A stretch of DNA of 64,000 nt from NCBI RefSeq assembly GCF_010119975.1, contig NZ_CP048222.1, positions 5,040,501 through 5,104,500 on the forward strand, given 5' to 3'. A model generated the notes under the pieces. The model saw only the letters and a list, made by a program, of their open reading frames with translations, did no database searches and was not told the DNA's origin. Below are positions 1 to 64,000 of the stretch, piece by piece. Source of the stretch: Rhodocytophaga rosea. Its GTDB lineage: Bacteria > Bacteroidota > Bacteroidia > Cytophagales > 172606-1. The position numbers were made by a program, and so were the translations under genes. Numbering within the stretch: position 1 is the first letter of the stretch; each line of letters starts with the position of its first letter.

Positions 1-383
1 TCTTTAGAACCTTTCAGGGAATAATTTCCGGCCGGTGAATTGCCATCGGCATCAACAGTCAGGTTTTTAGTATCTACGATCAACAATACTTTTTGCTTGT
101 CGAAAAAGTTGAGCATATAAAATCCTGCTTCGCCTGCTTTGTTTTTCAAGGTATACGTATTGTCCTTCTTGAGTTGTACAGAATCCAGGTTTTTAAAACC
201 ATTTTGTTGTAACTCGCTCAATACAATATATCCTTGCTGTGGAAATTTTACCTTTCCGGAAATAGTAACTTCCTGTGTAGCGGTGCTGGCAGGCTGCCTG
301 GTACTTGACTGGTTAGGCTGCGATTGTGAATCGCAGGAAAAGTACAGGCTGGTCAGGAAAAGGATTAAAAATAGTTGTTTCAT
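1..383 (-). CDS. DUF4369-type lipoprotein, N-terminal part (runs off the window)
   Basis: The 127 codons visible on the minus strand run off the left edge. Translation begins MKQLFLILFL and reaches a lipobox ending LYFSC, so Cys17 is the likely lipidated residue. A Ser/Thr/Gln-rich linker follows, then a beta-rich stretch (VTISGKVKFPQQGYIVLSEL) with the pattern of DUF4369, the domain commonly found before TlpA/AhpC-type thioredoxin folds in Bacteroidota. If the missing part follows that pattern, this is an outer-membrane or periplasm-facing thiol-disulfide protein. The thioredoxin part is not visible, so that is inference. The lipoprotein call is firm and the domain call moderate. Confidence 0.7.
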   Translation of the reverse strand, partial: MKQLFLILFLTSLYFSCDSQSQPNQSSTRQPASTATQEVTISGKVKFPQQGYIVLSELQQNGFKNLDSVQLKKDNTYTLKNKAGEAGFYMLNFFDKQKVLLIVDTKNLTVDADGNSPAGNYSLKGSK

Positions 384-504
384 AAATGCTTGAATAAAAG
401 CGGAAATTAAATATTCTTCAGATGTAAAGCTACAACGATATGCTGTTAAAAATAGTGCGAATTCAGAAACGCAGAATACACTGATTGTAAGGATTTAACT
501 GATT

Positions 505-609
505 TTGTCTGGAACCAGGATTATTAAGATTACCGGGTTGTCAGGATTATATTCCCATTATATTAAATCCTGAAAATCCGTTAATCCGCAAAAATCCAGG
601 TTTCAGACC
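505..609. repeat. long imperfect inverted repeat, dispersed family copy 1
   Basis: Two arms of about 45 bp (roughly 505-551 and 560-609) pair imperfectly around a short spacer. The left arm carries CTGGAACCAGGATTA and the right arm reads as its degenerate reverse complement. The same CTGGAACC.GGATTA start occurs in another intergenic hairpin near 42387. It lies between the truncated lipoprotein gene and the 3' end of gatB, where it could act as a processing or termination structure. No coding content is visible. Confidence 0.5.
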
Positions 610-626
610 AACAACTAACAACGATA

Positions 627-2090
627 TTATACTTCACTCAGGGTTTTACTTAATAGTTCATTGGTTAATTTCGGATCGGCTTTGCCCTGGGTTTTTTTCA
701 TTACTTCTCCCATAAACATACCCAGCAAGCCTTTTTTTCCATTCTTATACTCTTTTACTTTCTGGGGATTACTGGCTAATATTTCCTGAATTAAAGCTTT
801 CAAATCATCGCTGTTGCTGTTCTGCATCAGATTCTGGCTTTCGGCAATCTGAGCGGCACTCAACGAAGGCTGATGGAGCATAGCCGGGAACAGCTGATGT
901 ACACCTACTGAATGGCTCACTGTATGGCTATCTATTAACCCGATCAATCCGGCAATCTGTTCCGGTGAAAGCGGAAACTTGCTGATAGACTGATGGTTTT
1001 CATTTAAGTGCGATTTTATGGGTCCCATTACCCAATTAGATGCAGCTTTATAATGGGTAGTATGCTTACAAACTGCCTCGAAGTATTGAGCAATTTCCTT
1101 TGTATCCGTCAGTACGTGGGCATCGTATTCCGGCAGGTGATAGGTGTGCATAAACTTTTCGTAGAGCTCATGCGGAAGGCTGGGCATTTGCACTTTTATA
1201 GATTCCAGCCATTCTTCCGAAACAATCAAAGGATTCAGATCTGGTTCGGGAAAATACCGGTAATCATTCATGGTTTCTTTGGTACGCATGCTGTAGGTTT
1301 TCCCATCGCCAGCATCGAACGTACGTGTTTCAGAAACCAGCGTTACACCTTTTTCTGTCTCTATAATTTGTCTTTCGATCTCATAGTCAATGGCATGCTG
1401 CACATTCCGGATCGAATTCATGTTCTTTACTTCGATCTTAGTTCCCAATACTTTACTTCCTTTAGGCATAATAGAAACGTTGGCATCGCAGCGCATAGAG
1501 CCTTCTTCCATATTGCCATCACAAATTTCCAGGTAACGCACCAGCTTGCGGATCTCGGTTAAGTAAGCATACGCTTCATCCGAAGTTTTAATAACCGGAT
1601 CAGATACAATTTCTATCAATGCTGTACCAGCCCTGTTCAGATCGACCAGGGTTTCTGTTTCGCCAGCAAGGTGTATCGATTTTCCGGCGTCTTCTTCCAG
1701 GTGGATACGGGTAAGTTGTATATTTCTTTCTTTGCCGTCTTTGGTTTTAATGGGCACATACCCCCCAACACATATGGGCGTTTTATCCTGCGTAAGCTGG
1801 TAACCTTTGGGTAAATCGGGATAGAAATAATTTTTACGGGCAAATACATTGTAGCTGCTGATCTGGGAGTGGCAGGCAAGCCCCATTTTAATGGCATGTT
1901 CTACCGCTTTTTTATTGAGCATGGGCAATGTACCAGGATGCCCCAGTGAAATGACCGTGATATTGGTATTAGGCATACTGCCAAACTCAACGGCATCGGT
2001 AGAAAAAATTTTACTTTTGGTAAGTAACTGGCAATGCACTTCAAGGCCGATCACTGCCTCATACTTATCTCTGATCTCCGGACTTAACAT
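627..2090 (-). CDS. gatB: Asp-tRNA(Asn)/Glu-tRNA(Gln) amidotransferase subunit B
   Basis: This is subunit B of the GatCAB amidotransferase, which converts Glu-tRNA(Gln) or Asp-tRNA(Asn) to the amidated form in the cytoplasm; it binds the tRNA and activates the carboxylate. The 487 residues match the usual family length. Visible signatures are EAVIGLEVHCQL (11-22), the conserved ARKNYFYPDLPKGYQ stretch (84-98) and the GatB signature LNRAGTALIEI (151-161). The C-terminal part (about 340-487) has the helical GatB/YqeY-like tail ending in the GKADPKL region. The ATG at 2088-2090 is the natural start because it leads directly into the conserved N-terminus. It is divergent from the DUF2490 gene. 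gatA and gatC are not in the window, as is common when the subunits are dispersed. Confidence 0.97.
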   Translation of the reverse strand: MLSPEIRDKYEAVIGLEVHCQLLTKSKIFSTDAVEFGSMPNTNITVISLGHPGTLPMLNKKAVEHAIKMGLACHSQISSYNVFARKNYFYPDLPKGYQLTQDKTPICVGGYVPIKTKDGKERNIQLTRIHLEEDAGKSIHLAGETETLVDLNRAGTALIEIVSDPVIKTSDEAYAYLTEIRKLVRYLEICDGNMEEGSMRCDANVSIMPKGSKVLGTKIEVKNMNSIRNVQHAIDYEIERQIIETEKGVTLVSETRTFDAGDGKTYSMRTKETMNDYRYFPEPDLNPLIVSEEWLESIKVQMPSLPHELYEKFMHTYHLPEYDAHVLTDTKEIAQYFEAVCKHTTHYKAASNWVMGPIKSHLNENHQSISKFPLSPEQIAGLIGLIDSHTVSHSVGVHQLFPAMLHQPSLSAAQIAESQNLMQNSNSDDLKALIQEILASNPQKVKEYKNGKKGLLGMFMGEVMKKTQGKADPKLTNELLSKTLSEV

Positions 2091-2278
2091 AGAAAATGTT
2101 CTGGTAAGCCGTAAAATTAACAGGAATCAACGGATTTTGAAAACTTTACCTATCATAGTCAATCCCAGGTTTAAAGGTTCAGTCAGAAATAAAGGAATTA
2201 ATTTTACCAGATACGTAAACAATCTAATATCCTTGCACCTTTTTGGGAGAGATAGTAAATTGCGATCTGTTTTTTTAT

Positions 2279-3061
2279 ATGCTGAAAAATATTCTTCTTG
2301 GAATAATATTCACCGGACTATCAGCCAGTCTGGGCTATGCCCAAACACATTATCACCATAATGTATTCTGGGGAAGAATAGCGCTGACAGATACTATTAA
2401 TGCAAAGTTCCGCTGGGAAGTGTACCTGCAAACCAGGCAGCAGAACATTTCTCCTGGCAGCCTGAATGTGTTTAAAGCACCTCAGTTTGTCAGTTACTGG
2501 CCCTGGTTTACGTATTCTCCTAATCCCAGCCTGCGGATAGGTATTTCACCAATAGGATATTTCAAACACTGGGCACTGATCGGGAATCCCGCTGACCTGG
2601 AGAGAAAGCCAGTAACAGAACTACGGACAACAGTGCGTCTGGAGCAGGAGCAGCGTTTTCGGAAATTCATATATGCCAACCGCTATAGCCTGGAACACCG
2701 CTGGCGGGATCTGGCTAATAACCATGTATTTCAACCTAACTGGCGGGCTCGCTATCAGGTACGGCTGGAGTTTCCAATCACAGCGAAATGGCTGCACCGT
2801 CCGTTCAGCCTGGTGGCCTGGGATGAAATTTCCGTTCAGTTTGGCAAAGCAGTCAAAAAGAATCCCAATGTATTTGACCAGAACCGTTTGTATGGCGGAT
2901 TTAATTACGGACTTACCGATAATATACGGCTGAGTATTGGCTATTTTTACCAGATTCAGGAGCGCAGTTCGGGAAAGGAATTTGACCATGCCAATGTGCT
3001 GTTTTGCATCCTGACGCTGGATAATCTATTTTCTCAATTTAGGAAGAAGGCGAAGCCGTAA
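2279..3061 (+). CDS. DUF2490 family predicted outer-membrane protein
   Basis: The protein is 260 residues long from the ATG at 2279; this start gives a clean signal peptide (MLKNILLGIIFTGL, cleavage after YAQ near residue 22). An upstream in-frame start at 2243 would add 12 residues before the signal peptide and is less likely. The mature part alternates aromatic and charged residues typical of a small beta-barrel and carries DUF2490 hallmarks: an EQEQRF-R-Y-NRYSLEHRW block, RARYQVRLEFP, and a C-terminal FNYGLTDNIRLSIGYFYQ strand. The molecular role of DUF2490 proteins is unknown to me. It stands alone, divergent from gatB and convergent with the next lipoprotein gene. Confidence 0.8.
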   Translation: MLKNILLGIIFTGLSASLGYAQTHYHHNVFWGRIALTDTINAKFRWEVYLQTRQQNISPGSLNVFKAPQFVSYWPWFTYSPNPSLRIGISPIGYFKHWALIGNPADLERKPVTELRTTVRLEQEQRFRKFIYANRYSLEHRWRDLANNHVFQPNWRARYQVRLEFPITAKWLHRPFSLVAWDEISVQFGKAVKKNPNVFDQNRLYGGFNYGLTDNIRLSIGYFYQIQERSSGKEFDHANVLFCILTLDNLFSQFRKKAKP

Positions 3062-3092
3062 AAAATAAAGCCATGAATGTCTTTGGCATCAT

Positions 3093-4202
3093 TTACTGAG
3101 CAGTTTCTTCAAGCATTTGTTTAATGGTCGTTTGTGCGGTAATATAGTCCTGAAAAGTGGTATTTCCCGCAAAAGTAAATTGAATACCCAGCGGCTGTTT
3201 GTTCTGATTTGCTTGTAGTATTGCCTCTCTCAGTTTGTCTTTACCTTCCGCCGTTTGTAAATCATACCTTTGGGATTCTGGTTTTTGATTTCGTTTCTCT
3301 ATGGTCCATTCTACCTGCTTATCTTCACCAATTGAGATAGTAAGAGATGCAGCAGGCTTGTTAGCTGATTTGGAAAATTCATTTTTCAGCGAGGTAAATA
3401 TGGGTTTATGCATATTTGTTTTTCCTTCCGGCAGACAGGCATAATAAATATCGACCATAGGATATGATGCATGGATGCTTTGCTCAACACTATCTACCAT
3501 TATAGCAGGTGTATTTCTATCTATGCCCATTAGTATCATCAGGCTATCTCTGTCTACTTCCGGAAGTTTTGCACGTTCCTGATCAATATATTCTGGTACG
3601 GAGTGATATGGAATAAATACATCATTAACTTGAATCAAGAAAGTATCACTGGAATATTGCTTTATAAAACTTTTGGGCTTTCCTATATCCATATAAGAGA
3701 CTAAGGATAAAACAGTTAAGAGGTCATCTTGTTCGGTGACTTTCTCTGAAATGGGGAGATTGATATTGATTTGTAAATGTCCATAATATTCTTTTGTTAG
3801 ATCACAAGTACTGGCATCCACCCTTATACCGTAGGCAAAAATTTCTCCTGCATATTCTAGATAGGTAGAATCATTAACAGGTATATAATCTATCTCTTTA
3901 AGAAATAAGGTATCAAAAGATAACTGGTATTTAAAATTGCCTTCAAAATGATTAAACTGAACATTTTGAAATACAGTATCTTCTACAGAAAGGTGATAAA
4001 ATCGCTCATAAGCATCTTCATAATTATTCACATTAACTATAAATTTTGTGCTATCAATAATGTCCCAGGTACTGAAAGTGCTATCAAATGGTAAACGGTA
4101 AACATGCCAATGTCCTCGTAAATCCGGCTTTTCGGGTTTGTTCTGGCAGGCAGGAAGGATAGCTAAAGAAAGAAGTAGTAGTAAATACTTATCTATTTTC
4201 AT
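3093..4202 (-). CDS. hypothetical lipoprotein, 369 aa
   Basis: The N-terminus MKIDKYLLLLLSLAILPACQ has a clear lipobox (LPAC, Cys19). The region after it (GHWHVYRLPFDSTFSTWDI) resembles lipocalin-like openings seen in Bacteroidota lipoproteins. The rest contains a run of beta-strand-like segments with repeated DST/DTxF motifs and a C-terminal alpha/beta part (about 240-369) with VEWTIEKRNQKPESQRYD. I recognise no catalytic motif. It is most likely anchored to the outer membrane. It is single, convergent with the DUF2490 gene, and separated from lepA by about 220 bp of divergent promoter region. Function is unknown. Confidence 0.75.
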   Translation of the reverse strand: MKIDKYLLLLLSLAILPACQNKPEKPDLRGHWHVYRLPFDSTFSTWDIIDSTKFIVNVNNYEDAYERFYHLSVEDTVFQNVQFNHFEGNFKYQLSFDTLFLKEIDYIPVNDSTYLEYAGEIFAYGIRVDASTCDLTKEYYGHLQININLPISEKVTEQDDLLTVLSLVSYMDIGKPKSFIKQYSSDTFLIQVNDVFIPYHSVPEYIDQERAKLPEVDRDSLMILMGIDRNTPAIMVDSVEQSIHASYPMVDIYYACLPEGKTNMHKPIFTSLKNEFSKSANKPAASLTISIGEDKQVEWTIEKRNQKPESQRYDLQTAEGKDKLREAILQANQNKQPLGIQFTFAGNTTFQDYITAQTTIKQMLEETAQ

Positions 4203-4388
4203 GTTAATTTTTCGAAAGATGCGCAGGTGAAAATTATTGACCTTTGCCGTGAGTTATGAGGCCAAAACTCAAAAAACTTTATTCCCAATTTACGGCTTAA
4301 AAATGTGTAATAAAATCCTAAACCACCTGTCTGTACCTAATAGCTGTAATCTTTTCGTCTAGGGTCTCCAATTAATAGTATTTATTAC

Positions 4389-4396
4389 TAATTTTG
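4389..4396 (+). promoter_or_regulatory. candidate Bacteroidota -7 element for lepA
   Basis: TAATTTTG fits the Bacteroidota sigma-ABfr -7 consensus TAnnTTTG and lies 26 bp upstream of the lepA ATG. No convincing -33 TTTG was found at the expected distance, so this is a motif match only. Confidence 0.4.
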
Positions 4397-4421
4397 TATG
4401 AAATAGAAGTATACCTACTGA

Positions 4422-6209
4422 ATGGAAAACATTAGAAATTTCTGCATTATTGCCCACATTGACCACGGAAAAAGCACCCTTGCCGACCGCTTATTGGAAT
4501 TTACCCAGACGGTACAAAAACGGGATATGCAGGCACAATTGCTCGATGACATGGATCTGGAACGTGAACGGGGCATTACCATTAAAAGCCATGCCATCCA
4601 GATGGATTACCTGTATCAGGGCAAAAAATATGTGCTCAACCTGATTGATACACCCGGGCACGTAGACTTTTCCTACGAAGTATCCCGCTCGATTGCCGCC
4701 TGTGAAGGCGCTTTACTGATTGTAGATGCTGCCCAGGGCATAGAAGCACAAACCATTTCTAACCTCTATCTGGCCTTAGGGCAGGATCTGGAAATCATTC
4801 CGGTACTCAATAAAATAGATTTGCCAGGTGCGATGATCGAAGAGGTTTCCGACCAGATTATAGATCTGCTGGGCTGTAAGCCGGACGAAATAATTCATGC
4901 CAGCGGTAAAGAAGGCATAGGTATCTCAGACATATTAGCGGCGATTGTAGAACGTATTCCATCACCGGAAGGAAATCCGGAAGCCGAATTACAGGCACTT
5001 ATTTTTGATTCTTCCTTTAACTCGTTCCGGGGTATTGAGGTAATTTTCCGGGTATTCAACGGACGAATCCGCAAGGGCGATAAGGTAAAATTTGTGGCAA
5101 CCGGCAAGCAATACGAAGCTGATGAAGTAGGTGTACTGCGTTTAGATAAAGAACCCCGTGAGTTTATTGGGGCAGGCGATGTAGGCTATATTATTTCGGG
5201 TATTAAAGAGGCAAAAGAAGTAAAAGTAGGGGATACCATTACCCATGTTGCCCGTCCTACGCCATTGATCGTGAAGGGTTTTGAAGACGTAAAACCTATG
5301 GTATTTGCTGGTATTTACCCGGTAGAAACTTCCGAATTTGAAGAATTACGGGCGTCGATGGAGAAACTTCAGTTAAATGATGCTTCTCTGGTGTGGGAAC
5401 CGGAAACGTCAGCAGCGCTTGGATTTGGTTTCCGTTGCGGTTTCCTGGGGATGCTGCACATGGAAATTGTACAGGAACGCCTGGAGCGTGAATTCGATAT
5501 GACGGTGATCACGACGGTTCCTTCCGTACAGTTTCATTGTTATCTCACCAGAGGCGAAATGATTAAGATCAGTGCGCCTTCCGAAATGCCCGATCCCAGC
5601 CTGATCGACCATATTGAAGAACCTTTCATTAAAGCGCAGATCATCAGCAAATCTGAATATGTAGGCAGCATCATTGCCTTGTGTATGGACAAGCGGGGCA
5701 TTATCAAAAATCAGATATACCTCACCTCCGACCGGGTAGAACTGAGTTTCGATCTGCCATTGTCTGAAATTGTATTCGACTTTTTTGATAAATTAAAAAC
5801 TATTTCCAGGGGATATGCTTCCCTCGATTACGAACTGATCGGTTTCCGGGAATCAAACATGGTGAAGCTGGATATTATGCTTAACGGCGAAAAAGTAGAT
5901 GCACTCTCTGCCATCGTTCACCGGGATAAAGCCTATGACTGGGGCAAACGTTTGTGTGAAAAACTACGTGAACTGCTTCCCCGCCAGATGTTTGAAATTG
6001 CCATTCAGGCCGCTATCGGGCAAAAGATTATTGCCAGGGAAACGGTAAAAGCGATGCGTAAAAACGTACTGGCCAAGTGTTATGGCGGTGATATTTCCCG
6101 GAAACGGAAACTATTGGAGAAACAAAAGAAAGGTAAAAAACGCATGCGCCAGGTTGGTAACGTAGAAATACCGCAGGAAGCCTTTATGGCTGTGTTAAAG
6201 CTTGAGTAA
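4422..6209 (+). CDS. lepA: elongation factor 4 (LepA, ribosomal back-translocase GTPase)
   Basis: This translational GTPase acts on stalled or mistranslocated ribosomes in the cytosol. The 595 residues are the standard LepA length. The G domain shows G1 [10 protein letters not shown] (11-20), the switch region RGITIK, G3 DTPGH and G4 NKID. Domain II follows at about 190-280, then the EF-G-like domains III and V. The LepA-specific C-terminal domain is visible in its conserved basic stretch with [20 protein letters not shown] and the ending [17 protein letters not shown]. The ATG at 4422 immediately precedes the G domain. It is monocistronic, followed by a strong hairpin terminator. Confidence 0.98.
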
Positions 6210-6235
6210 ATAAAGATAAATAGTATAAAATAATA

Positions 6236-6267
6236 AAGCCCTGTTTTTTAAAACAGGGCTTTTCTTT
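6236..6267 (+). terminator. rho-independent terminator after lepA
   Basis: An 11-bp perfect stem (AAGCCCTGTTT with AAACAGGGCTT) and a 4-base loop are followed by a T-rich tail, starting 27 bp after the lepA stop. The A-rich left flank means it may also act on the convergent gene ending at 6297. Confidence 0.9.
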
Positions 6268-6296
6268 TGCCTGTAAAATTCTATGCCATATTTTTC

Positions 6297-6689
6297 TTAT
6301 TGAAATACCGGTTGCGCCTGAAAATCTTTATCTTCCGCAGGTCCTACATAATGTACTTCAGAAGAAAAGCCTAAATACGGAATATAGAATAATCCGAAAA
6401 ATATAGCCAGCAGGTAATTACCAATACCAGGCTTACCGAAAGATTTGCACAAACCGGTAATCATCGTGATAAGTACATAGATATTGGCAAACGGCACAAT
6501 AAGCAAGGCCAGCTGCCAGAGCGGCTTGCCAATAATCTGAAACCAGACTACAATGTTATACACCGGGATTAAGCAAGCCCAGCCGGGTTTACGGGCTTTT
6601 TCGAACAAGAGCCACTGGCCTGCTATGCTGATGGCAATAATGCCCAGATACAGCATAATCAGAATAAACCAGAATACAGATTCGTCCAT
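6297..6689 (-). CDS. DUF5684-like small integral membrane protein
   Basis: The protein is 130 residues long when started at the ATG at 6687-6689; an in-frame start at 6758 would add a hydrophilic stretch that overlaps the folD promoter region, so the shorter form is preferred. It has four hydrophobic segments (about 5-25, 35-52, 57-80 and 88-108). The pattern KARKPGWACLIPVYNIVVW and the following GKP-W stretch are typical of DUF5684 membrane proteins. Residues after 112 form a short cytoplasmic tail. Function is unknown. It is divergent from folD and convergent with lepA. Confidence 0.75.
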   Translation of the reverse strand: MDESVFWFILIMLYLGIIAISIAGQWLLFEKARKPGWACLIPVYNIVVWFQIIGKPLWQLALLIVPFANIYVLITMITGLCKSFGKPGIGNYLLAIFFGLFYIPYLGFSSEVHYVGPAEDKDFQAQPVFQ

Positions 6690-6764
6690 AATAATTGTGT
6701 TAAAGTGAAAATATGTTGTTATGTATTTAAATTTAATTTTACCTCCTTCCGATGGCAAATTTTA

Positions 6765-6772
6765 TAACTTTG
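6765..6772 (+). promoter_or_regulatory. candidate Bacteroidota -7 element for folD
   Basis: TAACTTTG matches TAnnTTTG and lies 34 bp upstream of the folD ATG. No clear -33 box is visible, so support is limited to this motif and its position. Confidence 0.4.
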
Positions 6773-6806
6773 CGCCTTATTCAGGAACGACATATTTATA
6801 GTATAA

Positions 6807-7691
6807 ATGACAAAAATTATAGATGGCAAGCAGGTTTCTCTCCAGATCAGGCAGGAAATTGCAGCAGAAGTAGCAGAAATAACTAAAAACGGCAGCCGTC
6901 CGCCACATCTGGTAGCCGTTCTGGTGGGAAATGATGGCGCCAGCGAAACCTATGTCACACATAAGGTAAAAGATTGCGAAGAAGTAGGTTTCCGCTCGTC
7001 TTTGTACCGTTACGAAGATTCTATTTCTGAGGATGAGTTGCTGCAGGTGGTAGATTCTATTAACCAGGATGCTGAAGTAGATGGCTTAATTGTGCAACTT
7101 CCTCTGCCTAAGCACATTTCGGTAGATAAAATAATCGGTAAAATCTTACCTGAAAAAGATGTAGACGGCTTTCACCCGGCAAATCTGGGGCGAATGGTAA
7201 AAGGATGGCCTGCCTATATGCCGGCAACACCTAATGGTATTGTAGAATTACTCAAGCGGACCGGGATTGATACTTCCGGTAAGCATTGCGTAGTAATCGG
7301 CAGAAGCCAGATTGTTGGCTTGCCGGTAAGCATTCTGATGGCCCGTAATACACAGCCGGGCAATTGTACAGTTACTTTGTGTCACAGCAAAACACAGAAT
7401 ATGGCAGAGATCACCCGTCAGGCTGATATTCTGATTGCGGCTATCGGAATTCCAGGCTTTGTGAAAGCAGACATGGTGAAAGAAGGAGCAGTTGTAATAG
7501 ATGTAGGTACGACCAGAGTAGCAGACACCAGCAAAAAATCTGGCTTTGTTTTAAAAGGCGATGTACTATACGATGAGGTGGCACCCAAATGCAGCTATAT
7601 TACCCCAGTTCCCGGTGGCGTAGGCCCCATGACCAGGGCTTCTCTCCTGCAAAATACGCTTCTGGCAGCTAAGGGAATGATTTATGAGTAA
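6807..7691 (+). CDS. folD: bifunctional methylenetetrahydrofolate dehydrogenase / cyclohydrolase
   Basis: FolD interconverts 5,10-methylene-, methenyl- and 10-formyl-tetrahydrofolate using NADP, supplying one-carbon units for purines and formyl-Met. At 294 residues it has normal length. The substrate-binding domain shows [17 protein letters not shown], with the Tyr49-x3-Lys53 pair of the active site, and the QLPLPKHI motif (98-105) with the DVDGFHPAN loop. The nucleotide domain shows [14 protein letters not shown] (162-175) and ends with [15 protein letters not shown]. The ATG at 6807 gives the canonical start. It is monocistronic and has its own terminator. Confidence 0.97.
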
Positions 7692-7733
7692 GCTTAAAGT
7701 TTAGGAATTCAACATTTAAATATTCATATAATT

Positions 7734-7777
7734 AAAAAGCCATATGAATACTTGAGTCATATGGCTTTTTATATTTT
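7734..7777. terminator. bidirectional terminator between folD and the sigma factor gene
   Basis: A perfect 14-bp stem (7734-7747 with 7757-7770, core GCCATATGA) and a 9-base loop are flanked by A5 on the left and T5 on the right. It sits between two convergent genes and so can serve both. Confidence 0.9.
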
Positions 7778-7795
7778 AATCCTCTGACACACAAA

Positions 7796-8371
7796 TTAAT
7801 TAAGCGTAAGCATGTGCTGAAGTATTTTATCTTTTACTTCTTTTCTGGCCTGGCTTAATTTTACTTTCACTACCATCCGGTCTTTCAGGCCGGTTTCGTG
7901 CGCCATTTCTTCTCCGCTTATACTGGTGTAAGCGGATAGCAAAATCAATACTTTTTTAGTTGGATTGAGTTCAGTTATAGCCTGATGTATACGCATTACT
8001 AATTGTTCTTTCCGGCGCTGCTCTGCTTCCGGATCAATATCCCATGCACCTGACTGGAAATCGGGAATAATAGCTGATAGGGTTTGTTTTCTTCTTTTTC
8101 GCCGCCTTAGTTCCATCAGCCAGATCTGTCTACACACACAGTGCATATACGTGCTCACAGAAGCGCTTAACACAAGTCCTTCTACGGCCTTTTGATACAT
8201 CACTATTTCTGCATCAGCATATACATCTTCTCCATCCTGACGGTTACCGCTGTTGTGCATTACATGGCTTACAGCAGGCCTGAAACATAATCTTCTTAAT
8301 CTGGCGAAAGCAGCAGTTTCCGACTGTGCCAATCGGCTGATTAATAACTGGTCGTGTAGGTGTTTACTCAT
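7796..8371 (-). CDS. sigma-70 family (ECF-like) RNA polymerase sigma factor
   Basis: The protein is 191 residues long, typical of ECF sigma factors. The N-terminal helical part (1-40) leads into a region-2-like stretch (DGEDVYADAEIVMYQKAVEG, about 47-66) and a basic STYMHCVCRQIWLMELRRRKRR segment that corresponds to regions 2.3-2.4. After a linker the C-terminal part (about 125-185) contains an ELNPTKKVLILLS-x-EEMA-x-TG region-4 helix-turn-helix. No anti-sigma gene is adjacent. It is divergent from the interrupted ARPP-1 gene 135-160 bp away, so the two may share a control region. Target genes cannot be deduced. Confidence 0.8.
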   Translation of the reverse strand: MSKHLHDQLLISRLAQSETAAFARLRRLCFRPAVSHVMHNSGNRQDGEDVYADAEIVMYQKAVEGLVLSASVSTYMHCVCRQIWLMELRRRKRRKQTLSAIIPDFQSGAWDIDPEAEQRRKEQLVMRIHQAITELNPTKKVLILLSAYTSISGEEMAHETGLKDRMVVKVKLSQARKEVKDKILQHMLTLN

Positions 8372-9344
8372 ATATAGGGTTTAGGTGGAACATAGGCCGG
8401 ATTCCAACATGATACAGGCCGTTTTAGGAAACACTATAATTGTATGGAAATAAAAAAAGTTCAGACTCGTGGAATAACTAATTTTTTCCAGTTTTGCCGG
8501 TAACCTTTGATGGTTGGCTGCAATTATATGCAAACCATTACCACTATGACCCAATCTCTAGTACAAGCCCAGCTCGCTGACTATATATCAGCCTGCGAAT
8601 TCCGCCCATTTGAGTACCCCGTTGACCAGTCTGTACTGCGTATTTTTACCATTCACACCCAACATGAATTTCCAAAACCCATCATTGAGTTATCGAAAGC
8701 CCTCGAGCAGCAACTCGCCGAAATAACAGAAGTAGACCAGGCAGGTTCGGTACAGCAATTATATGTACTCAACCACAGCCAGAGCCATCTGCTTATCTAT
8801 GAAGGCAGTTTACTGAAAGGTGCCAAACAAAACCGGGTAGTAAATGCTACTTTATTATTGCCACCTGTATCGAAAAATACCATTCCGGCCAGTTGTGTTG
8901 AGCAGGGCAGATGGCATTATTCCTCCCGTTCATTTTCTACATCAGACCACCATTCACCCCAGTTTTTGCGGAAATCGATACGTAGGAATGTAAGCGCCTC
9001 TAAAAACCTGATGGGAAACCAGTCGGAAGTGTGGAGTGAGATAAGACGGTATGCTTTATATAAACAGGTATCTAATCTTTCCAGTGATTTTGAAGATATA
9101 TATACTCGCAGCTCAAAAACCGAATCTCTGTTTCCGGTAGGTTTACAATTACCTCCTTGCCATGGGGTGTTTTTAAATGTACGGGAGCATTGCTCTATGG
9201 ATTTTGTAGCAAACCAGGAAGCATTTATGCACCTGCAAGCCAGATTAATTGCAGGATACGAGCAGCAGGCGCAACGTGAATCGAAGGCATTGGTTTCAGA
9301 GGAAAATCCGGTGAACAAAGTAGTAATACCAAATAGGGCGAAGG

Positions 9345-9941
9345 CTATTCCATAGAGGTTGTAATCTTGCTGATGGCTTCTAAAATGTAAGGGTATCCGG
9401 TTAGAGAGGCGATCTGTCTTTGCCCATAACTTTTAGCCGTATTAGTGATCCAGGCTTCCAGTTCTTGTTCATGGCTGAAGTTGTGAAAAGCTACTTTGTT
9501 TTTCATATCCCCCCACAGCCTTTCGACCGGATTGAGTTCAGGGTTGGAAGAAGGTAAATACACCAGGCGGATATTTTGGGGCACTTGCAAGGCTTTTGCC
9601 CGGTGATAGCCTGCTTTGTCTACAAAGATAAACTTGAACACTTGCGGTTGATGGCGGCTAAACTCCTCAAGCATATACTCAAAGTAAAGCGTGTTAACCT
9701 GTGGGGCAGTAATAAAGAAGTGATCTCCTGTCAGCGGTTCTACCAATCCATAGCAGTAGCGGTAGATGAAGCGGTGCTGATAGGCTCCTACCGGTTTTAT
9801 GCCGGCAAGGGTGATGGCTCTTCTCAAAACAGTCATCAAACCAAAGCGGCTCTCATCCTGATAGTACACCTTCCAATGGCTGACTACCCCTTTGGCAGCC
9901 AAAGGAGCATAGTAGCGCTGTAAGAGGAAAGTGAGCACCAA
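9345..9941 (-). CDS. IS630 transposase, catalytic DDE part (frameshift product)
   Basis: This is the C-terminal half of the transposase and carries the DDE triad: YQDESRFG, FVDKAGYHRAK and the NPELNPVERLW block with the final Glu. No ATG lies near its beginning; the open frame starts at a TTG. It is therefore most likely made by ribosomal frameshifting from the upstream HTH frame at a run of eight A residues on the minus strand (9948-9955), which would give one fused protein of about 365 residues. Confidence 0.85.
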   Translation of the reverse strand: MVLTFLLQRYYAPLAAKGVVSHWKVYYQDESRFGLMTVLRRAITLAGIKPVGAYQHRFIYRYCYGLVEPLTGDHFFITAPQVNTLYFEYMLEEFSRHQPQVFKFIFVDKAGYHRAKALQVPQNIRLVYLPSSNPELNPVERLWGDMKNKVAFHNFSHEQELEAWITNTAKSYGQRQIASLTGYPYILEAISKITTSME

Positions 9942-10473
9942 GTTTAGTTTTTTTTATACTTCTGCTCATAGGCTAGATCCTTTTTCAGGTTGCTCTTTCT
10001 AACCACTTTCAGCTTTGCCCCCAGCTGTCGGTGGACAAACCAATGTACATGCTCATAGCTCAGATCAATGCCATGCGCCGTGTGCAACCACTCATGGATT
10101 TGCTTATAAGAAGTAAAATAGTTGTTTGGATCAGCAAGCTTTGCCTTCAACTGCTCAAGTACTTTACCTGCAATCTGTGATGCCCTTTTGTGGCCGCCCG
10201 GATCTATCTGAAGACAGGCTTGCAGCCCTTTCTGTTTGTAAAGCCGGAACCACTGGCCCACTGCATGACGCTCATAGCCTACGGCAGCAGCTATTTGTCC
10301 ATACGCTTTAGCCTGCCCACTCTTGTAGAGGTAAAAAGCCCGCAGTCTGGCTCCGGCTAGCGGATGGGCTATTTTTTTGCTCATCTTCAGCAACTGCTCG
10401 GCACTCTCGATGAGCTCAGTTTTGGTTACTCTTCCCATACTTGATCAACATATAACATCTATGGAAGGTTCTT
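9348..10473 (-). mobile_element. IS630-family insertion sequence, about 1.13 kb
   Basis: The bounds are set by three signs. A TA dinucleotide flanks each side (9346-9347 and 10474-10475), as expected from IS630 target duplication. Removing the element plus one TA restores the ARPP-1 frame. Related end sequences, TTCCATAGA at 9348 and its complement at 10458-10466, lie near both ends. The right-hand copy sits 7 bp inward from the inferred end, so the terminal repeats are imperfect and the exact right end is less certain. The transposase is in two overlapping-frame parts on the minus strand. Confidence 0.8.
9944..10438 (-). CDS. IS630 transposase, helix-turn-helix part
   Basis: The 164-residue N-terminal half contains a helix-turn-helix (AYGQIAAAVGYERHAVGQWF, about 60-79), a linker and a second winged-helix-like segment (about 110-150). 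The frame ends YKKN-stop directly after an A8 run. A -1 shift there continues as KKLNLVLTFLLQRYY into the DDE frame. It would bind the element ends. Confidence 0.85.
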   Translation of the reverse strand: MGRVTKTELIESAEQLLKMSKKIAHPLAGARLRAFYLYKSGQAKAYGQIAAAVGYERHAVGQWFRLYKQKGLQACLQIDPGGHKRASQIAGKVLEQLKAKLADPNNYFTSYKQIHEWLHTAHGIDLSYEHVHWFVHRQLGAKLKVVRKSNLKKDLAYEQKYKKN

Positions 10474-10647
10474 TATACTATTCGGTATAAAATGGATAAA
10501 TGAAGGTTCCGTATTTACCCAGCCTTCTGCAGGTTCTGGCACTGATGTGCGTATCCAGACTGAATCTGCTTATATCAGTGCTTTACTATCGGAAGGAGAA
10601 GTGGTATCGGTGAGTATCAGCCCGGCATAATAGCTTTTCATTATACA

Positions 10648-10687
10648 ACAAAACCCATAGCAGCCATATTTGCTATGGGTTTTGTTT
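10648..10687. terminator. bidirectional terminator after the ARPP-1 remnant
   Basis: The hairpin pairs ACAAAACCCATAGCA with TGCTATGGGTTTTGT around a short loop and has a T-rich tail. It lies between the original ARPP-1 stop (10621-10630 region) and the convergent antiporter gene, which supports the idea that the ARPP-1 gene originally ended here. Confidence 0.85.
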
Positions 10688-10721
10688 AAATATTAATACT
10701 TACTCTGAAAAGGAAAATTAA

Positions 10722-12029
10722 TTAAGCATTTGCTAATTCTTTGCTTTTTATTTTCTTCTTATGCGCCGGATTCAGGTTTGTTATCTCTTCACTTTCTGTA
10801 GGTTGCATGAAACGGTTAATCGTTAAACCTTGTACCAGAATAGAGAACAATACGACGCAGTAGGTAATGGTAATAATGAATTCTTTGGCTTCGATTTCAG
10901 GTAAGGCCAATGCCAGGGCAATCGGAATGCCTCCCCTTAAACCACCCCAGGTCATAATAATAATGGCCTTCCGGCTGAAGGTACGTTTAAAATTGAATAA
11001 ATAGATGGGCACTATCACCCCTATATATCTGGAAAGCAATACGGCCGCTACAGCGATAAATCCGGCAATTACATAGCCGATGCTGAAATCCATGTGGATG
11101 AATTTTAAACCTACCAGCATAAATAACACGGCATTCAGCAGTTCATCTATCAGATGCCAGAACTTGTGTACAAAGGGGTTGGCAATATTAGACCGCTTCT
11201 CGCTGCGGCCTTCATAGCTCACACATAAACCGATCACCACCATTGCCAGCGGACCAGAAACGTGTACCAGTTGTGCCAGCCGGGTGCCACCCAGTACCAT
11301 AGCCAGCGTAATGAGCACTTCTAGTTCGTATTGATTATTTTCTACCGCTTTGAGGCAATAAAAACCAGCTATACCTACCACTAAGCCTAATAATAAGCCA
11401 CCCAGTGCTTCCTGCATAAATATTCCCACCACCGACATCGGGCTGAAATTTTCAACGCCGGCATTCACTATCTGTAGTACAGCCAGAAAAATTACGACGC
11501 CAAAACCATCGTTAAACAGCGATTCACCGGCAATGCGTACTTCTAATCTGCGGGAGATAATAGATTCTTTGATCATCGCCAGTACGGCAACGGGGTCAGT
11601 GGGAGAGATTAGAGCTCCAAATAGTAAGCAATAGATAAAATCCAGGTTAATTCCGATCAGTGGAAGGGCATAGTACAATACCACCCCGGTTACAATCGCA
11701 GAAATAAAAGTGCTCACCGTAGCCAGTACAAACACCGTCCATTTTTCCCGCTGCAAGCTCCGCAGGTTAATGTGCATAGCGCCGGCAAACAGCAGAAAGC
11801 TCAGAATGAAATTGAATAAAGCTTCTGTAAAGTTGAAATCCATGATGAATTTCTTTACCGCTGTAGTACTGCCGGGTAAGATACGTTCAACGAGTACAAC
11901 GCCAAGAGAGGTACATAAGGCCAGAATAGTGATGCCTATACTTCCGGATAGCTTTAAATATCTGTTGTTAATATGAATAAATACAGCACATAAAATAATA
12001 AGTACTGTAACTATGTCTAAATGGGTCAT
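10722..12029 (-). CDS. Na+(K+)/H+ antiporter, CPA1 / NhaP type
   Basis: This 435-residue inner-membrane protein has about 12 hydrophobic segments over residues 5-400. It shows the family hallmarks ISPTDPVAVLAMIK in TM5 and ESLFNDGFGVVIF in TM6, whose Asp residues take part in cation/proton exchange, and TWGGLRGGIPIALALALP near TM11. There is no long C-terminal regulatory domain, only about 35 basic residues. Likely role: pH and sodium homeostasis; the exported cation cannot be read from the sequence. It is a single gene, 550 bp from its upstream neighbour. Confidence 0.92.
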   Translation of the reverse strand: MTHLDIVTVLIILCAVFIHINNRYLKLSGSIGITILALCTSLGVVLVERILPGSTTAVKKFIMDFNFTEALFNFILSFLLFAGAMHINLRSLQREKWTVFVLATVSTFISAIVTGVVLYYALPLIGINLDFIYCLLFGALISPTDPVAVLAMIKESIISRRLEVRIAGESLFNDGFGVVIFLAVLQIVNAGVENFSPMSVVGIFMQEALGGLLLGLVVGIAGFYCLKAVENNQYELEVLITLAMVLGGTRLAQLVHVSGPLAMVVIGLCVSYEGRSEKRSNIANPFVHKFWHLIDELLNAVLFMLVGLKFIHMDFSIGYVIAGFIAVAAVLLSRYIGVIVPIYLFNFKRTFSRKAIIIMTWGGLRGGIPIALALALPEIEAKEFIITITYCVVLFSILVQGLTINRFMQPTESEEITNLNPAHKKKIKSKELANA

Positions 12030-12601
12030 GGGTTTAATATCAAGTAAACTTAAGTATAACTGTCATTCTGCTTGTTTTATAGATCTGCTGGATTATAAGC
12101 CTATTTGTTGAATAAGGACATAGTAAGACCGTATGACAAATAAAATGATGAAAAAAAATATAGAAAACGTATGCTTTGTTTTCATGAAATGATTCTATGT
12201 ATATTCAATGTTGTTTGTTTTCAGCCATTTAATGGAAAAACAAGTGCTTCACTAGTCAGATACCAATAAATACTATCTAAAAATAATAGAGGGAAGTTGA
12301 ATTTAAGTTTACGGTGCTAGCAGTAAGAATGGAAAGATGTAAGGATTTATAGGATTGCAGGCTTCTGCCTTTTAAATCGTTGTCTGCTTACTGGTGGCGA
12401 GGCAAAAATCGAGAAGTATAATAATAAAAATTACGGAAAATCATGTTTTTAACTAGGAAGATTTTAACGGGATAATCTTAGGTTACCATATAAAAGGAGG
12501 GACAATCATTCACAGGCAAAATACAACAGACGTACCATTCTTTCCAGTTTTTAAAGAAAGCCTTTCTATCTGTATTTCAGAACGATTAGGCTTTTTATCG
12601 C
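12030..12601. other. 572-bp intergenic region
   Basis: This AT-rich stretch lies upstream of the antiporter gene and downstream of the broken GAF gene. I found no coding frame with recognisable content. It includes a short AAGGATTTATAGGATTGCAGG patch resembling the dispersed inverted-repeat family seen at 505 and 42387, and a hairpin near its right end (listed separately). The rest presumably holds the antiporter promoter, but no clear -7/-33 pair was identified. Confidence 0.5.
12557..12594 (-). terminator. candidate terminator downstream of the GAF gene
   Basis: AAAGCCT at 12588-12594 (read on the minus strand) pairs with AGGCTTT at 12557-12563 across a long loop of about 24 bases, followed by TCTTT. 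The long loop makes it weaker than the others in the window. Its position just after the frame that ends at 12602 supports 12602 as the original gene end. Confidence 0.45.
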
Positions 12602-13148
12602 TCAGATAGATACAGTCTGCATATACGCCATTATTGGATTAAGCATCATGGGCAATAAAGATTCAATCAACTGCCGATCTTCTAAAGTCCATTCGTGGGG
12701 CCACACCAAAAATAGCCGGCTGCAAAATGCCCCACAATTGTCCGTTTTCTGTAATAGGAGCATGTATAAGTGCCCGGTGGCCAAAAGTTTTTTCTTCGAA
12801 GTTCCGGTTCACCATTGCCGGGTCTGCCGTTGAAACATCAGCTATATAAATGGAAGGTTTTGTCTGGAGAGCGGCTGCAAATAAAGGATCTACCAGTGGT
12901 AATTCTTCAGTATCATTTTTCCGCTCAGGTTCTTTTACATCAGGCACAGCCGGATTCCGGCAATAGCAAAACTCTATTCTGCCTTTTTCTTTCCAGGGAT
13001 TACGCAGGTAAAGAAAACACCGGTCTGCTTGTAAAGCTTCGGCTATCAGGGGAAGCAGTTGTTCCAGTAATACCTTAGGAGCTAATCCGGCATTGAATAA
13101 ATTTTCAAAAGTACTAGGTAATAAACCGGTGGAGTAAATGGCTTGCAT
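12602..13148 (-). pseudogene. GAF domain protein, broken by a single-base frameshift
   Basis: The first frame (13148 down to 12663) encodes a GAF-like domain: an N-terminal helix (LLPLIAEALQADRCFLYLRN), a variable loop, then DVSTADPAMV and HAPITENGQLWGIL. Near the A5 run at 12708-12712 (plus strand) the frame goes into unrelated residues and stops. The expected end of a GAF domain, WPHEWTLEDRQLIESLLPMM, is encoded in the next frame, which runs to 12602. One extra base in the homopolymer explains this. The ancestral protein would be about 180 residues, a small-molecule or light-sensing type module without an output domain. It could be a true pseudogene or a sequencing error. Confidence 0.75.
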
Positions 13149-13302
13149 ACCTTGTCATACGCAGTGTATCAACCAGGGTTTTGAGTCGCATTTACTCCGG
13201 ATTTCTTTACATGCTGAACAGTTTTAGAGGATATTCGATTAAAATTTTGCGAACACTTAAAAATTCAAATCAAAATGAGTATTTTCCTAAAAAAACGTGG
13301 CC

Positions 13303-14555
13303 ATGCTAAACCTGACCCAAACCTTAGCTTCTCCTACAACCGACACATTAAAAACAGATGTAGCTTCTACAGCCAAGCCTCTCCGGATTGCTTCCATTGA
13401 TATTCTCCGGGCCATTACCATGGTGCTGATGATTTTTGTAAATGACCTGTGGTCCTTGCAGAATGTCCCGGTTTGGCTGGAACATGTTTCTTATGAAGCC
13501 GATGGCATGGGACTGGCAGATGTCATATTCCCGGCCTTTCTGTTTATCGTGGGAATGTCGATTCCATTAGCCATTGCCAACCGGCGCAAAAAAGGAGATA
13601 CCATGCCCTTTTTACTCTGGCACATTATAGGCCGCACCTTTGCTTTGCTGGCAATGGGTGTATTTCTGGTGAATGGCGAAAACATTAACGCAGCCGCTAC
13701 CGGTATGCCAAGGCTATTGTGGTACACGCTGTCTTGTATTTCCTTTATTCTGATCTGGAATAATTACCCGAAGCATATGAATATATGGCTTTCCAGAACT
13801 TTGCAGGCCATTGGGATAGGTATTTTATTGACCTTGGCTTTCCTGTACCGGGGCGGAGAAGCAGAAAACTTGAACCATTTTACCACTTACTGGTGGGGAA
13901 TTCTGGGATTGATTGGCTGGTCATATCTGGTGGGCGCAACAGTTACGGCTTTAGCTGGAAAACGGTACTACATTATTCTGGCAGCCTGGATATTATTTTG
14001 TGTCCTAAGCATGTTGTCCAATGCCGACATGGTTTCACGCGAGGGCCTGCTGCAATTTATTCCCGGACCTATATTGGGGGCACTTTGCCTGCATTAACGC
14101 TGGGAGGCGTACTCATTACACTGATCTATGAGTATTTTGCCAGGCAGCATGCTTTTAACAAAATGATACTGGTGCTATTTGGTATTTCAGTAGGTTTAAT
14201 TCTGCTGAGTATGTATACACGGACTTTCTGGGGAATTTCCAAACTCAGGGCTACGCCAGCCTGGTTGTTTCTGTGCAGTGCTATTACTACACTCGCCTTT
14301 ATAGCGATATACTACGTAGCAGATATTCGGAAGAAAGCCCAATGGTTCAGTTTTATCAGGCCTGCCGGTACCGATACTTTACTTTGTTACCTGATACCCT
14401 ATTTTGCCTATGCACTTGTTAATGTGCTGGGTATTCACTGGCCGGAGTTAATGCTGACTGGTTTAGTCGGGTTACTCAAATCATTTGTATTTGCATTGCT
14501 GTGTGTAGTAGTAACAGGAATATTGAGTAAAAACGGTATCCGGCTGAAATTATAA
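13303..14555 (+). pseudogene. DUF5009 / acyltransferase-like membrane protein, frameshifted
   Basis: The first frame (from ATG 13303, or GTG 13297) begins with a short cytoplasmic stretch and the motif RIASIDILRAITMVLMIFVN, typical of the DUF5009 and heparan-alpha-glucosaminide acetyltransferase-like families. Several membrane helices follow. At the G5 run 14076-14080 the frame ends prematurely in GALCLH-stop. The next frame continues the protein (GTLPALTLGGVLITLIYEYF and on through four more helices) to 14555. Adding one G restores about 419 residues. The family is thought to act on cell-surface sugars, but that is not established here. Pseudogene and assembly error are both possible. Confidence 0.8.
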
Positions 14556-14635
14556 AAATCTGTTTTATAAAGTAAAATGACATGAGTTTAATGATATTTT
14601 ACACAAATTGAATTATTCTCTTATTGAGAAATTAA

Positions 14636-14800
14636 CAGTGCGGTAGGTGGTGCAGCAACAGTGCGGACTTTTTTGGCTTTGTGGGTAAGCCGGAGGAATG
14701 TGTGATGATTTTATCTGGCGTAAAAAAGTCTCTGTTGGTGCTGCCCTTTTGTTTTGTTACTTTTATTTTGGACATGCAAAATAAAAGTAAGGACGGCCTA
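14636..14800 (-). repeat. structured dispersed element, type A copy 1
   Basis: Read on the minus strand, this starts GGCCGTCCTTACTTTTATTT and forms a 14-bp stem (14777-14790 with 14757-14770) closed by a 6-base loop. The body has a second stem, GACTTTTTT with AAAAAAGTC, flanked by CAGCACCAAC and TGTTGCTG. The same plan is found at 21558 and 36565 with different stem sequences. It lies in the 317-bp gap between the DUF5009 and GH20 genes, which holds nothing else recognisable. Confidence 0.8.
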
Positions 14801-14872
14801 AGTATTTAAACAGGTAGCAGTTATCAGTTATAACAATCTCTAAAATCTATTATTTAGTATCTCTATTGCCTT

Positions 14873-16027
14873 ATGAAAAAACAAATCCTACAAACCTTAT
14901 TGTCATTTTTACTTATTTTTCTTATCCATACTGCTGTAAGTGCCCAGCAGAAACTGGATAGTTTATTAATTGTTCGTGGATTTTGTATTGGCGCTCCCAA
15001 ACCTGCGGGTGTAGATGCATTTGTTAAATTTATTAATGAAGAATTAGCTCCCAGGAAAGTAAATACCCTCATTCTCCGGGTAGATTTTAATTACCAGTAC
15101 GAAAGTCATCCTGAACTCAGAGATTCAATGGCTTTGTCTAAAGCAGATGTTAAGAAAATGGTAGATGCTTGTAAATCAAATCAAATTCGTATTATTCCGC
15201 AAATTAACCTATTGGGGCATCAATCCTGGGCAAGCAGGGTAACTAATATGTTAAGAGTATATCCGGAATTCGACGAAACACCCCATGTAAAAATGCCTGT
15301 TGAGTATAAATGGCCTAATCCGGATGGCTTATATTGCAAAAGCTATTGTCCTTTGCATCCTGGCGTACACAAAGTAGTATTTGCCCTAGTCGATGAAATT
15401 ACTGAGGTATTTGAAACCAATGCCTTTCATGCCGGAATGGATGAGGTATTTTACATTGGCGATGATAAATGCCCCAGGTGTTCCGGAAGGGATAAAGCAG
15501 AGTTATTTGCCGGAGAAGTACGGAAGATCAGAGATCATCTGGCTACTAAAAACCGCGAATTGTGGATATGGGGCGACCGCCTGATCGATGGAAAAACAAC
15601 AGGTTTAGGTATATGGGAAGCTAGTTTTAACAATACCCACCGGGCCGTAGACATGATCCCCAAAGATGTAGTGATCTGCGACTGGCATTACGAACGCCCC
15701 GACCAGACGGCCGTATATTTTGCCATGAAAGGACTCAGAGTAATTACCTGCCCCTGGCGTAATCCGCAGGTGGCATTAGTCCAGGTAGATGATATGCTTA
15801 AATTCCGTGCATCGGCTACCAAAGTAATGAAAGACCGTTACTATGGAATGATGCAAACGGTGTGGTCTGGAGCAGATGATTTTCTGGCTGGATATTATGG
15901 CAAAAAGACCGATCCAAAAACCGGAACAAATACGCCCTGGAATACTTTCGTAACGATGTACGATAAGATCAATGCCTTAGAAGCGCCTCAGGCTGCAGAA
16001 AAGCCTTCGAAAAAGAAAGGTAAATAA
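14873..16027 (+). CDS. secreted glycoside hydrolase family 20-like protein (beta-N-acetylhexosaminidase type)
   Basis: The protein is 384 residues long with an N-terminal signal peptide (MKKQILQTLLSFLLIFLIHT, cleavage after VSA/AQ near 24-26), so it is periplasmic or exported. The rest is a single TIM barrel of the GH20 type. It has a GHQSWA loop at 115-120 and the paired catalytic residues in HAGMDEVFYIG (Asp190-Glu191), where Asp positions the substrate acetamido group and Glu is the acid/base. The usual N-terminal GH20b domain is absent. The C-terminus ends in a lysine-rich tail. A conserved WSGADDFLAGYYG stretch follows near 340. Likely substrates are N-acetylhexosaminides, but the exact specificity is not visible. 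Monocistronic. Confidence 0.82.
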   Translation: MKKQILQTLLSFLLIFLIHTAVSAQQKLDSLLIVRGFCIGAPKPAGVDAFVKFINEELAPRKVNTLILRVDFNYQYESHPELRDSMALSKADVKKMVDACKSNQIRIIPQINLLGHQSWASRVTNMLRVYPEFDETPHVKMPVEYKWPNPDGLYCKSYCPLHPGVHKVVFALVDEITEVFETNAFHAGMDEVFYIGDDKCPRCSGRDKAELFAGEVRKIRDHLATKNRELWIWGDRLIDGKTTGLGIWEASFNNTHRAVDMIPKDVVICDWHYERPDQTAVYFAMKGLRVITCPWRNPQVALVQVDDMLKFRASATKVMKDRYYGMMQTVWSGADDFLAGYYGKKTDPKTGTNTPWNTFVTMYDKINALEAPQAAEKPSKKKGK

Positions 16028-16046
16028 TTAGTTTGGGCTTGAGCTA

Positions 16047-16241
16047 TCAGTCAATAATTTCTTTCACTCTCCCTACCTGTCCGTCTTCCAGGCGCACTTT
16101 GATGCCATGCGGATGGGTAGGGGAGTTAGTCAGAATATCTTTTACCAAACCTTCCGTTAATTTTCCGGTCCGCTGATCTTGCTTCAATACAATTTTTACC
16201 TGTAAGCCCGGCTTGATATCGACACGTTTGGTTCCATCCAT
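16047..16241 (-). CDS. YwbE family protein (DUF2196)
   Basis: This 64-residue soluble protein matches the YwbE family in length and pattern: GLQVKIVLKQDQRTGKLTEG, an EGLVKDILTNSP-HPHGIKVRL stretch, and a GQVGRVKEI ending. The fold is a small KOW-like beta barrel, which suggests nucleic-acid or ribosome contact, but the function is not established. The ATG at 16239-16241 is 40 bp from the left end of the IS5-type element, so the insertion has displaced its original upstream region. Confidence 0.88.
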   Translation of the reverse strand: MDGTKRVDIKPGLQVKIVLKQDQRTGKLTEGLVKDILTNSPTHPHGIKVRLEDGQVGRVKEIID

Positions 16242-16281
16242 AGGTAGAAAGCTTATTTTCTTAAAGTGTATAGTAAATTTA

Positions 16282-17181
16282 GAAGGTGTTTGGAAATAAG
16301 TTAAGGTATTTTTGATAAAATGATATTGATAAAAGCTAATTCTATAAAACAGACAGCAGAAGCAGGAGTTCTTTCATAATCTTTAGCTAATCTTCGATAA
16401 TGATTCAGCCAGGCATGGAGCCGATGCACACTCGTAGCAGGTCCAGATCTTTCCACTTGCCACCTTCCCTTTTGAGGAATAAATCCTTGCTTGGAAGGAG
16501 GCTTTTGTGAGATGTCTACTTTCCACCCATAATAATAAGCATAAGAGACAAACTCACCTTTATAAGCTGCATCGGCACAGATCAAACTTAGCCGTCTACA
16601 GCTTTTGAGTTGTGGTAATAATTCAAAGCCTGCTACGGCATCAGACTCATTAGCAGCTCCTACATAAACAGCCCAGGGAAGTCCTAAGTTATCAACCGCC
16701 AAATGCCGTTTCCTACCATCTATTTTCTTATTACCATCTACACCTACCTGCTCAGAAAAGCAACCACACTGTTTAACACTTTGGCTATCAATAGTCACTC
16801 TGGAAGGCTCTGCTTGTCGTCCCTGTCTTTCTCGTTCCTTTTTCACTAACATCGCCCGCACTTGTTGCCAGACTCCGTTGTGTTGCCACTTATAAAAATA
16901 ATAAGCTACCGTTTGCCATACAGGATAATGGGTCTGAGACAAATTCCGCCACTGACTTCCGGTTCTGGTCAGCCACAGGCAGGCATCCACTACACGCTTT
17001 AAACAAACTTTTCTCTTTCGTCCATCATCTACTATGTTTTTAATAACTTGCCATTGACTATCAGTCAGATTTTCATGTAATTCATACATGGAGTAACTTT
17101 TTGTTTCGCAAACTCAAGTTACCGGCTGATAGTCTTTTTCCAAAATCCTAAAAAACCTCTCTTCTATTTCCAAACACCTTC
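16282..17181 (-). mobile_element. IS5-family (IS1031-like) insertion sequence, 900 bp
   Basis: Perfect 17-bp terminal inverted repeats, GAAGGTGTTTGGAAATA at 16282-16298 and its complement at 17165-17181, enclose one transposase gene. The flanking 3-bp duplication TTA (16279-16281 and 17182-17184) fits the TNA target of this subgroup. Both ends and the transposase are intact, so the element looks recent and possibly active. Confidence 0.95.
16301..17089 (-). CDS. IS5-family transposase
   Basis: This 262-residue intact DDE transposase has an N-terminal DUF4096-like domain (LTDSQWQVIKNIV, VDACLWLTRTGSQWRNLSQ) and the catalytic domain. The triad is visible as VTIDSQSVK (first Asp), ICADAAYKGEF (second Asp) and the C-terminal W-VERSG region (Glu). 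The KIDGRKRHLAVDNLGLP stretch is characteristic of the group. It fills the element from 19 bp inside the left repeat to 76 bp inside the right repeat. No frameshift is needed. Confidence 0.95.
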   Translation of the reverse strand: MYELHENLTDSQWQVIKNIVDDGRKRKVCLKRVVDACLWLTRTGSQWRNLSQTHYPVWQTVAYYFYKWQHNGVWQQVRAMLVKKERERQGRQAEPSRVTIDSQSVKQCGCFSEQVGVDGNKKIDGRKRHLAVDNLGLPWAVYVGAANESDAVAGFELLPQLKSCRRLSLICADAAYKGEFVSYAYYYGWKVDISQKPPSKQGFIPQKGRWQVERSGPATSVHRLHAWLNHYRRLAKDYERTPASAVCFIELAFINIILSKIP

Positions 17182-18033
17182 TTAACTATTCCGGTTGATC
17201 ATACTTTTTTCAATATAATGAGTAATGGCGTATATTATTTTGCTCATATCATTCTGATAAAAACCAGTTCCATTAAAGCAGTTACATTCGATGATATAAT
17301 ACGTATTTTCCATTAACGCAACATCCATTACAAATATCTCATTGGGTATATACTCCTGACAATGTTTCTCTACAAATTCAAGCATAGATGCAGGAACATC
17401 AATATCCGAAACACTTGACTCTCCTGCCAGCTGATAGCGGCAAGAGGAAATTACCTTACCTTCTACAATGAAATTGCGCCATTCTTTGTCAATTTTCTTC
17501 GGTGAGCTCACAAAGAGTAAAGAATCTAAGGTAAGTTCAGCCGCATCAGCCGTTGCCAGATTTTCGGCCCATTCTTGAATATTTTCAAACCGCATCACAG
17601 TTCCACTAAAAGACTTATTATCTGCATTTGGCCGGATAAACCAGATGGAATCTTTTTCATAATTACCACTAACAAACTCTTTAAAACTGGTCACCATTCC
17701 ATCGTTGTTGAGTAAATATTTTCCCCACTTGGAAAGATAGGTGGCCATTTGGAAATGATCAGGATTGAAAAATATTCCTTGCCGATATACAGGATGATTA
17801 TAAGCGGTGAGCATTAAGGTAGTAGACCCATAGAAAATATTAAATGCTTCGGGTTTGCTTAACCTGGGTAATTCATCTGAGAAAGGAATAACAAATACTT
17901 CTTCGAAGCTGATATTATGTTCCTGAAAAGCTTTTCTTAATCTTTCCAGAGTTTCTTGCCTAATCAGATTTTTTTGGATTACCCAGTTGACTTGTTTCAA
18001 TTTTGAATGTTTACCGTTTTCCAATAATATCAA
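17182..18033 (-). CDS. ATP-grasp protein, R2K clade (family 3-like)
   Basis: The protein is about 270-283 residues. It begins with the short WVIQKNL strand typical of R2K ATP-grasp proteins, then FEEVFVIPFSDELP and FYGSTTL. The ATP-grasp core shows WFIRPNADNKSFSG, EWRNFIVEGKVIS and the metal-binding end YYIIECNCFNGTGFY. R2K proteins are relatives of CDC123 and are predicted to ligate or modify proteins or peptides. No ATG is available near the N-terminus; a TTG at 18031-18033 or the TTG before KQVNWV could start it. The 5' end overlaps the preceding gene by about 23 bp, so the two are co-translated. Its TAA stop lies in the IS5 target duplication, leaving the protein unchanged. Confidence 0.78.
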   Translation of the reverse strand: MILLENGKHSKLKQVNWVIQKNLIRQETLERLRKAFQEHNISFEEVFVIPFSDELPRLSKPEAFNIFYGSTTLMLTAYNHPVYRQGIFFNPDHFQMATYLSKWGKYLLNNDGMVTSFKEFVSGNYEKDSIWFIRPNADNKSFSGTVMRFENIQEWAENLATADAAELTLDSLLFVSSPKKIDKEWRNFIVEGKVISSCRYQLAGESSVSDIDVPASMLEFVEKHCQEYIPNEIFVMDVALMENTYYIIECNCFNGTGFYQNDMSKIIYAITHYIEKSMINRNS

Positions 18034-18358
18034 AGCAACTTAATTCTATAGGCTTTCCATCTAGCTTTTTTATCGCCCAGTTGTCCACTTTGTTAATTTC
18101 TGCTTCATCTACAATGTAAAATGAGGTATAAAAGCTATCGCTTCCTCCTTCAGGAATCCGCAGAAATGAGATTTCTCCTTTACTAATATTAAACTCCTGA
18201 CAAATCTGTAAACAATGGATAGCTCTAATAACTTGATTTTTCAACGTAATCTTTTCTGGATTGGCACCTTGCTCAGTTTTTACTTCTTCCAATAGTTCTT
18301 GCTTCTTCTTTTCCAGAAGTTCAATTACTAGATTAAGCTCTACATTGTTATTTTGCAT
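18011..18358 (-). CDS. hypothetical protein, 115 aa
   Basis: The ATG at 18356-18358 (MQNNNVELN) is preferred; an upstream frame extends to 18448 but would overlap the previous gene. The protein starts with a charged helix (LVIELLEKKKQELLEEVK), a second helix (LKNQVIRAIHCLQICQEFNI) and a beta-rich C-terminal half (EISFLRIPEGG, FYTSFYIVDE). I recognise no family. It is the middle gene of a three-gene minus-strand unit: 64 bp after the preceding gene and overlapping the ATP-grasp gene. Confidence 0.6.
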   Translation of the reverse strand: MQNNNVELNLVIELLEKKKQELLEEVKTEQGANPEKITLKNQVIRAIHCLQICQEFNISKGEISFLRIPEGGSDSFYTSFYIVDEAEINKVDNWAIKKLDGKPIELSCFDIIGKR

Positions 18359-18422
18359 ACATACAATCACATAGGAGAATAAATACCAACATCGCACTTT
18401 ATTATAGTTTGCGAAAATTGTA

Positions 18423-19007
18423 CTACTGTTTATCTTTCCATTCTTCAATTAATTTTCCTTCTCCGTTCAATCTATAATAATATCCTTCCCAATCACTAAC
18501 AATAATTTCTTGGTTGGCTATTGAGAAAGTACTATGGCCATCCGGGGCTACAAAAATATCTCTCCCATCAAATTGCCATTTTATATTTCCCTTTTCATCT
18601 ACTCTGGTGATTTGCGTCTCTCCATGGACGATTAAATCATCTTCAAATGCATAAACTTCAAAGCAGGTGGCCCAATCTAATTCTTTACTCCAGTTTTTTA
18701 ACAGAAAAGGAAATGAAAGAGAATAAACCCTATTACAATAGCAAATAAAGATAGAGTCATTTTTAATGAGAAATGAATTATCATGAATGGTAGTGGCTCC
18801 TCCTATTTCTGCAATTATGGCGCTAGAAATTTCAGTTCCATTTTTGCTTACGCTGATACTATGCTTTGATGTTGGAATAACTCTATCTTCTAATTCTAGC
18901 CCGTCAAAATATTGAAATTGATAATTCACGCTATTATCAGTTGAATCCAGAGCGTAACCTGAATCATTACATAACTCAATAATATAATCCTTAAAATCAA
19001 CTCTCAT
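18423..19007 (-). CDS. hypothetical beta-rich protein, 194 aa
   Basis: No signal peptide. The sequence is a series of short beta-strands in propeller-like blade spacing: SFLIKNDSIFICYCNRVYSL, ATCFEVYAFEDDLIVHGE, ITRVDEKGNIKWQFDGRDIF, and WEGYYYRLNGEGKLIEEW. Proteins like this are often found beside immunity-type genes in Bacteroidota, but I cannot name a family. It is first of the three-gene unit with the 115-aa protein and the ATP-grasp protein. The ATG at 19005-19007 is the only reasonable start. Confidence 0.65.
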   Translation of the reverse strand: MRVDFKDYIIELCNDSGYALDSTDNSVNYQFQYFDGLELEDRVIPTSKHSISVSKNGTEISSAIIAEIGGATTIHDNSFLIKNDSIFICYCNRVYSLSFPFLLKNWSKELDWATCFEVYAFEDDLIVHGETQITRVDEKGNIKWQFDGRDIFVAPDGHSTFSIANQEIIVSDWEGYYYRLNGEGKLIEEWKDKQ

Positions 19008-19047
19008 AATAATCTCAATACTTTGTATTCACTACTTAATACTGCTA

Positions 19048-19572
19048 TTACAACAGCAAATCCGCTACATCTTTCCAGGAGTTTACCCTGGGATTCCAGT
19101 CTTCGTGGACATTGTGGGGAGAAGTAAACAGAATGCCCTGGCCGGAAAAACGTTTGAAGTGGCGGCTGTGGTCATCGATCAGGTAATCGGCATGGATGAT
19201 GCTTTTGTCGCCGCAAAATACCATGTGTGTCCAGGGAATGAAGGGAAAATGCTGCTTGAGCCATTCATACTTATGTATAAACGATGTAGGAAACTCCATA
19301 GCAGCTGTGGTAATAAAAATCTCGTACTTTTTGGAAAGTTCATACACTACTTCCTGGCTATCTTTAATAACGGCCATATCTTTAAAAAAGCCTTCTGTAT
19401 GCAGGTATTTAATGGTATGTTCCCTATGTTCGGGTGATACTACTTCCCTGAAAAATTTGCCATGAATTTCTTGTAATGTAATCCGTCTGCCAAAATCCCG
19501 TTCATACCAGTCCATAAAGCGCAGATTGGCATCGGCTATAACTTCATCCATGTCAATGGCGATTCGTTTCAT
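19048..19572 (-). CDS. 5'(3')-deoxyribonucleotidase (NT5C type, HAD superfamily)
   Basis: This enzyme dephosphorylates deoxynucleoside monophosphates and helps balance dNTP pools. The 174 residues match the family. HAD motif I is IAIDMDEVIAD, with the nucleophile and acid/base Asp residues; motif II is FITTAAMEF; motif III/IV is VFCGDKSIIHADYLIDDH. A second Met two residues upstream (19578) is also possible. It is separated from the preceding small genes by 40 bp on the same strand and could be the first gene of that transcript. Confidence 0.85.
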   Translation of the reverse strand: MKRIAIDMDEVIADANLRFMDWYERDFGRRITLQEIHGKFFREVVSPEHREHTIKYLHTEGFFKDMAVIKDSQEVVYELSKKYEIFITTAAMEFPTSFIHKYEWLKQHFPFIPWTHMVFCGDKSIIHADYLIDDHSRHFKRFSGQGILFTSPHNVHEDWNPRVNSWKDVADLLL

Positions 19573-19612
19573 TGTCATTTACTGTATAAAATTAGGTGTT
19601 GCACAAAAATCA

Positions 19613-19683
19613 GAAGCCGAAGATAGAAGATAAAAACCGGAAATGAGATGTGTTTCTGGCTTCTGTTTTCTAACTCCGGCTTC
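19613..19683. repeat. imperfect inverted repeat, purine arm / pyrimidine arm
   Basis: Two 31-bp arms (19613-19643 and 19653-19683) pair at about 23 of 31 positions around a 9-base spacer. The left arm begins GAAGCCGAAGATAGAAGA; the right arm is its degenerate complement. It lies in the 210-bp gap between the deoxyribonucleotidase and GH32 genes. A compositionally similar arrangement lies at 29181-29248. Confidence 0.5.
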
Positions 19684-19782
19684 CTGCCTCGGTTTCAATT
19701 ATTCATTTTGTACGATCAAAAATTATTTTCAAAGCTGAAAACATGAACCTTCTGTGGTCTGTAGACCGTCGACCTAGTTCTC

Positions 19783-21399
19783 TTACTGGGCTGAAGCTAG
19801 TTTTTCGCCCCAGATGGATTTCAGTTGAGTAGCTTTGCCTGATACCAGTTTTACAGCGCCATCTTTGGCATACATCTTTACTTGGCTATAGTTGGAATCC
19901 GGAAAGAAAATATCCGTCATTACCACTTCTCCATTATCGGCAAATAACTCTACAGAAGCTACATCAAAAAACAGATGCAATTTCATGGTTTGAGCTGAAG
20001 ATTTTCTGGGAGCCGTATGTTTGACTGCAAACTCTTTGGAGAAATCTTTTTTACCAGACTGGCTGCGGTCGATATAAAAATTTTTACTGGTTGCTTCATA
20101 ACCGATCAGCAATTTTTGCCCCTGCGTATTGGAAAGTTCTATACCAAAATCTTTGCTCTGACTAATAGAATCCAGTTCTAATACTAGTTCAGAGGTAGCA
20201 ATATCGAATGGAATACCGGCTTTCAAATCAACTTCTCCTTTCACCGCCCTACCAGAAATATTAGCAGATTCACCACGGATAGAGGCTAATTCTTTTACTG
20301 GCTGTGAAATAAGGCGAATGCCTTCCGGTAGTTTTTTCAAGCTCAGTTCTCTAGGAATAGTATTCGCACTACGCCAGTTGTCAGTAGGAACGGTATTGGC
20401 ATAGAGCCAGTTACTCATCCAGCCTAAAAATATTCTCCTTCCATCACTTTGCGGCATATTAGCCCAGGTTACACCAGCATAATTATCAGCGCCTTCATCT
20501 ACCCATAAAGTGGTTTTAGGCGAATAATCACTTTTAAACGTTTTTCCATCGAAATCCCCGATAAAATACTGCGTAGCCGAGCCTTTATTAGGCCCACCAG
20601 GATTGATACTCAGGAGCATCACCCACTTTTTTTGGCCATCTACTTCTAATGGAAACAGATCCGGACACTCCCATACACCGCCATGTCCGCCATAGGTTTT
20701 GCCAAACTCACTTAGTTTACTCCAGCTGGTCAGGTTTTTAGAACCATACAATTCCACATGATCGTCTACTGCCAGTATCAGTACCCATTGTTTGGATTCT
20801 TCGTGCCAGGATAATTTGGGATCACGAAAATCGCGGATGCCAGGATTTTTCAGGACAGGATTTCCCTTGTATTTCTCCCAGGTTCTGCCATTATCGGTAC
20901 TATAGGCAATACCCTGCGTCTGATAATCATTGCGTCCTGCTTTTTCGCCTTCCATCAAATGGTAGGTATAAATAGCCACCATGGCTGGATTATCTTTGGT
21001 GCCCAGTCCAGAAGTGTTATTTACATCTACTACTGCACTGCCAGAGAAAATATAACCCAGACTATCCGGATATAGGGCAATTGGCAAATGTTCCCAGTGA
21101 ATCATATCCTTACTCACCGCATGTCCCCAATGCATAGGGCCCCACACCGTACTATCCGGATAATGCTGGTAAAATAAATGGTATTCTCCCTTATAGAAAA
21201 CCATTCCATTGGGGTCGTTCATCCATTTGCTGGGGGGAGAAAAGTGATATTGAGGTCGGTGGGTTTCCTGAAATTGAGTGTTCACCTGCGTAAACGGGGT
21301 TTCCGTAGAATCAGCCTGCGTAGTGTTTGTATTATCCTGCGATTCGGAGCAGGCTACCCATACAAACGAAAGAAACAGAAGTTGAAGGCAGTTTTTCAT
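19783..21399 (-). CDS. GH32 lipoprotein: levanase / fructan beta-fructosidase type
   Basis: This 538-residue lipoprotein (lipobox WVAC, Cys17) is likely on the cell surface or facing the periplasm. The five-bladed propeller domain has the GH32 triad: WMNDPNG (59-65, nucleophile Asp62), RDP (192-194, transition-state stabiliser) and WECPD (243-247, acid/base Glu244). The C-terminal beta-sandwich spans about 380-520 and ends with the VELFADNGEVVMTD signature. It hydrolyses fructosyl linkages in levan, inulin or sucrose. It is on the same strand as, and downstream of, the susCD genes, and belongs functionally with the fructokinase and the sugar porter, but an IS and two repeats now separate it from susD. 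Confidence 0.93.
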   Translation of the reverse strand: MKNCLQLLFLSFVWVACSESQDNTNTTQADSTETPFTQVNTQFQETHRPQYHFSPPSKWMNDPNGMVFYKGEYHLFYQHYPDSTVWGPMHWGHAVSKDMIHWEHLPIALYPDSLGYIFSGSAVVDVNNTSGLGTKDNPAMVAIYTYHLMEGEKAGRNDYQTQGIAYSTDNGRTWEKYKGNPVLKNPGIRDFRDPKLSWHEESKQWVLILAVDDHVELYGSKNLTSWSKLSEFGKTYGGHGGVWECPDLFPLEVDGQKKWVMLLSINPGGPNKGSATQYFIGDFDGKTFKSDYSPKTTLWVDEGADNYAGVTWANMPQSDGRRIFLGWMSNWLYANTVPTDNWRSANTIPRELSLKKLPEGIRLISQPVKELASIRGESANISGRAVKGEVDLKAGIPFDIATSELVLELDSISQSKDFGIELSNTQGQKLLIGYEATSKNFYIDRSQSGKKDFSKEFAVKHTAPRKSSAQTMKLHLFFDVASVELFADNGEVVMTDIFFPDSNYSQVKMYAKDGAVKLVSGKATQLKSIWGEKLASAQ

Positions 21400-21557
21400 A
21401 AATAGGATGTTAGGCTAAAATGTAGGAATAATAAAGTTTGAAATGAAAGAGTTAGTTAATTAATAGCAGGAGTAAAAATTATTTTTGTTCAATATTACTG
21501 TTGATGCGTGCTCATACTATCATAGATTTATTGTTAAGAGAAGCTGCTATCTAACCT

Positions 21558-21723
21558 GCGCCGTCTTACTTTTCTTTTGCTTGTCCAAAAGAAAAGTAAC
21601 AAAAGAAAAAGACCGCACCAACAAAGCCTGTTTTACGCTTGGATAGGCCAAGCCCACAACCCTCCGGCCATCCGCACAGGCCAAAACCGGCCACACTGTT
21701 GCTGCACCATCCACCGCACTCTT
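21558..21723 (+). repeat. structured dispersed element, type A copy 2
   Basis: It starts GCGCCGTCTTACTTTTCTTT and forms a 14-bp perfect stem (21566-21579 with 21586-21599, loop CTTGTC). The central pair is C-G here instead of the A-T of the other type A copies, a compensatory change. The body ends GGCCACACTGTTGCTGCACC like copy 3. It is the left half of a 355-bp region whose right half is a type B copy in opposite orientation. The region 21400-21948 contains no gene. Confidence 0.8.
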
Positions 21724-21790
21724 GCTTTGTCTATAATCCTAATAAAAAGTATTTATTGTTATTAAATAAAAATCAAATAAATATTCCTTG

Positions 21791-21910
21791 CGTGATGGCC
21801 CGAAAAAACAGCGGGCAATGCGCAGGCTTGCAGCGGGGAAGCATTGTTTTTTCTAGATTTTTCTTTGCTTACTTTCTTTGTAGCAATGACAAAGAAAGTA
21901 AGGACGGCGC
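21791..21910 (-). repeat. structured dispersed element, type B copy 1
   Basis: Read on the minus strand, it starts GCGCCGTCCTTACTTTCTTT and forms a 13-bp stem (21889-21901 with 21869-21881). A second stem then pairs GAAAAAACA with TGTTTTTTC around a G/C-rich core (GCGGGCAATG). The head matches type A in the first 15 bases, while the body is a different module shared with 45490-45608. Confidence 0.8.
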
Positions 21911-21944
21911 ATAGGGAATCAATTAACTGTTTGAATATAAGTAA

Positions 21945-22553
21945 TTAAACACAATTAAGTATAATATTTTCATCTACTTCAAGTTTTTTAAAATCAAGTT
22001 TAAAGTAAGTACCCAATCCTGAAAAGATGGTATAAAGTGCCTCCTTAAGCGCTTCTACAGACAGATAGTCTTCGGCTTTGAGCCAATGATATTTCACCTG
22101 CTTCCAAAATCGTTCGATCCTGTTAAGATGAGGACTATACTTAGGCAGCAAAAAGATGTATAATCCTTTCTGTTCCCATTCTTCTTTTTTGACTTCCCAT
22201 AGGCCACATGTATGCCAGGAGGCGTTGTCTAAGACTATGACAGTAAACTTGGAAATAGATGTTGAGAAGGCCTCTACACATTCAATGATAAAGTCAGCGT
22301 TTAGACTCCCACTTTTCTGATAAGTAAGCAACTCATTATTTGTACTTAACAAGCCAAATACATTTATCCTTGTACTTCTTTGGGATAAAATAGGGGCGTG
22401 TTCGCCTTTTTTGATCCATCCATAAGGTACACAAGGGGTAAGGCAAAACCCTGATTCGTCTCCAAAATATAAATCTATACTGCCTGTCTGTGCCAAATAA
22501 AGCAAAGCATGTAATCGCTTGACTTTCTGCTCATATGCTTCTTTGTTTTGCAA
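21945..22553 (-). CDS. IS630-family transposase, catalytic DDE part
   Basis: The C-terminal half contains the DDE triad: YFGDESGF, VLDNASWH and LPKYSPHLNRIERFWKQ. Its productive frame extends upstream without an ATG through IDYRWKRFRKWIKPL, so it is most likely fused to the HTH part by a -1 frameshift at an A7 run on the minus strand. The stop lies at or just past the inner end of the left terminal repeat. All three acidic residues are present. Confidence 0.88.
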   Translation of the reverse strand: MQNKEAYEQKVKRLHALLYLAQTGSIDLYFGDESGFCLTPCVPYGWIKKGEHAPILSQRSTRINVFGLLSTNNELLTYQKSGSLNADFIIECVEAFSTSISKFTVIVLDNASWHTCGLWEVKKEEWEQKGLYIFLLPKYSPHLNRIERFWKQVKYHWLKAEDYLSVEALKEALYTIFSGLGTYFKLDFKKLEVDENIILNCV

Positions 22554-23032
22554 TGGCTTTATCCATTTACGGAAACGTTTCCATCGGTAGTCAATTTTTT
22601 TAAAAACCGCTTCAAGGTCATCTCACTCATAGCCGTGCCTAATTTAGCTTCTATCTCTCGCTTAGCTAATTTAAGTTGTTGTTTTTCTTTCTCTATGCTA
22701 TTTTCCACTACTTCAACATGGGTAGCATTACTGGTAGTAAGGATGGGTTTTCTGCCTTTCCCTTTTTGGTTCTTTAACCCTACCACACCTGTTTTCTCAA
22801 AGCGATCAAACCACTTATAAATACTTAACTGACTTACTTGAAAAATGCTTGCTAACTTCTGTACTTGATAGCCTTGATTGGATAACAGTATACATTGGCA
22901 ACGGTTACGTTCCTGATAACTTTTACTATCTTTATGAATCTTCTCTAAGTCTTGTTTTTGCTTGTCTGTAATCTTCTTGATATAACGCATAAGCAAAGAT
23001 ACAATTTGCCAAAATCTTATACTTAATTGTGT
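21949..23032 (-). mobile_element. IS630-family insertion sequence, about 1.08 kb
   Basis: Terminal inverted repeats of 22 bp with one mismatch (ACACAATTAAGTATAA.ATTTT at 21949-21970 and its complement at 23011-23032) enclose two transposase frames. A GTAATTAA octamer lies just outside each end, adjacent on the left and 8 bp away on the right, so the true outer limits may extend slightly further. It is not closely similar to the IS630-family element at 9348. It sits between the GH32 and susD genes. Confidence 0.85.
22559..22996 (-). CDS. IS630-family transposase, helix-turn-helix part
   Basis: This 145-residue N-terminal half has a helix-turn-helix (VQKLASIFQVSQLSIYKWF, about 45-63) and a second DNA-binding segment (KREIEAKLGTAMSEMTLKRF). 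The frame ends TTDGNVSVNG-stop shortly after TTAAAAAAATTG. Slipping back one base at that run gives KKIDYRWKRF, which continues into the DDE frame and makes a full transposase of about 340 residues. Confidence 0.88.
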   Translation of the reverse strand: MLMRYIKKITDKQKQDLEKIHKDSKSYQERNRCQCILLSNQGYQVQKLASIFQVSQLSIYKWFDRFEKTGVVGLKNQKGKGRKPILTTSNATHVEVVENSIEKEKQQLKLAKREIEAKLGTAMSEMTLKRFLKKLTTDGNVSVNG

Positions 23033-23135
23033 ACTCTTACTTAATTACTAAATAAAATTGAAAGTGAGATTGATGCGTAAATAATAAATCGCTTCACTGA
23101 TAACTAACAACGAACAACCAATGAACGATTCTCTG

Positions 23136-23164
23136 CAAACAAACGCCTGCACAGAAAGCAGGCG
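23136..23164 (-). terminator. rho-independent terminator after susCD
   Basis: On the minus strand CGCCTGC (23158-23164) pairs with GCAGGCG (23144-23150) around a 7-base loop and is followed by TTTGTTTGC. It lies 27 bp after the susD stop and would end the susC-susD transcript before the IS and the GH32 gene. Confidence 0.7.
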
Positions 23165-23190
23165 CCTGTTCGCACATGATGAATACACTA

Positions 23191-24906
23191 TTAATATCCC
23201 GGATTTTGCTGATACAAGCCTTTGGTAAAATTGATCTCCCGTTGAGGAATAGGTAAATATTCGTCTCTGCCGGCAGTAAATCTGGCTCCGTTCAGGAACG
23301 ATCTTCTGGTTTTTTCTTTGGCTAAGTAGGCATTCAAGGTAGGTTCGGCAATGCCCCAACGTACCAGGTCGAAGAAACGGGGACTTTCCATCGCAAATTC
23401 CAGTCTTCTTTCCCACTGCAAAGCTTTTCGGGCGTATTCTTTCGTCCAGTTGGTGCCGTCATACGGTTTGATCAGGTAATTGGAAGGATCAGTGCCATCG
23501 GCTTTTTTGGTTCTTCCGGTGCTGGCGGCAGCTCTTTCCCGAACCTGATTGATCAGCGGCAAGGCCATATTCTGCTGACCTAATTCAATATAGGCTTCGG
23601 CTTGCATGAGCAATACGTCAGCATAGCGGATTACATCTATATTTTTGGAAGTGCCAATAAACGGACCTTCTTTTTTGTAGCAGGAACAATCAGCTAATTG
23701 TTGCTCTTTCATGCTCTGATAATAGCCATATACACCCGGATCACGCACCCAACTATTGCTGAAAGGCAGCTTTGCATTGTATTTATAAGGATGCCCGTCA
23801 ATACCGATGGTATGATCTACTCTGGGATCTACGGTTGCTGTATTAAAATTGATCTCTCTTTCATTAAAGGTATCAAATTTAGGCAGGCCGTTGGCGTCCG
23901 TTCCGAAAGCGTTGGCCAGGTTCTGGCTGGGCTGATGGAATCCACAGCAGCCGTATTGTGGTGCGCCATGCGGATAATTCAAACCTGTTACCGTACTGAT
24001 CCTGCCCAGCGAAGTACCATCGTTGATAGAATACTGAATGGCAAAGACAGATTCCGGACCATTGTCAAATCCATCCAGGAAGTTTTCTGCAAAATCTGGC
24101 TGTAGTTTGTATTTACCAGAGCTGATTACCATCTGGGTTAATTCTACGACCTGCTGTAATTTGCCAGGATTGATGCTCACCACTTTATGGTTTTCGTCCT
24201 GCTCATAGGCTTGGTATAACCTGAGTTTAGCCAGATAGGCAGCGGCAGCCATTTTATTGGCCCGGCCTACTTCCGGCTGGTTCACCGGTAGGTTATCCAT
24301 GGCAAACTGAAAATCTTCAGCGATTTTATTCCACAACTCATCATTGGTATATTGGCGGTTGGAAACTTTTAAAATCTCATCGTTGGAAAGCGTTTCATCC
24401 ACATACGGAATATTTTTAAATAGCATTTTCAACATGAAGTGAGAATGGCCTCTCAGGAACCGTAATTCTGCCTGGCGGGTGGTTTTCAGCGCAAATTCAG
24501 CTTCTGATAAATTATTAATAGACCGTAAGGCAAAATTGGCCCTGGAAATAGCCCGGTAAAAGTTTTCCCAGGTGAACGGATGCATCCAGCCATCGCCTTG
24601 TTGTGCCTGGGTTAGGTTATATTGTTCGTAAAAATTAACATCCTGCACATCGGCAACGCCGCCACCTCCTTTGTAAGAATCATCGGAACGCACGCTTCCA
24701 TACACCCACATACTGGTCATTGGACCCACCATATCATCGTTTCCGATACCGGCATAGGCAGCAGTGACCAGGGCTTCGGCATTGGCGGCGGTGGTTACAT
24801 TCTCTGTAGAAAGAGCACCTTGTGGCTGATATTCGAGGAAATCTTTGCAGGAACTAAAGGTGAGTATACCTGTCAATAAGGCACTGTATATTATTTTATT
24901 TTTCAT
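23191..24906 (-). CDS. SusD/RagB-family glycan-binding outer-membrane lipoprotein
   Basis: This 571-residue lipoprotein (lipobox FSSC, Cys20, followed by KDFLEYQP, typical of SusD N-termini) has TPR-like helices. These include YRAISRANFALRSIN and RQAELRFLRGHSHFMLKMLF, with the conserved E-RFLRA-like motif. The C-terminal SusD domain carries VIRYADVLLMQAEAYIELGQ and a WERRLEFAMESPRFFDLVRWG block. It lids the SusC channel and captures oligosaccharide. It lies 18 bp downstream of susC in one operon. The neighbouring genes suggest fructans as the ligand. Confidence 0.95.
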   Translation of the reverse strand: MKNKIIYSALLTGILTFSSCKDFLEYQPQGALSTENVTTAANAEALVTAAYAGIGNDDMVGPMTSMWVYGSVRSDDSYKGGGGVADVQDVNFYEQYNLTQAQQGDGWMHPFTWENFYRAISRANFALRSINNLSEAEFALKTTRQAELRFLRGHSHFMLKMLFKNIPYVDETLSNDEILKVSNRQYTNDELWNKIAEDFQFAMDNLPVNQPEVGRANKMAAAAYLAKLRLYQAYEQDENHKVVSINPGKLQQVVELTQMVISSGKYKLQPDFAENFLDGFDNGPESVFAIQYSINDGTSLGRISTVTGLNYPHGAPQYGCCGFHQPSQNLANAFGTDANGLPKFDTFNEREINFNTATVDPRVDHTIGIDGHPYKYNAKLPFSNSWVRDPGVYGYYQSMKEQQLADCSCYKKEGPFIGTSKNIDVIRYADVLLMQAEAYIELGQQNMALPLINQVRERAAASTGRTKKADGTDPSNYLIKPYDGTNWTKEYARKALQWERRLEFAMESPRFFDLVRWGIAEPTLNAYLAKEKTRRSFLNGARFTAGRDEYLPIPQREINFTKGLYQQNPGY

Positions 24907-24924
24907 GTGAGTAAGGCTTTAGAA

Positions 24925-27900
24925 TTAGAAAGAAATATTGATACCGGCAGTGAATACCCTCGGAACGGCTATGGAATTTACATCTACCCGTTCAGGATCT
25001 GGCCCTTTGAAATCTTTGCTTTTGATCCAGAAGACATTGTCGGCCATAAAGTATATCCGGAGCTTTTCCATGCCCCCGATCTTGTTGATCGCAGCAGAAG
25101 GAACATTGTAGCCCAGTTGCACATTTCTCAATTTGAAATACGAGGTATTCACGTTGAAATAGTCGGATGGCCGGGTTTCGTTATTATTGTCGGATAAAGT
25201 TAAAGCCGGAATAGAGGAACCAGAATTCTGTGGTGTCCAGGCATCAAATACACCAGGGCCTACATTGTCTCGGCCTCGGATGAAGTCGTTATAGAAAGTA
25301 TAGGGATCAAAACCTGTTCTGCCTGCAATGCCCGAACCGAAAATAGACATATCGAAATTCTTATAGCCCAGGTCTAAGCGGATGCCATAATTGAATTTGG
25401 GCAGTGTGGTTCCGTAAAATTCCTGATCCAAAGAATTAATTACCCCATCGCTGTTCAGGTCTCTGTAGCGGATTCTACCTGGTGCGGCACCTACCTGGTC
25501 CGCATGGGCATCTACTTCACCCTGGTTCTGGAAAATGCCATCGGTCCTGTAGCCAAATAAATCTAGCTGCGAATGCCCGATAATGGTCGTTACTGCATTC
25601 CCGGCAAAAGCAGAGCGTACTTCCTCTGGCAATACCGTGATTTTATCCCGGAAGCGGAAAAGGTTGGTAGACACACTGTAGGTAAAATCGCCTTTAGGTT
25701 TGCCCACATATCCCAGGGAAAGCTCCCATCCTTTATTGGTTTTGGTAGCGCCATTCACAAACTTCAACTGGCCTTCTCCTACGGCAGAAGCAACCGGCGG
25801 CTTAATCAAAATATCTCTGGTTTCCCGGGTAAAATAATCGAAAGAACCGGTAATGCTTCCTTGCAGAAATCCAAAATCAACACCCAGGTTTACTTCATCG
25901 GTCGTTTCCCATTTCAGCGCCGTATTTTGTCCTTGTGTAGAAACAAAACCAGAAGGTAATGTTCCTGAATTTACGCCATTTAAGTCATAAGCCGTACCTA
26001 CACTCCAGAACTGGTCGAAAAATCCTTGATGGCCATTCGGTACCTGGGAAGCTCTGGTGCCATACCGGGGTTCAAACAGGCCAAATCTGGCTACATCCCC
26101 AATATCCTGGTTACCGATCCGTCCGATGCCAGCCCTCAATTTCAGATTGCTCACCGGTGTAACATTCTTCATAAATGATTCCTGGTCGATTCTCCAGCCA
26201 ATAGAAGCAGCCGGGAAGAAACCATATCTATTGTCCTCTCCAAACCTGGACGAACCATCGCGGCGTAAGGTAACTGCGGCCAGATAACGGTCGGCGAGGT
26301 TATAGTCGATGCGGGCAAACTGGGATAATAAGCGGCTTCCGGTAGAATTTCCGGCACTATTGGCATTTCCAGAACCTGCACTGATCACAAAGAAATCTTC
26401 AGATTGTACGGCAAAGTTTTCCCGGTACGCCGTTAAATCATCCAGGTTATCGCGGATGGCTTCAATACCAGCCAGTAGATTAAAGCGGCTTTGTCCCAGA
26501 GAGAAATTGTATCTGGCCGTATTAGACCAGGTTAAGCTGAAAAAGTTATTGGTATTCAGGGTCAGGCTATTCAGCGAACGGGCAATAAATCCTTCCTTAT
26601 ACGACTGTTCAATGTTCTTATTGCTATACCTGGCAATATCCGCTCCAAGCGACGTCCGGAATATGAGGTTTGCAATAGGTTCTACTTCGGCATAAATATT
26701 ACCGAAAACAAAATTACGCCGCGTATTATCCCATTTGTTAATGTCCTGCATGTGCAGCGGATTATTCCGGTCAGAGTAGCCAGAACCCAGAGGACCAGCG
26801 TACTTTCCATCGGTGGTGTATACTGGAATAGTAGGTGCTAAGGTAATCGCCAGTCCAGGGGTAGGTGCGCCGCCCAGGTCAGTGGCAGCCAGCGTTTCTT
26901 TGGAAGATACCAGTTGCGTATTGATTCCCATTTTAAGGCGGCCATTAAACAGATTGGTAGCCGCATTCACCCTTCCGCTGTAGCGGCGGTAATTGGTATA
27001 ACGCAACATCCCGGAATTGCTCAGGTAGCCAAAATTGATCAGCAAAGAAGCTTTATCTGTTCCGCCAGAAATGGTTACATCGTTATTGGTGACATAGGCC
27101 GTTTTATACATCACATCCTGCCAGTCGGTATCGCCAGCTGGTGTTAGCGGATCGCCGCCAACCAGTGGTTTTACGGTAACGCTATTCAATACCGGGTTAT
27201 TAAAATCTTTATTCCAGTCGAAATTATAGATTTCGCCATAGCCAGATGCTGGATCAACTTTGTCATTGACAGATGCTTGCCAGAGTGCCCTGCCCCGGTC
27301 AGCCGCATTCAGCATATCAAAACGCTGCGATTTTTCTGAAAGGCTGGAAATACTGGAATTGAACTGAACATTGAGTTTGCCATCCGTATTGCCTCCGTTA
27401 TTGGTGGTTACAATGATAACTCCATTCGAAGCCCTAGCTCCATAAATAGAAGCCGACGAGGCATCTTTCAGTGCCTGAATGGATTGAATCGAACTGGGAT
27501 TTAGGCTTTGAAAAACCTGTGGACGTTTGGTAGGAACGCCATCGATAATATACAGCGGATCAGTGTTTCCTAAGGTATTTACTCCCCGCAACAGAATCCG
27601 GCTATTGTCTCCGGAAGGGGTGCCAGTTTTTTCAATATACAAACCAGGGACCCTGCCTTGTAAAGCCTGCATCGGATTACCTGAACTGATCGCTGCTGTG
27701 CGGATAGGCGCCATTTCAACCACCGCCACCGCACCAGTCAAATCTTCTTTTCTGGAAGTACTGTATCCCAGTACAACCACCTCACTCAGCGATTTGATAT
27801 CAGCCGCCATGGTAATATCAATGGTAGTCCGGCCATTTACCTGAACTTCTTCCAGGGTATAGCCAATTGAAGAAAATACCAGTGTTGCATTGCCATCGGG

Positions 27901-28095
27901 CACTTGGAGGGAATAACTCCCGTTAGGATCAGTTGTTGTACCGGTAGTAGTTCCTTTTACCAGTACGTTCACCCCGACCAGGGGTTCATTTGTTTCCATT
28001 TCGATTACCTTTCCGGTAACCGTCAGGGCAGTTTGCGCCTGCAATCCGAATAAGACACACAGGAGCAGCACGGCCATAAGTAAGCTTTTTTTCAT
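24925..28095 (-). CDS. SusC/RagA-family TonB-dependent outer-membrane transporter
   Basis: This 1056-residue beta-barrel importer has a signal peptide (1-21), a CarboxypepD_reg-like domain (about 24-108, VTGKVIEMETNEPLVGVNVL), a TonB-box-like SEVVVLGY, a plug domain (about 120-235, with PLYIIDGVP and SIYGARASNGVIIVTT) and the 22-strand barrel. The barrel ends in a terminal strand AGINISF with final Phe, as BAM recognition requires. It imports oligosaccharides captured by SusD, driven by TonB. It forms an operon with susD and is 157 bp from the fructokinase gene on the same strand. Confidence 0.96.
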   Translation of the reverse strand: MKKSLLMAVLLLCVLFGLQAQTALTVTGKVIEMETNEPLVGVNVLVKGTTTGTTTDPNGSYSLQVPDGNATLVFSSIGYTLEEVQVNGRTTIDITMAADIKSLSEVVVLGYSTSRKEDLTGAVAVVEMAPIRTAAISSGNPMQALQGRVPGLYIEKTGTPSGDNSRILLRGVNTLGNTDPLYIIDGVPTKRPQVFQSLNPSSIQSIQALKDASSASIYGARASNGVIIVTTNNGGNTDGKLNVQFNSSISSLSEKSQRFDMLNAADRGRALWQASVNDKVDPASGYGEIYNFDWNKDFNNPVLNSVTVKPLVGGDPLTPAGDTDWQDVMYKTAYVTNNDVTISGGTDKASLLINFGYLSNSGMLRYTNYRRYSGRVNAATNLFNGRLKMGINTQLVSSKETLAATDLGGAPTPGLAITLAPTIPVYTTDGKYAGPLGSGYSDRNNPLHMQDINKWDNTRRNFVFGNIYAEVEPIANLIFRTSLGADIARYSNKNIEQSYKEGFIARSLNSLTLNTNNFFSLTWSNTARYNFSLGQSRFNLLAGIEAIRDNLDDLTAYRENFAVQSEDFFVISAGSGNANSAGNSTGSRLLSQFARIDYNLADRYLAAVTLRRDGSSRFGEDNRYGFFPAASIGWRIDQESFMKNVTPVSNLKLRAGIGRIGNQDIGDVARFGLFEPRYGTRASQVPNGHQGFFDQFWSVGTAYDLNGVNSGTLPSGFVSTQGQNTALKWETTDEVNLGVDFGFLQGSITGSFDYFTRETRDILIKPPVASAVGEGQLKFVNGATKTNKGWELSLGYVGKPKGDFTYSVSTNLFRFRDKITVLPEEVRSAFAGNAVTTIIGHSQLDLFGYRTDGIFQNQGEVDAHADQVGAAPGRIRYRDLNSDGVINSLDQEFYGTTLPKFNYGIRLDLGYKNFDMSIFGSGIAGRTGFDPYTFYNDFIRGRDNVGPGVFDAWTPQNSGSSIPALTLSDNNNETRPSDYFNVNTSYFKLRNVQLGYNVPSAAINKIGGMEKLRIYFMADNVFWIKSKDFKGPDPERVDVNSIAVPRVFTAGINISF

Positions 28096-28252
28096 TAGAT
28101 TTTAAGTTAAAAGTGGATGAAAAGAGAAGAAGTCTTTTAAAAAAGTAGACCATTTACACGGAAGCAGAGATATCATTTCCTCATTTCAGGAACGTGGAGG
28201 TTTCCAGATGCAGCGATTGTACAAATGCGTGAATTGCATAAGATTTTTAGGT

Positions 28253-29161
28253 TTAAAGTATGATGGGGTTAGAAGCTAATGCCGAATCGAGCAACTGACG
28301 AATGGCATTTTCGGGAACGACAGGCGTAGCCCCTCGCTGGGTAGCCACATAGGCACCCACGGCACAAGCAAAAGGAAGAATCTGGCTGATAGCCATTCCG
28401 GAAAGATACTGATGCAGAAAAACGGCCAGGAATGCATCACCGCTACCAATGGTATCTTCAACCTTCACCTGAAAGCCCGGATGCTCGAAATATCCCGCTG
28501 ATGTGAAAACGGAAGCGCCATTTTCGCCTCGGGTTACCAGCAAAACATCCGTATGGAACCGCTGGATCAAGTATTCCATGCCTTCTTTCTCAGGTAGTAT
28601 TTGGCCATACCAGCTCAGAATTTCAGTCAGTTCATGGTGGTTCATTTTGATGATACTGGCATGATCCATCAGTAGCTGAATTTGTTTAGGCGAGTAATGC
28701 GGCGGACGAAGGTTTACATCAAATACTTTTAAACTGGCCAGGGGCAGGTATTTAAACAGGGTTTCGCAAGTTGTTTTGCTGCGGGAAGCTAAACTGCCAT
28801 AGATAAATACATCACTTTCCTGTACCAGCCGGGCTGCTTGTTCTTCATATCGGATATAATCCCAGGCTACGAGAGCTACAATATTATAGGTAACATGTGT
28901 TTTATTGCTAATATCGGCTTGTACGAGTCCGGTCTGGTGGGTTTCATCAGCCTGAATGTACCCGGTAGAAATACCTTTTTCCTGCAGAAAACTTAGCAAA
29001 TTCTTTCCAGCCGCATCATTGCCAATCCGGCTGAGTATGGTTGGAGTATATCCCTGGTAATGCAGGTGTATGGCTACATTCATGGGTGCGCCTCCAGGCA
29101 TGGCTCCATCTGGCAGCATATCCCAAAGCGTTTCACCAAAGCATATTATCTTTTTGTTCAT
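28253..29161 (-). CDS. PfkB-family carbohydrate kinase (fructokinase)
   Basis: The protein is 302 residues long from the ATG at 29159-29161 (MNKKIICFGETLWD); the longer open frame upstream has no homology-like start. PfkB features are the N-terminal GETLWDMLPDG and GGAPMNVAIHL motifs and the C-terminal DTIGSGDAFLAVF signature with the catalytic Asp. It phosphorylates an imported sugar, here most probably fructose, at the expense of ATP. It lies between susC and the sugar porter on the same strand, matching the fructan loci of Bacteroides, where a fructokinase sits beside the importer. Confidence 0.9.
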   Translation of the reverse strand: MNKKIICFGETLWDMLPDGAMPGGAPMNVAIHLHYQGYTPTILSRIGNDAAGKNLLSFLQEKGISTGYIQADETHQTGLVQADISNKTHVTYNIVALVAWDYIRYEEQAARLVQESDVFIYGSLASRSKTTCETLFKYLPLASLKVFDVNLRPPHYSPKQIQLLMDHASIIKMNHHELTEILSWYGQILPEKEGMEYLIQRFHTDVLLVTRGENGASVFTSAGYFEHPGFQVKVEDTIGSGDAFLAVFLHQYLSGMAISQILPFACAVGAYVATQRGATPVVPENAIRQLLDSALASNPIIL

Positions 29162-29180
29162 GGAAGAGTAGGTTAAAAAT

Positions 29181-29248
29181 TGGAATGTGGAGATTAGAAG
29201 TTGGAGGATGGAGATTGAATCCATTTTCTATCTTCCAACTTCCATTGC
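29181..29248. repeat. purine-rich / pyrimidine-rich low-complexity hairpin
   Basis: The left half repeats units like GGAGATTAGAAGTTGGAGG; the right half, CCATTTTCTATCTTCCAACT, is roughly its complement. It lies in the 87-bp gap between the porter and fructokinase genes and resembles the inverted repeat at 19613-19683. Confidence 0.4.
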
Positions 29249-30583
29249 CTAATGCATCACTACTGTTTTTTCAATTTGCTCCAGGGAAGTGCCTTTGGTT
29301 TCGGGCATGATGCGCCATACAAACAGCAGTTGCAGTACCATCATCACACTGAATAACAGGAAGGTATTTCCGCCACCCAGCGTTTCGGCAATATAGGGGA
29401 AAGTGAAAGCGATAATAGCCGCCATAAGCCAGTGGGTAAAGCTGCCCAGGGCTTGTCCGGAAGCCCGTACCTGGTTAGGGAATATTTCGGAAATGAACAC
29501 CCAGATAACGGCTCCTTGGGAAAAGGCAAAAAAGGCAATGTATACAAACAGATAGACTGGTACTGAATAACTGTTGAATTCTTCGAAGTAGAAAGCTTTT
29601 GCCACCAGACCGAGGGTAACAATCAAACCTACCGAACCAATCAACATCAGGGTACGGCGGCCAAAACGGTCGATAGAGTTAATAGCAATTAAAGTGAACA
29701 GGAAGTTGATTAAGCCTACACCAGCCGAGGAAAGCAAGGCTGAACTTTTACCTAATCCGGCCATTTCAAATATTCTGGGTGCATAATAAATGATGGCGTT
29801 AATACCCGAAGCTTGGTTAAAAAAGGCAAACAAGATCGCCAGCATCACCGGTGTGCGATACTGACTGGTAAATAAAGAACCTTTGATCTCACTGCCGTCA
29901 GCATGCTGGGAAGAAGTCAATATCTCTGTAACAATCTGATTAACATCGGTTGCGGGATTAGCAATTTTCAATGTTTTTTTGGCTTCGTCTACCTTACCTC
30001 TTTTCAGAATCAACCATCTAGGACTTTCCGGTACGAACAAAACTGAAACTAAGAAAATGAGAGAAGGAAATGCCTGTACACCCAGCATCCAGCGCCAGTC
30101 GTTTGCACCATCGCCGCCGAATAAATAATTGGATAAGTAAGCGACCAGAATACCAAACACTACATTGAACTGGAACATACCTACCAGTTTTCCTCTGGAA
30201 CGGGGAGGGGCGATTTCGGAAATATATAAGGGAGCCGTAACTGATGATGTACCTACGCCAACTCCTCCCAGAAACCGGAAGGTCAGGAAGGTAATCCAGT
30301 CGGGCGCTAACGCTGTACCTAATGAGGAAAGCAAGTATAGAACAGCTATGGCAAACAAGGTGGTTTTTCTGCCAAATCTATCTGAAGGAATGCCGCCAAA
30401 TAAAGCACCCAGCACTGTTCCTATTAAAGCGATAGAAACCGTAAGCCCATGTTCGAAAACATTTAAATCCCAGAGTTGCTGAATGGCTTTTTCGGCCCCT
30501 GAAATAACGGCGGTATCGAAACCAAATAAGAAGCCGCCCAGTGCTACTACGATTGCCCAGAAAAATACTTTAGTGTTCGTCAT
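29249..30583 (-). CDS. MFS sugar porter, probable fructose importer
   Basis: This 444-residue inner-membrane protein has 12 transmembrane segments. Sugar-porter signatures are GFLFGFDTAVISGAE in TM1, SDRFGRKTT after TM2, PESPRWLILKRGK before the central loop, DRFGRRTLML after TM8 and the C-terminal PETKGTSLEQIE. It brings a monosaccharide into the cytoplasm by proton symport. Placed between fructokinase and the hybrid sensor, it corresponds in position to the fructose permease of the Bacteroides thetaiotaomicron fructan locus. Substrate assignment is by context. Confidence 0.93.
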   Translation of the reverse strand: MTNTKVFFWAIVVALGGFLFGFDTAVISGAEKAIQQLWDLNVFEHGLTVSIALIGTVLGALFGGIPSDRFGRKTTLFAIAVLYLLSSLGTALAPDWITFLTFRFLGGVGVGTSSVTAPLYISEIAPPRSRGKLVGMFQFNVVFGILVAYLSNYLFGGDGANDWRWMLGVQAFPSLIFLVSVLFVPESPRWLILKRGKVDEAKKTLKIANPATDVNQIVTEILTSSQHADGSEIKGSLFTSQYRTPVMLAILFAFFNQASGINAIIYYAPRIFEMAGLGKSSALLSSAGVGLINFLFTLIAINSIDRFGRRTLMLIGSVGLIVTLGLVAKAFYFEEFNSYSVPVYLFVYIAFFAFSQGAVIWVFISEIFPNQVRASGQALGSFTHWLMAAIIAFTFPYIAETLGGGNTFLLFSVMMVLQLLFVWRIMPETKGTSLEQIEKTVVMH

Positions 30584-30771
30584 CAGAAAATAAATAAATT
30601 TTGTCTGACGAAACTACTTGCTGCCAGTGGCTAACTAATCCAGGATCGTATCAAAAACATTAAAATCTGTAACAGAAACGCAATGGCTGTTAACACACTA
30701 AAATTCAGTTGATTATGATTTTGTATTTCTATCTGAGTTTCAATTTTGTAACACGTTTTTTCAGTTTTATA

Positions 30772-33537
30772 TCATTCCTGGGGAGTATACTTCTGATTTT
30801 TGTATTCGATGGGGGAAACGCCGTATTTGGCTTTGAAGGCTGTAGAGAAATAGGTAGGGGAGGAGAAACCAACCTGGTAGGCAACATCCGCCACCGAAAC
30901 TCCAGGTTGTTGAAGATGGTGACAGGCTTTATTCAACCGGATCGTCTGGATATAGTCATTTACGGCTACGCCTAATACTGCTTTTACTTTGCGGTATAAC
31001 TGAATTCTGGAAAGACCCAGGTCTTTGCACAAGCTATCTACATTGAGGGAAGGTTCAGCAAGCCGGGTTTCAATAATGGCTTTAAAGTCGCTGATGAATT
31101 TTTTGTCGAGTTTATTAATAGGCGCAGAAGCTTTCGGATTGGGCAGTACGTCTCCCATATAATGATTTTTGAGAATAGCCCGGTTCATCAGCAGGCTCCG
31201 GATACTTTCCTGTAAAAATTGCAAGCTGAAGGGTTTAGTTAGATACAGGTCTGCGCCGGTATGCATGCCTTCAATCTGTTGTTCTACCGTATTTCTGGCC
31301 GTAAGTAAAATAACTGGAATATGCGAAGTCCGCAGGTCTGATTTGAGAATGGAGGTTACTTTCAGGCCGTCGGTATCTGGCAGCATAATGTCACAAATGA
31401 TCAGGTCCGGAATCTGCTCAAAGGCTTCTTTCATGCCCTGGTTGCCATCTGCAGCTGTGATTACTTCATAGTTTTCCTGGAGTCTTTCTTTTAGAAAAAC
31501 GGTCAGGTCTTCATTGTCTTCAATTACCAGAATAGTATATTCCCGTTCGTGTACAGGAACGGTTCCTGGCATAAGGTCTGCTTTTTCTTCTTTGCATTCT
31601 TCTTTCAGGTACAATTGTTCTGGCAAGAAGGATTCTTTTTCGGCAGAGATTTCTTCCCCGCTAAAATGATCTTTTCCCAGCGGTAATTCTACGGTAAAAC
31701 AGGTTCCCTTGTACTTTTTGCTTTGTACACTGATTTTTCCCTGATGCAGTTCAACAAATTCCTGCGAAAGGGGTAATCCTAAACCTGTGCCTTTGGCATA
31801 CGCATTCTGACCCTGGTAAAACATTTCAAAGGCCCGCTTGCTTTCTTCTGCTGACATACCTACCCCGGTATCTTCCACTCGAATAATCGCTATATTTCTG
31901 GCTGAATCCTGTTCCACATATACATAAATCCTGCCTTTGTCACCAGTAAATTTAAAAGCATTGGAAAGCAGGTTGAAAAAAACCTTATCCAGCATATCTG
32001 CATCAAACCAGAGGGGCAGGGAATTCAGGCTGGTAATGATCTGAAAATCGATGTGCCGTTTTTTAGCCATTCCTTCAAAAGGCAGTTGAATATCTCTTAA
32101 AAAAGCAATCAGATCATGTTGCGAAGCTTTCAAGCGGATTTTGCCGCTTTCAATTTTACGGAAATCCATCAGTTGATTTACCTGGCGGAGTAAGCGAAGG
32201 GCATTTTTATGGATCAATTGCAGGTCTTTCTTTAGAATAGTAGCCTGGCTTTTTTTTGCAGCTAATAACTCTTCGACAGGTGCCAGAATGAGCGTAAGTG
32301 GCGTACGGAATTCGTGAGAGATATTGGTAAAAAAACGGAATTTGGTTTCGGTGGCCTCCTGGGCTTTTTCGGCCATTTCCTGCACTTTGTTGCGTTGTTC
32401 GAGTATTTCCTGGTTTTTGGTTTTAAGTTCGCGGTTTATTTTCTGGTTTTCGCGTAATGAATACAAAGCCAGTGAGCCCAGCACTACCGTTACCACCAGC
32501 ATGCCAGACATTACATACAAAAATACCTGCTGATTATTATAGATTTTAATTTGGTCATCAATCCGTTTTTGCTGCTTTTCAATATCATCCTGCTGGCTGA
32601 GAATTTTATCCGTCTGCATTTTCATCATCCGCACATTGGAAGAATCAATAACAGCCGTATGCAGAATGGTTTCTTTATTCGTCTTACCGGTTTGCAAGAT
32701 TTCTATGGCTTTCTGAATGGCCTCTTCACCTCCTGGCGAATAAATAACCGAAGCTTCAAATACGCCTTTATTTACCATATCGATTCCACCATCCGGGCCA
32801 GCTAATCCATCAATTCCTACAAATTTTACCTTACCCAATAGATTTTTTTCCTTCATTACTTCATAGGCACCTACAGTCATCCGGTCGTTGTGCCCGAAAA
32901 TCAGGTCGGCATCCGGGTGCTGGTCAATGATTTTGAGAAAGGCAGGCTTAGCAAATTGTTTCTCCCATTCGCCATTGATGCTAATAACTTCGATATCCGG
33001 AGAAATAGCCATTACTTCCATAAACGCCTTATGCCGGTCAATGGCCGGAGTGGATTTGGGAGAACCAGTGATCTCAATAATTTTGCCTTTGCCTTTTAAT
33101 AAGGTATTTATATACTCACCAGCTATTTTGCCCACTTCATAGTTATTTCCTCCTACATAGGCGGTGTAAAAAGGAGAAGTAATCCGCCGGTCGACTACTA
33201 CCACTGGAATGCCTTTTTGAAATACTTCTTCCACAATGGGAGTAATGGGCTGGTCTTCGTTGGGCGAAACGATCAGCAGGTCAATATCGGAATTAGCTAG
33301 TTCGCGTATTTGTTCAATTTGTTTCTGGTTATTATACTGGGCATCGCGGTAGAGAAGGGTAACATTTGGGTGGAAAGCCAGTTCCCGCTGCATGCCTTTT
33401 ATCATAGCTTTTCTCCATTCATCGGCGCCGGTACACTGAGAAAAACCAATCGTATAGCTATTGTTAGGCTCGTTTTTACAGCCAGCCAGCAGACACATAA
33501 CCCATACTAATAAAAGACTGTATTTCCAGGTGGACAT
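30772..33537 (-). CDS. hybrid two-component system sensor-regulator with periplasmic sugar-binding domain
   Basis: This 921-residue protein holds a whole signalling pathway. Its N-terminus has a lipobox-like LLAGC at 16-20. A LacI/RbsB-type periplasmic-binding domain follows (about 27-295, with the VGGNNYEVG and FVGIDGLAGPDGG motifs), then a coiled coil and a transmembrane helix (about 337-361). The histidine kinase has FFTNISHEFRTPL with His408, NLLSNAFKF and DTGVGM. A receiver domain (about 667-785, DLIICDIMLPD, Asp716) and an AraC helix-turn-helix (about 815-920) complete it. In the B. thetaiotaomicron fructan system a sensor of this build binds fructose in the periplasm and switches on the locus. 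It is divergent from nothing and leads the same-strand fructan genes. Confidence 0.95.
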   Translation of the reverse strand: MSTWKYSLLLVWVMCLLAGCKNEPNNSYTIGFSQCTGADEWRKAMIKGMQRELAFHPNVTLLYRDAQYNNQKQIEQIRELANSDIDLLIVSPNEDQPITPIVEEVFQKGIPVVVVDRRITSPFYTAYVGGNNYEVGKIAGEYINTLLKGKGKIIEITGSPKSTPAIDRHKAFMEVMAISPDIEVISINGEWEKQFAKPAFLKIIDQHPDADLIFGHNDRMTVGAYEVMKEKNLLGKVKFVGIDGLAGPDGGIDMVNKGVFEASVIYSPGGEEAIQKAIEILQTGKTNKETILHTAVIDSSNVRMMKMQTDKILSQQDDIEKQQKRIDDQIKIYNNQQVFLYVMSGMLVVTVVLGSLALYSLRENQKINRELKTKNQEILEQRNKVQEMAEKAQEATETKFRFFTNISHEFRTPLTLILAPVEELLAAKKSQATILKKDLQLIHKNALRLLRQVNQLMDFRKIESGKIRLKASQHDLIAFLRDIQLPFEGMAKKRHIDFQIITSLNSLPLWFDADMLDKVFFNLLSNAFKFTGDKGRIYVYVEQDSARNIAIIRVEDTGVGMSAEESKRAFEMFYQGQNAYAKGTGLGLPLSQEFVELHQGKISVQSKKYKGTCFTVELPLGKDHFSGEEISAEKESFLPEQLYLKEECKEEKADLMPGTVPVHEREYTILVIEDNEDLTVFLKERLQENYEVITAADGNQGMKEAFEQIPDLIICDIMLPDTDGLKVTSILKSDLRTSHIPVILLTARNTVEQQIEGMHTGADLYLTKPFSLQFLQESIRSLLMNRAILKNHYMGDVLPNPKASAPINKLDKKFISDFKAIIETRLAEPSLNVDSLCKDLGLSRIQLYRKVKAVLGVAVNDYIQTIRLNKACHHLQQPGVSVADVAYQVGFSSPTYFSTAFKAKYGVSPIEYKNQKYTPQE

Positions 33538-34053
33538 GAAAGGTGATAATTGTTAAAGCTTGATCTCTGAATTGCCTGAATAAAATACCAGATTATTAAT
33601 GGCCTTATAGTGAGTTTCAGCCAATTATAAGAAAAGCAAACTCATGTATTACATTTACCTTGAGAAAATAAAAATAACTCTGATCGCAATACTAAAATAC
33701 AAATTATTCCGGAGATAAGCAGACTTCATTTCTATATTGAAGAAATACCCTCCCTATACTAAAGCGATGTGCTTATTCAATTTAATATGTCCAGCAAGGT
33801 TAATCTTGATTCTTGACTTCACTTATGATAGAAACCAATAAATGTTTTTGTTACCACAAGCAACCCTTTTTTGTTTCACTTCGTCCTGGGAACGCATTCT
33901 GCAGCAGTTAAATACAAGTTTGCTACAGATCATGAATAAGTAAGTACTCCGGAGCATCTTATCTTTTTCAGCTATTCAATACGGCTTTTGGCTGTACGGA
34001 ATAGCAGGCTTGCTATTATTTACATTTTTTTCACCTGTAAGTCCAACAATTCT
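33538..34053. other. 516-bp intergenic region
   Basis: This AT-rich region lies between the divergent hybrid-sensor gene and the COG4315 lipoprotein gene and presumably holds both promoters. I found no conserved gene, hairpin or clear -7/-33 pair. An open frame that begins at 33988 is merely an upstream extension of the lipoprotein gene. Confidence 0.4.
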
Positions 34054-34812
34054 ATGAAAAAGAAGAACTCTACCTGGGTAGCCGCTTTACTATTAACCCT
34101 TCTTGCCGGCAGCCTTTTGTTTACCGCCTGTAATAAAGATGACGATGAAGCACCTGTTGTGAATTCTGTACAACTCAAAACAGATCCAACGTTGGGTCAG
34201 TATTTGGCTGATTCAGCCGGGCGAACTTTGTATGTTTTCTCTCCGGATGTAGCCGGTCAGAGTGTATGCAGCGGAAATTGTCTGGTGGCTTGGCCTGTAT
34301 TTTACTCAGGAAATTTAAAGCTGCCTTCAGAATTAAATTCTGCTGATTTCGGTACCATTACCCGCAGTGATGGAACCAAGCAAACTACTTTCCGCGGATG
34401 GCCACTGTATTATTATGAGCAAGACGTGGCGCCTGGGGATGTAAAAGGCGAAAATGTGAACCAGGTCTGGTTTGTAGTTAATCCTGATTTTAAGATGATG
34501 ATCGCCCGCAAAGGTGCTGATCTCTACCTGACAGATATTGATGGCCGTGCCTTATATACTTTTAGCCCGGATGCAAACAATACCAGCAACTGCTCCGGCA
34601 ACTGTATAGTAAACTGGCCGGAGTTTCTGGCAGAGGATTTTAAGATGCCTTCTCCATTAAAAGCTGCTGATTTTACTACCATTACCAGGGCCGATGGCAA
34701 GAAGCAATTATCTTATAAAGGAAAACCGCTGTATTATTTTAAAAATGATGCCCAGAGGGGAGACATTAATGGAAAAGGGGTGGGCAATGTATGGTTTTTG
34801 GCTACTCCCTAG
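34054..34812 (+). CDS. COG4315-type lipoprotein with repeated secreted domain (PF03640-like)
   Basis: The protein is 252 residues long from the ATG at 34054, which opens a signal sequence with lipobox FTAC (Cys26); an in-frame start at 33988 would bury that signal and is rejected. The mature protein is an internal duplication of about 105 residues. Each half has G-TLY-FSPD, CSGNC--(A/N)WP, F-TITR-DG-KQ and PLYY(Y/F)--D--GD--G motifs with paired cysteines. These are hallmarks of the secreted repeat family. Function is unknown; the conserved CSGNC site suggests a redox or metal role. Monocistronic, followed by a terminator. Confidence 0.88.
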   Translation: MKKKNSTWVAALLLTLLAGSLLFTACNKDDDEAPVVNSVQLKTDPTLGQYLADSAGRTLYVFSPDVAGQSVCSGNCLVAWPVFYSGNLKLPSELNSADFGTITRSDGTKQTTFRGWPLYYYEQDVAPGDVKGENVNQVWFVVNPDFKMMIARKGADLYLTDIDGRALYTFSPDANNTSNCSGNCIVNWPEFLAEDFKMPSPLKAADFTTITRADGKKQLSYKGKPLYYFKNDAQRGDINGKGVGNVWFLATP

Positions 34813-34833
34813 TTGTACCTTTGGTTCTATACT

Positions 34834-34869
34834 AAAAAAGCCGTATTCTGATAGAGATACGGCTTTTTG
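34834..34869. terminator. bidirectional terminator
   Basis: The stem AAAAAAGCCGTAT with ATACGGCTTTTT around a 10-base loop lies between the convergent COG4315 and TolB-like genes. A and T tracts on both sides allow use from both strands. Confidence 0.9.
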
Positions 34870-34893
34870 TTTGAAAGCATTTTTACCTGATGA

Positions 34894-36450
34894 TTAATTT
34901 CCCGTACTGGCAGCACCATTTTTCTCTACAATGCTGATATCGGTGGTATTACTTACAAATGCTACTTTTTTACCATCCGGTGACCAGGATGGCGTATTGA
35001 TTGTACCCTGACCGCCATATATATACGCAATCACTTTGGGCTGTCCGCCACTAACGGGCATCATCCGCAGGTATACATGTTTGTAGAAAGGATGGTCACC
35101 AGATTCTACTTCTTCTTTCAGGAAAGACAAGAATACGATCCATTTGCCATCCGGGGAGATGTGCGGAAACCAGTCATGGAAATCGGTATTGGTAAGGGCT
35201 TGCTGTTCAGTGCCATCGGCTTTCATGCGAAACAGTTGCATGGTGCCATTGCGATTGGAGTTGAAGTAAATGTATTTTCCATCCGGAGAGTATTCCGGTC
35301 CATCATCCAGTCCCTTAGCCGTTGTTAACTGCACTTCCGGACCACCATTGGAGGGCACCCCATATATGTCGTATTCATTGTTGCGCTGCCCGGTAAATAC
35401 CAGTATTTTGCCATCAGGCGACCAGCCATGCAAGTAAGAAGGACCTTTGGGTGTGATCTGCTTAGGGGTACCGCCAGTTACCGGAACGGTATAAATAATA
35501 GAGCCACCCAGCGCACTTACGCCGCTGCTCAAACCCAGCATTTTGCCATCGAAGGAGAGTACATGGTCGTTGTTATTATTTTTTACATCGCCGGTGTTGA
35601 GCACTTTGGGTTGTCTGGTTTTCAGGTCTAATGTATAAATAAGGCCATCGCTGTTGTAGATCAGGGTTTTATTATCTGGTGTCCAGTTGGGGGCTTGCAG
35701 GGATTTGGGGGAAGTATATACAATTTCCCGTTTGCCGGTATTCACATCCAGTATTTCGATATGGCTTCCCAGGTATTCCCGGTAAGGCACTAGTCCTTCT
35801 CTGGCCGGAACAGAAATGCGTACATCTGTAAATGTTCCTTTTTCAACCACATCTTTATTATGTGAACCCACAAACAAGCCTACATATATTTCATCCCCCA
35901 GGTTTAGCTCGCTCACTTGTTCAGTCACAAAAGGTTCTCCGAATTTGGCTACCCGCATAGTATAGGTATTCCCTTTTCTTTCCAGTTGAATGACATCCGC
36001 ATGTGTGATCTTGGATTTGATTTCGTCGGTATTGGCTCCAGTGGTTTTCCGGTATTGCAGGGAAGTAAGCCCATCCCCATGTACCACGGCATTGATATGA
36101 GCTGAATTTCCATCCAGACTGGTCCGGGCCATCCAGCCTACTTTCCGGTGTGGATCTACGCCTTTGCCAATAAAAGCTGCTCTGGTATACACAAGGAAAT
36201 CACCTTTCATCTTTTTCCACACATAATGAAATTCATCGTGATCGAACCAGACGTTGTATCCCGAACCGGCAATTTCATAGGTTCCGGTTTTGGTATTATA
36301 CGAGGCTGAACCTGGTTTTACATTCTGACCTATATCACCGTGTCCTTCAAACATACCTACAGCTTTTTGGGCAAAGGCCATTTGAATAGAGCACAGGAAA
36401 AAGGCAGTGCATAAGAGTAGTATGGAATGGTTTGTTTGTGTTGTTTTCAT
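34894..36450 (-). CDS. secreted TolB-like beta-propeller protein with N-terminal concanavalin-like domain
   Basis: This 518-residue protein has a signal peptide (cleavage after AFA near 27). Residues about 30-215 resemble a DUF1349-type concanavalin fold (GSGYNVWFDHDEFHYVWKKM, VGWMARTSLDG, YVGLFVGSHNKD). From about 230 to the end there are PD40/TolB-type propeller repeats with recurring W(S/T)PDGK and SPDGK-I-F motifs (SWSPDGKKVAFVSN, YSPDGKYIYFNSN). Such proteins are periplasmic or surface binding proteins; the ligand is unknown. It stands alone between a terminator and type A repeat copy 3. Confidence 0.85.
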   Translation of the reverse strand: MKTTQTNHSILLLCTAFFLCSIQMAFAQKAVGMFEGHGDIGQNVKPGSASYNTKTGTYEIAGSGYNVWFDHDEFHYVWKKMKGDFLVYTRAAFIGKGVDPHRKVGWMARTSLDGNSAHINAVVHGDGLTSLQYRKTTGANTDEIKSKITHADVIQLERKGNTYTMRVAKFGEPFVTEQVSELNLGDEIYVGLFVGSHNKDVVEKGTFTDVRISVPAREGLVPYREYLGSHIEILDVNTGKREIVYTSPKSLQAPNWTPDNKTLIYNSDGLIYTLDLKTRQPKVLNTGDVKNNNNDHVLSFDGKMLGLSSGVSALGGSIIYTVPVTGGTPKQITPKGPSYLHGWSPDGKILVFTGQRNNEYDIYGVPSNGGPEVQLTTAKGLDDGPEYSPDGKYIYFNSNRNGTMQLFRMKADGTEQQALTNTDFHDWFPHISPDGKWIVFLSFLKEEVESGDHPFYKHVYLRMMPVSGGQPKVIAYIYGGQGTINTPSWSPDGKKVAFVSNTTDISIVEKNGAASTGN

Positions 36451-36564
36451 ATAAAGTGATTAGGTTAAAAAGTAGTGTATAGGTATAGCTGAACTCTCCA
36501 GAGAATTAATAATTAAATTTGTGAACAAAGTTTTTTGTATAAATAAAAAGATTCTTGATTACCT

Positions 36565-36730
36565 AGGCCGTCCTTACTTTTATTTTGCTTGTCCAAAATA
36601 AAAGTAACAAAACAAAAGGACAGCACCAACAAAGCCGGTTTTACGCTTGAAGGTGGCTGCTCGCACAAACTCCGGCCTTCACACTGGCCAAAACCGGCCA
36701 CACTGTTGCTGCACCATCCACCGCACTCTT
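36565..36730 (+). repeat. structured dispersed element, type A copy 3
   Basis: It starts GGCCGTCCTTACTTTTATTT and forms a 14-bp stem (36573-36586 with 36593-36606, loop CTTGTC). The body stem pairs GCCGGTTTT with AAAACCGGC and is flanked by CAGCACCAAC and TGTTGCTG. The end, TGCTGCACCATCCACCGCAC, is identical to copy 2. It lies between the penicillin acylase and TolB-like genes, both on the minus strand. Confidence 0.85.
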
Positions 36731-36789
36731 TCATAGTCTACATTTTTGAAAAATGGCCAAGTATCTGTCCTTATCAGATTTAATAAAAT

Positions 36790-39219
36790 TCATTCTTTCA
36801 GATTCCATCTGGCTATGATTCTGGAAGAAGTTTCTTCTGGTTTTTGCATAAATACAAGTTCATTTAACTCACCTTTGCGCCAGGTTTCGATCATATTATC
36901 ATAATAAAAACTACCCGGATTGCCGGACTGGCCACCTGGATATACTCCATAGCCTTTTACCTGAGGACCTAAAGCCACCACTATCCGCCAGGAAGGGCCA
37001 TTGCGCTCAGTGGTTGCATTTACAATGCTGCTACCGCCGCCATTCATAATATCCCGGCGGCTTAGGGCAGGAATACGGGCAAGATGCATAATATCGGTGC
37101 TTTTGTAAGGTGCCCACTGCCAGGATTCGTTCATATCGCCATACCGGGCATATAAAGTATCCACCGTTTTCTTAAAAGACAGATTGACCAGATCTGCCAG
37201 CGTTTCCTTTGGTGATGTGTTTGTATTATCTATCCAGCGGGATTGTGGTTCGTTGAGAATCAGATGTATGGTACGGTCACGGCTGGGATAGCGCATTTCC
37301 GGTGTCTGCCGGTTGCCAAATTCATCCCGCCAGACGGCATTGTTGAGGTTATTCCACCAACTGGTAAATATGGTCGGCCCTATTTCCTGGGGATCATTGC
37401 GGTAGTTCCATTGAGAAAGGGTCTGGAGGGCTGTTTTTTGTTTGGCCGTTAGCTTATCCTGGTATACATAGGACAATAATTTGGGCAGAACGGCCTCTGC
37501 ATACAAATTAAAATTATCGCTTTGCAGCAAGCGCAAGCTATCTGGGGTAGCTTTTTGCATACCAGCTAATCGCTGGTTGATCCGGCGGCCTCTTTCGGAG
37601 GGGGCAAATTCCCAGTTGAGGTAATAGGGATAGGTAGTATCAGCCGAAAACTGGTTGGCCGAACTTACAAAGCCTCTCGGCGGATTTTTTACATGCGGAT
37701 TGTGGGCATGCGGAATCCGGCCCTGCCAGTCATATGCGGAACTGGTGCCATCCAGAATAAATTTGCCCTGGTTTTTCCATTTGAGCGGAAATTTACCATT
37801 TGGCCAGATGGCAATGTCATTATGAGCATCGGCGTAGATAAAATTTTGAGCCGGAGTAGCATAATAAGAAAGGGCTTCTACATAATCCTGGTAATTTCTG
37901 GCCCGGTTCAATTTTACAAAAGCGAGCAGTTCGTTTTCTGCTTCATGTGCTGCCCAGCGCATGGCATGTTCAGTAGGTGCCTGTGTATCAAAAGGTTTTT
38001 CTCCATCCTTATAGACAACCGGACCATGATGGGTATATAACACCGTATCAAATACACTTGCTTTTCCTTTCACTTTAATCTCTTCCACTCTTCTCCGGAC
38101 AGCCTTCCACTGGTTATCATGCCAGTATTGGGTTCTGGTATTGTCTTTAAAGCGCAACTGGTAGAAATCCATTACATCGGCACCTACATTGGTTAATCCC
38201 CAGGCTACTTCTTTGTTAAAGCCACTGATAACCGATGGTGCCCCAGGCAAAGAAGCTCCATATACATTCACATCCGGACTGACCAGCTGGATCTGGTACC
38301 AGATAGAAGGAAGGGTGAGATTTAAATGCGGATCATTAGCCAGAATCGGATAACCACTGGCAGATTTAGACCCATGTACTGCCCAGTTATTGCTGCCAAT
38401 TTCCGGATCAGGTGCAGGCGTAACAATAGTATCTGTAGCATTGGCCAGAAATCCATTGGGTGCTTTGGGTATAGCTACTGGTGTAAAATCAAGTGGAGTG
38501 CCTGGCGGAATAATAGGATCTTCGACAAAAGGATAATCCGGAAACAGATCTTTTACCACATCTTTGCCAAAGGCAGTCAGGATGTTGGTCATATACAGGT
38601 CGTCGCTGCCGCCGGTAAGTGTATTGGATAATTGCTGGAGCAGCAGGCCACATTTCATCGGGCTCCAGGGTTCAGGAGCATAACCAAGTAATTTGTATTC
38701 CAGGGGATAATCCTCCGGCGAAAGTTCATCAATATAGGCATTGATACCAGCTGAGTATGCTTGTACCACTTCCCTGGATACAGGATCTGCCAGCATATTT
38801 TTGGTGGCTTTTTCAGCTCCATATACCATTCCCATCCGGCGGCTATACCGGTCGAGTTCCAGGGCACGTTCACCTACAATTTCAGAAATCCGTCCGGCGG
38901 CGGCATGTGTTTGAAATTCCATTTGCCACAAGCGGTGCATAGCTGTTACATACCCCTGTGCAAAATACAGATCATAGTTGTTTTCTGCGAAAATATGCGG
39001 CACCAGCACATCATCAAATACTACTTGTACTTTGCCTTTTAAACCGGGAATATCCAGGTTTTTCTCCTTTGCTACAGATTTGCTTTCGGCATTGGCCCAG
39101 AAACCATGGAAGGGATCAAGGAATTTACCTACCGGTGGAATGTCGCCAAATTTATGATCCAGTGCATAAACTAACCCCAATGTAATAATCAGTGTACCTA
39201 TCGCTTTAAGCCATTTCAT
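36790..39219 (-). CDS. penicillin acylase family Ntn-hydrolase
   Basis: This 809-residue exported enzyme has an N-terminal hydrophobic signal or anchor (about 3-20). It is built as alpha chain, spacer and beta chain; self-cleavage before the catalytic Ser of GSNNW (Ser276, residues 275-279) frees the nucleophile. The downstream stretches ILANDPHLNLTLPSIWYQIQ, VSGFNKEVAWGLTNVGAD-like blocks and the C-terminal GGQSGNPGSFYYDNMIETW are typical of the family. It hydrolyses an amide, possibly an acyl-homoserine lactone or N-acyl amino acid; penicillin need not be the substrate. Monocistronic. Confidence 0.93.
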   Translation of the reverse strand: MKWLKAIGTLIITLGLVYALDHKFGDIPPVGKFLDPFHGFWANAESKSVAKEKNLDIPGLKGKVQVVFDDVLVPHIFAENNYDLYFAQGYVTAMHRLWQMEFQTHAAAGRISEIVGERALELDRYSRRMGMVYGAEKATKNMLADPVSREVVQAYSAGINAYIDELSPEDYPLEYKLLGYAPEPWSPMKCGLLLQQLSNTLTGGSDDLYMTNILTAFGKDVVKDLFPDYPFVEDPIIPPGTPLDFTPVAIPKAPNGFLANATDTIVTPAPDPEIGSNNWAVHGSKSASGYPILANDPHLNLTLPSIWYQIQLVSPDVNVYGASLPGAPSVISGFNKEVAWGLTNVGADVMDFYQLRFKDNTRTQYWHDNQWKAVRRRVEEIKVKGKASVFDTVLYTHHGPVVYKDGEKPFDTQAPTEHAMRWAAHEAENELLAFVKLNRARNYQDYVEALSYYATPAQNFIYADAHNDIAIWPNGKFPLKWKNQGKFILDGTSSAYDWQGRIPHAHNPHVKNPPRGFVSSANQFSADTTYPYYLNWEFAPSERGRRINQRLAGMQKATPDSLRLLQSDNFNLYAEAVLPKLLSYVYQDKLTAKQKTALQTLSQWNYRNDPQEIGPTIFTSWWNNLNNAVWRDEFGNRQTPEMRYPSRDRTIHLILNEPQSRWIDNTNTSPKETLADLVNLSFKKTVDTLYARYGDMNESWQWAPYKSTDIMHLARIPALSRRDIMNGGGSSIVNATTERNGPSWRIVVALGPQVKGYGVYPGGQSGNPGSFYYDNMIETWRKGELNELVFMQKPEETSSRIIARWNLKE

Positions 39220-39525
39220 AAGCTTATTCTAATTAACAGACTATCAGTTGAACTGGTTAAAGTATAAAATTTTGCAGTAAAATTCTAATTTAATTCCTCA
39301 CTATTGATTTTTATATCAACTTTGTGTTTCAACCCGACATGATTTTTCCCGGTATAGAAATACATCGTAGAAATTACTTTATATTAACCGCCAGGCTTGA
39401 AAGGTTTTCAGAATCATCGAATGATGAACTGCATAACAAGGAACGATTATATTTACATCAGTATTGGGAGTTCCTTGTTTCATATCCATTATTCAAACAT
39501 ATTCAATACATTAATATAAACCGAC
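39220..39525. other. 306-bp divergent intergenic region
   Basis: This lies between the penicillin acylase and tryptophan dioxygenase genes, which diverge. It is AT-rich and presumably holds two promoters. An open frame from 39324 runs through it into kynA in another phase, but its composition and lack of recognisable motifs argue against a gene. Nothing else was seen. Confidence 0.4.
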
Positions 39526-40506
39526 GTGCATACACCAACACCAGATTCTCCAGAAAAACGGGCGCAATTGTTAAAAGCATTAGAAGAAAAATATAAACTC
39601 ACTAGCCAGGATACAGATGGCTACCTGGAAGGTTTATTGTACGCAGATTATCTTTCTTACTGGGACTATATTCACCTGGAAACTCTACTTTCGCTGCAGA
39701 ACCCCAGAACGGTTTTTCCAGACGAGAATATTTTTATTACCTATCACCAGGTAACAGAACTGTATTTTAAGATGATCCTTTCGGAAATGAAGCAGATAGG
39801 TGAGGCAGAGAATATAACGGAATCTTTCTTTTTGCAGCGTATGGAGCGCATTACCAGGTATTTTCAGATTCTGGTGCAATCGTTTGATGTAATGAGTATA
39901 GGTATGGATGGTGAACAGTTTCGCAAGTTCCGGATGACATTGATGCCAGCCAGTGGTTTTCAATCAGCACAGTTCCGCATGATCGAGATACGGGCTACCG
40001 ATTTTATCAATATTGTAGACAAAGATGTGCGGCATGAACTCCACACCGATATGCCGGTGGAAGCTTTATACGAACACATCTACTGGAAAAAAGGGGCAAC
40101 AGAAGTAGCTACCGGCAAACAGACGCTTACCCTGCAAAAGTTTGAAGAAAAATATGAACAGGTGTTAATGCGTTTTATTGAGGAGGTGAAGGATACCAAT
40201 TTGTGGGCAGCCTATCAGCGGCTGGCAGCCAAACAAACACCCGGCCAGCCGCTAAAAGAAGCCTTGCGTCTTTTTGATACATTGGTGAATATAGACTGGG
40301 CACTGGCCCATTTCAGGTCAGCCATGCACTATTTGCATAAAGAACCAGTGGCCGTTCAGGCAACCGGCGGTACCAACTGGCAGCAATACCTGCCGCCCAT
40401 ATTCCAGAAACGGATATTTTATCCGCAACTCTGGACAGAGCAGGAAAAGTCAGAATGGGGTAAAAGCTGGGTGGAAAAGTACATCCCCCAGGGCAGGGCA
40501 TTCTGA
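39526..40506 (+). CDS. kynA: tryptophan 2,3-dioxygenase
   Basis: This haem enzyme opens the indole ring of L-tryptophan to N-formylkynurenine, the first step of the kynurenine route. The 326-residue protein is all-helical. It carries a conserved YADYLSYWDYIHLETLLSLQ opening, E-IFITYHQVTELYFKMIL with the substrate-site His, and the GFQSAQFRMIEI signature. The haem-ligand region, HFRSAMHYLHKEP, lies near 265-280. The frame starts at GTG 39526; it gives the family-typical N-terminus, and no ATG is close by. It may be co-transcribed with the MORN-repeat gene, 40 bp downstream. Downstream kynurenine genes are not in the window. Confidence 0.95.
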   Translation: MHTPTPDSPEKRAQLLKALEEKYKLTSQDTDGYLEGLLYADYLSYWDYIHLETLLSLQNPRTVFPDENIFITYHQVTELYFKMILSEMKQIGEAENITESFFLQRMERITRYFQILVQSFDVMSIGMDGEQFRKFRMTLMPASGFQSAQFRMIEIRATDFINIVDKDVRHELHTDMPVEALYEHIYWKKGATEVATGKQTLTLQKFEEKYEQVLMRFIEEVKDTNLWAAYQRLAAKQTPGQPLKEALRLFDTLVNIDWALAHFRSAMHYLHKEPVAVQATGGTNWQQYLPPIFQKRIFYPQLWTEQEKSEWGKSWVEKYIPQGRAF

Positions 40507-40546
40507 TAAAACCAGGAAATATATACCTTTATCGCTTCTACCGGCG

Positions 40547-42379
40547 ATGTATAAACTATTAACCCTCTTCTTGTGTCTCTCTGTTCACCTGGCAATTGCT
40601 CAAATTCGCCAGGTAGAGACTTTTTATGATGCCGAGAATAAAGTTCGCAAAGAAAAATATGCCATCCGCCAGTCCAAACCTCCTGTCATTGAAGGAAACT
40701 ATATCAGTTATTACGCCAATGGCAATACCAAAGCCAAAGGACAGTATTCAGAGAACTTACCTTCCGGCACCTGGGAATATTTTTACGAGAACGGCCGCAT
40801 GAAAATGACCGGCAACATGGCGGGAAACCTGCGTACAGGATTATGGAAGTTCTATTTTGAAAACGGTAATCCGCAAATGGAAGGCGAACTGAAAGAAGGC
40901 AGCCGGAATGGGTTATGGAAATTTTATTACGAAAATGGAAAAGTAAAAAGTGAAGGCTGGTTTGAGAATAATCTAAAAGCCGGTTTGTGGACCTATTATT
41001 ATGAAGATGGCAAACCCAAAGCGATTGCTGGTTTTAACGAGAACAGAGGCATATACAAAGAATATTATACCTCCGGTAAACTCAAAATGGAGGGTTTGCT
41101 CATAGATGAACGCAGTGACAGCACCTGGCGCTATTATTATGAGGAAGGCACATTAAAGGCAACTGGTCCGGAAAAAGATGGAATAAAAACAGGTTTCTGG
41201 CATTTTTATCATCCCAATGGTACCCTGATGAGTGAGGGTAATTACCAGAACGGACATACAGAAGGCACATGGAAATACTATGACGAGCAAGGCAAACTTA
41301 GTGCTACAGGCAACGAATGGGCCGGAGAAAAAGAAGGTACCTGGAAATTATTCTATCCGTCCGGAGCCGTCAAAGGCGATGCTGAATTTACCAAAGGCGA
41401 AGGACCATACAAAGAGTATTATGAGAATGGGAAATTGAAAGCAGAGGGATATATTAAAAACGGCAAAAATCACGGTTCCTGGAAATACTATGCACTGGAA
41501 GATAGTACACTGGAAGGTACCGCTGAATTTGTGATGGGAGAAGGTGTGTATAAAGGCTATTATAAAGATGGAAAGCTGAAAATGCAGGGAGCGCTGACGG
41601 ACGAAAAAAGGACTGGTGTATGGACTTTGTACAAGCCGGATGGAGCAATAGCCGGTTATTACCAGGCGTTTTATGATAGCACTACCTTCGAGTTTAAACC
41701 TATAGAACCCCCGGTAAATGCTTCTACCAATGAACCCCCATCCCCTGATTTGCCGTATGAAAAGCCCCCTATCCGCCTCAAAAAGCCAAAAAGCCGGTAT
41801 TTCAAACCAGTAGTTAACGAACACAAAACGTTTATTCTGAGCACCAATCCGCTGGCACTGGCCACAGGCAGTTTTCCGGTTTCCCTGGAATATTATTTCC
41901 GGGAGCGTCTGGGCTATGAACTCAAATACACCGTTTACCGCAATCCTTTTTTCAAAGCCAATTCTTCTATCGATCTCAATACCGTTTTTCGGGGAGGTTT
42001 TTCCCTGGACCTGCGACAAAAGTTCTACCAGCCGGAGGGCTCATTGGGTATGTTGTATTTTGCCCACGAAGCCAGATTCTCTTATATTGATCATCAGGCA
42101 AATATTTTAGAATACAGAAATAGTGTAGCTGTGGGCAGAACTTTACATGCGCCGGAAACATTATATGAATATAGCCTGCTGTTCGGAAACCGCTGGATGC
42201 ACCGCTCGACGCACCGGGGATTTACCATAGATATTTTTGGCGGTGTAGGGATTGGGTATCGCAACTACCGGCAAAAATGGGAAGCCAATCCGGATTTTGA
42301 TGAAATTTTTGAGGATGTCAGGAAAAGAAAACTAACGGTTCCGGTCCGGCTGGGTATCAGCATTGGCTATGCGTTTTAA
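40547..42379 (+). CDS. MORN/YwqK-type repeat protein with C-terminal outer-membrane beta-barrel-like domain
   Basis: This 610-residue protein has a signal peptide (MYKLLTLFLCLSVHLAIAQ). From about 50 to 380 it is a ladder of roughly 14 repeats of 20-24 residues of the form G-W-(Y/F)Y-(E/N)G-(K/R)-(K)-(E/T)G, e.g. GLWKFYFENGNPQMEGEL, as in MORN and YwqK antitoxin-type proteins. A Pro-rich linker (about 390-415) leads to a C-terminal part of some 190 residues with amphipathic strands (ISIGYAF end, SLEYYFRERLGYELKYT), which looks like a small outer-membrane barrel. It may display the repeat ladder at the cell surface or in the periplasm; the function is unknown. Antitoxin labels on such proteins come from annotation, not evidence. 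Confidence 0.85.
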   Translation: MYKLLTLFLCLSVHLAIAQIRQVETFYDAENKVRKEKYAIRQSKPPVIEGNYISYYANGNTKAKGQYSENLPSGTWEYFYENGRMKMTGNMAGNLRTGLWKFYFENGNPQMEGELKEGSRNGLWKFYYENGKVKSEGWFENNLKAGLWTYYYEDGKPKAIAGFNENRGIYKEYYTSGKLKMEGLLIDERSDSTWRYYYEEGTLKATGPEKDGIKTGFWHFYHPNGTLMSEGNYQNGHTEGTWKYYDEQGKLSATGNEWAGEKEGTWKLFYPSGAVKGDAEFTKGEGPYKEYYENGKLKAEGYIKNGKNHGSWKYYALEDSTLEGTAEFVMGEGVYKGYYKDGKLKMQGALTDEKRTGVWTLYKPDGAIAGYYQAFYDSTTFEFKPIEPPVNASTNEPPSPDLPYEKPPIRLKKPKSRYFKPVVNEHKTFILSTNPLALATGSFPVSLEYYFRERLGYELKYTVYRNPFFKANSSIDLNTVFRGGFSLDLRQKFYQPEGSLGMLYFAHEARFSYIDHQANILEYRNSVAVGRTLHAPETLYEYSLLFGNRWMHRSTHRGFTIDIFGGVGIGYRNYRQKWEANPDFDEIFEDVRKRKLTVPVRLGISIGYAF

Positions 42380-42384
42380 TAATT

Positions 42385-42490
42385 GCCTGGAACCTGGATT
42401 ACACAGATTTTAAGATTTACAGGATTATGAATTACTTAATTCTTTAACTTAACAATTCAGACCATCTGTAAATCTGTAATTTTGTAATTA
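42385..42490. repeat. long imperfect inverted repeat, dispersed family copy 2
   Basis: It opens with CTGGAACCTGGATTA, one base different from the copy at 509. The left part, GATTTTAAGATTTACAGGAT, pairs imperfectly with the right part around CTGTAAATCTGTAATTTTGT. It lies between the MORN-barrel gene and the oxidoreductase gene on the same strand. Confidence 0.5.
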
Positions 42491-42549
42491 TACTGTCGTC
42501 TGTGGACCATTGACCATATAAACTTTAAGGATAACTCCCTTACAAACAC

Positions 42550-44133
42550 ATGAAGAAAACAATAGAACTGGCGCTTCCACCGGAAGTGGCTTTCAACGAC
42601 CAATTATTCGAACAACACCTGCTTCAAACATTACGGCTCCGCCCGGAAGACAAGCCTTTCATCCGCAAACTCAAACGTTCCATCGATGCCAGAGGCAGAC
42701 AGATCAAAGTAAATTTGGCGGCTGAAGTATATGTGGGTGAACCTGCCCCTCCCTTGTTGGCCTACCGCAAAGATTTTCCGAATGTAAGCAAGGCACCTCA
42801 GGCAATTGTAGTGGGTGGTGGACCAGCTGGCATGTTTGCTGCCTTGCGGTTAATAGAACTGGGCATTAAACCACTCATACTTGAACGGGGCAAAGATGTA
42901 CGTTCCCGACGCCGGGATTTAGCTGCTATTACCAAACACCACACGGTCAATCCGGAATCTAATTATTGTTTTGGGGAAGGAGGTGCCGGAACTTATTCGG
43001 ATGGAAAATTATATACCCGTTCCAAAAAAAGGGGAGATGTCCGCCGTATTCTGGAGATACTGGTTGCGCATGGCGCTACCGAAGATATATTGGTAGATGC
43101 CCATCCGCATATTGGCACCAATAAACTGCCTCTGATTGTAACAGCTCAACGGGAAAGTATACTCGCTGCAGGCGGAGAATTCCATTTCGACACTAGAGTA
43201 ACAGACCTATATATCAAAGGCAACCAGCTCAAAGGTGTATACACGCAGAACGGTGATCTGATAGAAGGAATTGGGGTGATTCTGGCAACCGGACATTCCG
43301 CCAGGGATATTTTTGAATTGCTATATAAGCGGAATGTATATATTGAAGCCAAGCCATTTGCTATGGGTGTACGCATCGAACATCCACAGCCATTAATCGA
43401 CAGTATTCAATATCATACGGCTAACCGGAGTGATTATTTGCCTGCTTCTTCCTATGCCTTGGTTGCCCAGGTAAAACACAATGGCATTGAAAAAGGTATC
43501 TTTTCTTTCTGTATGTGTCCTGGGGGATATATTGTGCCGTCGGCAACTGCCCCTGGCGAAGTAGTGGTAAATGGCATGTCGCCTTCCCGCAGGGATTCTA
43601 AATATGCCAATTCTGGGATTGTAGTTGCTGTTGATGCCGACGATATGCTGCCCTATGAAAAATATGGGCCACTGGCTGGCCTGCAAATGCAGAAAGAACT
43701 CGAACAACGGGCTTGCCTAATAGCCGGAGGTACCCAGACTGCGCCTGCCCAGCTTCTGACAGATTTTATCCGCAATAAAGTTTCCAGAGAATTGCTGCCT
43801 ACTTCCTATCAGCCCGGATTACAATCGGTACAAATGAGCGAAGTATTGCCCGAAAATATCAGCTACCGGCTGAAAGAAGGCTTCAAACAATTTGGCCAGA
43901 AAATGAAAGGCTACCTCACCGACCAGGCACAGATCGTAGGGGTAGAAAGCCGCACTTCCTCCCCAGTACGTATTCCCAGAGACAAAGAAAGCCTGGAACA
44001 TGTACAACTCAAACGCTTATTTCCTTGCGGAGAGGGTGCCGGATATGCCGGTGGTATTGTGTCGGCGGCTATGGATGGCGAACGTTGTGCCGAAAAGCTG
44101 GCAGATATGTATAACGAAAAGAGGATTTTATAG
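42550..44133 (+). CDS. FAD-dependent oxidoreductase, COG2509 type
   Basis: This 527-residue soluble protein starts with an N-terminal domain of about 80 residues that recurs in COG2509 proteins. A Rossmann FAD site follows, AIVVGGGPAGMFAALRLIEL (about 84-103). Further motifs are CFGEGGAGTYSDGKLYTRSK (138-157 region), a second nucleotide contact VILATGHSARDIFELL, FCMCPGGYIVPSAT, and the closing FPCGEGAGYAGGIVSAAMDG. The substrate is unknown. The closing motif resembles flavoproteins that reduce quinone- or carotenoid-like compounds, but I would not push that. The ATG at 42550 is preferred. Monocistronic. Confidence 0.9.
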   Translation: MKKTIELALPPEVAFNDQLFEQHLLQTLRLRPEDKPFIRKLKRSIDARGRQIKVNLAAEVYVGEPAPPLLAYRKDFPNVSKAPQAIVVGGGPAGMFAALRLIELGIKPLILERGKDVRSRRRDLAAITKHHTVNPESNYCFGEGGAGTYSDGKLYTRSKKRGDVRRILEILVAHGATEDILVDAHPHIGTNKLPLIVTAQRESILAAGGEFHFDTRVTDLYIKGNQLKGVYTQNGDLIEGIGVILATGHSARDIFELLYKRNVYIEAKPFAMGVRIEHPQPLIDSIQYHTANRSDYLPASSYALVAQVKHNGIEKGIFSFCMCPGGYIVPSATAPGEVVVNGMSPSRRDSKYANSGIVVAVDADDMLPYEKYGPLAGLQMQKELEQRACLIAGGTQTAPAQLLTDFIRNKVSRELLPTSYQPGLQSVQMSEVLPENISYRLKEGFKQFGQKMKGYLTDQAQIVGVESRTSSPVRIPRDKESLEHVQLKRLFPCGEGAGYAGGIVSAAMDGERCAEKLADMYNEKRIL

Positions 44134-44334
44134 CTATAGACTCCCACACAAGTTTAAAAGGCCAGTAACATTCTATTTCATTGACCGCAGTAATAAAACT
44201 TATTTTCCAGATCCCTAAAAGCAGATTTACTATTTCTGAACGGCGTTAGTACCGGCAATATGGGTGTTGGTGTAGTATTTTTTTATTTTGTGCCAGCATC
44301 GATTTACTTTGTATCCATAGAATCTTTGCTCCTA

Positions 44335-45396
44335 ATGGATATTTTCTCTGCCATCGCTGTATTTATTAAAAGGGAATGGAAACGTCTGCTGATCATTCCC
44401 TTGCTGTATACGCCGGTGTACATCCTTTTTATGTTTTTGAGCTATATGCAGGGAATGGCCTATATGGAACCCATTTATGGAAAACCCAACGAATGGTTTC
44501 CCAGAGGGGTGCAAAACGTAATTGAGATCACCATTATCTACTATGTGCTGATTTTCCATATTATGCTGCCTTATCTGCGGACTAAAAAGGTGAGGCGGTT
44601 TTTTGTGCAGCTTACAGGGTTTTTGTTGCTGGTATTTGCCTATGAATACTTTTACAATTTTGTGCTGATTTCGCCTACGGTACGGGCAGGTACGCCTCTC
44701 TCCACTTTTCTGGTATGGCACATTGGCGTAGATATACTAATCCTGTGTATTTCGGCGGCAGCGGCGCCACTTATTGAATGGAGTGCCAAAAGCAAACGGC
44801 AGGAAATACTGGAAAAACAGAAGCTGGATGCAGAATTAGCAGCCATCAAATATCAGATCAATCCGCATTTTCTTTTCAATTCTCTGAGTTTTATTTACAG
44901 CAGAACCATTACCCTGGATGAGGAAGTAGCCCATGCGGTACTCTTATTATCTGATATTATGCGCTATGCACTCAATAGAGACGAAGATGTACAAGGTAAA
45001 GTTGATTTACTCAGGGAAGTGACCCATATGAAAAATGTCATTGAAATTAACCAGCTGCGCTACGACCATTCTCTGCATATTAACTATCAGGAAAATCTAA
45101 CGCATACCCATACCCGGATTCCTCCTCTGGTGCTGATCACGCTGGTAGAAAATGCCTTTAAACATGGTGACCTGAGCGATCCGGAAAATCCGCTGGTGAT
45201 ACAGATGGAAACCGACGCTACCCGGCTTCGCTTTTACAGCTGCAATAAAAAGAAAAAAGGAAACAAAGAGCTTTCCAATGGTATTGGGCTCAGCAATATA
45301 CGGCAGCGCCTGGAACTGGTGTATGGCATAAAACATAGTTTTGAAATCAAGGAAGATGATAAGTATTATATGACAAACCTGGTTATCAATCTGTAA
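44335..45396 (+). CDS. LytS/YehU-type sensor histidine kinase
   Basis: The protein is 353 residues from the ATG at 44335; the longer frame from 44260 adds a non-conserved hydrophobic stretch. Four to five transmembrane helices (about 15-160) are followed by a short coiled coil (KSKRQEILEKQKLDAELAAI). The His_kinase domain has YQINPHFLFNSLSFIYSR (phospho-accepting His) and the ATP-binding part has LVENAFKHG and NGIGLSNIRQRLEL. It passes phosphate to a LytTR regulator. The natural partner begins 392 bp downstream at 45789; a type B repeat (45490-45608) sits between them, unlike the tightly overlapped pair at 62042. Confidence 0.93.
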   Translation: MDIFSAIAVFIKREWKRLLIIPLLYTPVYILFMFLSYMQGMAYMEPIYGKPNEWFPRGVQNVIEITIIYYVLIFHIMLPYLRTKKVRRFFVQLTGFLLLVFAYEYFYNFVLISPTVRAGTPLSTFLVWHIGVDILILCISAAAAPLIEWSAKSKRQEILEKQKLDAELAAIKYQINPHFLFNSLSFIYSRTITLDEEVAHAVLLLSDIMRYALNRDEDVQGKVDLLREVTHMKNVIEINQLRYDHSLHINYQENLTHTHTRIPPLVLITLVENAFKHGDLSDPENPLVIQMETDATRLRFYSCNKKKKGNKELSNGIGLSNIRQRLELVYGIKHSFEIKEDDKYYMTNLVINL

Positions 45397-45489
45397 CTTA
45401 TGGTAGTATTGAGTAGTGAGTACTAATACTCTAACCCAGCTGTTTTTTGAATAGATTATCAGATAGGTAAAATAAAAACAAAACTCCAT

Positions 45490-45608
45490 GCGCGGGAGCC
45501 CGAAAAAACAGCGGGCAATGTGTAGGCATTGAGCGGGGAAGCATTGTTTTTTCTTGAACTTTCTTTGCTTACTTTCTTTGTGTCAAGACAAAGAAAGTAA
45601 GGACGGCG
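45490..45608 (-). repeat. structured dispersed element, type B copy 2
   Basis: Read on the minus strand, it starts CGCCGTCCTTACTTTCTTTG and forms a 13-bp stem (45588-45600 with 45569-45581, 6-base loop). The second stem is GAAAAAACA with TGTTTTTTC and the G/C-rich core matches copy 1 at 21791. It occupies part of a 392-bp gap (45397-45788) that holds no gene and separates a sensor kinase from its regulator. The rest of the gap is AT-rich. Confidence 0.8.
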
Positions 45609-45788
45609 TAAGAAGAAAACAAACAACTGCTTCAAAATAAGTTAAATGATTGACAATGAACGATTAAAAATATCTGGATAGAGTAAACTACTAATTATAA
45701 AAATGTATATATCTGCTCTATAGTATATTCGATTGATGGTCAACTATTAATAATTACCCATTTTTAATTATAATTATAAACCCAGCTT

Positions 45789-46505
45789 ATGATCTCTTGT
45801 ATGATCATTGATGACGAACAGCATGCGATAGATTTGCTCAAGCATCACATCAGTCAGACACCTTTTCTGGAATTGCTCGAAACCAGTACAAGTCCGGTAA
45901 AAGCTTTGCCGGTTATTCATGAGAAAAAGCCGGATCTGATCTTTCTGGATGTGCAGATGCCTGAAATGTCGGGCATAGAGTTTATGCAATTGCTCAACGG
46001 GCAATGCAAAGTAATTCTTACCACGGCTTACAGCCAGTATGCCCTCGAAGGTTTTGATCATCAGGTAGTAGATTATTTGCTGAAACCCATTTCTTTTTCG
46101 CGTTTTATTAAAGGCGCCCAGCGGGCTTTATCGCTGATAAAACCTGGCGTGGCAGAAGACAATGATTATATCCTGGTGAAAACCGAGCAGAAAGGCAAAT
46201 TACTCAAGATCAACATTCAGGACGTAGTATATATTGAAGGACTGAAAAATTATGTGAGTTTTTATACCAGGCACGGAGAACGTATTATTGCTTTGCTTAA
46301 TATTAAAGACTTAGCCGAACGCCTGCCTGCCGACCGGTTTGTACGCACCCATAAATCGTTTATTCTGGCCATCCCCTACATTATTTTGATCGAAGGGAAT
46401 ATGGTAGGCTTGCAGTTTACCAATAGCCGTATTCCAATCGGAGATACTTACCGGGAAGCATTTATCACGCAAATGAAAGGAAAAATAGTAACTAACAAGA
46501 ACTAA
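45789..46505 (+). CDS. LytTR-family response regulator
   Basis: This 238-residue protein has an N-terminal receiver domain (about 1-120) with MIIDDEQHA (acidic pocket), the phospho-acceptor in DLIFLDVQMPEMSG and the conserved Lys in VDYLLKPISF. The C-terminal LytTR DNA-binding domain (about 140-236) has YVKTEQKGKLLKI-like opening (ILVKTEQKGKLLKINIQDVV), YIEGLKNYVSFYT, FVRTHKSFIL and RIPIGDTYREAF. It likely receives phosphate from the LytS-type kinase at 44335. Its own promoter is probably in the AT-rich 180 bp before it. Confidence 0.94.
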   Translation: MISCMIIDDEQHAIDLLKHHISQTPFLELLETSTSPVKALPVIHEKKPDLIFLDVQMPEMSGIEFMQLLNGQCKVILTTAYSQYALEGFDHQVVDYLLKPISFSRFIKGAQRALSLIKPGVAEDNDYILVKTEQKGKLLKINIQDVVYIEGLKNYVSFYTRHGERIIALLNIKDLAERLPADRFVRTHKSFILAIPYIILIEGNMVGLQFTNSRIPIGDTYREAFITQMKGKIVTNKN

Positions 46506-46602
46506 GCAACCATTCTTAATTTATTGAATCTGTTTTTACTGGCTAACCTTATTGCCAGCCAGGAACCTCTTTGTCTTTTTCGCACCCCTAAATGTATATG
46601 GT

Positions 46603-47928
46603 ATGTTTAAAATAGCTGATTCTCCCATACTTTCTCCTGCCTTTGCGCAAGAAGGACGTTTGTTTTCCCTAGATGCTGCCAGGGCATTTGCTTTACTGAT
46701 TGGCATAGTATTTCATGGTCTAAGTTCCCTGGTTTCGTTTCTGCCTCCTATTGTATGGGCAGTAAAAGATACCCAGAGTAGTGTTCCGGTAGATGTTTTT
46801 TACTATGTGGCGCATGTATTCCGGATGCAGGCTTTTTTTATGCTGTCCGGATTTTTTGCACACATGCTCTACCATCGCAAGGGTGCACAAGGCTTTTTAA
46901 TGCATAGAATCAAGCGCATTGGTGTGCCGCTGCTTGTATTCTGGCCCTTTATGATGGTGGCAACCCAACTGTTATGGACCTGGGGATATAAGCAAATGGG
47001 TTATTTAGCCATGAATCCGGATACGGCAAAACTGGGATATTGGGAAATTATAGGTGGTAATTTTAAATCGTTTGCCTGGTTAAACTACGGATTTCCGCTC
47101 ACACACCTGTGGTTTTTGTATATGTTGCTTTGGTTTTGTGCCGCCCTATGGCTATTACGTCCGGTTTTTGTAAAATTTATCGATAAGCAAGGTAAACTCC
47201 GGGCAATTGCCGACAGATGTATGGCTTTTCTTATTGGAAGATGGTGGGGCAGCCTGGTTATTGGATTAATAGCCGTGCCTGCTATGTGGGGCATGAAAAA
47301 TGGCTTTGGTGTAGATACGCCAGACCATTCATTGTTGCCGCAATGGGCGCCGTTTATAGTATATGGTTTGTATTTTACGTTTGGATGGTTTTTACACAGG
47401 CAACCAGTGCTGCTTGAATCAATTAAAAAATACTGGAAAGTAAATGCCGTGTTAAGTCTTGTTTTTATTGTCTTAGTTGCTTTCTCATTTTTTTCGGTAG
47501 TCTATCAGGTAGTTGCTCAAGGGAATGCTCCCCAGCCTCCGGTAGATCCTGCAACCATGCAACTCATGAGTATGATCTATAACAGTTTATATGGGCTAGC
47601 TTCCATCACTGGCATGTTTGCTTTCACTGGGGTAATGCTTGCTTTCTTTTCACGGAATAATTCAGTAATCCGCTATCTATCTGATGCTTCCTACTGGATG
47701 TACCTGATCCATTTACCGGTGGTAGTGTTATTTCAGATTCTGGTAGCTCCATATGCCTGGCACTGGTCAATAAAAGTGGTGGCTATTTTGCTGCCGAGCC
47801 TGCTAATATTATTAGTCAGTTATCATATTTTGGTACGTTATACTTTTATAGGCAAACTGCTGAACGGACGAAAGTATACCAGAAAAGAGGAAACTAAAGT
47901 CAATATAGCTGCGGAAGTGGCTAGGTAG
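46603..47928 (+). CDS. acyltransferase family membrane protein (acyltransferase 3 / OpgC type)
   Basis: The protein is 441 residues from the ATG at 46603; an earlier in-frame ATG at 46552 adds 17 residues without a conserved start. About ten hydrophobic segments follow the motif RLFSLDAARAFALLIGIVFHG (conserved Asp and His of acyltransferase 3, near 19-39) and an FMLSGFFAHML stretch. The RIKRIGVPLLVFWPF block is typical of the OpgC-like subfamily. It would transfer an acyl group, such as succinyl or acetyl, to a surface glycan or related substrate. It is 98 bp after the LytTR gene and may be in the same transcript. Confidence 0.88.
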   Translation: MFKIADSPILSPAFAQEGRLFSLDAARAFALLIGIVFHGLSSLVSFLPPIVWAVKDTQSSVPVDVFYYVAHVFRMQAFFMLSGFFAHMLYHRKGAQGFLMHRIKRIGVPLLVFWPFMMVATQLLWTWGYKQMGYLAMNPDTAKLGYWEIIGGNFKSFAWLNYGFPLTHLWFLYMLLWFCAALWLLRPVFVKFIDKQGKLRAIADRCMAFLIGRWWGSLVIGLIAVPAMWGMKNGFGVDTPDHSLLPQWAPFIVYGLYFTFGWFLHRQPVLLESIKKYWKVNAVLSLVFIVLVAFSFFSVVYQVVAQGNAPQPPVDPATMQLMSMIYNSLYGLASITGMFAFTGVMLAFFSRNNSVIRYLSDASYWMYLIHLPVVVLFQILVAPYAWHWSIKVVAILLPSLLILLVSYHILVRYTFIGKLLNGRKYTRKEETKVNIAAEVAR

Positions 47929-47960
47929 TTTGACTTGACTGTCCAGGTTAACAATTTTCT

Positions 47961-48335
47961 TCAGGCATGCAATTGTGAAAATCGCAAGTAGGCTACCCAA
48001 ATACTCATGCAACATACAAATACATTAAAGATGGCAGCTGGAAATTCCTTTCTTTTCATATGAATGGGAGCGGCAAATACCATAATCAGTGAAAAACCAA
48101 GGGCAGCAAGTGGCGTAAGAAGCGGTAAAATGTGGGTAGCCCAGGGAACAATAATTCCCAGGGCTCCCAAAATTTCGGTAATTCCAATAAAACGAATGAG
48201 TGGATACGATAAGCCATCTACGCCAGTCTGGCCAATACTAACTAATCTTTCACGCGCCTGGGTTGATTTCATCAGGCCGGAATAAGAGAATAATAGGGCC
48301 AGAAATAGCTGGCATACCCATAGCATAATATTCAT
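47961..48335 (-). CDS. DoxX-like family membrane protein
   Basis: The protein is 124 residues from the ATG at 48333-48335 (MNIMLWVCQLFLALLFSYSG), the usual DoxX-like opening; ATGs at 48365 and 48407 are in frame but add polar residues that overlap the crp-like gene end. Four transmembrane helices lie at about 3-22, 42-62, 70-88 and 97-115, with the GLMKS and GALGIIVPWATHILPLLTPL motifs. The role is unknown; DoxX-like proteins often accompany redox or transport genes. It follows the Crp-family gene by about 70 bp (or overlaps it if the longest start is used) and is probably in one operon. Confidence 0.85.
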   Translation of the reverse strand: MNIMLWVCQLFLALLFSYSGLMKSTQARERLVSIGQTGVDGLSYPLIRFIGITEILGALGIIVPWATHILPLLTPLAALGFSLIMVFAAPIHMKRKEFPAAIFNVFVCCMSIWVAYLRFSQLHA

Positions 48336-48403
48336 AACTTTTTTTACCAAAGTTTGAAATATCATTCCTGGTTTCCTTTGACATTTATCAAAAAGTATGA
48401 TCT

Positions 48404-48985
48404 TCAAATCTGCTTTTTACTGGGAAAACCTGCCCGGATGCGGCTTAATGTTTCTCCGGTAATTCCCAGATACGAAGCAATCATCCCCAGAGGAACACGT
48501 TGTATAATAGTCGGACTGGTTTCTATCAGGTGTTTGTAGCGCTCATGGGCTGTAGCAAAATGGAGTTCATCGAAGCGTTGTTGCATTTGCACCAGTCCAT
48601 GCGAAGTAACCAGGCGGCCAAAGCGCTCAATTTCATGGTGATTTTTATATAACTGTTCTATGTCCTGGTAGTGTATAGCCCACAACAGCGAATCTTCCAG
48701 CAGTTCAATTATCCGCCTGTCGGGTTTACGGGTGATAAAACTCACAATGGAACAGGCGAAGGTATTCTCTGTACTGATCCAGTCGGTCACATCTTTGTCC
48801 TCTTTCAAGTAATACGTTCTGGAAAGCCCTTTTTCGATGAAGTAGATGTAATGACATACAGTACCAGCTCTTACCAGCACATGTCCTTTTGGTAGTTCCA
48901 TCCGTTGTAATATGGCAGATAACGCCTGTTTGCTTTCCGCAGAAAGAGGTAGGAACTGATTAACGGTTTCAAAAAATGCCTGCAT
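48404..48985 (-). CDS. Crp/Fnr-family transcriptional regulator
   Basis: This 193-residue protein has an N-terminal cyclic-nucleotide-binding-like beta-roll (about 25-115, LPKGHVLVRAGTVCHYIYFI, EKGLSRTYYLKEDKDVTDW) without the usual cAMP-contact Arg pattern, so the effector is unclear. A dimer helix follows, then a C-terminal helix-turn-helix: PLGMIASYLGITGETLSRIR. Such Bacteroidota regulators often control the neighbouring DoxX or similar genes. It is the first gene of a two-gene minus-strand unit with DoxX. Confidence 0.92.
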   Translation of the reverse strand: MQAFFETVNQFLPLSAESKQALSAILQRMELPKGHVLVRAGTVCHYIYFIEKGLSRTYYLKEDKDVTDWISTENTFACSIVSFITRKPDRRIIELLEDSLLWAIHYQDIEQLYKNHHEIERFGRLVTSHGLVQMQQRFDELHFATAHERYKHLIETSPTIIQRVPLGMIASYLGITGETLSRIRAGFPSKKQI

Positions 48986-49090
48986 GGGCTTAAGTTAACA
49001 CATAGAAATCTAATCTAATCTGTAATCCGCTTTATCAGAATCAGAACTTATTTTTGGGTATCGGGTAAAGACTAATTGTTTGAATAGTAA

Positions 49091-49215
49091 GGCCGTCTTT
49101 ACTTTTATTTTGCTTGCCCAAAATAAAAGTAACAAAACAAAAGGGCAAAATGAAAAACGCTTCAACGCTCTTAGCCTGCGCTCACCCCGCTTTTCATTTG
49201 TCCCCTCGCGCATTG
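49091..49215 (+). repeat. structured dispersed element, type A head with a third body
   Basis: It starts GGCCGTCTTTACTTTTATTT and forms the same 14-bp stem as type A (49099-49112 with 49119-49132, loop CTTGCC). Its body differs: GGGCAAAATGAAAA pairs with TTTTCATTTGTCCC, enclosing a C-rich loop. It lies in the 545-bp region 48986-49530 between the crp-like and padR-like genes. That region also holds the AT-rich control region of padR. Confidence 0.75.
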
Positions 49216-49423
49216 AATTTTTGTTTGATTTATTATTGAGCTGATCTACTTCTACGATGATACAATCATCATGTTTACAGATTCGAAAGCCAGACATTAA
49301 TGATACAGAAAAGTACCAAGCATATTAGGCCTATAGTCAGTTCTATCATCCCCACCAAAAATGTATCTCATCCGGACAGTTATTGCACCAGAATGTTCAG
49401 TTGTAATACAACCTATCTGATTA

Positions 49424-49470
49424 TAATATAATGTAATTATCTGTTATTTAATATATTATATAATTGGCTG
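49424..49470. promoter_or_regulatory. candidate PadR control region (AT-rich, near-palindromic)
   Basis: The stretch is almost pure A/T, with near-palindromes such as TTAATATATTATATAA, and lies 60-107 bp upstream of the padR-like ATG. PadR regulators typically bind AT-rich palindromes in their own promoter. That the motif is a PadR site is inference. Confidence 0.3.
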
Positions 49471-49530
49471 AATATTTGTTATGCAAAGGTGAAAGATATA
49501 AGTTATTTGCCTTTATTAAAGAAACCTACC

Positions 49531-49869
49531 ATGAAAGGAACCCAACTTGGAGAGTTTGAAGAGATTGTTTTGCTCACCATTGCTGCCTTGTACGATGATG
49601 CCTACAGTGTAGCTGTACTGGAAGAAATAGAACGCCGGATGGAAAGGCCCATGAGCATAGGAGCTATTCACCGGACCATGCAGCGGCTGGAAGAAAAAGG
49701 CCTGGTAAAGTCAAGGTTTGGGGAAGCAACTACAGAAAGAGGAGGGAGGCGTAAACGCCTTTTCACAGTAACACCAGCCGGAGAAAGATCGCTATTTGAA
49801 GCCAAAACACTCCGCAATGATCTATGGGCCGCTATTCCGAAAGGAGCTTTCAAAACAAGTTTGTCATGA
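49531..49869 (+). CDS. PadR-family transcriptional regulator
   Basis: The protein is 112 residues long from the ATG at 49531 (MKGTQLGEFEEIVLLTI); an in-frame GTG at 49489 is less likely. The winged helix shows EEIVLLTIAALYDDAYSVAV, SIGAIHRTMQRLEEKGLV (recognition helix) and ERGGRRKRLFTVTPAGE (wing). The C-terminal dimer helix is short, as in the PadR group associated with orphan permeases. The stop overlaps the first permease start by 4 bp (ATGA), so the regulator is co-expressed with, and probably represses, the permease array. Confidence 0.93.
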   Translation: MKGTQLGEFEEIVLLTIAALYDDAYSVAVLEEIERRMERPMSIGAIHRTMQRLEEKGLVKSRFGEATTERGGRRKRLFTVTPAGERSLFEAKTLRNDLWAAIPKGAFKTSLS

Positions 49870-52493
49870 AACCAGTCAACACTCCTCAACCGCCTCGCTG
49901 GGCAGAACGATTTCTGGAATGGATAGCAGCGGATCACTTACTGGAAGAAGTACAGGGCGATTTACAGGAATTGTTTGAAAAACGCCTGCAATACGATAGC
50001 CTGCGAAAAGCCAGGTGGCTCTATGTACTGGATCTGCTCAAACTAATTCATCCCAGGTTATGGCGAAAAAAATCCTCTACTACATCTCTCAATCCTTTTG
50101 ATATGCTTAGTACTTATATAAAAATTGCTTTCCGGCACCTTGTTAAAAATATTGGATATAGCTTTCTTAATATGGGTGGTCTGGCCGTAGGTCTTACGAT
50201 GGCCATGCTGATCGGTTTATGGATTTGGGATGAACTGTCGTTTAATAAAAATTACGCTAACTATACGCAGATTGCCAGGGTACTGGAAAACCAGACATAT
50301 AATGGAGAAACCGGTACTTCCTGGGCAGCCGTTCCTCCGGTAGGTAATGCCTTACGTAGCCAGTATGGCCACGATTTTAAACATGTGCTCATGGCATCTC
50401 ATCCGCAACGGATTATTCTTTCGGCTGGGGAGAAAAAGTTAATTAAAAGCGGCTACTATTTTGAACCTGGCGTGGCAGATATGCTAAGCCTGAACATGCT
50501 TTCTGGCACACAGAAGGGTTTACAAGAACCTCATTCCATTTTACTTTCCCAGTCACTGGCAAAAGCCTTTTTTGGAGGTGCTGATCCGGTGGGTAAGGTG
50601 TTGGAAATGGATAATAACCAGGCTGTAAAAGTAACGGGTGTGTATGAAGACATTCCGCAGAATGCCGATTTCAGGGATATGTTGTTTATTGCTCCCTGGA
50701 GCCTGTATATCAGCAGTAATGCCTGGATTCAACAAGATGCCTGGTGGCAAAATGGTTTTCAAGCATATGTGCAGCTGGCAGATCATACTGATATGGCTAG
50801 CATTTCAGCCAAAATACGGGATCTTAAAAAGAAGGCTGTAACAGGAGAAGAAGCCCAAGCGAAACCGGAATTATTTCTTTTTCCTATGGCCAAGTGGCAT
50901 TTGTATGCAGACTTTGAGAATGGGATCAGTACCGGCGGACGTATTCAGTTTGTGTGGCTCTATGGGATGATCGGAATGTTCGTGATTCTGTTGGCCTGCA
51001 TTAATTTTATCAATTTAACCACAGCCAGAGCCTCCATACGGGCCAAAGAAGTAGGTATCCGAAAGGCAATTGGCTCCTACCGCAGTCAGCTAATTGGGCA
51101 GTTCTTAAGTGAATCGATGGTAGGCGTAATGTTTGCCTTTATAGGATCGTTACTACTCGTACAACTGCTTTTGCCCTTGTTCAATGAAGTGGCTGATAAG
51201 CAGCTTTCCATGCCCTGGACTCATCCGGGATTCTGGCTGATTGGTATTGGGTTTAGTATGTTCACTGGCTTGCTGGCTGGCTCTTACCCCGCGTTTTATT
51301 TATCAGCATTTAAACCTGTGAAAGCCCTCAAAGGTACGTTTCAGCCAGGCCGTTTTGCGGCAACCCCCCGCAAGATTCTGGTAGTGGTACAGTTTACGGT
51401 TTCAATTATACTTATTATTGGCACCCTGGTTGTATTCCGCCAGGTAAGGTTTGCAAAAGACCGTCCAGTGGGTTATGACCGGAATGGCTTAGTGATGATT
51501 GAAACGCCTACCAATGAAATTCATAGTCATATCGATGCCCTGCGGGATGAATTAAAAAAAGCAGGCGTAATCGCAGAACTGTCAGAATCGCTCAATCCGA
51601 TGACTGGGATGAGTTTTAGTGCCAGCGGCTACGACTGGGGAGGTAATAGTTCTGATCCGGAATTAAGTTTTGGAACTGTATACATTGACCATACATTTGG
51701 CAAAACCGTTGGCTGGCAATTCAAGGATGGCCGGGATTTTTCCAGAGAACTGGCTACCGATTCCACAGGCATTGTATTGAATGAAAGTGCCGTCAGGCAG
51801 ATGGGCTTACAGGATCCGGTAGATAAAACGATCCGGCAAACCGCTTATGGCAACACAGAAGTATTTCATGTATTGGGGGTGATCAAAGATATGCTGATGG
51901 AATCTCCTTACGAACCTGTCAGACCTACGATCTATAAGATTAATCCGGGAAAAGGAAATTTAGCCAATATTCGGATACATCCTCATTTAAGTCCTTCGGA
52001 AGCACTTGGTAAAATCGAAGCAGTTTTTAAAAAATACAGCCCATCCGCACCCTTTTCATACACATTTATTGACGAGGCGTATGCCATAAAATTCAGTGAG
52101 GAAGAACGGGTAGGTAAACTCGCTACGCTGTTTGCTTGCCTGGCAATTTTTATCAGCTGCTTAGGACTATTTGGACTCGCCTTATTTACTGCCCAGCAGC
52201 GCACCAAAGAAATTGGTGTACGCAAAGTATTAGGGGCTTCGGTAATAGATGTATGGTTGTTGCTTTCCAAAGATTTTGTCCGGCTGGTTTTGTTTGCGTT
52301 GCTCATTGCCATCCCTTTAAGCTATCTGCTGATGAACCGCTGGCTGGAGAACTATACCTATCGTTCAGGTATTGGCCCCTGGATATTTGTTCTTTCCGGT
52401 ACAGGCGCCTTGTTGCTTGCTGTAGGTACGGTGAGTTACCAGGCCATTAAAGCCGCTTTAAACAATCCGGTAAAATCCCTGCGAAATGAATAA
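49866..52493 (+). CDS. orphan FtsX/MacB-type ABC permease 1, with permease prefix domain
   Basis: This 875-residue inner-membrane protein starts at the ATG overlapping the padR stop. Residues about 8-68 are a conserved prefix (PPRWAERFLEWIAADHLLEE, then VQGDLQELFEKRL and KLIHPRLWRKK). TM1 lies at about 95-115, followed by a MacB-like periplasmic domain. A FtsX module follows with TM near 375-395 and the RAKEVGIRKAIGS coupling motif. A second periplasmic domain and a second FtsX module follow, with QQRTKEIGVRKVLGAS. It has the double MacB_PCD-FtsX layout of orphan permeases. No ATPase partner lies nearby. The gene overlaps permease 2 by 8 bp. Confidence 0.92.
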   Translation: MKPVNTPQPPRWAERFLEWIAADHLLEEVQGDLQELFEKRLQYDSLRKARWLYVLDLLKLIHPRLWRKKSSTTSLNPFDMLSTYIKIAFRHLVKNIGYSFLNMGGLAVGLTMAMLIGLWIWDELSFNKNYANYTQIARVLENQTYNGETGTSWAAVPPVGNALRSQYGHDFKHVLMASHPQRIILSAGEKKLIKSGYYFEPGVADMLSLNMLSGTQKGLQEPHSILLSQSLAKAFFGGADPVGKVLEMDNNQAVKVTGVYEDIPQNADFRDMLFIAPWSLYISSNAWIQQDAWWQNGFQAYVQLADHTDMASISAKIRDLKKKAVTGEEAQAKPELFLFPMAKWHLYADFENGISTGGRIQFVWLYGMIGMFVILLACINFINLTTARASIRAKEVGIRKAIGSYRSQLIGQFLSESMVGVMFAFIGSLLLVQLLLPLFNEVADKQLSMPWTHPGFWLIGIGFSMFTGLLAGSYPAFYLSAFKPVKALKGTFQPGRFAATPRKILVVVQFTVSIILIIGTLVVFRQVRFAKDRPVGYDRNGLVMIETPTNEIHSHIDALRDELKKAGVIAELSESLNPMTGMSFSASGYDWGGNSSDPELSFGTVYIDHTFGKTVGWQFKDGRDFSRELATDSTGIVLNESAVRQMGLQDPVDKTIRQTAYGNTEVFHVLGVIKDMLMESPYEPVRPTIYKINPGKGNLANIRIHPHLSPSEALGKIEAVFKKYSPSAPFSYTFIDEAYAIKFSEEERVGKLATLFACLAIFISCLGLFGLALFTAQQRTKEIGVRKVLGASVIDVWLLLSKDFVRLVLFALLIAIPLSYLLMNRWLENYTYRSGIGPWIFVLSGTGALLLAVGTVSYQAIKAALNNPVKSLRNE

Positions 52494-55110
52494 GGCCAAT
52501 AAAAATGCATCGCCATCGCCTCCTCGCTGGGCAGAACAGTTTCTGGAATGGATAGCCGCTGATCATTTAGTGGAAGAAGTGCAGGGCGATTTACAAGAAC
52601 TGTTTGAAAAACGCCTGCAAAGCATGAGTCTGCGAAAAGCCAGGTGGTTGTATGTATTGGATTTATTGAAACTGATTCATCCCAGACTCTGGCGAAAAAA
52701 AGCGCCTCTTTATCAATCCCTAAATCCTATTGATATGTTTCAACACATTCTCCTGCTCACTTTTCGCTCCTTTAGGCGTTTTAAAAACTCTTTTTTTATC
52801 AATTTAATTGGCCTTTCTACCGGACTTACCTCTGTGTTGCTGATTTATTTGTGGGTGTTTGACGAACTGTCAATGGATAAATTTCATGAGAACGACAGCC
52901 GCTTATACCAAGTGATGATCAATGTTCAGGAAGATTCCACACAGATCCGCACTTTTGAAACCAATTCACATCTGCTAGCACCTGCCTTAGTTAAAGAACT
53001 GCCAGAGATAGAATATGTCACTCCGGTAGGATGGTCTACACAGGGAATTGTTTCCGTTCAGGAGAAGCAAATGAGAGCCAAGGGCAGGCATGCCGGAGAA
53101 GATTACTTCCATATATTTTCTTTCAGGCTGCTGGAAGGAAATAAACAGACTGTGCTAACCAGTAAAGAATCAATCGCTATTTCTCATGAACTGGCACATA
53201 AACTATTTGGCACCACAGAAAACCTGATTGGAAAAGCCATTACCTGGGATCAGGAGCCATATGAAGGTACCTATCTGATTTCTGGGATTTTTGAGAAACT
53301 ACCTGGTAATTCATCTGAGCGGTTTGATTTTTTACTCACCAATAAATTATTTCTGGAAAAAACCACCATGGATGTAAGCTGGCACAGCAATCCTGTACAG
53401 GTTTATCTGACATTGAAAAAAGAGACAGATGTAAAAGCGTTTGGCGCAAAACTAAAGCGATTCTATCAGTCCAAACTTGAACCATCGGGCGGAAACAACT
53501 CATCCGGGCCAATTGCCCATATGTTTATAAGAAAGTACTCAGATAAATATTTATATGGAACCTACGAAAATGGCATACAGGCCGGCGGAAGAATCAATTA
53601 TGTGATACTGTTCTCCATCATTGGCTTGTTCCTTCTGCTGATTGCCTCCATTAATTTTATGAATTTATCTACTGCCAAGGCATCCAGAAGAGCAAAAGAA
53701 ATAGGCATTAAGAAAGCCATTGGTGCCGGGCGGAACAGTTTAATTTGTCAATATCTGTCAGAATCTCTGATATTGGCCTTTCTGGCCTCGTTTCTATCGG
53801 TGGTGTTTGTTTTTCTGCTGCTGCCACAATTCAACTTTATTACCGGTAAAGAACTACAGTTACAACTGGACCCTATCCTGATATCAGGAGCCATACTCAT
53901 TACATTGATCACTGGGTTAATTTCTGGCAGTTATCCAGCTTTATATCTCTCAGGATTTAGGCCGGTAGAAGTATTAAAAGGTAAACTGCCCACTTCGTTA
54001 GGAGAGCTTTGGGTGCGCAAAGGGCTGGTTGTATTCCAGTTTAGCCTATCTACTTTATTTATTATGGCAATTGTGGTAATTTTTAAACAGGTAGATTATG
54101 TACAATCCAGAAACCTGGGATATAACAAAGATAATGTTCTTTCTTTTGAGGCAGAAGGAACGATGAACAAGAATCTGGAGTCGTTTCTTGCCCAGGTAAA
54201 AGCTATTCCAGGGGTAGTAAATACTTCCCATATGAATTACAGCGTAGGCAGCCCCACCGGCACTGGTGGTATGCAATGGGAAGGAAAAACCGAAAGTATT
54301 GAATTCAGCAATCTGGAAGTTGGCTATGGGCTCATAGAATTACTGGGTATCCCACTCAAAGAAGGCCGCAGCTTTTCCAGGGATTATGGCACTGAAGATG
54401 CCAAAATGATTTTGAATGAAATAGCTGTGCAACGCATGGGCCTTACTGATCCGGTAGGCAAACGGGTAAAATTATGGGGTAAGGAATATGAGATTGTTGG
54501 CGTAACCCAAAATTTTCATTTTGAATCCCTGTATGAAGAAGTAAAACCTTGTTTTTTCCGGCTTAACCCCAGCAGCAAAAAGCTGGTAGTGAAAATTGCC
54601 TCCGGCCGGGAGAAGCAAACCATTGAAAGGCTGGAAAAACTCTATAAAAGCTACAATCCGGGTATTCCCTTTTATTTTACTTTTCTGGATGAGGAATACC
54701 AGGCTTTATATACAGCGGAGCAAAAAGTATCCACCTTGTTTACGTGTTTTGCAGGAATAGCCATTGTTATCTCTTGCCTGGGCTTGTTTGGTTTAGCCGC
54801 TTTCACCGCCGAAAGAAGGCGAAAAGAGATCGGTATCCGGAAAGTACTGGGTGCCAGTGAAGCAGGTATTGTCAGCCTGTTATCAAGAGAATTTATTCAA
54901 ATGGTTAGTATGGCTATACTCATCGCTTTGCCCATTAGCTACCTGATTGCTAAGTATTGGTTAGAGAAGTTTGCCTTTAGAATCGCAGTAGAATGGTGGT
55001 TTTTTGCAGGTGCCGGTGGATTAGCTTTGTTAATTGCCACTGTAACGGTAGCCACCCAAACATTTAAAGCTGCCAGAATCAATCCGGTACATACCCTTAG
55101 AGATGAATAA
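52486..55110 (+). CDS. orphan FtsX/MacB-type ABC permease 2, with permease prefix domain
   Basis: This 874-residue protein has the same layout: prefix (about 9-70, PPRWAEQFLEWIAADHLVEE), TM1, periplasmic domain, FtsX module with KASRRAKEIGIKKAIGA, second periplasmic domain, and last FtsX module with ERRRKEIGIRKVLGAS. Its body is much closer to permease 4 than to permeases 1 and 3; both have LNPIDMFQH and FFINLIGLSTGL after the prefix, and GELW-RKGLVVFQFSLS. It begins inside the 3' end of permease 1 at ATGAATAA and ends the same way over permease 3, so translation is coupled. Confidence 0.92.
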   Translation: MNKANKNASPSPPRWAEQFLEWIAADHLVEEVQGDLQELFEKRLQSMSLRKARWLYVLDLLKLIHPRLWRKKAPLYQSLNPIDMFQHILLLTFRSFRRFKNSFFINLIGLSTGLTSVLLIYLWVFDELSMDKFHENDSRLYQVMINVQEDSTQIRTFETNSHLLAPALVKELPEIEYVTPVGWSTQGIVSVQEKQMRAKGRHAGEDYFHIFSFRLLEGNKQTVLTSKESIAISHELAHKLFGTTENLIGKAITWDQEPYEGTYLISGIFEKLPGNSSERFDFLLTNKLFLEKTTMDVSWHSNPVQVYLTLKKETDVKAFGAKLKRFYQSKLEPSGGNNSSGPIAHMFIRKYSDKYLYGTYENGIQAGGRINYVILFSIIGLFLLLIASINFMNLSTAKASRRAKEIGIKKAIGAGRNSLICQYLSESLILAFLASFLSVVFVFLLLPQFNFITGKELQLQLDPILISGAILITLITGLISGSYPALYLSGFRPVEVLKGKLPTSLGELWVRKGLVVFQFSLSTLFIMAIVVIFKQVDYVQSRNLGYNKDNVLSFEAEGTMNKNLESFLAQVKAIPGVVNTSHMNYSVGSPTGTGGMQWEGKTESIEFSNLEVGYGLIELLGIPLKEGRSFSRDYGTEDAKMILNEIAVQRMGLTDPVGKRVKLWGKEYEIVGVTQNFHFESLYEEVKPCFFRLNPSSKKLVVKIASGREKQTIERLEKLYKSYNPGIPFYFTFLDEEYQALYTAEQKVSTLFTCFAGIAIVISCLGLFGLAAFTAERRRKEIGIRKVLGASEAGIVSLLSREFIQMVSMAILIALPISYLIAKYWLEKFAFRIAVEWWFFAGAGGLALLIATVTVATQTFKAARINPVHTLRDE

Positions 55111-57733
55111 GTCTAGTAAAAACCCATCGCCATCTCCTCCCCGTTGGGCAGAGCAGTTTCTGGAATGGATTGCCGCTGATCATTTACTGGAAGAAGTGCA
55201 GGGCGATTTGCAGGAACTGTTTGAAAAACGCCTGCAATACGATAGCCTGCGAAAAGCCAGGTGGCTCTATGTACTGGATCTGCTCAAACTGATTCATCCC
55301 AGATTATGGCGAAAAAAATCTTCTCCTGATTCACCTTTAACACCTTTTATAATGTTCCGACATAATTTGGTTATTGCTTTTAGAAATCTGCAACGCCGCA
55401 AAGCGTATATGCTGATTAATGTGCTGGGATTAACGTTAGGCATTGCCTGTGCTATCCAGATATTTACTCTGGTTAAATACCATTTGAGCTTTGATGCTTT
55501 CCATACAAAAGCCGACCGGATTTACCGCATTACTACAGAGTTTCATAATGATAAAATCAGTTATAACCCTGGTGTTCCATCGCCCTTGGGAGACGCCTTT
55601 CGTAATGATTATACCCTGGCAGAAAAAGTAGCCCTGGTTGCCAGTTTTCCTGACCGGCTTGTATCCATTCCTGCTTCCAGGGATGTTAACAAATTTGAAG
55701 AGAATATTGCTTTCGCAGAACCAGCCTATTTTGATATACTGGATTTCCCTTTACTACAAGGTGATAAAAATACTGTCTTAGCCCAACCCAACACCGCTAT
55801 TATTACCCAGAGGCTGGCTGCCAAATATTTTGGTGAAAAAGATCCCGTTGGCCAGACAATCCGCATAGACAACAAGCTTGATTTTATTATTACAGGCATT
55901 CTCCAGAATTTACCTCCTACTACAGACCGCAGGCAGGAAATATATTTATCCTTTCATAATCTGAAAGACCATTCACCCTGGATCATTGAAAAGGATTGGT
56001 GGTGGAGTGCGAGTAAATCTTTGCAATGTTTTATTCTGCTCAAACCCGGAATTGCCCCAGCCCAAGTAAACCAGGCACTGGTGAACTTATCTAACAAGTA
56101 CTACGATGCGAATGCAGCCAAGTTATTTCAGTTCCGGGCTCAATCCCTGTCGGATATACACTTCAACGCTGACCTGGATGGACATATGAATAAAAGCAAC
56201 CTGTGGGCATTATCGCTTATCGGCTTTTTTCTGATCATTACTACTTGTGTGAATTTTATCAATCTGGCTACAGCCCAGGCACTCAGCCGTTCAAAAGAAA
56301 TAGGTGTCAGGAAAGTGTTGGGCAGTATGCGCAGGCAACTGTACTGGCAGTTTATGGCAGAAACGGCTCTCATTGTGATGCTGGCTATGGGAATGGCATT
56401 GATTATTGCCTTTATCAGCTTTCCTTATATTAATCAGCTTTTTGATATCCAACTCAGCATCAGCCTCTTCTCCGATGTGTATCTTCTGGCATTCTTATGT
56501 GCACTCCTGCTGGTAGTCATTTTCTTTTCAGGCTCTTATCCTGGTTTGGTACTGGCTGGGTTTCAGCCGGTATTGGCATTGAAAGGCAAGCTAACCCAGC
56601 GGCACATCGGAGGATTTTCGCTCAGAAAAGGCTTAGTGATTACGCAATTTGCTATTTCGCAGCTACTCATCATCGGTACAATTGTTATTGCCAGCCAGAT
56701 GCGTTACGCCCAGCAGGCAGATATGGGTTTTGACAAAGAAACCATCGTGATGTTACCAGTACCTGACAACGAAAAATCAAAAATAAGCACACTTGGTTCG
56801 ATGCTTTCGCAAATTACCGGGGTAGAAAAAATGACGTTTTGTAATGCAGCACCAGCATCCGAACTGCTTCCTTCTACCAGTATACAATTTGATTCGCGTA
56901 CAGAAAGTGAAAAATTCTCTATATACCTCAAAGCAGGTGACGATCAATATACCTCTACGTTCGGATTACAAATCGTAGCAGGGCATAACCTGAATCCTTC
57001 AGATACTATCCGTGAATACCTGCTCAACGAAACCGCTTTACAAAAACTGGGTATAGCTTCTACGCAGGATGCGGTTGGCAAAACGGCCATTATTAACGGG
57101 TACAAAGGCACGGTTGTAGGCATAGTAAAGGATTTTCATAACCGGTCTTTCCATGCGGCAATTGATCCCATTTATATCACTACCCTAAGTAATAATTATG
57201 GAAGCTGTGCCGTAAAGGTAAATATGGCCAACCTGAAACCTACCCTGACTGCCATTGAAAAAGCATGGGGTCAGGTTTATGCAGATCATATTTATACCTA
57301 TACTTTTCTGGATGAGAAAATTGCCCGTTTCTATGCCCTGGATAATATGATGTTGCGGCTGATTCAACTCTTTGCTGGCATAGCCATTATTATCGGCTGC
57401 CTGGGTTTATACGGAATGGTATCGTTTATGGCGGCTCAGAAAACCAAAGAAGTAGGCATACGGAAAGTATTGGGTGCCAGTGTGGGTAGTATTCTGTGGC
57501 TATTTGGTAAAGAATTTATCCGTCTCTTGCTCATTTCTTTTGTAGTAGCGGCACCAGTAGCCTGGTGGGTAATGAATAACTGGCTCGAAAACTTTACCTA
57601 CCGGGTAGAAATTGGATGGAATGTTTTTGTGCTAGCCGTTTTCGTAACCATGGGAGTAGCCATACTGGCGGTAGGATATAAGTCTGTGAGGGCTGCCTTG
57701 ATGAACCCAACCAGGAGTTTGCGGTCGGAGTGA
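55103..57733 (+). CDS. orphan FtsX/MacB-type ABC permease 3, with permease prefix domain
   Basis: This 876-residue protein is the most divergent body of the four: after the prefix it reads FRHNLVIAFRNLQRRKAYML, with SRSKEIGVRKVLGSMRRQLY before the central helices and AAQKTKEVGIRKVLGASVGS at the second coupling motif. Yet its prefix DNA is almost identical to that of permease 1 (73 identical bases at 49972-50044 and 55218-55290), which suggests recent gene conversion of the prefix. Start overlaps permease 2 by 8 bp. It is probably part of an array that works as homo- or hetero-oligomers with an unlinked ATPase. Confidence 0.92.
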   Translation: MNKSSKNPSPSPPRWAEQFLEWIAADHLLEEVQGDLQELFEKRLQYDSLRKARWLYVLDLLKLIHPRLWRKKSSPDSPLTPFIMFRHNLVIAFRNLQRRKAYMLINVLGLTLGIACAIQIFTLVKYHLSFDAFHTKADRIYRITTEFHNDKISYNPGVPSPLGDAFRNDYTLAEKVALVASFPDRLVSIPASRDVNKFEENIAFAEPAYFDILDFPLLQGDKNTVLAQPNTAIITQRLAAKYFGEKDPVGQTIRIDNKLDFIITGILQNLPPTTDRRQEIYLSFHNLKDHSPWIIEKDWWWSASKSLQCFILLKPGIAPAQVNQALVNLSNKYYDANAAKLFQFRAQSLSDIHFNADLDGHMNKSNLWALSLIGFFLIITTCVNFINLATAQALSRSKEIGVRKVLGSMRRQLYWQFMAETALIVMLAMGMALIIAFISFPYINQLFDIQLSISLFSDVYLLAFLCALLLVVIFFSGSYPGLVLAGFQPVLALKGKLTQRHIGGFSLRKGLVITQFAISQLLIIGTIVIASQMRYAQQADMGFDKETIVMLPVPDNEKSKISTLGSMLSQITGVEKMTFCNAAPASELLPSTSIQFDSRTESEKFSIYLKAGDDQYTSTFGLQIVAGHNLNPSDTIREYLLNETALQKLGIASTQDAVGKTAIINGYKGTVVGIVKDFHNRSFHAAIDPIYITTLSNNYGSCAVKVNMANLKPTLTAIEKAWGQVYADHIYTYTFLDEKIARFYALDNMMLRLIQLFAGIAIIIGCLGLYGMVSFMAAQKTKEVGIRKVLGASVGSILWLFGKEFIRLLLISFVVAAPVAWWVMNNWLENFTYRVEIGWNVFVLAVFVTMGVAILAVGYKSVRAALMNPTRSLRSE

Positions 57734-57795
57734 TACTGAGGATTCTATATGTGGCGTAAGTTCAATAATTATTCAGACTTTGATTACCTGTAGCT

Positions 57796-60411
57796 ATGCA
57801 CGAAACTAAATTACCTCAACCACCCCGCTGGGCAGAACGGTTTCTGGAAGGGATAGCCGCCGATCATTTGCTGGAAGAAGTACAAGGTGATTTACAGGAA
57901 TTGTTTCAAAGACGGCTGCAAAAGTTTAGTATCAGAAAGGCCAGATTCTTCTATGTATTGGACCTGATTAAATTAATTCACCCCAGACTCTGGAGAAACA
58001 AACCTTCTCCTTATCCATCACTCAATCCCATTGATATGTTTCAGCATTATTTATTACTCAGTTACCGGAATTTTGCCCGTTTCAAAAGTTCCTTCTTTAT
58101 TAATCTCATTGGCCTTTCCACAGGCCTTGCCTGTACCTTACTTATATACCTATGGGTAAGGGATGAACTCCAAATGGATACATTTTATGAGAAAGACGAG
58201 CAGTTATACCAGGTATTAGAAAACCGGGAAAGTGCTACTGGCCTGCTCACGTTCTGGACTACCTCTGGCCCAACAGCCACTTCCCTGGCAGAAGATATGC
58301 CCGAAGTGCAATATGCAGCCACCGTCTTAGGCGGTAGGGAAAGGTATGTAGAGGCTACTTTCTCCGTGGGAGAGAAGAACATCAAAACGAAAGGAGGCTA
58401 TGCCAGCAAAGATTATTTCCAGGTGTTTTCTCACCAGTTCCTGAGTGGTAACCCCAGCACAGTGCTGGCTGATAAAAATGGCATTGTGCTTTCTGAAACG
58501 CTGGCAAAAAATCTATTCGGAACTACAGAAAATGTGGTTGGTAAAAGTGTTGAGTTCGATCATGACAAAGTATTTCAGGTATCTGGAGTATATAAAGAAT
58601 TGCCTCCCAACTCTTCGCAGCATATGGAATTTATATTATCCTTTGAAAAATTCGTGGAAGAAAATGACTGGGCATATGCCTGGGGCAATACGGCTCCGTT
58701 TACGTATGTGCTGCTCAAACCAGGAACAGATATAGGGGCTTTCAACCGGAAAATTGCCGGCTATGTAAAAACAAAAACGGAAAATGAAATTACCCACCGC
58801 ACCATGTTTATAAAGCGGTTCTCCGAAAACTATCTGTATGGCAAGTATGAAAATGGGGTACTGGTAGGCGGCCGGATAGAATATGTAAAACTCTTCTCCA
58901 TTATTGCGCTATTTATTTTGGTGATTGCCTGTATCAACTTTATGAACCTGTCTACGGCCAAAGCCAGCAGAAGGCTCAAAGAAGTAGGCGTGAGAAAAAC
59001 CATTGGTGCCAATCGCCTGTCACTGGTGTATCAGTATTTGGGCGAATCCTTGCTGATGGCTTTTCTGTCAATGCTTGCATCAGTCATTTTAGTAGTTCTT
59101 TTTCTGCCTACGTTTAATGAAATCACCGGAAAAGAGCTAAGTCTTTCACTCGATCCAGTGCTTATTACCAGTGTGCTCGCTTTAACGGTATTCACTGGCA
59201 TAGTGGCCGGCAGTTACCCTGCCTTATATTTATCTGGTTTCCATCCCATTGCTATGTTGAAAGGAAAACTTCCTACTTCGGTTGGCGAGTTATGGATACG
59301 CAAAGGACTGGTGGTATTCCAGTTTTCTCTTTCTATTATTTTAATTGTTGCAGTACTGGTGGTGTACAAGCAGATAGAATTTGTGCAAAACCAGAATCTG
59401 GGATACAAAAAGGAAAATTTAATTTATATCAACAAAGAAGGAAAACTGTTGGATAAAAGCACCCAGGAAACCTTTATAGAAGAGGTAAAAAATCTGCCAG
59501 GCATAGTAAATGCTTCTACCCTTGGACATAGTCTTACGGGCCACAATGGAGGTACTTATGGCATACAATGGGAAGGGAAAGATCCCAATGATAAAACTGA
59601 GTTTGAAAGCGTTTCTGTGAACTATGGCACCATTGAAACCCTGGGTGTGGATATGCAGGAAGGCCGTTCATTTTCCAGAGAATACGGGGCAGATAGTGCA
59701 AAAATTATTTTTAATGAAGCGGCTATCAAATTCATGAATATGAAAGATCCCATTGGTAAAGTAATTAAACTCTGGGGAAATGATATGCAGATCATTGGCA
59801 TCGTAAAAGATTTTCATTTTGAATCATTGCACGAAAAAGTAAAACCACTATTTTTCAGGGTAGCGCCAAGAAATACCCGTTTTATTATTGCCAGGATAAG
59901 TGCCGGTAAGGAAAAAGAAGCCATAGATCACTTACAGAAATTGTATACTAGCTATAATCCGGGCTTTACCTTTGAGTACAAATTTTTAGACCAGAATTTC
60001 CAGGCTTTGTACGAAGCAGAACAACGGGTTTCCAGCTTATCCAGGTATTTTGCCGCCCTTGCCATTCTTATTTCTTGTCTGGGTTTATTTGGCCTGACTG
60101 CTTTTACGGCTGAAAGAAGACGAAAAGAGATTGGCATCCGGAAAGTGTTAGGTTCCAGTCAATGGGGTATTGTGTATTTGCTCTCCAAGGAGTTTACTAA
60201 AATGGTAGTTATGTCTATCCTGATTGCCTTACCCATGAGTTATCTGCTGCTGTCGAACTGGCTGGATAATTTTGCTTTCAAGATTGATCTGGAAGCATGG
60301 TATTTTTTGAGTGCTGGCATAGTAGCTTTATTAATTGCCTGGCTAACCGTGGGCACCCAAGCCGTGAAAGCAGCCAGAATCAATCCTATTCAAACCCTCA
60401 AGGAAGAATGA
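57796..60411 (+). CDS. orphan FtsX/MacB-type ABC permease 4, with permease prefix domain
   Basis: This 871-residue protein has the same double-FtsX layout and a prefix (about 7-68) that has drifted more than the others (QELFQRRLQKFSIRKARFFY). The coupling motifs are SRRLKEVGVRKTIGA and ERRRKEIGIRKVLGSS. It is a close paralogue of permease 2 across the body. Unlike the others it does not overlap its predecessor; 62 bp separate them, so it may be translated independently. It is the last gene of the array, followed at once by a 46-bp perfect palindrome. Confidence 0.92.
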   Translation: MHETKLPQPPRWAERFLEGIAADHLLEEVQGDLQELFQRRLQKFSIRKARFFYVLDLIKLIHPRLWRNKPSPYPSLNPIDMFQHYLLLSYRNFARFKSSFFINLIGLSTGLACTLLIYLWVRDELQMDTFYEKDEQLYQVLENRESATGLLTFWTTSGPTATSLAEDMPEVQYAATVLGGRERYVEATFSVGEKNIKTKGGYASKDYFQVFSHQFLSGNPSTVLADKNGIVLSETLAKNLFGTTENVVGKSVEFDHDKVFQVSGVYKELPPNSSQHMEFILSFEKFVEENDWAYAWGNTAPFTYVLLKPGTDIGAFNRKIAGYVKTKTENEITHRTMFIKRFSENYLYGKYENGVLVGGRIEYVKLFSIIALFILVIACINFMNLSTAKASRRLKEVGVRKTIGANRLSLVYQYLGESLLMAFLSMLASVILVVLFLPTFNEITGKELSLSLDPVLITSVLALTVFTGIVAGSYPALYLSGFHPIAMLKGKLPTSVGELWIRKGLVVFQFSLSIILIVAVLVVYKQIEFVQNQNLGYKKENLIYINKEGKLLDKSTQETFIEEVKNLPGIVNASTLGHSLTGHNGGTYGIQWEGKDPNDKTEFESVSVNYGTIETLGVDMQEGRSFSREYGADSAKIIFNEAAIKFMNMKDPIGKVIKLWGNDMQIIGIVKDFHFESLHEKVKPLFFRVAPRNTRFIIARISAGKEKEAIDHLQKLYTSYNPGFTFEYKFLDQNFQALYEAEQRVSSLSRYFAALAILISCLGLFGLTAFTAERRRKEIGIRKVLGSSQWGIVYLLSKEFTKMVVMSILIALPMSYLLLSNWLDNFAFKIDLEAWYFLSAGIVALLIAWLTVGTQAVKAARINPIQTLKEE

Positions 60412-60412
60412 A

Positions 60413-60458
60413 AATCAATCACTAGCAAGGGTATGCATACCCTTGCTAGTGATTGATT
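60413..60458. terminator. 46-bp perfect palindrome between convergent genes
   Basis: The two 23-bp halves (60413-60435 and 60436-60458) are exact complements with no loop; the centre is TGCA and the outer arm AATCAATCACTAGCAAGGG. No T-tract follows on either strand, so it is not a standard intrinsic terminator, though in RNA it would fold into a long hairpin. It starts 2 bp after the permease 4 stop and ends 27 bp before the next convergent stop. A bidirectional terminator is the simplest reading. Confidence 0.65.
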
Positions 60459-60484
60459 ATTGGAATTACTACTTCAGTCCAGGT

Positions 60485-61432
60485 CTATTGATCAGGTGTT
60501 TTTTGCTCAGCACTTTTGCTGAGCGTAAAACTGAATTTATTGTTGCCTGTTAAGAGTTGCTTCTTTTTATTTAAGAAGAAAAGCACATTCTGGTCGCCTG
60601 CCAGGAAATAAAAAGACTGGTTGGGTTTATCAGGATCTAACTGGTAGAGTACCACATCGGGATTGCCTTCTACTCCTTTGATAATGGCCCATTTGCCTTC
60701 AATAATTCTGGAGCGGTCGATGTTGCTGCTCAGTTGATAGGTACTTGGCATGAAAGTGATACTATCCCGTTTCAGGGTGAGCTTCCATTTGAGTTTAAAG
60801 CAATCTTCGTTCTTGGGGAGATTATACGCTTTAGCAATTTCCTGGCAGGGTGTTCTGCCTGCAAACACAACTTCTTTTGTTTTCTCAGTAATTAGCGCAG
60901 CCGCAGCAGTCAGTACAGGTAGTGAGGAGGAAGATGCAACAGGTTCTTTTCTATTCAATGTATAATCCCATCCGCCATTGCCGGCCATCAAAGTAAAATC
61001 GGGGTTCAGCAGATGCAACAGGTTCTCATTCAATATTACAAGCGAGATGCCACCTGAAAGTTTGGGGCTTACTAATTGATATACTTCTCCCTTTACAGGT
61101 TTGTGGCTGCTTTTGGAAATTGTATAGGTGCCAGCAAATGAAGAGATTCGACCGCCATTTTTGAAGCCAGTAGTATTGGGCTGGCTCTCTCCAAAAGTAA
61201 TAGTTAGCTCAAAGGTATTTGCACTGGCTTTATCTGTGTGCAGATTCAAGGCCCATTTGATAAAGTCTATCTGATCATTAGGAGCTATACCCAACACAAA
61301 CCGAATAGAATTGTCGGCTGGCGTACTTCCAACAAAGGTAACAGGAGTTGTTAATATTGGTTTAGAACCTGCATGGCTTACTGCCCCTACTAGCCATACA
61401 CCAGTTATTAAAAATATACAGAGATATTTCAT
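60485..61432 (-). CDS. secreted hypothetical protein with two NlpE-like modules
   Basis: This 315-residue protein has a signal peptide (MKYLCIFLITGVWLVGAVSH). Two halves of about 130 residues (about 30-165 and 190-305) share a pattern ending in a repeated strand pair: NENLLHLLNPDF-MAGNGGWDYTLN and DQNVLFFLNKKK-LTGNNKFSFTLS. The G-W-Y-(K/L) layout and TPCQEIAKAYNLP resemble NlpE-type barrel proteins, but the CXXC site of NlpE is missing, so copper or stress sensing is not implied. It is convergent with the permease array and next to a 117-aa exported protein on the same strand, 31 bp away. Confidence 0.65.
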   Translation of the reverse strand: MKYLCIFLITGVWLVGAVSHAGSKPILTTPVTFVGSTPADNSIRFVLGIAPNDQIDFIKWALNLHTDKASANTFELTITFGESQPNTTGFKNGGRISSFAGTYTISKSSHKPVKGEVYQLVSPKLSGGISLVILNENLLHLLNPDFTLMAGNGGWDYTLNRKEPVASSSSLPVLTAAAALITEKTKEVVFAGRTPCQEIAKAYNLPKNEDCFKLKWKLTLKRDSITFMPSTYQLSSNIDRSRIIEGKWAIIKGVEGNPDVVLYQLDPDKPNQSFYFLAGDQNVLFFLNKKKQLLTGNNKFSFTLSKSAEQKTPDQ

Positions 61433-61463
61433 AATATTTTAGGTATTGTGCTGTTTTCATTCG

Positions 61464-61817
61464 CTAATACTCCCGTTTCTTTCCTTCTTTACTGTATAAG
61501 GACAGCGTGCCTCCTTCCTTTTTTGCTAATACCTGCAGGCCAGGGTTAGTGTCGGCATCCAGCAAAACCAATCCCGACCCACTTTCATCAGCACCCATTT
61601 TTACCCGGATGGTTCCTTTGCTGTCTTTCATTCTGAGGATAACTGAACCGTCGTCTTCGGTTTTGATGGAAACACGGTTAGCTCCGTTTTTATCTACCAG
61701 TTCAAATTCACGAACTGTGAGCTTATCTACTACCTGGTCACCGGGTCTGGCGGCTATAAACAACAGCAGCACCAGGTTCAGCAGGCACATTCCTATGGTA
61801 AATGATTGGCTTTTCAT
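61464..61817 (-). CDS. hypothetical exported or membrane-anchored protein, 117 aa
   Basis: A single N-terminal hydrophobic segment (about 8-24, IGMCLLNLVLLLFIAAR) acts as signal or anchor. The rest is a beta-rich repeat of short strands: LTVREFELVDKNGANRVSIK, DDGSVILRMKDSKGTIRVKM and GLVLLDADTNPGLQVLAKKE, each about 25 residues. This resembles small beta-helix-like proteins of unknown role. It precedes the NlpE-like gene on the same strand and is likely co-transcribed. I recognise no named family. Confidence 0.6.
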   Translation of the reverse strand: MKSQSFTIGMCLLNLVLLLFIAARPGDQVVDKLTVREFELVDKNGANRVSIKTEDDGSVILRMKDSKGTIRVKMGADESGSGLVLLDADTNPGLQVLAKKEGGTLSLYSKEGKKREY

Positions 61818-62041
61818 AGAATATCAAAGGGTTTTACAACATCAGCTATGAAGTTAGAGTATAATGATTTACGATAAAAATTAATATGATCAACCCGGTA
61901 TGGGATAGGGCAAATTCAGGTTGAACAAGGATAAACGAAAATACAAGGCTACAGACCGGATTGGTCATTATCCAAAGGGTATTGGTGTAATAAAGGGCAT
62001 ATTCCTGCTGAAATCAAGCGGTTTGCCGTACTTTTACTCCT

Positions 62042-63049
62042 ATGTCGACTTTTTCCAAACTTGCTGCTGCCCACCTGCTTGCCTGGACCGTTTATGTACT
62101 GGTGATTGCCCTGGGTGCCGATGAACTGGATGCTGACTTTATTCAGAAAAATATATCAAGTTTGTTACCGGTGGTATTTATTTTTTACTGTAACATGCTG
62201 TATTTGTTTCCCCGGTTTTTACAAAAGCAACAGTATGTTAAGTTAATTTTCCTGCTTCTCGCAGTGAATATTATTGGGGTGGCGCTGCGCTTTGTTTTTC
62301 TGGAAATGATGCTGAAGATAATGAATGCGCATCTGATATTCCCTTTTGACAGTATTACCTTCTGGAACCAGTTTCGAATGAACTTGCTGTTTACAGGCGT
62401 TAGTTTTGCTTACTGGTATGCCCGGCGAAATTATGAGATCGGGAAAAGGCAGCAGCGTTTAGAAAAAGAAGTGTTGGATGCCCGGTTAAAGGCTTTAAAA
62501 AATCAGATCAATCCGCATTTTCTGTACAATACCTTAAGTTTTCTCTATACCAGATCGCTTCCTGTTTCGGAAGAGCTTTCAGGCACCATTGCCAGGTTAT
62601 CGGCAATGCTGAGGTATTCTCTGGATGAGGTGGAAGAAGAAGGCAAAGTAGCCCTGGAAAAAGAAGTAGCCCACCTGAAAAATTTTATTGACATACACCA
62701 GTTCCGGTTTAATCACAAATTACAGGTCATTTTTGAAACCAATGGTAATATTTCCCGGCATCAGATTATGCCCCTGCTGCTGATTACCTTTGTAGAGAAT
62801 GCTTTTAAACATGGGAAACTTCAGGATGCAGCATATCCGATTCAGATAAAATTATGCACGACTGATAAAGAAATCCTGTTTTCGGTCATGAATAAAAAAA
62901 TGGCAGGCGTAAAAGAAAAATCAAGCGGCATTGGTTTGCAAAATGTTCGCAACAGACTTGATCTGGCGTATCCGCATCGGTATACCTTGGCCATTGATGA
63001 TAAAAATGAAGAATTTAGTGTACATTTAAGCCTAATGCTTCACCCATGA
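62042..63049 (+). CDS. LytS/YehU-type sensor histidine kinase
   Basis: This 335-residue membrane kinase has four transmembrane helices (about 5-25, 42-58, 66-90 and 108-125). A coiled coil (RQQRLEKEVLDARLKALKNQ) leads to the His_kinase domain with NPHFLYNTLSFLYTR. The ATP-binding domain shows LITFVENAFKHGKLQD and SSGIGLQNVRNRLDL. It is a paralogue of the kinase at 44335. Its stop overlaps the regulator start by 4 bp, so the two proteins are made together. Confidence 0.94.
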   Translation: MSTFSKLAAAHLLAWTVYVLVIALGADELDADFIQKNISSLLPVVFIFYCNMLYLFPRFLQKQQYVKLIFLLLAVNIIGVALRFVFLEMMLKIMNAHLIFPFDSITFWNQFRMNLLFTGVSFAYWYARRNYEIGKRQQRLEKEVLDARLKALKNQINPHFLYNTLSFLYTRSLPVSEELSGTIARLSAMLRYSLDEVEEEGKVALEKEVAHLKNFIDIHQFRFNHKLQVIFETNGNISRHQIMPLLLITFVENAFKHGKLQDAAYPIQIKLCTTDKEILFSVMNKKMAGVKEKSSGIGLQNVRNRLDLAYPHRYTLAIDDKNEEFSVHLSLMLHP

Positions 63050-63786
63050 TCCGATGCCTGGTAGTAGATGATGAGCCCCATGCCATTGAATTACTGACCA
63101 GCTATATCAGTAAGGTGCCTTCTATGGATTTAGAGTTCTCCACCACCGATCCTATTGAAGCTTTGCACTACGTACAATACCATAAGCCCGGCCTTATCTT
63201 TCTGGACATCCACATGCCCGAACTGGATGGCATGCAGTTTCTGAAATTACTGGCAGGCCGGTCAAAAGTGATTCTTACCACGGCCTATGCGGAATATGCC
63301 CTCGAAGGGTATGAACACGATATAGTGGATTATTTACTCAAACCTATTTTATTAGAACGGTTTTTAAAAGCTGTGCAGAAAGCCATGCATCTGTTGGAAA
63401 CGCCTTCTGTTGAGCAACCTGTCTCTGGCAAAAATACTTCATCTGAAGAAGATTTTATTTTCGTAAAAACAGAAACTCGAAACAAGATCATTCAGATTCA
63501 ACTAGCAGATATTGAGTATATTGAAGGGCTTGGAAATTATGTATCTTTTTACACTTCAACGGCCAGGATCGTTACTTTGCTTACCATGAAAGAGCTGGAA
63601 GAACGGCTGCCTACCACTAAATTCATCCGTATTCATCATTCCTATGTGGTCCCCGTTCATAAAATCACCCAGGTAGAGGGCAATCGCCTGCATATTGGTA
63701 CACATAAACTTCCTATTGGAGAAACCTATAAAAAAGCGTTTCTGCTGATGCTGGAAAGCCGTATACTTAAAAGTAAAAAGCAGTAA
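63046..63786 (+). CDS. LytTR-family response regulator
   Basis: This 246-residue protein has a receiver domain (1-120) with VVDDEPHAIELL, the phospho-acceptor in LIFLDIHMPELDG and IVDYLLKPILLERF. The LytTR DNA-binding domain (about 145-244) has FVKTETRNKIIQIQLADIEY, YIEGLGNYVSFYT, FIRIHHSYVVPV and LPIGETYKKAF. It overlaps the LytS-type kinase gene and is its cognate partner. It is a paralogue of the regulator at 45789. Targets cannot be read here; the permease array upstream is a reasonable candidate but is only an idea. Confidence 0.95.
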   Translation: MIRCLVVDDEPHAIELLTSYISKVPSMDLEFSTTDPIEALHYVQYHKPGLIFLDIHMPELDGMQFLKLLAGRSKVILTTAYAEYALEGYEHDIVDYLLKPILLERFLKAVQKAMHLLETPSVEQPVSGKNTSSEEDFIFVKTETRNKIIQIQLADIEYIEGLGNYVSFYTSTARIVTLLTMKELEERLPTTKFIRIHHSYVVPVHKITQVEGNRLHIGTHKLPIGETYKKAFLLMLESRILKSKKQ

Positions 63787-63931
63787 ATCATCGGTTTATT
63801 TGTTGAGTGCTATTTATTTTCAGGAGTATAGGTATAATAACAGGTGAGATAAGGCAGCTGATTTTAGTGCATGAAACTTAAAAAGCTTCTTAGTAAAATC
63901 TTAACAACTACCAACGAACAACCAATAACGA

Positions 63932-64000
63932 TCAGTTTAATTTGGCATAGGTACTAGGCGGATAACCAAAACGGTTTTTAAAAGCGGTCGTGAATGCAGG
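63932..64000 (-). CDS. AraC-family transcriptional regulator, C-terminal end (runs off the window)
   Basis: Twenty-two codons and a TGA stop (63932-63934) are visible on the minus strand. They read PAFTTAFKNRFGYPPSTYAK, the second helix-turn-helix end typical of AraC regulators, whose consensus is (S)xxF(S/T)xxFKxxxGxxPxxY. The rest lies outside the window, so ligand and targets are unknown. Confidence 0.75.
   Translation of the reverse strand, partial: PAFTTAFKNRFGYPPSTYAKLN

What the first reader, a model, noticed from the sequence alone, without database searches (positions are those of the whole stretch)
21558..21910. Opposed type A and type B elements form a 353-bp unit with inverted ends
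Seen: a type A copy reads inward from 21558 and a type B copy reads inward from 21910. The outer ends GCGCCGTC and GACGGCGC are exact complements, followed by TTACTTT and its complement. The unit therefore looks like a MITE with about 15-bp terminal repeats, each end forming its own hairpin, around an AT-rich centre. It sits next to a full IS630-family element. Inference: single copies elsewhere may be halves or deletion forms of such a unit.
Basis: partly seen in the sequence, partly recalled or inferred. Interest (0 to 1): 0.55.

Follow-up and report, generated by a model that had tools for sequence, protein, structure and literature searches.

The report
Paired triple-helix repeat between two genes
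The 353-base unit is two related, oppositely facing copies of a dispersed bacterial repeat whose ends look built to fold into a small knotted triple helix; the same design recurs in very distant bacteria and resembles the E. coli 'Box C' repeats, but what copies it is unknown.

Summary
In detail: 21558-21910 is a type A and a type B repeat facing inward with near-identical ends, and such pairs recur in this genome (five strict; 0.1 expected) and, 281-754 bp apart, in Bacteroidota and Pseudomonadota. The MITE reading is not supported: no target duplication seen, no related IS ends, no linked transposase found, and many single copies share one inner end point. What is conserved is a fold: a pyrimidine-purine hairpin, then a purine tract that mirrors its purine arm (77 of 80 printed rows; 3 fit both orders; none direct; T in the arm becomes C, 14 of 14), then bases pairing with the loop (69 of 100 types, 18% when shuffled). 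That is the signature of an intrastrand triple helix locked by a pseudoknot. Wobbles point to the outward strand. Closest kind: E. coli Box C/PIT repeats, also inverted A+B pairs; this is an A/T-rich, long-bodied, pseudoknotted variant. Here the outward strand is the message strand in 37 of 40 single copies between same-direction genes; two Selenomonad genomes show the reverse. Function, RNA or DNA, and mobilising enzyme are unproven.

The parts
21558..21910 (.). whole unit: A half and B half facing inward (inverted dimer)
   Evidence: sequence; related pairs in the same genome
21554..21565 (+). left outer end; only about 12 nt outside P1 are shared by copies of this genome, consensus CTTAcGCCGTC
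   Evidence: profile of 45 ends
21566..21599 (+). A half, hairpin P1 (14 bp, loop 6)
   Evidence: compensatory changes in A copies
21601..21609 (+). A half, purine tract AAAAGAAAA, mirror-symmetric with the P1 purine arm; on the minus (outward) strand the presumed third strand of the triplex
   Evidence: family tests
21610..21613 (+). A half, bases complementary to the P1 loop (GAC with GTC at 21583-21585, plus C21586/A21610, a G.U on the outward strand): pseudoknot helix, short in this copy
   Evidence: sequence; family tests
21614..21735 (+). A half, body with stem P2, ending at TCTATA (21730-21735)
   Evidence: covariation; inner end
21736..21785 (.). AT-rich centre of the unit
21786..21859 (-). 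B half, body with stem P2 (about 21802-21810 with 21845-21853)
   Evidence: covariation, 6 of 11 P2 pairs changed on both sides
21860..21866 (-). B half, mirrored tract (TTTCTTT as printed on the + strand): presumed third strand on the + (outward) strand
   Evidence: family test
21868..21902 (-). B half, hairpin P1 (14 bp, loop 7)
21903..21914 (-). right outer end (GACGGCGC and neighbouring bases)
14633..14802 (-). single A copy (P1 14757-14790)
36560..36743 (+). single A copy (P1 36574-36607)
45468..45613 (-). single B copy (P1 45568-45601)
49087..49228 (+). single copy with an A-type P1 and a B-type body

Best explanation
The unit is an inverted dimer of a dispersed, non-coding repeat of the Box C/PIT (intrastrand triplex) kind. 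Shown from sequence: each monomer has hairpin P1, a mirrored purine tract, a loop-complementary segment and a covarying stem P2. Inferred: when the outward-reading strand (body, then P1, then outer end) is single, as RNA or as single-stranded DNA, P2 forms, the pyrimidine tract lies in the major groove of P1 along its purine arm (T.A-T, C+.G-C, and G opposite the T-A inversion), and the loop pairs back to lock it as an H-type pseudoknot. In this bacterial family the outward strand is usually the message strand behind a gene, so the most likely present role is a compact 3'-UTR structure that resists 3' exonucleases, as REPs and ENE-type triple helices do. Copies spread by an unidentified enzyme acting in trans without target duplication.
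For: Mirror rule: of 80 printed rows that show a tract beside an asymmetric stem, 77 are mirrored, 3 fit both orders, 0 are direct only (counted; five genomes; G066 has both stem orders, 20 and 29 rows, each mirrored); in fetched loci 18 mirror, 0 direct, 2 ties. Base code in 165 units: A-A 1059, G-G 125, T-C 16, other 17. Pseudoknot: 69 of 100 distinct loop/segment types pair by at least 4 bp; 18% mean, 34% maximum in 1000 shuffles. Covariation score and cells changed on both sides: reached by 0 of 500 shuffles and by no slide in the A and B alignments. Wobble, read inward, distinct types: A.C 13 against G.T 3 in the pseudoknot, 9 against 2 in P1. Gene context: outward strand equals message strand in 24 of 26 single copies between same-direction genes in this genome and 13 of 14 in relatives. 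No Y1 transposase (PF01797) match in carriers G003 and G005 or in 6 of 22 other carriers.
Against: No structure, RNA or mobility data. In two Selenomonad genomes the orientation is reversed (inward strand = message strand in 11 of 15 and 8 of 10), so a 3'-UTR RNA role cannot be general. Looser mirror scan: 31 mirror, 3 direct, 9 ties; the 3 direct cases turn on where the tract is cut. 'Further pair types' did not exceed shuffles (401 and 362 of 500 as high), and pairs changed on both sides did so moderately (2 and 9 of 500). Wobble asymmetry is not seen in the first B alignment (A.C 13, G.U 11; A copies 32 and 8), numbers are small and copies related. B copies with loop CATTGCTA, the window's included, pair by only 3 bp; the window's A copy has 3 bp plus one wobble. 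A simple terminator scan of the unit found none. The inward strand could itself form a purine-motif triplex.
Confidence: 0.6

Rival explanations
1. DNA-level intrastrand triplex as proposed for Box C: the structure forms on single-stranded DNA at forks (either strand), stalls replication and causes local rearrangement; RNA plays no part.
For: Same topology as Box C; mirror symmetry does not tell RNA from DNA; orientation to genes differs between clades; the segment between two copies is inverted in one Paraburkholderia caribensis strain against two others.
Against: Wobble asymmetry favours one strand (not seen in B copies); 37 of 40 co-orientation with genes in this family is not expected from a symmetric DNA role.
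Confidence: 0.25
2. REP/REPIN-type element moved by a RAYT or IS200-like Y1 transposase acting on single strands.
For: Inverted dimers, no target duplication seen, intergenic, hairpin next to GCCGTC in this genome; [quoted passage not shown]
Against: No P1 in the Y1 loci fetched, which are the best matches and not all of them: L031-L035 and L093-L120, L287-L298. Two relatives at 100% completeness that carry the repeat have no PF01797 match, nor do 6 of 22 other carriers including G061 and G066.
Confidence: 0.1
3. MITE of an IS630/Tc1-type or other DDE element.
For: Inverted ends; IS630-like element about 28 bp away; TA lies just outside GCC at many ends (T in 36 and A in 32 of 45).
Against: IS ends differ from the unit's ends; the TA is part of a longer shared end (CTTA); each end is about 150 bp of conserved structure; single copies are common and many share one inner end.
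Confidence: 0.05

Closest known systems
Box C / PIT / TM_ECO intrastrand triplex repeats (Holder et al. 2015, PMC4666352; abstract, introduction, methods, results sections on the database start, abundance, G/C against A/T motifs and E. coli, and first part of the discussion read; other sections not)
   Same: Pyrimidine stem, loop, purine stem, short spacer, mirrored purine stem on one strand; intergenic; in E. coli MG1655 the five inverted pairs each join a type A with a type B; not associated with mobile elements there. Three E. coli K-12 pairs inspected face inward.
   Different: Box C is G/C-rich, about 35 nt; the three pairs seen span about 100 bp, without a long body and, by eye, without loop-to-downstream pairing of 4 bp. 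Here stems are A/T-rich, the loop between tracts is about 8 nt (that paper's search allows 1-6), there is a pseudoknot, a covarying body, and pairs of 281-754 bp.
CGTC- and GTAG-tagged REPs, BIMEs, REPINs (Di Nocera et al. 2013, PMC3733652; abstract and passages)
   Same: Palindromic, intergenic, often downstream of genes, dimers in opposite orientation; CGTC REPs also lack a known transposase; CGTC precedes the hairpin in this genome.
   Different: CGTC REPs have 8-9 bp stems, loops of 4-5 and a tail; here stems are 12-14 bp, with a mirrored tract, pseudoknot and body, and the tag is absent in the relatives' copies seen.
ENE / MALAT1-type RNA triple helices, also in eukaryotic transposable-element RNAs (PMC12501189, search listing with start of abstract only; older work recalled)
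   Same: Pyrimidine strand in the major groove of a purine-containing stem, protecting RNA of a mobile element.
   Different: ENEs use a poly(A) or A-rich tail; here all three strands lie within one pseudoknot. No RNA evidence here.
Rfam RF02421 Bp1_684 (Burkholderia sRNA; PMC3521395, passages)
   Same: Weak hits (27.2 and 25.5 bits, cut-off 44) on the outer flanks of a Paraburkholderia pair; reported there as an RT-PCR-detected transcript.
   Different: Covers only the outer end; below the gathering score; no hit in the window.

Membership tests
Box C / PIT intrastrand triplex repeat | pyrimidine-purine hairpin followed by a mirrored purine tract on the same strand | tested here: met
   77 mirror, 3 both, 0 direct of 80 printed rows with a tract; 18:0, 2 ties
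Box C / PIT intrastrand triplex repeat | TM_ECO consensus CCCTCNCCC-GGGNGAGGG-GGGNGAGGG | tested here: not met
   A/T-rich sequence; consensus from PMC4666352
Box C / PIT intrastrand triplex repeat | loops of 1-6 nt between stems (ITxF search rule) | tested here: not met
   about 8 nt between the pyrimidine and purine tracts of P1 (rule)
Box C / PIT intrastrand triplex repeat | inverted A+B pairs in intergenic DNA | tested here: met
   three E. coli pairs for comparison
Box C / PIT intrastrand triplex repeat | triplex formed in vitro | not testable with these tools
   needs CD, NMR or probing
CGTC-tagged REP | CGTC directly before the stem | tested here: met
   GCCGTC before P1 in this genome's profile; absent in the relatives' copies seen
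CGTC-tagged REP | 8-9 bp stem, loop of 4-5 nt, short tail | tested here: not met
   14 bp stems, loops of 6-7
RAYT-mobilised REP/REPIN | copies flanking a Y1 (RAYT) gene | tested here: not met
   no P1 in the Y1 loci fetched, which are only the best matches; carriers without PF01797
MITE of IS630/Tc1 type | ends matching the ends of an IS | tested here: not met
   compared with the neighbouring IS630-like element only
MITE of IS630/Tc1 type | TA or other target-site duplication | tested here: inconclusive
   TA is part of a longer shared end; no direct repeat beyond the symmetry of the ends evident in 45 Burkholderia-type pairs; no clean empty site found
RNA triple-helix stability element (ENE-like) | pyrimidine third strand parallel to the purine arm of a stem | tested here: met
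   on the outward strand, from sequence only
RNA triple-helix stability element (ENE-like) | located near the 3' end of a stable RNA | tested here: inconclusive
   behind genes in message orientation in family f1, reversed in two Selenomonad genomes

The most novel reading that the evidence does not exclude
A cross-phylum family of bacterial repeats carries a pseudoknot-locked pyrimidine triple helix as a working RNA 3'-end element, a bacterial counterpart of the ENE triple helices of transposable-element RNAs, kept by selection on all three strands and dispersed as inverted pairs.
Probability: 0.3. Interest if true: 0.85.

Novelty: new variant of a known kind. Interest (0 to 1): 0.6.

Why it matters
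In the one paper on intrastrand triplex repeats in bacteria that I read, the case rests on sequence potential, test-tube folding and local instability, with no stable triplex seen in cells. Here the third strand is tracked by evolution: when the purine arm is asymmetric the tract is its mirror, when the arm has T the tract has C, and the loop pairing co-varies, in Bacteroidota, Pseudomonadota and Selenomonads. That makes an open question (do such triplexes matter in cells, as RNA or DNA, and on which strand?) directly testable with clean mutants: mirror against direct, and loop swap.

Tried and rejected
Carrier element: the wider-spaced pairs looked at (L066 2.1 kb, L070 0.7 kb, L164 4 kb) hold ordinary genes or other copies, no transposase by inspection of the ORFs; L172 and L224 were not inspected. 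RAYT link: no P1 near the Y1 genes fetched. IS630 MITE: ends differ. Rfam: nothing at the gathering score in the window, only weak partial hits. Viral contigs (one exact A-type pattern), phages (one Paraburkholderia pair) and E. coli (its P1 part): no match. Empty-site comparison among Paraburkholderia megaplasmids: flanks too diverged for a clean empty site. Intrinsic terminator reading: none in the unit, one weak candidate in another copy. Direct-repeat or strand-exchange explanation of the purine tract: rejected by the mirror test. First alignment of B copies with four G003/G005 copies (A1) misaligned P2; those 4 of 22 rows were dropped. The A count used 20 of the 23 A copies aligned. In one search, 15 of 201 units had no readable tract and were dropped. 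In one search, 196 of 373 hairpins had no tract beside them (I take many to be the same hairpins read from the other side; not counted). Printed rows without a tract were left out of the 80. My first mirror test (21 mirror, 33 direct, 39 ties) took a leading AC into the tract and counted hairpins read from the wrong side; it is not used. Gene calls come from a simple ORF rule; the count for the mostly G/C-rich genome-contig loci (singles ++ 7, -- 17, +- 11, -+ 12) goes against the family's bias and is not trusted either way; G059 gave ++ 2, -- 1, +- 1. Papers: 9 searches; the prior art came from the eighth.

Full report
OBSERVATION. The 353-bp unit is as described: GCGCCGTC and TTACTTT at both ends with one extra base on the right, a perfect 14-bp hairpin at each end, an AT-rich centre. 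BLAST of the unit in its own genome (G000, 8.98 Mb, one contig) gives 53 matches, 40 of 97 candidates having been scored. Strict inward pairs in the fetched G000 loci: five (window, L002, L004, L023, L028), where 70 random ends would give 0.11 on average.

HOW FAR IT REACHES. The repeat, paired and single, is in the same genus and family; 12 of 39 relatives searched have a match to the unit, those outside the family only weak ones. Over all loci held at that point, 73 neighbouring ends face inward: 4 at 29-32 bp (a symmetric hairpin seen twice), 65 at 281-754 bp (at least four of them the same place fetched twice) and 4 farther apart. Facing outward within 800 bp: 3. In tandem within 800 bp: 2. 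So an inward pair is the standing arrangement where copies lie close together, most regularly at about 400-560 bp in Burkholderia relatives, where the pairs I printed are long imperfect palindromes.

THE FOLD. Read inward, a half is: pyrimidine arm, loop, purine arm (P1), 1-4 nt, purine tract, then a short segment, then a body. (1) The segment is complementary to the loop: of 100 distinct loop/segment types, 69 pair by at least 4 bp, against a mean of 18% and a maximum of 34% in 1000 shuffles. (2) The purine tract is the mirror of the purine arm. Most arms are symmetric and say nothing; asymmetric ones decide. A search of 45 carrier genomes with a pattern that leaves the tract free matched in 17; the printed part of the list covers five. 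Rows printed with a tract: G061 17, G066 49, G059 6, G049 1, G068 7. Of these 80, 77 are mirrored, 3 (one in G061, two in G059) fit both orders, none is direct only. G066 has both AAAGAAAA (29) and AAAAGAAA (20) arms, each with the other's order in the tract. In fetched loci: 18 mirror, 0 direct, 2 ties. A looser scan gives 31, 3 and 9; two of the 3 are symmetric tracts cut short and the third an A-run followed by G, so they turn on where the tract is cut. (3) Where the arm has T (CAAAATAAAA) the tract has C, 14 of 14. Over 165 units: A-A 1059, G-G 125, T-C 16, other 17. Duplication gives direct repeats and inversion gives reverse complements; mirror relations are what a third strand in a helix groove needs. 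On the outward strand the code reads T.A-T, C.G-C and G opposite T-A, the pyrimidine-motif code (the G.T-A triple is recalled from Dervan's work, not looked up). (4) P1, the pseudoknot and P2 carry compensatory changes. A copies (20 sequences, 38 pairs): 93.8% paired, 41 cells changed on both sides against 13.3 in shuffles, 0 of 500 as high; 10 pairs changed on both sides against 7.0 (2 of 500); further pair types not in excess (401 of 500 as high). B copies (18 sequences, 24 pairs): 96.5%, 37 against 11.3 (0 of 500), 9 against 6.3 (9 of 500), further types not in excess (362 of 500). (5) Read inward, mismatches are more often A.C than G.T: distinct types 13 against 3 in the pseudoknot and 9 against 2 in P1; all units 27 against 3 and 13 against 2. 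A.C on one strand is G.U or G.T on the other, so selection appears to act on the outward strand. In the first alignments the A copies agree (32 against 8) but the B copies do not (13 against 11). Small numbers; related copies are not independent.

CONTEXT. In G000, copies detected as single, between genes: both neighbours in the outward-strand direction 24, both against 2, upstream only 3, downstream only 5; relatives 13, 1, 5, 2. Copies lie behind a gene with the outward strand as message strand. In two Selenomonad genomes the opposite holds (against 11 and 8, with 4 and 2); in four of the six copies shown there, P1 starts 4-9 nt after a stop codon. Orientation is therefore lineage-specific, and a message-strand role cannot be the whole story.

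BOUNDARIES AND MOVEMENT. In G000 only about 12 nt outside P1 are shared. A copies often end at TCTA(TA): 13 of 23, 10 of them outside detected pairs (less one chance match). No direct repeats beyond the ends' own symmetry were evident in 45 Burkholderia-type pairs. No clean empty site was found. No P1 lies in the Y1 transposase loci fetched, and some carriers lack PF01797 altogether. How copies arise is open.

WHAT IT IS. Prior art: Holder et al. 2015 (PMC4666352; abstract, introduction, methods, several results sections and part of the discussion read) describe E. coli Box C/PIT repeats with the same three-tract order; in MG1655 all five inverted pairs join a type A with a type B. Three E. 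coli pairs inspected face inward as here. I file it as a new variant of the intrastrand-triplex repeat kind, distinguished by A/T-rich stems, pseudoknot lock, long covarying body and long pairs. I did not find this family or its pseudoknot in the papers searched; the library lacks most subscription papers.

LIMITS. All is sequence inference. The window's own copies are average to weak members (3-bp locks). RNA against DNA is not settled.

Noticed in passing
window 21939-23053: IS630-like element with separate HTH (22559-22996) and DDE_3 (21945-22553) frames on the minus strand and its own inverted repeats.
   Followed up: partly
L024, L026, L030 (own genome): Copies in which the P1 hairpin has another hairpin module in or in place of its middle; another module (CAACTACGTTGGTTCTCTTCGGCTCTCGCC...) is shared by A and B copies between P1 and P2, so parts are swapped between types.
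   Followed up: no
G066 C46:3977-4446: Three copies in tandem, same direction, 213 bp apart, in a Selenomonad genome with about 50 asymmetric-stem copies in 2.5 Mb.
   Followed up: no
L281 21.4-23.4 kb against L283: In Paraburkholderia caribensis MBA4 the segment between two copies is inverted relative to strains 852011 and MWAP64, as expected from recombination between opposed copies.
   Followed up: partly
L087, L089 (G003): Outside P1 these copies run into degenerate direct repeats 65-67 bp apart (AAGCAAAAAATGAAGAGGCC...).
   Followed up: partly
L128 4800-4872 and 5387-5460: Outer ends of a Paraburkholderia pair weakly match Rfam Bp1_684, a reported Burkholderia sRNA; that sRNA may be part of such a repeat.
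   Followed up: partly
window 21639-21914: A 91-codon ORF crosses the unit; such repeats may create spurious gene calls.
   Followed up: no
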